This document shows positions 1-25,503 of a stretch of 25,503 nt of DNA, piece after piece (the first letter of the stretch is position 1; the number at the start of each line of letters is the position of its first letter). Made by a program: the position numbers and the translations under genes. Source of the stretch: a virus; the IMG/VR virus record IMGVR_UViG_3300002835_000987, positions 1 through 25,503 of that record; one strand, given 5' to 3'. Below the pieces are notes generated by a model that did no database searches, was not told the DNA's origin, and saw only the letters and a list, made by a program, of their open reading frames with translations.

Positions 1-782
1 GATCCTGAGTGACGGAGAAGAACTCGCTTGTCAACCCAAATACGACCGCCGATATCACGCCAGTTTTCACAGAATGTCCAGTCTTCACTGTAGTAACGAT
101 TCTGACGGACTGCTGTATCAAAGTATGTCTTCAAGTGCTGGTCAAACTTAGGGTCAAGACCAATATCATTCTTGTACTGCTTAACTGCTGGGTGTGAATT
201 CATCTTTTCGAATACATGCTTCTTCATGAGCAAGAAGCCAGTACCAGCCTTTGATACTTCCTGAAGTCCGTCTGGGCCTTCTTCTGCACCTTCAAATCCG
301 TTAACAACCCACTTGATAGGCATAGTCTTCATTGGGTACAAGCCACCGATGACATCAACGTCACGGTTCAAGAGAACGAGCAAGTGCCACGGTTCCCAAC
401 CGATATCGGCGTCAACGAAGAACAAGTGTGTTGCTTCTGGCATATCAAGGAATTTTGCAGTAAGTGTGTTACGTGCGCGGCTGATGAGTGACTCATTAAC
501 CATTGTTTCTAGGGTCCAGTCAATACCAAGCTGACGGGCAGTGTTAGCCCACTTGATGAATGACATGAATGTTGATTCAGTCAACATGCCGCCGTAGCAA
601 GGCATCGCAATGTGAACCTTAGTTGTACGGAGGAAGTCAACGTTTACTTGAACTTGTCCTTCTTGAGGCGCTTGTTCTTGTGCTGCTTCTGCTGCAATTT
701 CTTCTAGCTTTTCAACGGGAATGTTGCGCTCTTCGCCGTTCGGAGCAATTGTATTCTTTGTAGTCTTTGGTTTACGTGCCAT
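1..782 (-). CDS. GT-A type glycosyltransferase, C-terminus off the window
   Basis: Reading the complement from the ATG at 782 gives an open frame of 260 codons to the window edge, so the C-terminus is missing. After a polar, acidic N-terminus of about 50 residues comes a Rossmann-like start (VHIAMPCYGG, about 56-65), then ESLISRARNTL (97-107) and FFVDADIGWEP (121-131). The last contains a DxD-type DAD (124-126) that in GT-A enzymes binds metal and nucleotide-sugar. The region YSEDWTFCENW to DIGGRIWVDK (231-252) fits the distal acceptor/metal part of phage glycosyltransferases. The start is supported by AGAGGAA upstream. The likely role is to glycosylate virion proteins, DNA or host surface; substrate and acceptor cannot be told. 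A late-type box and a short palindrome precede it. Confidence 0.75.
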   Translation of the reverse strand, partial: MARKPKTTKNTIAPNGEERNIPVEKLEEIAAEAAQEQAPQEGQVQVNVDFLRTTKVHIAMPCYGGMLTESTFMSFIKWANTARQLGIDWTLETMVNESLISRARNTLTAKFLDMPEATHLFFVDADIGWEPWHLLVLLNRDVDVIGGLYPMKTMPIKWVVNGFEGAEEGPDGLQEVSKAGTGFLLMKKHVFEKMNSHPAVKQYKNDIGLDPKFDQHLKTYFDTAVRQNRYYSEDWTFCENWRDIGGRIWVDKRVLLRHSG

Positions 783-812
783 GTGTTCCTCTTTCTAGTA
801 AACTTGTATAGA

Positions 813-820
813 TATTTACA
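813..820 (-). promoter_or_regulatory. Late-type promoter box upstream of the glycosyltransferase
   Basis: The minus strand reads TGTAAATA, 7 of 8 matches to the T4 late box TATAAATA, about 30 nt before the glycosyltransferase ATG. It lies inside a 6-bp inverted repeat (CTTGTA at 803-808, TACAAG at 817-822). Confidence 0.4.
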
Positions 821-839
821 AGCGGAACTAGTAGTGGAA

Positions 840-2012
840 TTATTTTTCTTCTAAATAATCTGCGTTTTCGGATATATTTTGATCGGAAGCAATGAGCTTT
901 TTAACTTCATTTTCAATATGCCCAGGAGGATTGCTGTAAGGACTCATGTCTACGCTGCCAACCATTCTGAATGAATCGTCACCTACTTGCTTATAGACAG
1001 AATATCCTGCTTTAACAAAGCCGTCATCGTCATCATAGCTATCATCACCTAAGAAGTAACCATTGCCCAAATCTTCAATAATCTCAGCCTGTCTGTTAGA
1101 ATAAACATCACCTGCTTTTTCATTAAATGTTTTTCTATAAACATTTGGATCCATGTTATACCGACTGCCTATAACTTTATGACCTTCGCCGCTCAATAGC
1201 ATATCATACAATAATTTAATTACATCTTCCTTACTTCTAAGCTGCAATAATCGTTGTTTTAGCCACGATACCTTTTCAGGCTTAATAGGGCGACTAGAGT
1301 TAGGATTGGTAATCAACTTAAATGCTTGTATTTTTACTTGGTCTAAATCACGAATACGCATTAGACTATTGATGTCATCAGCATTAAAGTTTTCAGGAGG
1401 AAGATTTTCTCTGCCTTCTGCCACTTCCTCAGTACCCATGCCCAAATCAAGCATCTTGACAATGTTCTGTGCTAATTTCTGATTCTCTTGTGCTTTAGGA
1501 TATAGACTCATAACCATTGCAAGTTTGCGACGATCATTCAACTGAGGCCATATGTTGCGAATCTCAGTAGCAGATTTGATGCCGGGGCCAAACTCTACTG
1601 TAGGCAAATATGCCATATAACCGTGTTCGCTGAATGGTCGCATATCCTTGCCTGTGTATGGCTGGAAGTATGCAGGGCTACCGTCTTTTTTAGTGCCGCC
1701 TGGCTTAGGTTGTTGGTCACGGTCTTTCTCACTTCGAACAAACACCACTACATCTTCGTCTGGGTTATAATGTTGTAGTATTTCTTTAGCCTGAAACGGA
1801 CTCGTTACTTGAACAAAACGACCATCTTGTACACCAGCTACTTTAGCTAGTTTCTCTTTGATTTCAAAAGGGAATGGTCTAGTTTTGGTGTCGTTAGTTG
1901 CAGCAACATACACATCTGCGTTAGGAAATGCCTGCACTGCACTTTGGTACAATGCAGCATGTCCTGCATGAAATGGGTGAAATCCCCCGGGCATGATTAC
2001 TACAGTTTTCAT
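840..2012 (-). CDS. Nucleotidyltransferase-superfamily protein with C-terminal extension
   Basis: The 390-aa protein opens as a cytidylyltransferase-like HxGH nucleotidyltransferase. GGFHPFHAGH (residues 9-18) is the nucleotide-binding HxGH signature, and SATEIR (147-152) matches the second family motif (ISSTxxR-like). Enzymes of this fold transfer an NMP to a phosphorylated small molecule such as pantetheine-phosphate, nicotinamide mononucleotide, FMN or glycerol-phosphate; the substrate is not clear here. About residues 1-190 make the enzyme domain. Residues 200-390 are a second, unrecognised and acidic part with DDDSYDDDDG-like stretches. The gene starts 3 nt after the stop of the Hc1-like gene, so the two are probably co-transcribed. 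The start ATG sits directly at MKTVVIMPGG, as expected for this fold. Confidence 0.75.
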   Translation of the reverse strand: MKTVVIMPGGFHPFHAGHAALYQSAVQAFPNADVYVAATNDTKTRPFPFEIKEKLAKVAGVQDGRFVQVTSPFQAKEILQHYNPDEDVVVFVRSEKDRDQQPKPGGTKKDGSPAYFQPYTGKDMRPFSEHGYMAYLPTVEFGPGIKSATEIRNIWPQLNDRRKLAMVMSLYPKAQENQKLAQNIVKMLDLGMGTEEVAEGRENLPPENFNADDINSLMRIRDLDQVKIQAFKLITNPNSSRPIKPEKVSWLKQRLLQLRSKEDVIKLLYDMLLSGEGHKVIGSRYNMDPNVYRKTFNEKAGDVYSNRQAEIIEDLGNGYFLGDDSYDDDDGFVKAGYSVYKQVGDDSFRMVGSVDMSPYSNPPGHIENEVKKLIASDQNISENADYLEEK

Positions 2013-2015
2013 TTA

Positions 2016-2198
2016 TTAGTCCGCTTTACGCTCGTTCTTAATTGCAGTAATTTCGTTGCGACGAGCTTTGCAGAGCTTTGCAAGTTCGCCCAATGCCTTA
2101 CGGGCACGAGTACCAGCGGCTGAATTACCTTTTTCAAACTTTTCGTTTTCTGCGAGGAAGGCTTCAAATTGAGCCTTCATATTGATTGTTGTTTCCAT
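2016..2198 (-). CDS. Histone H1-like (Hc1-type) small DNA-binding protein
   Basis: A 60-aa, Lys/Arg/Ala-rich, wholly helical-looking protein. The core EKGNSAAGTRARKALGEL (22-39) followed by AKLCKARRNEI resembles the Hc1 histone H1-like family of Chlamydia and Bacteroidetes, in which a KGNkaAgtRaRk core is followed by a basic helix. Hc1-type proteins bind and compact DNA. The length is at the short end, with no long basic C-terminal tail. In a phage it could coat or condense phage or host DNA, but that is inference. It lies 15 nt after a virion-type gene and 3 nt before the nucleotidyltransferase. The ribosome site is weak (AGAGAT). Confidence 0.55.
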   Translation of the reverse strand: METTINMKAQFEAFLAENEKFEKGNSAAGTRARKALGELAKLCKARRNEITAIKNERKAD

Positions 2199-2213
2199 GT
2201 TATATCTCTTTCT

Positions 2214-2567
2214 TTAATATGATATTTTAATAAAATTTACAGTGCCTTGACTAAAATCTTCCAACTTTGCTCTAAGATAAACAAAGTTACCATTGATATT
2301 AGTATATGCGCTATTATTACTAGCCGTCGCTTCAAATTCATAAACTCTAAACCATTCTGCACTACTGCTATTAGCAGCTAATGTAGCCTCAATGACAATG
2401 TTTCCAGTGACATTAGTTATATTAAAGTTTAAAGTTTGTAAATCACGATTGCCTAAGTAATATGCCGCTGCGGGTTGTGCTTCGCCTGTAACTGTGTAGG
2501 GCGCCCCGTTACCTGGATTTTGGTATGCTGTTTGTGGCAACAAGATTAGGGTAGTAGCTTGAGACAT
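2214..2567 (-). CDS. Small beta-rich putative virion protein
   Basis: The 117-aa protein is rich in Ala, Asn, Thr and aromatic residues and shows alternating hydrophobic stretches (LQTLNFNITNVTGNIVIEATL, then EWFRVYEFEA and NFVYLRAKLEDF), typical of a single beta-sandwich domain. There is no signal peptide or membrane segment. Similar small beta proteins are common near tail and fibre genes in marine myoviruses, so a decoration or tail accessory role is an inference. Its ATG overlaps the stop of the preceding 54-aa gene by one base (TAATG), so the two are probably translationally coupled and transcribed from the late-type box at 2756-2763. Confidence 0.55.
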   Translation of the reverse strand: MSQATTLILLPQTAYQNPGNGAPYTVTGEAQPAAAYYLGNRDLQTLNFNITNVTGNIVIEATLAANSSSAEWFRVYEFEATASNNSAYTNINGNFVYLRAKLEDFSQGTVNFIKISY

Positions 2568-2731
2568 TAAGCTTTCTCAACCTCTACCAAAACTCCTTCA
2601 CCTGCAAGTTCTTGAACAACCTGCTCTAATGCAATCTGCGCATCTTCTGATACGATTGCATTACTTGGTTCACTGTCTTTTACTAGCTTAGCTAATTTAA
2701 TTACAATGATTTCTTCAATCATTTTTGCCAT
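2567..2731 (-). CDS. Conserved-looking 54-aa acidic protein, function unknown
   Basis: A short gene read directly from the complement: ATG at 2731, stop TAA at 2569-2567. It encodes 54 aa beginning MAKMIEEIIVIKLAKLV and ending LVEVEKA. The peptide is acidic and helical, with a hydrophobic strand or helix at residues 5-17 and a second helix near 31-44. Support comes from a good Shine-Dalgarno (TTTTGGAG, 7 nt spacing), a late-type GATAAATA box at a suitable distance, and one-base overlap with the next gene. No function can be assigned. Confidence 0.7.
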   Translation of the reverse strand: MAKMIEEIIVIKLAKLVKDSEPSNAIVSEDAQIALEQVVQELAGEGVLVEVEKA

Positions 2732-2755
2732 GATAAAACTCCAAAATATATAGAG

Positions 2756-2763
2756 TATTTATC
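2756..2763 (-). promoter_or_regulatory. Late-type promoter box GATAAATA
   Basis: The minus strand reads GATAAATA and overlaps the TGA stop of the upstream gene. The next ATG (2731) lies 24 nt beyond, with the Shine-Dalgarno in between. This is the spacing expected for a T4-like late promoter with its start site about 6-7 nt past the box. Confidence 0.55.
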
Positions 2764-3433
2764 ACTGCTGTTCTAGTTTATAGTTCTTTCCTATTACCTC
2801 TGAAAATAGAATGTGCATCATCGTTAGCTGGCTACTATCAGTGTAGTTAATATAAAAGCTTTTAGTACTCCAAACTTGAGGCCAACTAGACGTTCTAGTT
2901 AGCCAAATCATCAGCGCGCCTGATCCTTCTACACCGGCGGTCTTATTGATATAGTCAAAAATGTCTTGCCTTAATTCAGTATTGACCCTAGTTTCTTTTA
3001 AATGTACTCTAAACGGCGCAGGAACTTTGCGCTTGAAATATTTTACTCCATCAGGTAATACCGCAGCTTGATATAGCTTTAATGGTTTACTGGTACTAGG
3101 AGCAGTTTTTAGCAAGTCTAGATCATTACTATAAAAAACTAGGCTGTTGCCTTCTCTACGAGTAGTTCCTTTATTATTCTTCTTAAAGTCATTATTATAA
3201 TTGATTAGTAGTTCAATATTATCGTAATCGATATCTGTCATATTCTTTGGAGTATATATCGGATACCTAAGCATGTCAGTACGAAATTTATCAATAATAT
3301 CCCTGTATTCATCTACTGTCTTCGCTTTATCAGTGTAGTAGGCACCTGGAACATTAGTAACTGCTTTATAAACATATTGATTATAATAGAGTCTTTCTCG
3401 CTGTTCAACCTTCAATTTCAATGATACCGTCAT
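2762..3433 (-). CDS. Unknown conserved-type phage protein
   Basis: 223 aa from the ATG at 3433 (MTVSLKLKVEQRERLYYN). A longer frame to 3484 exists, but the internal ATG has AAGGA at the right distance and overlaps the clpA end by only 29 nt. The protein is rich in Tyr, Asn, Lys and Asp with no membrane segment. Features seen are PIYTPKNMTDIDYDN near the first third and a hydrophobic GSGALMIWLTRTSSWPQVW stretch near residue 185. I do not recognise the family. The overlap with clpA suggests translational coupling. A structural or assembly role is possible but unsupported. Confidence 0.6.
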   Translation of the reverse strand: MTVSLKLKVEQRERLYYNQYVYKAVTNVPGAYYTDKAKTVDEYRDIIDKFRTDMLRYPIYTPKNMTDIDYDNIELLINYNNDFKKNNKGTTRREGNSLVFYSNDLDLLKTAPSTSKPLKLYQAAVLPDGVKYFKRKVPAPFRVHLKETRVNTELRQDIFDYINKTAGVEGSGALMIWLTRTSSWPQVWSTKSFYINYTDSSQLTMMHILFSEVIGKNYKLEQQ

Positions 3434-5672
3434 CACCAATCCTTGCATTTTGCTTGACTGTAATTTCAAATGAAATCTCATCATTAACCAGTACTGCCAT
3501 CACATTAGCATTCTTAATGCTTTCAAACAAAATCTTCTTTGACAGCGGTACACGAACCAATTCATCAATCTTACGTGCTAGAGGACGTGCGCCCATCTTG
3601 CTATCATAACCCTCACGAGCAAGATAGTCAACAACTTCTTCACTAAGGTTAAGTGTGATATTGTGCTTATCAATCAGTGGCTTTTTAAGTTCTTCAACAA
3701 ACTTGATAACAATCTTCTTGATTGAAAGAGTATCTAGCTTGTTAAACTTGCAAATCATATCAAGACGATTGCGGAACTCTGGCTTGAAGAACTGCTTAAG
3801 AGCCTTATCTTCTTCACCGGTCTTATCAAGATTACCGAAACCAATGTTATTGTTTTCGTTGTCGGAAGAACCGAGGTTCGATGTTAGAATGATAAGAGTG
3901 TTCTTCATTGACACCCGCTTACCATTAGAACCAGTAACGGTTCCCTCATCCAACATCTGCAAGAAGATGTTGAAGATATCGGGGTGAGCCTTTTCAACTT
4001 CGTCAAACAGCAGAATAGAATGAGGGTTCTTGCTCAAGTCTGAAATCAAACGCCCGCCCTGCACCTGCGAGTCGCCGAAGCCTACGTAGCCTGGGGGCGG
4101 ACCAATTAAGCTGCTTACGCTGTGCTTCTCGCTGTATTCCGACATGTCATACTTAAGAAGCGGCATATCCAAATTCTTAGACAGCAGCTTAGCCAATTCA
4201 GTTTTACCCGTACCCGTTGGGCCCAAGAACAAGAAACTTGCGATAGGTTTAGTATCATTGCCGATACCTGCAAACGAAACATAGACACGTTCAAGAACCT
4301 TGTCAACCGTTTCATCTTGACCATAGAGTTTATTCTTGACATTCATATCAAGATTCTGTACACGGTCTAAATTGTCGCCGGAGAGTTTGTCTACCGGAAC
4401 GCCTGTGAACTTTTCTACCTGTTCATAGATAAGTTCCTTAGTGATAATTGCATCCTTGTTCATAAGAACACGCTGCTTTGCGCAAGCCGCATCAAGCAAA
4501 TCGATTGATTTGTCAGGGTTCTTACGATCATGAATATAGCGGTCTGCTAGTTCTACCGCAGTGCTAACTGCTTCTTGACTGATATTAACTTCATGGAAGT
4601 CATTCAATCGTGCAGCAAGACCTGAAAGAATGCGAACAGTAGAATCCTTGCTAGGTTCATCGATGCTCACCCGATAGAAACGGCGCATCAACGCACGGTC
4701 CTTTTCAAAGCTCTCATAGAACTCTTCCCAAGTAGTACTTGCAATAACCTTAAGAGTGCCCTTAGTGATAGCTGGCTTAATCATGTTTGCAAAGTCAACA
4801 CTACCACCGCCTGCATTGCCTGCGCCTTGCATAGTGTGTGCTTCATCAATAAAGAGAATCGCCTTCTTCTTTACATTGAGTGCATCAAGAACGTTCTTGA
4901 CCTTTTCTTCAAAGTCACCGCGATAGCGTGAACCCGCAAGTAGTGAACCGACTTCAAGGCTATACAGTTCGTGGTCAAGCAAGAAGTCAGGGACTTCCTT
5001 GTCAACAATAGCATTAGCAATGCCTTCTGCGATTGCAGTCTTACCAACGCCGGGGTCACCAACCATCAATACGTTGCTCTTGAAACGCTTAGCAAGAACG
5101 TTGACGATATCATCAATTTCCTTAGTACGACCAATGACAGGTTCAAGCTTTTCTTCGCGGGCAAGCTGTGTAAGATTAATCGTATATTCTTCAAGAATAT
5201 CATCTGCTTGATTAGCTGTGATGGCAGTCATACTATCGTCACCGCGGTAATATTTTTGCCAGTGATTCAAGAAATCAACCTTAGATACGCCATACTTTAG
5301 AAGAAAATAATGTGCGTGGCTGTTACTTTCACTAGCGATACTCATGTAAAGATCAATTGTAGAAACTTGTCTACGACCAGTAAACAATACCTGAGTGACG
5401 CTGCGATTCATCACACGCTCAAGAAGATTAGTTCGTTTCGGTTGAATATCGGGATCAGTCGATACAATAGACTGTAGACTGTTCAAATACATTTCGATTT
5501 CTTGAATCATCAATTCAGTGTCTACGTTAAATCCAGTAAGACACTTCTTAAATGGTGCATGTGTAACCAAAGACAAAAGAAGATGTTCAACGGTAACATA
5601 TTCATGTTGATACTTCTTAGCGGCTTCGATTGCTCGTGCTACGATATTTTCAATTTCGGGTGAGGGTTGCAA
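3405..5672 (-). CDS. clpA: ClpA-like AAA+ unfoldase
   Basis: A 755-aa two-ring AAA+ protein, close to the length of E. coli ClpA (758). In order: Clp N-domain (1-140); D1 with Walker A GDPGVGKT (205-212), pore loop GSRYRGDFEEK (247-257) and Walker B LFIDEAH (273-279); D2 with Walker A GPTGTGKT (484-491), pore loop GPPPGYVG (524-531), Walker B LLFDEVEKAH (554-563) and sensor-2 GARPLAR (694-700). The D1-D2 linker is short, with no ClpB coiled-coil M domain, so it is ClpA/ClpC-like rather than a ClpB disaggregase. NNIGFG holds IGF (610-612) where ClpA has its IGL ClpP-docking loop. The start is TTG at 5672 behind AAAGGAAAG; no nearby ATG exists. It follows dnaJ and carries its own CATAAATA box. 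No clpP is in the window, so it may work with host ClpP. Confidence 0.9.
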   Translation of the reverse strand: MQPSPEIENIVARAIEAAKKYQHEYVTVEHLLLSLVTHAPFKKCLTGFNVDTELMIQEIEMYLNSLQSIVSTDPDIQPKRTNLLERVMNRSVTQVLFTGRRQVSTIDLYMSIASESNSHAHYFLLKYGVSKVDFLNHWQKYYRGDDSMTAITANQADDILEEYTINLTQLAREEKLEPVIGRTKEIDDIVNVLAKRFKSNVLMVGDPGVGKTAIAEGIANAIVDKEVPDFLLDHELYSLEVGSLLAGSRYRGDFEEKVKNVLDALNVKKKAILFIDEAHTMQGAGNAGGGSVDFANMIKPAITKGTLKVIASTTWEEFYESFEKDRALMRRFYRVSIDEPSKDSTVRILSGLAARLNDFHEVNISQEAVSTAVELADRYIHDRKNPDKSIDLLDAACAKQRVLMNKDAIITKELIYEQVEKFTGVPVDKLSGDNLDRVQNLDMNVKNKLYGQDETVDKVLERVYVSFAGIGNDTKPIASFLFLGPTGTGKTELAKLLSKNLDMPLLKYDMSEYSEKHSVSSLIGPPPGYVGFGDSQVQGGRLISDLSKNPHSILLFDEVEKAHPDIFNIFLQMLDEGTVTGSNGKRVSMKNTLIILTSNLGSSDNENNNIGFGNLDKTGEEDKALKQFFKPEFRNRLDMICKFNKLDTLSIKKIVIKFVEELKKPLIDKHNITLNLSEEVVDYLAREGYDSKMGARPLARKIDELVRVPLSKKILFESIKNANVMAVLVNDEISFEITVKQNARIGDDGIIEIEG

Positions 5673-5684
5673 TATTCTTTCCTT

Positions 5685-6500
5685 TTATGTATTAGTTACT
5701 TGATTATTATTTATGGCTTCAATGATATCAGTATGTATATTATCAGGTATATAAGGTTTTAGCAATAGTATTTGGTCACCATATGTACTAGGTACATTTT
5801 TTATAGGCATTCCTAAACCAGATAATCTGATGTGTTGCGATGGTTGAGTGTTTGCAGGAATAGTAACTTCGATAGTCTTTCCTGCAATAGAGGTGAATTT
5901 GAGCTTAGTACCTACTATTAAGTCTAGAACAGATATAGGCAAATTGCAATACAAATCATCCCCGTTTCTGTCAAATCTTAGATCGGGCATGACATGAAAA
6001 CCTATAATTAGCGTTCCATTATCTATTATATTCTCATATCTAGCTTGTTCACCGTGACTAATTCCTGCAGGTATTTTTACATTAATTACTTTGACGCCAG
6101 TGGGTGTAGAAAGCTGCAATACATGTTCTTTACCGTTATATGCATCTACTAATGATATCGCTACCTGAGTCCTAAATAGTTGTTGCTGCTGTTGATGAGG
6201 ATGGCCTCGCTGACCAAATGCTTGTCCAAACAAATCATTAAGATCAAAGCCATTAAAATTGAAGTTAAAGCCACCAGGAGCGTCACCAAACGGACTATGT
6301 TGCTGTCTATATTGAGGGTTATCGTACTGAGAACGCTTGTCAGGATCGCTTAATGTCTCATATGCGTTAGTGAGTTCTTGAAATTTGTTGATATCACCGC
6401 CCTTATCCGGGTGATGTTCCATCGCTAGCTTACGATAGGCTTTTTTGATTTCGTCCGCGGTAGCTGACCGTGGAACGCCCAGAGTGTTATAATGATCCAT
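5685..6500 (-). CDS. dnaJ: DnaJ-type J-domain co-chaperone (class B, no zinc finger)
   Basis: 271 aa from ATG 6500 (MDHYNTLGV); an alternative ATG two codons upstream at 6506 would give 273 aa. The J domain occupies about residues 1-62 with the HPD tripeptide (HHPDKGG) that activates DnaK. A short Gly/Phe region (about 70-100) and a Gln/His tract (HPHQQQQQ) follow, then C-terminal substrate-binding domains like CbpA. The CxxCxGxG zinc repeats are absent, so it is a class B DnaJ. It presumably recruits host DnaK for virion protein folding. The start at 6500 is preferred because TTGACT, 17 bp, TATATA and 6 nt precede it, which suggests a leaderless message. A large inverted repeat covers the start region. 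It lies 12 nt upstream of clpA. Confidence 0.9.
   Translation of the reverse strand: MDHYNTLGVPRSATADEIKKAYRKLAMEHHPDKGGDINKFQELTNAYETLSDPDKRSQYDNPQYRQQHSPFGDAPGGFNFNFNGFDLNDLFGQAFGQRGHPHQQQQQLFRTQVAISLVDAYNGKEHVLQLSTPTGVKVINVKIPAGISHGEQARYENIIDNGTLIIGFHVMPDLRFDRNGDDLYCNLPISVLDLIVGTKLKFTSIAGKTIEVTIPANTQPSQHIRLSGLGMPIKNVPSTYGDQILLLKPYIPDNIHTDIIEAINNNQVTNT
5708..5715 (-). promoter_or_regulatory. Late-type promoter box CATAAATA before clpA
   Basis: The minus strand reads CATAAATA within the last codons of dnaJ, 35 nt before the clpA TTG start. It matches TATAAATA at 7 of 8 positions and would let clpA be expressed late, independently of dnaJ. Confidence 0.4.
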
Positions 6501-6526
6501 ATACATTATATAGCACCCTGGGCGTT
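6474..6526. repeat. Long inverted repeat over the dnaJ promoter and start
   Basis: Left arm 6474-6494 begins AACGCCCAGAGTG and ends ATAATG; right arm 6504-6526 begins CATTATA and ends CACCCTGGGCGTT. The arms pair along more than 20 positions with a few mismatches around a 9-nt centre. The repeat covers the -10 hexamer, both candidate ATGs and part of the promoter spacer. It could be an operator for a dimeric repressor or an RNA hairpin closing the start. No U-tract follows on the minus strand, so it is not a typical terminator. Confidence 0.7.
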
Positions 6527-6535
6527 AAAAGTCAA
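6500..6535 (-). promoter_or_regulatory. Sigma70-like promoter giving a leaderless dnaJ mRNA
   Basis: The minus strand has TTGACT (6535-6530), a 17-bp spacer, TATATA (6512-6507), then 6 nt to ATG at 6500. The expected start site falls on the A of the ATG. The spacing is identical to that of the promoters before the genes at 10994 and 12479. Confidence 0.5.
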
Positions 6536-6538
6536 GAG

Positions 6539-7063
6539 TTATTTTCCTAAGAATGCACTCACTGGGCTAGCCGGGGCGCCTACTGCTGTGTCAACATTAG
6601 CTGCACCCTCAATCTTTTCCTTAGTACGACCATAAGCAGCGATACCAAGAACAGCACCCATTGCGATGTGGAATAGACCAGCACCCTGTAGTGAGATTGG
6701 TTGCCAAGGAGTTGTTACACTGCCGTTAGTCGCAGCTTGTAGGATTGACCAAGCAATTGGGAATATAATGAAGTCAGTAACGCAGACTGCCATATACATC
6801 CAGCCCATTGCAGGACGCCATTTCTTGTTAATCCAATCTTCGCTTTCTTTGTCATGCTTCACAAGCACTTCTGCGTTCTGTGCCGCATTGGTTCCTGCTT
6901 GTGTTAGTGCAGCATTATTAAGATTCATAAGCTGATTAGCTTGCTCGTTTCTTTCTTTTACTTGTGCCATGAATTCATTGTCCCCCGTCATTGCTTCATG
7001 ATGCTCATCGGTTTTTGCGATAAGCTGTAGTTCTTCACTTTTATTCTTTTCTGGTAAAAACAT
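6539..7063 (-). CDS. Holin, three-TM family (gene-transfer-agent type)
   Basis: 174 aa. The N-terminal 75 residues are soluble and charged (Asn/Gln/Glu-rich, probably helical). WINKKWRPAMGW (77-88) followed by a hydrophobic segment (84-110), a short Trp/Pro loop and a second hydrophobic segment (123-144) ending AAYGRTKEK match the pattern of the 3TM holin family (WRP motif before the first helix). Such holins make the inner-membrane lesions that release endolysin; the GH19 endolysin of this window lacks a signal peptide and would need that. The soluble N-terminal part is long for a holin and could have a timing role. Good ribosome site (GGGGATGTAATT before ATG). It follows the 7066-7590 gene by 2 nt. 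Confidence 0.7.
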   Translation of the reverse strand: MFLPEKNKSEELQLIAKTDEHHEAMTGDNEFMAQVKERNEQANQLMNLNNAALTQAGTNAAQNAEVLVKHDKESEDWINKKWRPAMGWMYMAVCVTDFIIFPIAWSILQAATNGSVTTPWQPISLQGAGLFHIAMGAVLGIAAYGRTKEKIEGAANVDTAVGAPASPVSAFLGK

Positions 7064-7065
7064 AA

Positions 7066-7590
7066 TTACATCCCCGCTATTGCTTTTAAGTTTTTCGTAT
7101 ACTCATCTTCATGGTATACTCTTTTTGTTTCTATTCCTGCTAATTCACGAAATTCATTCAATTTTTCATCTGATTCTTTTTCCGCTTTGTACTCATTTGG
7201 ATTCAAAATCATTTTTTCACGAATGCGTTCTTCATCAGCAGCAATTTTATCACCTTCGATATCAACTGACCACTCATCTAGTTTTATGTCAGTCAGTGTT
7301 TCTAGGTCAGCTAGTAGTGTACATATTCTGCTAGGAACTTTACTTCTACGTTCCATTTCAACAAAGACTAACCATATACCTGGCTCAATTTCGCCTTCAC
7401 TAACACTAGCATCCAATACGAAATCATATCCTCTTTCGAACCACGTTACTAAATCTTTTGCAGCTAAATTGCTGTGGGTAGTAAAAGTTACAGTTACAAT
7501 GTCACTATCCATACCCATTTTAGCGGCATATTCGTCAACAGTAATTTCGTCCCTGAGTTGGCCTTTAAGGTCCATGTAATCTAGTGCCAT
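7066..7590 (-). CDS. Conserved-type phage protein, function unknown
   Basis: 174 aa, acidic, no signal or membrane segment. The N-terminus MALDYMDLKGQLRDEITVDEY is followed by an alpha/beta pattern (IVTVTFTTHSNLAAKDLVTWFERGYDFVLDAS; IWLVFVEMERR). The C-terminal third is very charged and helical (DEERIREKMILNPNEY and onward). It resembles unnamed proteins of marine T4-like phages that sit near structural genes, but I cannot name a function. It has a ribosome site (GGGGATGATGTAAC), and its start lies 1 nt after the stop of the 199-aa gene upstream, so it is in an operon with that gene and the holin. Confidence 0.65.
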   Translation of the reverse strand: MALDYMDLKGQLRDEITVDEYAAKMGMDSDIVTVTFTTHSNLAAKDLVTWFERGYDFVLDASVSEGEIEPGIWLVFVEMERRSKVPSRICTLLADLETLTDIKLDEWSVDIEGDKIAADEERIREKMILNPNEYKAEKESDEKLNEFRELAGIETKRVYHEDEYTKNLKAIAGM

Positions 7591-7591
7591 G

Positions 7592-8191
7592 TTACATCAT
7601 CCCCATTTCTGGGCTGACTGCTTGATCAGGTTGTTCTTTGTCAGAAGTAGTTTCTACTGAATCTTTTTCTGACATAGTATCATCTAGGTCTTCATCATAT
7701 GCGTCATCAATCTCAGAAAGATCGATAGTTTCATCAGCAAGATCAATCGTACCCTCTTTAATATCATCCATTAATTCAAACGGAATAACAATTTCAACAA
7801 ACCAAACTTTTCTTTCTGCCATCTTAGGATATCTGGTTCCTGGCTGAAAATCTTCGTAGTCTTTCACTTCTACTGGAACTTTGATTTCGCCTTTACCATA
7901 CGTAACTTTACATCCTACGTTTGTTAGTCTAAGTGCGGCTCTGGGATCAGGCATTAGTTTGTATGGCCACATGAAAACACATTTGCAATTGTATCTTCCT
8001 ACAACCGGACCATCTACTAACTCGCCGGTTAACCAATTTTTAAAAGCATAAACGTCTGCTTCGTCTAATACACGCTCATAATCCAATAGGGTAGACATGG
8101 CGCCATCACTCATATAGACACCCTTGATAGTGTCTATAATACTTACAAAATCAATGTCATTAAAGAACTTGTCTGCTGGTAAACTTTTCAT
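7592..8191 (-). CDS. Conserved-type T4-like phage protein, function unknown
   Basis: 199 aa from ATG 8191 (MKSLPADKFFNDIDFVS). A GTG at 8260 would add 23 residues, but it lacks a ribosome site and falls inside a GATAAATA promoter box, so it is rejected. The central part (STLLDYERVLDEADVYAFKNW, then KCVFMWPYKLMPDPRAA) is compact and aromatic. The C-terminal 50 residues are a disordered acidic tail (DDAYDEDLDD and onward) ending in GMM. I recall the central motif as typical of T4-like marine phages, without a known role; a baseplate or head accessory function is only a guess. The ribosome site is distant (GGAGAG about 15 nt upstream). Confidence 0.6.
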   Translation of the reverse strand: MKSLPADKFFNDIDFVSIIDTIKGVYMSDGAMSTLLDYERVLDEADVYAFKNWLTGELVDGPVVGRYNCKCVFMWPYKLMPDPRAALRLTNVGCKVTYGKGEIKVPVEVKDYEDFQPGTRYPKMAERKVWFVEIVIPFELMDDIKEGTIDLADETIDLSEIDDAYDEDLDDTMSEKDSVETTSDKEQPDQAVSPEMGMM

Positions 8192-8196
8192 AGAAG

Positions 8197-8204
8197 TATT
8201 TATC
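8197..8204 (-). promoter_or_regulatory. Second GATAAATA box, very close to the 8191 start
   Basis: A perfect second copy of GATAAATA ends 6 nt before the ATG at 8191. If used, it would give an almost leaderless transcript or one starting inside the gene. It may be a chance match or an alternative start. Confidence 0.3.
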
Positions 8205-8250
8205 TCTCCAGCATCATATAGTAGGAAATGGTTATTTCCTGCGAACAGTA

Positions 8251-8258
8251 TATTTATC
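8251..8258 (-). promoter_or_regulatory. Late-type promoter box GATAAATA, divergent to phoH
   Basis: The minus strand reads GATAAATA 59 nt before the ATG at 8191 and would drive the 8191-6539 operon (unknown, unknown, holin). It faces away from phoH. Confidence 0.5.
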
Positions 8259-8260
8259 AC

Positions 8261-8365
8261 AGGAAAGAAATTTTCACATGCTCATAGTTTACTTAATACG
8301 CCGGTTCTAAGTATCTTTGAGAGCAAAAGTTCTCAAGTGTCAAAAACACAGATTAGGAGAAATAT
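8261..8365 (+). promoter_or_regulatory. phoH leader with two tandem hairpins
   Basis: This 105-nt gap separates the divergent genes. On the plus strand TTGAGAGC-AAAA-GTTCTCAA (8317-8336) forms an 8-bp stem (one G-U) with an AAAA loop, followed at once by GTGT-caaaa-ACAC (8337-8349). The phoH ribosome site AGGAG comes about 5 nt later. No convincing -35/-10 pair was found; TTTACT at 8288-8293 is only a weak candidate, and no Pho box is visible. Confidence 0.45.
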
Positions 8366-9142
8366 GTGAGCAAACGAAAAACAAGCGCACTAAGAAAAGA
8401 CACACGTTCAACCCGAACTGGTAGAAACGATAGCGGAAAGGCATTCTACATGAATGAATCTAAAACTATTGACTTCAATCAAACCCAACCCAAAAAGGTC
8501 ACACGACCCGTCGAACTGATACCACAGAGTATTAATCAGGAAAAATATATCATAGCATTAACAGACCCTGAAACAGACATCGTTATGGTGAGTGGACCTG
8601 CAGGTACGGGTAAAACCTATCTTGCAATGCTTGCAGCAATTCAGGCAATGCGAACAGGAGATTGTAAGAAAATTCTACTTACAAGGCCCGCGGTTGCAGT
8701 TGACGATGAAAAGCACGGGTTTCTACCCGGTGACTTGAACGCCAAAATGGAACCGTGGGTCAGACCTCTCTTTGATGTTCTTAGAGAGTATTATTCAACT
8801 AGAGAATTGGAGTACATGGTCGAGGAGCAAATAATTGAAATAACCCCACTAGCCTTCTGTAGAGGCCGTAACTTTAAGCACAGTTGGATCATTTTGGACG
8901 AAGCTCAAAATGCAACGCCAAGTCAGATGAAAATGTTAATGACAAGAATTGGTGAGGGCAGTAAAATTGTCATTACTGGCGACGTTGAACAAACCGACAG
9001 AAAAACACTAGATAATGGTCTACTAGACCTAAAACACAAAATTGAAACTCACAAAGTTCCAGGTATGGTAACATGTGAATTTGACATGAAGGATATTAGA
9101 AGACATAAGATAATTGAACACATCTTAAATATGTATTCGTAA
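8366..9142 (+). CDS. phoH: PhoH-family ATPase
   Basis: 258 aa, GTG start with AGGAG 7 nt upstream. After a basic, disordered 45-residue N-terminus comes the PhoH P-loop domain: Walker A GPAGTGKT (77-84), the family block LLTRPAVAVDDEKHGFLPGDL (104-124), Walker B WIILDEAQNATPSQMKMLMTR (174-194) and VITGDVEQTD (202-211). PhoH proteins are RNA- and DNA-associated ATPases or helicases, common in marine phages; their role in infection is unsettled. It is the only plus-strand gene of the window, divergent from the 8191 operon and convergent with 9457-9155, so it forms its own transcription unit ending at the bidirectional terminator. No phosphate-control site is evident. Confidence 0.92.
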   Translation: MSKRKTSALRKDTRSTRTGRNDSGKAFYMNESKTIDFNQTQPKKVTRPVELIPQSINQEKYIIALTDPETDIVMVSGPAGTGKTYLAMLAAIQAMRTGDCKKILLTRPAVAVDDEKHGFLPGDLNAKMEPWVRPLFDVLREYYSTRELEYMVEEQIIEITPLAFCRGRNFKHSWIILDEAQNATPSQMKMLMTRIGEGSKIVITGDVEQTDRKTLDNGLLDLKHKIETHKVPGMVTCEFDMKDIRRHKIIEHILNMYS

Positions 9143-9144
9143 TG

Positions 9145-9175
9145 AAAACGGGGTCTAGCGCCCCGTTTTTATTTT
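9145..9175. terminator. Bidirectional rho-independent terminator
   Basis: AAAACGGGG (9145-9153), loop TCTAGCG and CCCCG plus TTTTT (9161-9170) form a GC-rich stem flanked by A and T tracts. It works for phoH on the plus strand; the A run gives U residues on the minus strand, for the convergent operon. It overlaps the stop codon of the minus-strand gene ending at 9155. Confidence 0.85.
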
Positions 9176-9457
9176 AGCTTTGACTGCCTTTTTTTCTTGA
9201 ACGGCAGTGATCGGTGCCTCTTTCTCAAGTTGTTCTACTAACTGTGGATAAACTTTATAATAATAATCTCGCATCAGTTCAAAAGTGGTGTCATGTGGTT
9301 TGCCTTCAATAACACACTTTACGATTTCCTTGTTAGCAAAATCTAAAATAACATTTGAATTATTGGTGTCGCTAGTACGGACACGCTTAGACACATTGAC
9401 CATTTCATCAATCTGTCCGTTTACTTTTCTAAGATATGAAATTAATAGGTATCTCAT
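9155..9457 (-). CDS. Conserved-type small phage protein, function unknown
   Basis: 100 aa starting MRYLLISYLRKVNGQIDEMV. The first half shows beta strands (YLLISYLRK, VILDF, VKCVIEG) and the second half a helix (TFELMRDYYYKVYPQLVEQLEKE) with a basic Lys-rich tail. It resembles unnamed proteins of T4-like marine phages. Its ATG overlaps the stop of the upstream gene (ATGA), so translation is coupled to the 139-aa protein. It closes the clamp-loader operon at the bidirectional terminator. Confidence 0.65.
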   Translation of the reverse strand: MRYLLISYLRKVNGQIDEMVNVSKRVRTSDTNNSNVILDFANKEIVKCVIEGKPHDTTFELMRDYYYKVYPQLVEQLEKEAPITAVQEKKAVKAKIKTGR

Positions 9458-9873
9458 CCCTCAACCTTTTCAATCTCTAGCTCACCGTGGAAATATACTT
9501 CGTTGTCATCAAGTTCCCAGCCAAGATTTTCTACGCCTTCGCTAAAATCTTCTTCCCAGGCATCAATGACTTCCTGTAGTTCTTCTTCGGTTACATCAGA
9601 AGAATTAGCTACCCATTCAGTACTATCACCGTCCCAAAAGCTATCCATTTCTACGTCTAGAATGATTTCTCCGTCTGCTAATGAGTATACATCTAACCCA
9701 TCTTCATCGGCATTCACTAGGTCAATTTCGGGTTGTTCATCAGTAGCAGTATTAAGAATGACGTTGCCGCCACGCCACCAAACACTATACTGAATTACTT
9801 TACCGTCTTTTGTCCAAAATTCAATTTCTTGAATACTTTTCTTGTATTTCGGCATTAAGTTCCATTTAGCCAT
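9454..9873 (-). CDS. Acidic protein of unknown function
   Basis: 139 aa, strongly acidic and Trp-rich. The N-terminus MAKWNLMPKYKKSIQEIEFWTKDGK is basic; after YSVWWRGG the rest is dominated by Asp and Glu (DADEDGLDVYSLADGEI, then SDVTEEELQEVIDAWEEDF). No membrane segment or known motif is visible. It has a perfect ribosome site (GGAG directly after the clamp-loader stop, 7 nt before ATG) and lies in the clamp-loader operon. The acidic, DNA-mimic-like composition is noted, but no function is claimed. Confidence 0.6.
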   Translation of the reverse strand: MAKWNLMPKYKKSIQEIEFWTKDGKVIQYSVWWRGGNVILNTATDEQPEIDLVNADEDGLDVYSLADGEIILDVEMDSFWDGDSTEWVANSSDVTEEELQEVIDAWEEDFSEGVENLGWELDDNEVYFHGELEIEKVEG

Positions 9874-9884
9874 TTGTATTCTCC

Positions 9885-10808
9885 TTAAGCTGTTAATTCT
9901 ACTAGTGTTGCTGCTAGACTAATCTCAGGGATGCCAACGAGGGGAAGATTAGCAAGACCATTGCGAATTATAATGATTGCTGCATCTTTACGTTCTTGGT
10001 TATTGCCCCAAAGATCAAGATTGTCATACATCCAGCGATAGCAGTCTTCGATACGAGTTGGATATAGACTGATATACTGCATCAACTGTTGACGACCTTC
10101 AATAATCTTGCCACTCTTGAACAAGTCAGTTGCAGCAATCAACAGTTCATCTTCGCCACTGCCAGTTGACTGTGGCTTATTGAGTTTACCATCAACACTG
10201 TTCTGCTGTAGCTGATTAAGACACTTGCGAAGATCGGGATAGCATCCACGAACATATGTGTCGAGGTCATCAAGATCAAAATCAACGCCTTCAGTAATCA
10301 ATACAGTGGCAGCACGAGTTGTATACTCTGTAATGTCTGGCTTAGCAATATGAAACTCTTGACAACGTGACTTCAACGCAGGGATAATCTTATGCTGATA
10401 GTTACAAGTAAGAACATATCTAACTGTTTGGTGATAAGCTTCCATATCGTTACGCAGTGCTGCTTGCGCGGGTTGTGAAAGATAATCAGCCTCATCTAGC
10501 AGAACGACTTTAAAGCTGCCGAAGGGCATTGTTTGAACAAAGCCATTGATTCGTTCACGCATATTGTCAATGCCGTTCTCACGAGACGCATTGATTTCTA
10601 GCACATCGAATTCTTCAACACCTAGTTCGTTGATGAGAACTTTTGCAAGAGTCGTTTTACCTGTGCCAGGATCACCTGACAACAATAGATGAGGAATGGA
10701 CTTATCAAGAATCCAGCGTTGTACAATTTGTTTCTGATTTTCGTCAACGAATACATAATCTTCTACCTTACTAGGGCGATACTTCTCAACCCATAATTGA
10801 TTTTTCAC
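9885..10808 (-). CDS. 44: Sliding-clamp loader ATPase subunit, T4 gp44 type
   Basis: 307 aa (T4 gp44 is 319), GTG start with AAGGA upstream. AAA+ motifs of the RFC/clamp-loader family: LWVEKYRP at the N-terminus, Walker A GDPGTGKT (45-52), Walker B VVLLDEAD (101-108), sensor-1 VLTCNY (132-137) and the arginine-finger SRC box LKSRCQEF (145-152), then the C-terminal collar domain. With gp62 it would load the gp45 clamp for replication and, in T4-like phages, support late transcription; neither partner is in the window. It lies 3 nt after a small membrane protein gene and heads a three-gene block to 9155. Confidence 0.92.
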   Translation of the reverse strand: MKNQLWVEKYRPSKVEDYVFVDENQKQIVQRWILDKSIPHLLLSGDPGTGKTTLAKVLINELGVEEFDVLEINASRENGIDNMRERINGFVQTMPFGSFKVVLLDEADYLSQPAQAALRNDMEAYHQTVRYVLTCNYQHKIIPALKSRCQEFHIAKPDITEYTTRAATVLITEGVDFDLDDLDTYVRGCYPDLRKCLNQLQQNSVDGKLNKPQSTGSGEDELLIAATDLFKSGKIIEGRQQLMQYISLYPTRIEDCYRWMYDNLDLWGNNQERKDAAIIIIRNGLANLPLVGIPEISLAATLVELTA

Positions 10809-10811
10809 AGC

Positions 10812-10994
10812 TTAATCCTTCTTAAAATGAGAAGATAGCACAGGATCGTTACCAAAGTCAAGATCAATATCTTCCAATTCTTTAAGGGCCTTTGAAGTTT
10901 TTATATATGCTACCGTGGCAGCAGCAGCGGCCGCTCCCAAAGCAGCAAATACAGCAATGTAGGGTGCATAGGTTTTGATGGTTTTGTTTGTCAT
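10812..10994 (-). CDS. Small single-pass membrane protein
   Basis: 60 aa: a short basic N-terminus (MTNKTIKTYAP), one hydrophobic, Ala-rich helix (residues 12-31, IAVFAALGAAAAAATVAYIK) and a charged, acidic C-tail. It is probably an inner-membrane peptide with the tail in the cytoplasm. There is no good ribosome site; instead TTGACA, 17 bp, TAATAT and 6 nt precede the ATG, pointing to a leaderless message. It is located just before the clamp loader. Function unknown. Confidence 0.6.
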   Translation of the reverse strand: MTNKTIKTYAPYIAVFAALGAAAAAATVAYIKTSKALKELEDIDLDFGNDPVLSSHFKKD

Positions 10995-11029
10995 ATTCTC
11001 ATATTACTATTATATAATACAAATGTCAA
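10994..11029 (-). promoter_or_regulatory. Sigma70-like promoter for a leaderless transcript
   Basis: The minus strand has a perfect TTGACA (11029-11024), a 17-bp spacer, TAATAT (11006-11001) and 6 nt to ATG at 10994. It would drive the membrane protein, clamp loader and the two genes after it. Confidence 0.6.
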
Positions 11030-11030
11030 C

Positions 11031-11094
11031 TAGATTGGGAAAGTGATTGATCCATTGCAGCAATCATTCAATTATTTCTCACTTTCCCGATCTA
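11031..11094 (-). ncRNA. Structured intergenic element (long stem with inner hairpin)
   Basis: In the 106-nt gap, TAGATTGGGAAAGTGA (11031-11046) pairs with TCACTTTCCCGATCTA (11079-11094): 16 positions with one mismatch, G-U compatible on one strand. Inside it, TGATTG (11044-11049) faces CAATCA (11061-11066). The element sits right after the GroES-like gene and directly before the TTGACA promoter. No U-tract follows. It may be a small RNA, an mRNA 3' stabiliser or a protein site; the RNA class is inference. Confidence 0.35.
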
Positions 11095-11100
11095 ATTATA

Positions 11101-11469
11101 TCAATATTCTTTATCTGTCATTGTGTAATCTTGTACTGGTGTTTCGCTAATTAATAAAATATCGTTTGGATCTACCTTACGGATCGTTTTCTCGCCTTCA
11201 GAGTCTTCAATGGTCATACCACGACTCCAGCGACCGTGTGCTATCATAATATAATCACCTACTTTAAGGTCTTCTTTACATTTAGGTCCTATTGAGTATA
11301 TTTGCGCCCATCTTGGACGAATCCCTGCGCTTTTCATATCATCGTTAATCATGATGATGCCACCACGACTTAGACGCTCTCTGAATTCCATCCCGTGAAC
11401 TAGGATGTGATCTCCAATTGCTTTAAACTCTTTAAACTTTGTTGTAGATAAGTTACGTTTTTCTGCCAT
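11101..11469 (-). CDS. GroES-like co-chaperonin, T4 gp31 functional type
   Basis: 122 aa, longer than GroES (about 97) and near T4 gp31 (111). After a short N-tail, FKAIGDHILVHGMEF is the first strand of the Cpn10 barrel. ERLSRGGIIMINDD (31-44) matches the flexible mobile loop that binds GroEL, with GIIM in place of GroES GIVL. KVGDYIMIAHG and DPNDILLI are the final Cpn10 strands. The insertion RPRWAQIYSIGPKCKEDL fits the conserved turn before the V-GD segment. It should cap host GroEL for folding of the major capsid protein. It starts 3 nt after the stop of the 152-aa gene. The C-tail (PVQDYTMTDKEY) is extra. Confidence 0.8.
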   Translation of the reverse strand: MAEKRNLSTTKFKEFKAIGDHILVHGMEFRERLSRGGIIMINDDMKSAGIRPRWAQIYSIGPKCKEDLKVGDYIMIAHGRWSRGMTIEDSEGEKTIRKVDPNDILLISETPVQDYTMTDKEY

Positions 11470-11472
11470 ATA

Positions 11473-11931
11473 TCAATCTTTGCTAGGATCAAACGAGTCC
11501 GGTGCCTCACTTGCAGGCTTAATTTTAATCTTCTTAGATTCTTGTACTAAGTTTGCTTCTAAGGCTTTAGCTGCTTCGATAGCTTTAATTCTATCAATTG
11601 TTTCATCTTCCTCAGTAGTATCCAAAAACTCTAGTTCTTCTTCTACTAACTGTGATAAGTCAATTTTAGTTTCGGGAGCAGGTGCTGATTCAATAGGCGT
11701 GAAGCTATCTACTTGCTTTTTCTTTACGATATTTGCTGCTCGGTTACTGACAGTCTTTTGGTATCTGTCTCCGACCTTTTTAGTTACCGGTAATACAATT
11801 TTACCAGTAGCATCAATAGTATCGCCTCTAGCATTAACGCTCATATTACCTACTGCGCGGGCTCTTTCGTTTTTGGCAGCAAGTTGCGACATATCAACTA
11901 CCTTACCCATTGCTGTTCTATATTTTGCCAT
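11473..11931 (-). CDS. Conserved-type phage protein with basic head and acidic tail
   Basis: 152 aa. The N-terminus MAKYRTAMGKVVDMSQLAAKNERARAVGNMSVNARGDTID is a Gly/Asn/Arg-rich basic block I recall from unnamed proteins of T4-like marine phages. The middle is Lys-rich (NIVKKKQ); the C-terminal half is acidic and helical (LVEEELEFLDTTEEDE). No catalytic motif or membrane segment. Start: GAGGAG 5-6 nt upstream of the ATG and a CATAAATA box 17 nt away, so probably late. It is followed by the GroES-like gene. Function unknown. Confidence 0.65.
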   Translation of the reverse strand: MAKYRTAMGKVVDMSQLAAKNERARAVGNMSVNARGDTIDATGKIVLPVTKKVGDRYQKTVSNRAANIVKKKQVDSFTPIESAPAPETKIDLSQLVEEELEFLDTTEEDETIDRIKAIEAAKALEANLVQESKKIKIKPASEAPDSFDPSKD

Positions 11932-11948
11932 AAGTTACTCCTCTGTAT

Positions 11949-11956
11949 TATTTATG
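11949..11956 (-). promoter_or_regulatory. Late-type promoter box CATAAATA
   Basis: The minus strand reads CATAAATA, 7 of 8 to TATAAATA, 17 nt before the ATG at 11931. The Shine-Dalgarno GAGGAG lies between, which still fits a start site 6-7 nt past the box. Confidence 0.4.
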
Positions 11957-11969
11957 TGTATCTAATCAT

Positions 11970-12479
11970 CTATTTTAAAAATTCACTGACATCAAGATCA
12001 TAGTATATCGGATTGATTTTGTGAATTCCAATAAGAAACAAGACAAAACTACTTACGCATGATCCTCTTCCCACACCCCAAACAATGTTATTATTTCTCA
12101 TGGTGTCAACTAGATATTTCAAATACTTAAGTAGTATTAACATATCTCGTTCCTGAAACATTAATAGTTCTTCTCCTGCTCGTTGCAGTTCAGTTTCAGA
12201 TTGACATTGGTCTAATACGAATTTAGCTATGTCAAATGTTTGGTATTCAGACGGGAAGTGCCATGTGTTACTTGATTGAATATCGAAATCTTCGATAGAA
12301 ATATCTAGTTTTTGATATTTTTTTACTTTAGTAGGCGTTTTTAAATCTAATGAGTCATCAAACAAAATATCGTTTTCTACTAATATTTCTCTTTTGGTAG
12401 AGAATTCAGTGTTGGTTAGATACAAATCTACCAAATCATTCTCATTGAATATTAACTGACCATACTTATCTTTGAACAT
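11970..12479 (-). CDS. DnaE/PolC-like palm fragment, not a complete polymerase
   Basis: 169 aa. The last 70 residues match the start of the palm of bacterial DNA polymerase III alpha: helical ERDMLILLKYLKYLVDTMRNNNIVW, then GVGRGSCVSSFVLFLIGIHKINPIYYDL and SEFLK, the counterpart of GPGRGSgaGSLvaYaLgITdiDPLkydLLFErFLnPER. The reading frame stops here, just before the PDFDxDF block that carries the catalytic aspartates, so it cannot be a polymerase alone. The rest of DnaE is not in any frame in the 38-nt gap downstream. The N-terminal 90 residues are unrecognised. No ribosome site; a leaderless-type promoter (TTGAAA-17-TAAGAT-6-ATG) precedes it. Confidence 0.65.
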   Translation of the reverse strand: MFKDKYGQLIFNENDLVDLYLTNTEFSTKREILVENDILFDDSLDLKTPTKVKKYQKLDISIEDFDIQSSNTWHFPSEYQTFDIAKFVLDQCQSETELQRAGEELLMFQERDMLILLKYLKYLVDTMRNNNIVWGVGRGSCVSSFVLFLIGIHKINPIYYDLDVSEFLK

Positions 12480-12497
12480 AGTGTTATCTTACACTAT
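12478..12497. repeat. Inverted repeat over the start of the DnaE-like fragment gene
   Basis: ATAGTGT (12478-12484) pairs with ACACTAT (12491-12497) around a 6-nt loop: a perfect 7-bp palindrome covering the -10 hexamer and two bases of the ATG. An operator or start-blocking hairpin is possible. Confidence 0.45.
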
Positions 12498-12514
12498 TAT
12501 TAACAGGATTTCAA
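12479..12514 (-). promoter_or_regulatory. Sigma70-like promoter for a leaderless transcript
   Basis: The minus strand has TTGAAA (12514-12509), a 17-bp spacer, TAAGAT (12491-12486) and 6 nt to ATG at 12479. The -35 lies next to the stop of the upstream gene. Confidence 0.4.
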
Positions 12515-12515
12515 G

Positions 12516-13070
12516 TTAATTTTTAGCCGTTTCTCGCCAAGATAAGCCCAAACCAGTCCAATCATCATTAAATAATTTGATTACTTTATTGTGGTCTATG
12601 CCATCAGTTGCATGATTCGTGATTGCTAAACAGGGACTGTTCCACCAGTATTTTCCACTAAATGTACTTTCTGCTGTTTCTGATACTAAATTAAATCTTA
12701 CTCCGTCGCTCATAGTTGAACCTATAACCAAATCAGTAATCTTTAATCTATTTTCCATAATGCTGTTAAGCTTAAGTAACAGTACCATTGCTATAATTTG
12801 ATCATATGGTTCTTGTGGTAATTCACATACTCTCAAGTCCACATTTTCATACTTCTTAATGATATCACTATTAGCTGAGTTTACAAATACTGAATTAGTA
12901 ATTAATTCGCTCAACAAATAGATAGCTCTATCCATTGCAATATTTTGTTCTTTGATTGAATCAGTTTCTACCAACATAGATACAGTTATGTCATACACAT
13001 TCACATGAAATTTGTTTTCAAAATACAAGCCTGTTTGAAAACAGAAATCTCGTTCAATACGGGTGTGCAT
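12516..13070 (-). CDS. Unknown phage protein
   Basis: 184 aa from ATG 13070 (MHTRIERDFCFQTGLYFENK), 2 nt after the stop of the 79-aa gene. It reads like a globular alpha/beta protein: a strand-rich N-terminus (FHVNVYDITVSMLVET), helices (MDRAIYLLSELI, IIAMVLLLKLNSIME) and VIGSTMSDGVRFNLVSE. The C-terminus has aromatic/His-rich KYWWNSPCLAITNHATDGIDHN. I do not recognise a family. The hydrophobic IIAMVLLLKL stretch is too short and amphipathic for a clear membrane segment. The next gene downstream is the DnaE-like fragment, with its own promoter. Confidence 0.55.
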   Translation of the reverse strand: MHTRIERDFCFQTGLYFENKFHVNVYDITVSMLVETDSIKEQNIAMDRAIYLLSELITNSVFVNSANSDIIKKYENVDLRVCELPQEPYDQIIAMVLLLKLNSIMENRLKITDLVIGSTMSDGVRFNLVSETAESTFSGKYWWNSPCLAITNHATDGIDHNKVIKLFNDDWTGLGLSWRETAKN

Positions 13071-13072
13071 CG

Positions 13073-13312
13073 TTATCTATCACTCTGAATGTTGATTTGG
13101 TTGTTCAATTTCTGCTTAGCAAAAACTTCATCAGTCTTTTTAAAATACTGCGTTCTATGACTTTCGAGAACCATTTGAAGTTGATGTATTAGCGGACCGT
13201 TTTGTGTTCTGTAAGCAAAGGTGAGTTTATTCATAATATTACTTATGGCTTCCTGTATCTCTTCCATTGACTTGTCTTCTAAATCTTTGCTTGTTAAAAA
13301 AGGATGTTCCAT
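13073..13312 (-). CDS. Small coiled-coil protein, function unknown
   Basis: 79 aa, almost wholly helical: MEHPFLTSKDLEDKSMEEIQEAISNI then NKLTFAYRTQNGPLIHQLQMVLESHRTQYF, with heptad-like spacing of Leu/Ile. It resembles unnamed small proteins that follow virion genes in marine T4-like phages, possibly an assembly chaperone, but this is inference. It lies 3 nt after the 431-aa virion protein gene and 2 nt before the 184-aa gene, so it belongs to that operon. Confidence 0.6.
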   Translation of the reverse strand: MEHPFLTSKDLEDKSMEEIQEAISNIMNKLTFAYRTQNGPLIHQLQMVLESHRTQYFKKTDEVFAKQKLNNQINIQSDR

Positions 13313-13315
13313 GTC

Positions 13316-14611
13316 TTACCAAGAAGTCAGTTCTATTCTTTTCCAAATATCAGTACCGATAATGGCTGTAGCTGTAATATTGGCAGTCACACCGAGGTTG
13401 CCTATAGCGACAACGCCTCCAGCAGTACCTGCTACTCTTGTACCACTAATAGTAATGTTAGGTGATGCAATGGTCTTAATGTAATACACATTGTTAGCTA
13501 CAATATTAGTGTTTGCAGTATCCACATTACCAGTAAAGATAATTGGAGCATTTACCGCTAAGCTACTAGTATTGTTGAGTTGAATAATATTTCCAGAACT
13601 AAAAGTATTAGATACTGATTTAGCATTCACTGTTGAATTAAAATCTGCGGTGCAAACATATAGATAGCTAGTTGGATTACCATTAAATGCTTGAGAGCTT
13701 GTACCTACATCACGTGCCGCTCCGCCTGCTGTAGTAGCAACAGTAAATGCAGTAGCATTAGCAACTGTACTTACAAAGTAAGTAGTTCCTGCTGTAAGGT
13801 TGCTATTAGCAGCATCAGTATTACCAGTAAACACGATAGGTAATTCAGGATACAGACCGGAAGTTGAATTTACAATAATGTAGTTGCCGGTACCAATAGT
13901 GGAAGTAACGTTAAGCTCGCCCACACTATTTCCAACTGCAACAGTTCCGGGAGCATCTCCCGGAAACCCTGTGGGGGGAGGATCACGATTGATGATTTGA
14001 GTTGATTGATAAGAACGATTAACTGGACTCATCGTGATAGTGTTGCCGCAATCAATTGAAGTGAAAGTATATTCCAAAATTTGAACATTAGCCGGTGCTG
14101 TAATAGTAGCAACATTGCTAATATCCTTGTAATTCTCTATAATAGTGACACCAAAATTGTTATTTGACGAAACTACTTCACTAGGCAATGATATAACCGC
14201 ATTTGCGTTAGCGACTGCTAATCTAACGGTTACTGAGCTTTCAGTGTTTACAGGAGCCCAGCTACCAAATTGCAAGGTAAGGTTTCCAGTTAATGTACCA
14301 TAATGAACATCTGCTCTGTTAACATCTACTAGAACAGTACCTACCAATGCATTACCGAGATTATATGTAGTGCCGCGCCAGCCTCTAGTAGATGCATTGC
14401 TAATTAGTGTGTTAGCCATATCATTGTTCAATACTGCATTATTCAGTGCGGCTTTCAACACTACTTTATTCTGAAGATCAGTAATCTCAGTTCCAGCCGT
14501 GTTTAATCCATTCCTGATTTGAGCGAAGTTATCCCTAAACCCCTGAGAACTGTTGTTCTCGCCGGGTACTGGATAGTTAGTGTTGATTCCGTTTGTGTTA
14601 ATCTGACTCAT
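13316..14611 (-). CDS. Virion structural protein, tail/fibre accessory
   Basis: 431 aa, Asn/Thr/Ala/Val-rich and mostly beta. The N-terminus PVPGENNSSQGFRDNFAQI (14-32) followed by a coiled-coil-like EITDLQNKVVLKAAL resembles the anchoring ends of other phage tail proteins. Residues 85-200 form a beta domain. Residues 243-293 and 340-392 are two copies of a module with the pattern (V/A)xxPIxFTGNxDxANxNxxAxxxYY(I/V), also found once in the neighbouring 839-aa protein. It ends DIWKRIELTSW, a usual way for phage fibre-associated proteins to finish. A GATAAATA box and GGAA ribosome site precede the ATG. Tail or baseplate decoration is inferred. Confidence 0.7.
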   Translation of the reverse strand: MSQINTNGINTNYPVPGENNSSQGFRDNFAQIRNGLNTAGTEITDLQNKVVLKAALNNAVLNNDMANTLISNASTRGWRGTTYNLGNALVGTVLVDVNRADVHYGTLTGNLTLQFGSWAPVNTESSVTVRLAVANANAVISLPSEVVSSNNNFGVTIIENYKDISNVATITAPANVQILEYTFTSIDCGNTITMSPVNRSYQSTQIINRDPPPTGFPGDAPGTVAVGNSVGELNVTSTIGTGNYIIVNSTSGLYPELPIVFTGNTDAANSNLTAGTTYFVSTVANATAFTVATTAGGAARDVGTSSQAFNGNPTSYLYVCTADFNSTVNAKSVSNTFSSGNIIQLNNTSSLAVNAPIIFTGNVDTANTNIVANNVYYIKTIASPNITISGTRVAGTAGGVVAIGNLGVTANITATAIIGTDIWKRIELTSW

Positions 14612-14629
14612 AATTTTTGTTCCATAATA

Positions 14630-14637
14630 TATTTATC
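14630..14637 (-). promoter_or_regulatory. Late-type promoter box GATAAATA
   Basis: The minus strand reads GATAAATA overlapping the TAA stop of the 839-aa gene, 18 nt before the ATG at 14611. Confidence 0.55.
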
Positions 14638-17152
14638 GTGGATACTGGGTATCGTTAGGTAAAATTGTCTGTCTGGGAAATAAGACATAAAAATCTTGGC
14701 TATCAATAGGATCGGGAACCGGATCACCACTCGGCAATGCAGTCCAAGCTGGAGGCACCAAGTTATTATCGTAGTTGTACGTAGTGCTTTTGTCAACCGT
14801 AAATCTATCGATATTGAAAGCGATTTGATTAAGACGCTGTATCTGTCCTACTGGATTTTTCCAATTGTTTTCTATGTTGCTCTTAATGATTTCTGCAAAG
14901 CCCGGTTTAGTATAGCATATTACCCAAGCGGGAGTGTAGCCTAAGGTATTGCCGTCTAGTTGTTGACTTGTCATCCATAAGGGCAAGATATAGGTATTTT
15001 CTTCACTTCCTATTACGTCGATTACTTGTTGTCTCATATTAGGTAAACTATTAGGATATAGCAATCTAGCAAATCCTGGTGTTAAACTAGTATAGAACTG
15101 TGTTTGTCCGCCCTGTCCGATATAGCTCGTGAATATGTCAGTGGAACTTGTGTACCAAGGGCCCTCATTTAAGGGTATAAATCTTGGCCAAAATATTTCT
15201 TTACTGACACTTTGCCCAGCTGGATTTACTAAATTATCAATAACACTGCTATATACGACTTCATATATAATTTCGCCAGTTTGTTCGTCTCTAGCAATTG
15301 CAGTCTTTATTTCACCTAATGTAATTTGTCTCCAATAGTGATTTATAGTCACCGCGGCTATGTATTCATCTAATGAACTAGAATTTATTCCGTATGCATG
15401 TTCATATATGATACTTGTTGCTTTACCAAAATTGATATCATTTGGTCTATATATCATTTCATTAGGAATCAAGCTATCATTATCAAGTAGTGTCTTTAGT
15501 AGTTCTCTGTCTGGAATACTTGAAGAACATTTAATATAAAGAGTATCCGTTGGATATGGGAACAGTTGCTCCACTGACAGTGTAAATGTTCGTTGTGAAC
15601 TGACTATGGCAAAATTCGGAGAATATGCTTCAATGGTGAACGTAAAATCCCTAGTCTGATTGGCGTCGGTGAAAGTATCGCTAGGTTGAAAAGCAATATT
15701 GCCAGCTAATTCTCCAGAATCGAGTAGCACAAGATTAGCCGGAAGAGAACCTGATACAATGCGATATTGTAGAGATATATCACTAGCCGCCGACACCCTA
15801 AGAGTGCTAGTAGTTCCATTAAATACTGTTCCTAAATTTTCAGGACTGACCCAAATAATGTTCCCGTTCAACGCATTCCTAATTTGGAATGAGAAATTCA
15901 CGAACGGTGATGTTATTGATGGATTTTGTATTTTACGAACCGCTACTGAAAAGGTAAATTCACTGATTGAGTTATCCGCAATCACAGGATTGCCTGTTAT
16001 CCAACCCGTTTGACTATCGCCAAACAACCCTAATGGTAGATCAGCAAAAACATATTCAAGTTCACTGTTATCAAAATCTTTTCCTAATATTTGAAAAGAA
16101 AATCTGTCATTACTACTACTTTTTCCGATATAAGCAAATTGAGTGGGAAGGTATGTTCTACCTTCGGAATTAGGTGGGAACAAATAGAAAGCATAATCAA
16201 TATCATTCACTAAAATATTATATGTTAGCGGTCTAGTATTCAGTATTGTAGGTATTCTAGTATTGAGGGGCCGACTTGGACCACCGATAGATAGCGGTGC
16301 ATTTTGATTTACTACTGTAATCGAATATGTTTGTAGAGCAGTTCCAAAATCAGTAATCAATCTTAATGTAAATTCATAAGTTTCAATAGTGGGTTGACCG
16401 ACAGAAATATTAGGTAACAGTACATCCATATACCCGGCGTCATTTGATAGTTGATATGTTGGACCGTTAACGGTAGTAGATATTGTAAACGTAGTAGAGT
16501 TAATTACTTCTCTGACATAGTACGTTTCTCCTGCCGTAAGGCCACCTAGTACAGTACCGGAGAATGATACAGGTCGTCCGACACTAAATCCCAAAGTACT
16601 ATAGCAGGTGATTGTGTTATCTAATACAGCAAGTGATGCAGTAGTGACAGAACCCAAGGATACGTTCACGACAGGAGGATTGGGATATCCTCTTATTAAT
16701 CCAAATTCGTTTATTTCCAAACCAGGTGGAAGAGTACCCTGAACTAATGCAATCAACGTTGGTGTATCTGCAATTGGCACATTATATCTGATAGGATATT
16801 CTATCCATATGCTATCATTAGTCACAAATAGTGTCCCGGAAGGGGTTACAAATTCAGGAGCGTCGATCCCGGACAAACTTATGTTAAACGTCCTGTCTCG
16901 AATATTTCCAAGATTATCTGTTGCTCTTACTACAAATGTATATGGTGTGTTATCCAAAACCGGTTCTGTTCTACCAAATATCACCCCGGAGGTAGTTAGT
17001 GAAGTACCTGTAGGTAGTACACCACTAATCAGTTCATATGTGACTGAGATGGCCGGTGATACAGGAGTAGCGGACAATTGAAAATTGACAATAGATCCAG
17101 AAGTAAATGCTCCTATATTACCAGCCGGGGTGTTCCAAATGGGTTGTGCCAT
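14633..17152 (-). CDS. Large virion protein with putative Ig-like (He_PIG) domains
   Basis: 839 aa. The first part has repeated putative-Ig (He_PIG/cadherin-like) domains: residues about 1-95 (YELISGVLPTGTSLTTSGVIFG), 97-285 (LVQGTLPPGLEINEFGLIRG), 300-430 and 435-527 (YRIVSGSLPANLVLLDSGELAG). In the second of these, residues 165-250 are an inserted module (SVGRPVSFSGTVLGGLTAGETYYV) also seen in the 431-aa neighbour. The C-terminal 310 residues are a different, aromatic domain (LIPNEMIYRPNDINFG; AAVTINHYWRQITLGEIKTA) that I recall from marine myovirus structural proteins. No signal peptide. A tail, baseplate or fibre role with carbohydrate binding is likely. It starts 7 nt after the endolysin stop. 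Confidence 0.75.
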   Translation of the reverse strand: MAQPIWNTPAGNIGAFTSGSIVNFQLSATPVSPAISVTYELISGVLPTGTSLTTSGVIFGRTEPVLDNTPYTFVVRATDNLGNIRDRTFNISLSGIDAPEFVTPSGTLFVTNDSIWIEYPIRYNVPIADTPTLIALVQGTLPPGLEINEFGLIRGYPNPPVVNVSLGSVTTASLAVLDNTITCYSTLGFSVGRPVSFSGTVLGGLTAGETYYVREVINSTTFTISTTVNGPTYQLSNDAGYMDVLLPNISVGQPTIETYEFTLRLITDFGTALQTYSITVVNQNAPLSIGGPSRPLNTRIPTILNTRPLTYNILVNDIDYAFYLFPPNSEGRTYLPTQFAYIGKSSSNDRFSFQILGKDFDNSELEYVFADLPLGLFGDSQTGWITGNPVIADNSISEFTFSVAVRKIQNPSITSPFVNFSFQIRNALNGNIIWVSPENLGTVFNGTTSTLRVSAASDISLQYRIVSGSLPANLVLLDSGELAGNIAFQPSDTFTDANQTRDFTFTIEAYSPNFAIVSSQRTFTLSVEQLFPYPTDTLYIKCSSSIPDRELLKTLLDNDSLIPNEMIYRPNDINFGKATSIIYEHAYGINSSSLDEYIAAVTINHYWRQITLGEIKTAIARDEQTGEIIYEVVYSSVIDNLVNPAGQSVSKEIFWPRFIPLNEGPWYTSSTDIFTSYIGQGGQTQFYTSLTPGFARLLYPNSLPNMRQQVIDVIGSEENTYILPLWMTSQQLDGNTLGYTPAWVICYTKPGFAEIIKSNIENNWKNPVGQIQRLNQIAFNIDRFTVDKSTTYNYDNNLVPPAWTALPSGDPVPDPIDSQDFYVLFPRQTILPNDTQYPR
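16403..16660 (-). repeat. Shared virion module inserted in an Ig-like domain
   Basis: Encodes residues 165-250 of the 839-aa protein. The core GRPVSFSGTVLGGLTAGETYYV...TTFTISTT matches by pattern ELPIVFTGNTDAANSNLTAG and onward in the 431-aa protein (13733-13885 and 13436-13594). The flanking halves of the Ig-like domain read through on either side. Confidence 0.5.
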
Positions 17153-17159
17153 AATTATA

Positions 17160-17783
17160 TTACTTTAATGCCTTCAATGCAATATCATAGTGATGCTTTC
17201 TATCAGCTAGACCAATAGTACCACCATTGATACGCTTAGTTAAGCCAACAAAGTCACCTTTGTCTGCATAGATGCTTAGCTTGTTTGCGTCCCAGAACCA
17301 ACCAGCACTTGCTACAGCACCTTCAGCAGTTTCAAGATATGCAACAGCTTCATCCAATGACATGCCTAGTGACTTAGCAAAGCGACTATAGTTATCTTTA
17401 CCGGTCAACTGAATTAGTCCACGACCGCAGAATTTGTAGCCGTCACCTGATGCTTCTGTTCCATTGCCCATGCGATTTGCATAGACTTTGTTTGCAATCT
17501 TTACTGGCTTACGAGCATATTGGTTTGCGATTTCTAGTGTAGTGAAACGTTTTGGCCAAGTTTTTCTAAGTGACGCAGCACTATAGTTCAACCCTTCCTT
17601 AACAAAGTTGAATCCGCCGGACTCGTGAGCAATCTGTGCTAGGAATGCAGCCATTCTCTTTGGATTCTCGAATAAGTCAAAGTGGTCACCGATCTTGTTT
17701 AGCGGTTCTACATATTTTGCAAGAACAGTTGCCTTGGTCTTCGGGCATACTTCTCTCAATAATTCTAATGTTACTCTACTCAT
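17160..17783 (-). CDS. Endolysin, glycoside hydrolase family 19 (chitinase/muramidase-like)
   Basis: 207 aa, a single GH19 domain. AFLAQIAHESGGF (46-58) holds the catalytic glutamate E54. NRMGNGTEASGDGYKFCGRGLIQLTG (103-128) is the family signature with a second candidate acid, E110, and the substrate-groove GRG-QLTG. The C-terminal SAGWFWD and TKRINGG blocks also match. Phage GH19 enzymes cut peptidoglycan. No signal peptide or cell-wall-binding domain, so release through the holin encoded at 6539-7063 is expected. Strong ribosome site (CAGGGGGAAATT before ATG). It sits between the basic 52-aa gene and the Ig-like protein. Confidence 0.88.
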   Translation of the reverse strand: MSRVTLELLREVCPKTKATVLAKYVEPLNKIGDHFDLFENPKRMAAFLAQIAHESGGFNFVKEGLNYSAASLRKTWPKRFTTLEIANQYARKPVKIANKVYANRMGNGTEASGDGYKFCGRGLIQLTGKDNYSRFAKSLGMSLDEAVAYLETAEGAVASAGWFWDANKLSIYADKGDFVGLTKRINGGTIGLADRKHHYDIALKALK

Positions 17784-17801
17784 AATTTCCCCCTGTTTTA
17801 A

Positions 17802-17960
17802 TTATGGTCTTCCCTGACCTCTATATGCTTTATAATTTTTACGCTTGTGCTTATTCATAGTAGAAAACTTAATACTACTATGTGACGCCCCAATTGAAGT
17901 CTTTCCCTTTACTTGATTAGAGAATGATACTTTTTGAGTTGAATTTACTGATTTTGCCAT
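17802..17960 (-). CDS. Small basic protein (52 aa), function unknown
   Basis: Read directly from the complement: ATG 17960, stop TAA 17804-17802. The 52-aa product starts MAKSVNSTQKVSFSNQVKGK and ends NKHKRKNYKAYRGQGRP. It is very basic (about a quarter Lys/Arg), rich in Ser/Thr/Asn and probably disordered, with a Gly/Arg tail that could bind nucleic acid. AAAGG gives a ribosome site. It lies 17 nt after the fibre gene stop and 18 nt before the endolysin ATG, filling an otherwise empty 194-nt gap. The YRGQGR tail looks like one I recall in other small phage proteins. Confidence 0.65.
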   Translation of the reverse strand: MAKSVNSTQKVSFSNQVKGKTSIGASHSSIKFSTMNKHKRKNYKAYRGQGRP

Positions 17961-17977
17961 AATATTACCTTTCTATG

Positions 17978-20900
17978 TTAAGCAAATGTCGCTCCGACTG
18001 TATACCAGTCAGTTGAAGTCGGTGCTACGTATTGTAATGTTGCGCCGGCTGAGTGTGAGTACGCCGTGTTAACTGTTCCGCCATTGATATCAGCACCTGT
18101 ATTAGGCCAAACCGAAAGAGCGTTAGCAGACGTATTAGTGATAGTGATTATCATGCCAGGAGTAGCTACTGGTAATTTTACCCCAGTATTCAATAGTGGT
18201 ACTACTGTACTGACTACATTTATTTCTTTAGTAAGAGCAACTGCGGTCCCTTGAGTGAGTCCTAACGCAATAATACCTGTCTCTACTGAACGAATATGGT
18301 ATCCGGTCGCAACAATATTTGCACCTGAGATAGTGTTGCCGGCTGCTGTAATATTGCCAGAGGCTGTAATAAATGCAGTGGTAACGTTTCCGGATACAGC
18401 AAGTGAAGTGAGAGTACCAACACTTGTAATATTAGGTTGAGCAGCAGTTGTTACAGTACCTGCCGTGGTTGCGCTTGTCGCAGAACCAGCAGTAGCAACA
18501 CTTAGGTTTGCAACTTGAGTTGTACTTGTAACTATGAATGGAGCAGTGCCGGTAGCTACATTAGATATTAACTGAGGAGCAGTTACGTTTGCGGTAGCAA
18601 GTACTCGTGCCGTTCCCAAATTACCCACATTAGCATTACCGGAAGCACTCAATGTGCCAGTTACAGAGAGAGTGTGTCCTGGATTAGTATTAGCAATACC
18701 AACATTGCCAGTACTTGCTACTCTCATCTTTTCAGTAGGGACACCACCTTGCGCTGCGTTTGCAGTATTGAATACAATCGCACCAGGTGCCGAACCTGAT
18801 CCTGACGTATATGTAGCATCAACAATAGAGGTGATAGATGCAGCAGTATTAGGACTGAATCCATCCCAACCTCTAAAATTAATTTCGCCCAACTGATCAC
18901 CATTTAATACTTCGGTGTAAGTGGTAATGTTGCCTCTATATCTTTCAAGCGAAACATCATATGATACAGCAGCAGTAGGTCCAAAATACGCACCAGATAC
19001 CGTCGACGGTGTAATGGTTGTAACAAAATTAGTTCCATCTGATTTAGATAGATTACCGATAACATTACCGACAAACGTAGTTGCAGTTAGACCACCATTT
19101 GCTAAATTAGCACTAAATGCTGTATTTGAGTTAAGTGCATAGTTGCCATTTGCAGTAGCAGAGATAAACGCCGGATAATAAGTACCAGTTGATCTCACGT
19201 TATTCAATACTGCCGCTGCGTTAGTTGCTGAAGTTGCTGTAGTTGCTGAACCTGCGGTTGCTGCATTTAAGTTTGCAACCTGAGTAGTTGAGGTAACCAC
19301 AAGCGGAGCAGTACCAGTAGAAACATTTGAGATAAATTGAGGAGCAGTAACGTTAGCAGTTGCAAGTACTTGTGCTGTGCCTAGATTGCCTACGTTAGCA
19401 TTACCTGATACACCTAATGTACCTGTTACATTGGCACCTGTTGATGTAGCAGTGATTCTAGTAGTACCAGCTACACCTAAGTTAACATTTCCACCAGCTG
19501 CGGTAACTACGACATTTGAAGTACCGTTCTGTAGCAAACCACTGTTGATAGTAGTAATATTACCAGTAGTAATGATTGCTGTTGCAGTACCTAAGTTACC
19601 TACGTTAGCATTGCCTGTTGCGTTGATTGTGCCATTACCAAACACTATATTTGCTGTTACGTTACCTACGGTTAACCCAGTTACCGTTCCGACAGAAGTG
19701 ATATTTGGTTGTGCGTTTGTTGTTACTGTACCAGCAGTTGTAGCAGAACCAGCAGTTGTAGCAGAACCAGCAGACGTTGCAAATGTTGCGTTAGCAACAG
19801 TACCAGTAACATTAGCTCCGGTTAGATTTGTTAAGTTTGCACCATTCCCGGAAAATAAGTTAGACGTAATTGTTCCTGTAGTAACAGAAACGTTGCCGGC
19901 GCTGATAGTTCCACTTACCAATAACGTAGTTAAAGTACCTACACTCGTGATATTAGGTTGTGCGTTTGTTGTTACTGTACCGGCGGTTGTTGCTGAACCA
20001 GCAGTTGTTGCAGACCCGGCCGTAGCAACGCTCAAGTTTGCAACTTGAGTTGTACTTGTAACTATGAATGGAGCAGTACCAGTTGCTACGTTAGATATTA
20101 ACTGAGGAGCAGTTACGTTTGCGGTAGCAAGTACTCGTGCAGTCCCTAAGTTTCCTACGTTAGCATTACCAGTAACATTTAATGTAGTGTCTATAGCAAG
20201 TGAAGTTAGCGAACCAACACTCGTAATGTTTGGTTGAGCAGCAGTAGTTAATGTACCGGTAATATTTGTTGCAGTAATGTTACCTGCACCAACATTGCCG
20301 GTTACCGTCACCGCACCGGCTGATAGAGTGCCGCTAGTTTTATTAAAGGTTAAATTAGCGTTACCTGCATAAGTCGAGCCACCGTCATTGAAAATAACTT
20401 GAGAATTAGCGCCTTGTGCAGGAACTAGAGTTGCAGTGTCCCAAGTTAGATTGCCACTACCATTAGTTCTTAAGAATGCATTTGCGACACCGCCGGTAAT
20501 GATGACGTTGCTATTTGGTCCTAAATTACTTACTCCAGAAACATTTAGTCCAGTTAATGTACCTACGCTAGTGACATTAGGTTGTGCAGCAGTTGTTAAG
20601 TTGCCGGCAAGCGATGTTGCTGATATATTTCCTGCTGTGATGTTTCCGGTAACATTGGCATACCCTGCAATGTTAGCTCCTGCATTGGTTACTACTAATA
20701 CGTTAGCGGTACCACCTGACGTAATTCTAACATTGCTATTATTGTCTACTCTTACTTCAGAGGTTCCGTTGATAATAAATGAACCAGTACTTACTGAAAT
20801 GTTTGTTAATAAACTACCGTCACCTTGGAAGAAGTTTGCTCTAGCAAGATTGCCTAAGTTAGCGTTGCCTGATGTGATATTACCGGTAACACCAATTGAG

Positions 20901-23065
20901 GTTAGAGTGCCAACCGATGTAATATTTGGTTGAGCAGCAGTTGTCACTGTACCGGCAGTAGTTGCGCTTGTAGCAGCGCCAGATAGGGCACCGACAAACG
21001 TAGTTGCAGTAATAGAGTTGTTTGATAGATTAGCAGTTAGGCCAGTACTTGTTAATTCTGCTACATTGCCTGTTGCTGCATTTGCAAAAACAATGAAGTT
21101 ATTTCCTGTACCTGCGGCTACATTGATGTTATCTGCAACGTTAGCATACGCAACGTTCAAGTTACTAACACGAGTAGTAGATGTTACTGTCAATGGAGCA
21201 GTACCAGTTGCTACGTTTGAGGTTAATGTACTTGCGACAACCGCAGTAGTTGCATTTAAATTGCCAACGTTAGCATTTGCGGTTACTGCAACTGAGCTTA
21301 GTGTACCAACACTAGTGATATTTGGCTGTGCTGCTGTTGTTACTGTGCCGGCGGTAGTAGCTGCACCACTTAATGCACCAACGAATGTAGTTGCAGTGAT
21401 GGAGTTATTTGATAAGTTAGCGATAAGACCTGTACTTGTTAGTTCTGCAATATTGCCTGATGCTGCGTTTGCAAAAACAATGAAGTTATTTCCTGTTCCG
21501 GCAGCTACACTCATCAAATCAGAGACATTTGCTTGAGCAACATTCAAGTTTGCAACACGAGTAGTCGAAGTGACTGTTAATGGAGCAGTACCAGTTGCTA
21601 CGTTTGAGATTAAAGTACTTGCAGTAATGTTGCCGGCTGTTGCAAAGTTGCCTGATGTAGTTGTGCCGGTAACTCCTAATGATGTTAGTGTGCCAACTGA
21701 TGTAATGTTTGGTTGAGCAGCAGTTGTTACAGTACCCGCTGTAGTGGCACTTGTTGCAGCACCAGACAGAGCGCCTACAAACGTAGTTGCAGTGATAGAG
21801 TTGTTTGATAAATTAGCAGTAAGACCTGTGCTTGTTAATTCTGTTACGTTACCTGTCGCCGCATTTGCAAAGATAAGGAAGTTATTTCCCGTTCCAGCCG
21901 CTACACTGATGAAGTCGGCAACGTTTGCATAATTAACATTTAGGTTTGCAACACGAGTTGTACTCGTGACTACGAGTGGAGCAGTGCCGGTTGCAACGTT
22001 ACTAATCAATTGGGGTGTAGTTACGTTTGCAGATGCAAGAACTTGCGCTGTTCCTAGATTACCTAGGTTAGCGTTACTAGTTGTACTGATGACACCGACA
22101 ACGGTAAGTCCAGTAGTAGTAAAGTTAGCTCTTGCAGTACCGTTTACAAATACAGATACGTTACCAGCAGCAGCAGGAATGCTTACGTTTGAGTTACCGT
22201 TTGCTAATGAACCAACTAAGTTACCAGCAGTTATGTTTCCGGTAACTGCTAATGCGCCGGAGATGTTTGATCCAATAGAAGTTACGACCATTGTGGTAGT
22301 ACCAGCAATCACAATATTTAGATTGCCGCCAGCATCACTGATGTTAGCATAACTGGTGCCATTTAAAATTCTAGTATTTGCTAATGCAGATACATTAGTA
22401 AGATTGCTGCCGTCTCCGTAGAAGAAGTTAGCATTTACAATATTAGCGTTAGCGTTGCCTGTAATATTAGCAGATGCAGCAGAGATCGCAGCAGTGGCGT
22501 TTACATTCCCTGCATTAACATTTGCCGTTACATTTGCATTAGTGGTTACGTTTAGGTTACCAGTAACATTGGCATTGGCATTTACTACTAACGTATTACT
22601 AATTATATTGTTGGATATTAAATTGGCTGTAGTAGATATATTACCTGTAAAACTAGCAGTGTTCCCGTTAATCTGTGCGTTAACATTTACTGTTTGAGCA
22701 GTCAATGTACTTGATAATTGTAAGTTAGCAACTCCTGTAATAGTTGACGGGAGGTTGATGACAAGAGGGGTAGAGCCTTGCGTTACAACTGCTAGTGGTC
22801 CAGGTGTTCCGGCTCCGGCAGAAAGATTTAAAGTAGTACTTTCTGCTCTAACTTGCGCAATATTAGCACTGATAATAACGTTTCCAGTAGGAGAGTTAAC
22901 TGTAGTACCAGTGCCTGGAACTCTGTTAACTGACAACACTGCCTGTTCTTGCAAGCCAGAAAATAATTCTGTAAAGTTTTCTTGTACCTTTTGGAATGCT
23001 GTTCTGATTGCATCCGCATTTGGATCATCCGGGAAACTACCAAAATCTATATTTTTTTGGGCCAT
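17978..23065 (-). CDS. Giant repetitive tail fibre protein
   Basis: 1695 aa, extremely rich in Ala, Asn, Thr, Val, Gly and Ser with almost no charge, as in long fibrous phage adhesins. Residues 1-40 (NIDFGSFPDDPNADAIRTAF, then QKVQENFTELF) form a likely baseplate-anchoring end. The shaft has at least eight (A/N)AQPN(I/V)TSVG repeats and three tandem copies of a ~130-aa unit (SNVATGTAPL...GNNF...ANLSNNSITATTFVGALSG). Near residues 1330-1480 is a globular insert (YFGPTAAVSYDVSLERYRGN; EKMRVASTGNVGI), the common GNVGI fibre motif. The last 100 residues (IALGLTQGTAVAL to DWYTVGATFA) form a beta tip. No S74 peptidase motif was seen. Late-type box and AGGAT ribosome site precede it. Confidence 0.85.
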   Translation of the reverse strand: MAQKNIDFGSFPDDPNADAIRTAFQKVQENFTELFSGLQEQAVLSVNRVPGTGTTVNSPTGNVIISANIAQVRAESTTLNLSAGAGTPGPLAVVTQGSTPLVINLPSTITGVANLQLSSTLTAQTVNVNAQINGNTASFTGNISTTANLISNNIISNTLVVNANANVTGNLNVTTNANVTANVNAGNVNATAAISAASANITGNANANIVNANFFYGDGSNLTNVSALANTRILNGTSYANISDAGGNLNIVIAGTTTMVVTSIGSNISGALAVTGNITAGNLVGSLANGNSNVSIPAAAGNVSVFVNGTARANFTTTGLTVVGVISTTSNANLGNLGTAQVLASANVTTPQLISNVATGTAPLVVTSTTRVANLNVNYANVADFISVAAGTGNNFLIFANAATGNVTELTSTGLTANLSNNSITATTFVGALSGAATSATTAGTVTTAAQPNITSVGTLTSLGVTGTTTSGNFATAGNITASTLISNVATGTAPLTVTSTTRVANLNVAQANVSDLMSVAAGTGNNFIVFANAASGNIAELTSTGLIANLSNNSITATTFVGALSGAATTAGTVTTAAQPNITSVGTLSSVAVTANANVGNLNATTAVVASTLTSNVATGTAPLTVTSTTRVSNLNVAYANVADNINVAAGTGNNFIVFANAATGNVAELTSTGLTANLSNNSITATTFVGALSGAATSATTAGTVTTAAQPNITSVGTLTSIGVTGNITSGNANLGNLARANFFQGDGSLLTNISVSTGSFIINGTSEVRVDNNSNVRITSGGTANVLVVTNAGANIAGYANVTGNITAGNISATSLAGNLTTAAQPNVTSVGTLTGLNVSGVSNLGPNSNVIITGGVANAFLRTNGSGNLTWDTATLVPAQGANSQVIFNDGGSTYAGNANLTFNKTSGTLSAGAVTVTGNVGAGNITATNITGTLTTAAQPNITSVGSLTSLAIDTTLNVTGNANVGNLGTARVLATANVTAPQLISNVATGTAPFIVTSTTQVANLSVATAGSATTAGSATTAGTVTTNAQPNITSVGTLTTLLVSGTISAGNVSVTTGTITSNLFSGNGANLTNLTGANVTGTVANATFATSAGSATTAGSATTAGTVTTNAQPNITSVGTVTGLTVGNVTANIVFGNGTINATGNANVGNLGTATAIITTGNITTINSGLLQNGTSNVVVTAAGGNVNLGVAGTTRITATSTGANVTGTLGVSGNANVGNLGTAQVLATANVTAPQFISNVSTGTAPLVVTSTTQVANLNAATAGSATTATSATNAAAVLNNVRSTGTYYPAFISATANGNYALNSNTAFSANLANGGLTATTFVGNVIGNLSKSDGTNFVTTITPSTVSGAYFGPTAAVSYDVSLERYRGNITTYTEVLNGDQLGEINFRGWDGFSPNTAASITSIVDATYTSGSGSAPGAIVFNTANAAQGGVPTEKMRVASTGNVGIANTNPGHTLSVTGTLSASGNANVGNLGTARVLATANVTAPQLISNVATGTAPFIVTSTTQVANLSVATAGSATSATTAGTVTTAAQPNITSVGTLTSLAVSGNVTTAFITASGNITAAGNTISGANIVATGYHIRSVETGIIALGLTQGTAVALTKEINVVSTVVPLLNTGVKLPVATPGMIITITNTSANALSVWPNTGADINGGTVNTAYSHSAGATLQYVAPTSTDWYTVGATFA
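18492..20180 (-). repeat. Long-range direct repeat within the fibre gene
   Basis: 18506-18547 and 20036-20077 are identical over 42 nt, and 18561-18610 and 20091-20140 over 50 nt. The offset is exactly 1530 nt (510 codons). They encode TANVTAPQLISNVATGTAPF-type segments. Confidence 0.75.
20898..22017 (-). repeat. Three tandem ~390-nt repeats in the fibre gene
   Basis: Three similar units at about 21683-22017, 21296-21617 and 20898-21229. They encode SNVATGTAPL, then VAAGTGNNF, then ELTSTGL, then NSITATTFVGAL, then AAQPNITSVGTL in the same order, with substitutions mostly in the spacer residues. Confidence 0.75.
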
Positions 23066-23094
23066 GTATTAACATCCTACTATTAGTCTTACTG

Positions 23095-23102
23095 TATTTA
23101 TC
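23095..23102 (-). promoter_or_regulatory. Late-type promoter box GATAAATA for the fibre gene
   Basis: The minus strand reads GATAAATA between the terminator and the fibre ATG (23065), 29 nt away, with ribosome site AGGAT in between. Confidence 0.55.
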
Positions 23103-23126
23103 GTTCTGGATTCATTTACAACTGGC

Positions 23127-23160
23127 AAAAAAATAGCCGGAAACTAGCCCGGCTATTTTA
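23127..23160 (-). terminator. Rho-independent terminator
   Basis: AAAATAGCCGG (23130-23140) pairs with CCGGCTATTTT (23149-23159) around an 8-nt loop. On the minus strand the stem is followed by seven T. It ends transcription of the 774-aa gene just before the fibre promoter. Confidence 0.85.
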
Positions 23161-23178
23161 ATTATTGAAGTATTATTA

Positions 23179-25503
23179 TTACTTTTTGATTCCTGCAAGA
23201 GTTGCCCAATCCTTAGGACTGTCAATCATGCGATCATCTTGACCTGCAATAACAGGAATTGTTGTTTGACCAGTTGACTTAGGCTTGTTTAAGCCACCGG
23301 CAATTACTTTAGTCATAAAGTCAATGTCTTGTTGAAATGAAGCGTCTGTTCCTTTACCAGGACCAGAACCTACTTGATTTGCCCACTCATCAACCTTTTC
23401 TCTCTTGTCTTTCTTGTCATCATATTCGATGTCTTTCTTTACTTTTTCGCCGGCTTTTTCTGCTTTGTCATCGTCTTTACCTTTATGACCTTCGTCATGT
23501 TCGATATCCTTAGCGACTTTCTTAGCAGCCTTTTCAGCTTTGTCATCTTCTTCTGATTGTGATTCTTCTGCAATGAACGAAAGCTTTCTGAAAAGATTAG
23601 CGAACGATTCAGCAACAGTTTCCTCTTCTTCGTCATCAGATTCTTGAACAGCTTGATCGCTCATTCCGTCTTCTATGTCTTGACCGGCATCAGCTTTAGC
23701 AAGTGATGCATTTGCAGCAGCATTGCCCTGCGTATCATTTGATGAGTTATCGGCACCTGAGTCTGGAGCATTAGCTTCAGAAACTTCAAATTCCATTTGG
23801 TCTTCTGACTCTACTTCGTCAACTACTTCTTTTGAACCACATGAGTGACCAGCTTCCATCATCCCACCGCATTCGTTGCATGATTGTTCATTGGCAGGTT
23901 GATCATAATCACTGCATTCGCAGTCGCCGTCACATCCGCAATCTTTCTTGCTAGTTTCTTCATGATTACCATAAAGCTGTTCTTCGTCGCCTTCTTCGTC
24001 TGCATAGTCTTCTGCGCCATCAGATTGAATGCCTGATAATTTCTGCATCAAGCCCATCATACCATCATGACCGTCCACTACACCAATGTCTACGCCGCCT
24101 GCACCAATTTCGTCTGGTGCACCATGTGAAGGTTGAACTGACATTGCACTTGAATGTGTATCTGCATTGTCATCACCGAAGAGACCGAGACCTGCGTTCT
24201 TTACAAATGCAAGAAGATGTTCTGCTTCTGCATCTTGTGCAGTAATAGTCACTGAGTCAGGTGCATTTTCTTGGCCTTTTGAGATTGATACCGAAAGACC
24301 TTCGTTTAGTAAGTCATTAAGTTGGCTATCCCATGATTCAAACGCATATTCATTCACTTTAGCATCGTATCCTGTACGATCGGTGAATGTCTTGCCACCT
24401 ACTGAGAACTTGCCGCCCTTTGGAGTCTTTGCAAGAGCAGCAGTGAATGCATTTCCTTCATCAAATTCAGCTTCCATAGCAGGCATTGCTGCGCTTGCCA
24501 TACCAGGAACTGTTGCTGCTGGCATTGCAGGAGCAGTTTCATATACGCCCTGACCATAGCACTCATCAAGACCATCTTTGTATCCAGCGTGATAAGCACG
24601 AGCTTCTTCAAGATCATCATAATGCTTGATACGATTCGCAGCGCCACGCAATCCATCAGCGCGGCCTTCATGACGAGCAGCAGCAATACGGCCATTCATG
24701 CCTTCTTTAACTGGTGCTTTCTTTTTGTCGGCTGCTGCCTTCTTCATTGGTTCTTTCTTGTTGCCATCCTTGTCGATATCAAGGAAATCTGGCTTTGCTT
24801 TCTTATTCATAGTTTTTCCTTCTAATGTTGTTGGACTACGGCCAGCGCCTAAGCCAGCTCCCTTAGTATCTACGCCAGCAGATGATGGAAGATCGCCCTC
24901 TTTAACTTTTTTCTTATTCTTGTTGTCAAGCATGCCGCGCTTATTAGCAGTTGCCCATGCAATATCTTCTGCTTCGCCTTTTGACTTGCCTAATTTCTTT
25001 TCAGACTTTTCAATGTGCTTGACCATGCGATCAACCTTTTTACCTTCTTTCATGCCAACAGCCTGTTTAGCTTTGTCTGCCATACGACCCATAAATGATT
25101 TTTGTTGTGGTCGTTCTATCGCTTTGTTGGAGATATCATTTGCTGATTTGGCTGCTTTCTGATCGGCATGATACTGCTGCCATAGTTGTAATCCTAATTT
25201 AATCGGGTCTTCGTTGTAATTCCAAGTAGATTTTAACTGTTCAAGTTTCTTACTCATCTGGGGTAAGCTACCGACAACTCCGCTGTTTTCTTGCTGACGG
25301 ATTCTATCGTAAATTTTATAAATCTCTTTGGCCAATTCTTCTTTAGAGCCGCTAGCAGATGATTCTTCTTGCATTGCTTGTTGACCTGCCTGCATTTGAT
25401 TTGGGTTAGGTTGACCAGCAGCAGTAGCCTGCGGCTGTTGTCCGGGCTGAGTTGGTACAACAATCTGAGCTTTACCTTGTGCTGCTAAATCAGTCAATGC
25501 TTT
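23179..25503 (-). CDS. Large acidic/Lys-rich mosaic phage protein, 5' end off the window
   Basis: The frame is open to the window edge (774 codons present); a TTG at 25497 is possible but the frame continues upstream, so the start is probably outside. Residues are numbered from that TTG. The order is: Gln/Ala/Pro-rich start; basic block VDRMVKHIEKSEKKLGKSKG (155-174) to AWATANKRGML; DFLDIDKDGNKKEP (237-250), a DxDxDG loop; NGRIAAARHEGRADGLRGAA; a middle acidic region; a Cys cluster (520-553: CxC, CxC, CxxC and one more); two DKAEK..KDIE repeats; and C-terminus DWATLAGIKK. I recall several of these blocks from marine phage proteins, but no function is known. A head-core or structural role is a guess. 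No membrane segment. Confidence 0.65.
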   Translation of the reverse strand, partial: KALTDLAAQGKAQIVVPTQPGQQPQATAAGQPNPNQMQAGQQAMQEESSASGSKEELAKEIYKIYDRIRQQENSGVVGSLPQMSKKLEQLKSTWNYNEDPIKLGLQLWQQYHADQKAAKSANDISNKAIERPQQKSFMGRMADKAKQAVGMKEGKKVDRMVKHIEKSEKKLGKSKGEAEDIAWATANKRGMLDNKNKKKVKEGDLPSSAGVDTKGAGLGAGRSPTTLEGKTMNKKAKPDFLDIDKDGNKKEPMKKAAADKKKAPVKEGMNGRIAAARHEGRADGLRGAANRIKHYDDLEEARAYHAGYKDGLDECYGQGVYETAPAMPAATVPGMASAAMPAMEAEFDEGNAFTAALAKTPKGGKFSVGGKTFTDRTGYDAKVNEYAFESWDSQLNDLLNEGLSVSISKGQENAPDSVTITAQDAEAEHLLAFVKNAGLGLFGDDNADTHSSAMSVQPSHGAPDEIGAGGVDIGVVDGHDGMMGLMQKLSGIQSDGAEDYADEEGDEEQLYGNHEETSKKDCGCDGDCECSDYDQPANEQSCNECGGMMEAGHSCGSKEVVDEVESEDQMEFEVSEANAPDSGADNSSNDTQGNAAANASLAKADAGQDIEDGMSDQAVQESDDEEEETVAESFANLFRKLSFIAEESQSEEDDKAEKAAKKVAKDIEHDEGHKGKDDDKAEKAGEKVKKDIEYDDKKDKREKVDEWANQVGSGPGKGTDASFQQDIDFMTKVIAGGLNKPKSTGQTTIPVIAGQDDRMIDSPKDWATLAGIKK

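What the first reader, a model, noticed from the sequence alone, without database searches (positions are those of the whole stretch)
11970..12479. Stand-alone DnaE palm fragment that stops just before the catalytic aspartates
The protein carries the GxGRGSxxxS ... LxGI..I.P..Y.L...FL run of bacterial DNA polymerase III alpha, the part that contacts the incoming nucleotide triphosphate. It ends at the position of FLNPER, before PDFDxDF. It has its own promoter-like site and a clean frame, so it does not look like random decay. A T4-like phage normally uses a family B polymerase, so a C-family piece is odd. It might act as a nucleotide sensor, a decoy for host replisome parts, or a subunit of a split enzyme.
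Basis: partly seen in the sequence, partly recalled or inferred. Interest (0 to 1): 0.65.

Follow-up and report, generated by a model that had tools for sequence, protein, structure and literature searches.

The report
Half of a split phage DNA polymerase
This small phage gene encodes the nucleotide-gripping half of a bacterial-type DNA polymerase whose other half, carrying the catalytic acids, is a separate gene far away in related phage genomes; such split enzymes were first reported from computer analysis in 2021 and no laboratory test of one was found.

Summary
Window 11970-12479 (minus strand) encodes a 169-aa protein matching the N-terminal part of the DNA polymerase III alpha palm (Pfam PF07733, E 6e-10; phrog_11127 over nearly its full length, E 1e-41). 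The stop just before the catalytic aspartates is not decay: all 86 homologues fetched from public contigs end at the same place.

The missing piece exists. Related phages carry a second, distant gene (phrog_11778, about 190 aa). In most it begins with its start codon fused to the catalytic motif, M-PDIDIDF, and continues with the third aspartate (KxD) and fingers motifs. The window protein ends at E. coli DnaE position 393; the partner starts at 399. Equivalents of D401, D403, K553 and D555 are present in all 178 partners examined. All seven complete phages checked carry both genes; T4, KVP40, P-SSM2, PTm1 and phiKZ carry neither. The partner is not in this 25.5-kb window.

Iyer et al. 2021 already described a split minimal Pol III alpha in jumbo phages; this is a new member of that kind. 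Polymerase activity and its role beside the family B replicase are inferred, not shown.

The parts
11970..12479 (-). N-terminal, NTP-binding subunit of a split Pol III alpha-like polymerase (169 aa, phrog_11127)
12204..12479 (-). phage-specific N-terminal region (residues 1-92), no similarity found outside phrog_11127; may dock to another replisome part (inference)
11976..12203 (-). Pol III alpha palm-like region (residues 93-168), equivalent to about E. coli DnaE 320-393
   Evidence: AF2 model pLDDT 88 and Foldseek
12048..12077 (-). GxGRGSxxxS motif (residues 135-144), equivalent to E. coli DnaE G359-S364 and following; triphosphate-binding loop by homology
   Evidence: GxGRGS present in 78/78 family members; invariant columns
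11970..11984 (-). conserved C-terminal end EFLK plus stop, about five residues before the position where the partner protein begins
   Evidence: 86/86 end at EF[LIM][KR]
11473..11931 (-). conserved downstream neighbour with NARGD motif (phrog_14844), function unknown
   Evidence: 85/86 eligible loci, same strand
11101..11469 (-). gp31/GroES-like co-chaperonin or head morphogenesis protein (phrog_931)
   Evidence: 76/76 eligible loci
9885..10808 (-). gp44-like sliding clamp loader (phrog_168)
   Evidence: E 4e-72; 64/65 eligible loci
12516..13070 (-). conserved upstream neighbour of unknown function
   Evidence: 69/89 eligible loci, same strand

Best explanation
The gene encodes the N-terminal subunit of a two-protein, minimal C-family (Pol III alpha-like) DNA polymerase of T4-like, mostly jumbo, phages. 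It supplies the GxGRGS loop that holds the phosphates of the incoming nucleotide. A separate protein (phrog_11778), encoded far away in the replication module, supplies the metal-binding aspartates (PDIDIDF and KxD) and reduced fingers. The two are inferred to join without covalent linkage and rebuild one active site in trans, beside the phage's family B replicase. Shown: homology, the fixed and complementary break point, invariant catalytic residues, co-occurrence, no intein. Inferred: binding of the two proteins, polymerisation, and a low-processivity role (the thumb, PHP and C-terminal domains are missing), perhaps primer extension or gap filling, because one gene sits by the clamp loader and the other by primase-helicase.
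For: Homology of the window protein; AF2 model (pLDDT 88) whose 14 best Foldseek PDB matches are all Pol III alpha/DnaE (weak E-values of 0.02-0.7, probability up to 1.00). Partner found. Its start (M-PDIDIDF) maps to E. coli M399-PDFDVDF, while the window family ends at 392/393; the same holds for M. smegmatis DnaE1, 406 and 413. D401, D403, K553, D555, fingers R and P, and H invariant in 176/176 partners, two others read by eye also intact. AF2 model of the partner (pLDDT 87): its 15 best PDB matches are all Pol III alpha. Co-occurrence: 7/7 complete phages have both, 5/5 control phages have neither; 14 of 15 IMG/VR contigs of 170 kb or more have both (some of these contigs are redundant). 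A family B polymerase is present as well. Fixed settings: N gene near gp44 in 64/65 loci, partner near primase in 101/101 and gp41 in 88/90. Independent prior proposal: Iyer et al. 2021, PMC7824862.
Against: The partner is not in this 25.5-kb window, so pairing in this very phage is inferred from relatives. The pair lacks the thumb, PHP, and clamp/tau-binding domains, so processive synthesis is doubtful. Sequence similarity to cellular DnaE is weak for the partner (PDB best E 0.003).
Confidence: 0.87

Rival explanations
1. The two proteins form a Pol III-derived nucleotidyltransferase that is not a DNA polymerase, for example a primer-modifying, protein-modifying or signalling enzyme.
For: The thumb and all template-holding domains beyond short fingers are absent; the pair totals only about 360 aa.
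Against: The fingers motifs (RP, FKKxHxxxYA) are as invariant as the aspartates; the partner gene sits in the primase-helicase block and the N gene beside the clamp loader.
Confidence: 0.2
2. The 169-aa protein works alone as a nucleotide sensor or as a decoy for host replisome parts.
For: It is a separate protein that keeps the triphosphate-binding loop.
Against: The exactly complementary partner is present in essentially every complete or large genome that carries it. The conserved stretch is the nucleotide site, not the alpha regions that contact the clamp, tau or epsilon (general knowledge of Pol III).
Confidence: 0.06
3. Local truncation, frameshift or assembly error of a full-length polymerase gene.
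For: The protein ends abruptly inside a domain.
Against: 86/86 homologues end at the same residue; no partner sequence lies anywhere in the window in any frame.
Confidence: 0.01
4. The two halves are rejoined by an intein, trans-splicing or similar, as in cyanobacterial split DnaE.
For: Split DnaE with inteins is a known phenomenon (general knowledge).
Against: The N half ends at EFLK with no extension and the partner starts at or within a few residues of the motif; there is no room for intein segments.
Confidence: 0.02

Closest known systems
Split minimal Pol III alpha of group 2.2 jumbo phages (Iyer et al. 2021, PMC7824862); phrog_11127 + phrog_11778
   Same: N-terminal NTP-binding protein and separate C-terminal metal- and template-binding protein from distant genes, together with a family B polymerase
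   Different: The window comes from an uncultivated phage known only from metagenome contigs; the break point, residue invariance, gene settings and spread (hundreds of contigs, one complete 142-kb phage) are worked out here. The paper's text gives no accession numbers for the pair.
Truncated 172-aa Pol III alpha CBB_328 of phage vB_PcaM_CBB (PMC5259590)
   Same: Same gene family, noted as truncated
   Different: The authors did not link it to a partner gene in the passage read
Bacterial Pol III alpha (DnaE), Pfam PF07733
   Same: Palm fold segment and GRGS loop; the partner has PDFDxDF, KxD and fingers motifs
   Different: One chain of about 1100 aa with PHP, thumb, clamp-binding and tau-binding parts; here two chains of about 360 aa in all
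Cyanobacterial split DnaE with inteins
   Same: The polymerase is encoded by two distant genes
   Different: Split at another position (general knowledge) and rejoined by intein splicing; no intein here

Membership tests
Split minimal Pol III alpha, N subunit (phrog_11127) | Full-length match to the family | tested here: met
   E 9.8e-42, residues 4-169, model 10-171 of 171
Split minimal Pol III alpha, N subunit (phrog_11127) | GxGRGS motif kept and chain ends before the catalytic aspartates | tested here: met
Split minimal Pol III alpha, N subunit (phrog_11127) | Distant partner gene with PDxDxDF, KxD and fingers in the same genome | tested here: inconclusive
   Met in relatives; not in the 25.5-kb window itself, where the rest of the genome is not available
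Split minimal Pol III alpha, N subunit (phrog_11127) | Coexisting family B polymerase | tested here: inconclusive
   Met in 14/16 and 10/10 related records; the window is too short to tell
Split minimal Pol III alpha, N subunit (phrog_11127) | The two proteins bind and are active | not testable with these tools
   needs experiment
Full-length C-family DNA polymerase (DnaE/PolC) | All three catalytic aspartates in one chain | tested here: not met
Full-length C-family DNA polymerase (DnaE/PolC) | PHP, thumb and C-terminal domains | tested here: not met
   Lengths of both proteins and mapping to E. coli DnaE; no full-length Pol III hit in the phage records
Cyanobacterial intein-split DnaE | Intein halves at the junction | tested here: not met

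The most novel reading that the evidence does not exclude
The two proteins assemble in trans into a working, thumb-less DNA polymerase whose single active site is divided between two gene products (phosphate grip on one, metals on the other), and it serves the phage replisome as a second polymerase at the hand-over from primase to clamp-bound family B replicase, its activity switched by assembly.
Probability: 0.3. Interest if true: 0.72.

Novelty: new member of a known kind. Interest (0 to 1): 0.47.

Why it matters
Cellular Pol III alpha is a large single chain. A pair of small proteins that split its active site between the phosphate-binding loop and the metal-binding aspartates, kept across hundreds of phages, would give a very small C-family polymerase and a natural two-part, switchable one. 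It would also raise the question of why a phage with a family B replicase keeps a bacterial-type polymerase. The exact break point and residue mapping found here make a direct reconstitution experiment simple.

Tried and rejected
Searching complete phages with PF07733 and PF17657 at first suggested there was no partner: the only hits beyond the N gene were a chance frame in GAP32 (56579-56737, in the dCMP deaminase frame) and weak ones in Atu_ph07 and GAP32. The weak Atu_ph07 hit proved to be the partner. The own-promoter claim is not above chance. Trying to assign a partner contig from the same sample as a near-identical copy of the window (L251, from the sample of L006) by tetranucleotide profile failed: r = 0.58, lower than contigs from other samples. 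The phage-specific N-terminal 90 residues gave no convincing hit outside the family. One contig (G016) that seemed to have a long N-half in fact carries a one-piece 563-aa Pol III in addition to the partner gene. The decoy, sensor, truncation and intein readings are set aside, as listed under rivals.

Full report
What is there. The minus-strand ORF at 11970-12479 encodes 169 aa. Its residues 93-168 match the first third of Pfam PF07733 (E 6.3e-10, above the curated cut-off), and residues 4-169 match phrog_11127, a 171-position phage family labelled 'DNA polymerase', from position 10 to the last (E 9.8e-42). The AF2 model built on 74 relatives has mean pLDDT 88. Its 14 best Foldseek PDB matches are all Pol III alpha/DnaE structures, although single E-values are modest (0.02-0.7).

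The stop is a fixed feature. Scans found at least 571 relatives in IMG/VR and six in bacterial bins, the latter most likely phage contigs binned with bacteria. All 86 fetched copies end at EF[LIM][KR]-stop, and GxGRGS is kept in 78 of 78 members counted. The same gene is in phages SCTP-2, Atu_ph07, PAC2 (PA5oct-like), GAP32, 121Q and others. The gene order is fixed: in loci with enough flank, the NARGD protein is found in 85/86, the gp31-like protein in 76/76 and the gp44 clamp loader in 64/65, all on the same strand.

Where the rest is. The complete relatives carry a family B polymerase and no full-length Pol III. Literature search found that Iyer et al. 2021 (PMC7824862, section 3.4.1) had reported, for 'group 2.2' jumbo phages, a phage-specific minimal Pol III alpha split into an N-terminal NTP-binding and a C-terminal metal- and template-binding protein from distant genes. 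No accessions appear in the text read. Following a weak PF17657 hit in Atu_ph07 led to phrog_11778, which then matched 13 of the 16 records that carry the N gene. The three without it are contigs of 114-121 kb and may be incomplete.

The fit of the two pieces. The partner begins, often right at its start codon, with M-PDIDIDF: the nearest start codon lies one or two residues before the first aspartate in 78 of 80. It continues with KxD(F/I/L/M)L, IRP and FKKxHxxxYA. Profiles of both families aligned to E. coli DnaE place the end of the first at 392/393 and the start of the second at M399 (PDFDVDF begins at P400, so D401 and D403; KFDFL gives K553 and D555). On M. smegmatis DnaE1 the positions are 406 and 413. 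So only five or six residues of the cellular protein are missing between the two. The partner lacks much of the region between D403 and D555 that holds the thumb (about 60 against about 150 residues), and its fingers are short. D401, D403, K553, D555, R and P of FRPGP, and H of NKSHS are invariant in 176 of 176 aligned partners; Phosso and RAS14, read separately, keep them too. The AF2 model of the partner has pLDDT 87, and its 15 best PDB matches are all Pol III alpha.

Co-occurrence. Seven complete phages (SCTP-2, Atu_ph07, PAC2, GAP32, Phosso, RAS14, Slickus01) have both genes; T4, P-SSM2, KVP40, PTm1 and phiKZ have neither. Of 15 IMG/VR contigs of 170 kb or more that were checked because they carry one gene, 14 have both (some are near-duplicates). 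Slickus01 is 142 kb, so the pair is not confined to jumbo phages. The partner sits in the replication block: primase downstream in 101/101 loci and gp41 helicase in 88/90, same strand.

Mechanism. By homology with the Pol beta-like nucleotidyltransferase palm (general knowledge), the GRGS loop holds the nucleotide phosphates and the three aspartates bind the metals. Here these are on different polypeptides, so an active site must form between two chains. That they bind, and that they polymerise, is inferred. The missing thumb, PHP and C-terminal domains argue for short-range synthesis. The gene settings suggest work near primer and clamp loading, but this is the weakest step.

Limits. The window itself is a 25.5-kb contig and does not contain the partner. 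Its near-identical copies L006 and L007 do not extend it enough, and composition did not link a partner contig to it. The claim for this phage rests on its relatives.

Verdict. Real, well conserved, and best read as one half of a split polymerase. Because the kind was described in 2021, it is a new member rather than a discovery; no experimental work on it was found in the library searched.

Noticed in passing
Atu_ph07 212336-213688; contig of L058 49857-52191; PAC2 202949-206726; Slickus01 3596-5100: The family B polymerase itself appears split into two open frames in several of these phages.
   Followed up: no
contig of L139 (G016) 83456-83704 and 76476-77018; L209: A phage contig carries both the split-type partner gene and a one-piece 563-aa PHP-less Pol III with its own GS motif, PDVDIDF and fingers.
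   Followed up: partly
contig of L085 (G009) 22766-23005 (+) and 94662-94901 (-): Two identical-scoring copies of the N gene in opposite orientation in a 117-kb contig; an inverted repeat or an assembly artefact.
   Followed up: no
window 8366-9142: PhoH is the one neighbour on the opposite strand, here and in 52 of 53 related loci.
   Followed up: partly
window 11473-11931: Protein with an N-terminal VNARGDxIDxxG motif lies just downstream of the polymerase half in 85/86 loci; unknown function.
   Followed up: partly
window 17978-23065: 1695-aa ORF made of repeats rich in ANVTGN / VTTAAQPNITSVGTLT, fibre-like.
   Followed up: no
L086-L091: Bins named Saccharibacteria, Rickettsiales, Pelagibacter, Neomarinimicrobiota and Methylophilaceae contain this phage gene, probably misbinned phage contigs.
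   Followed up: no
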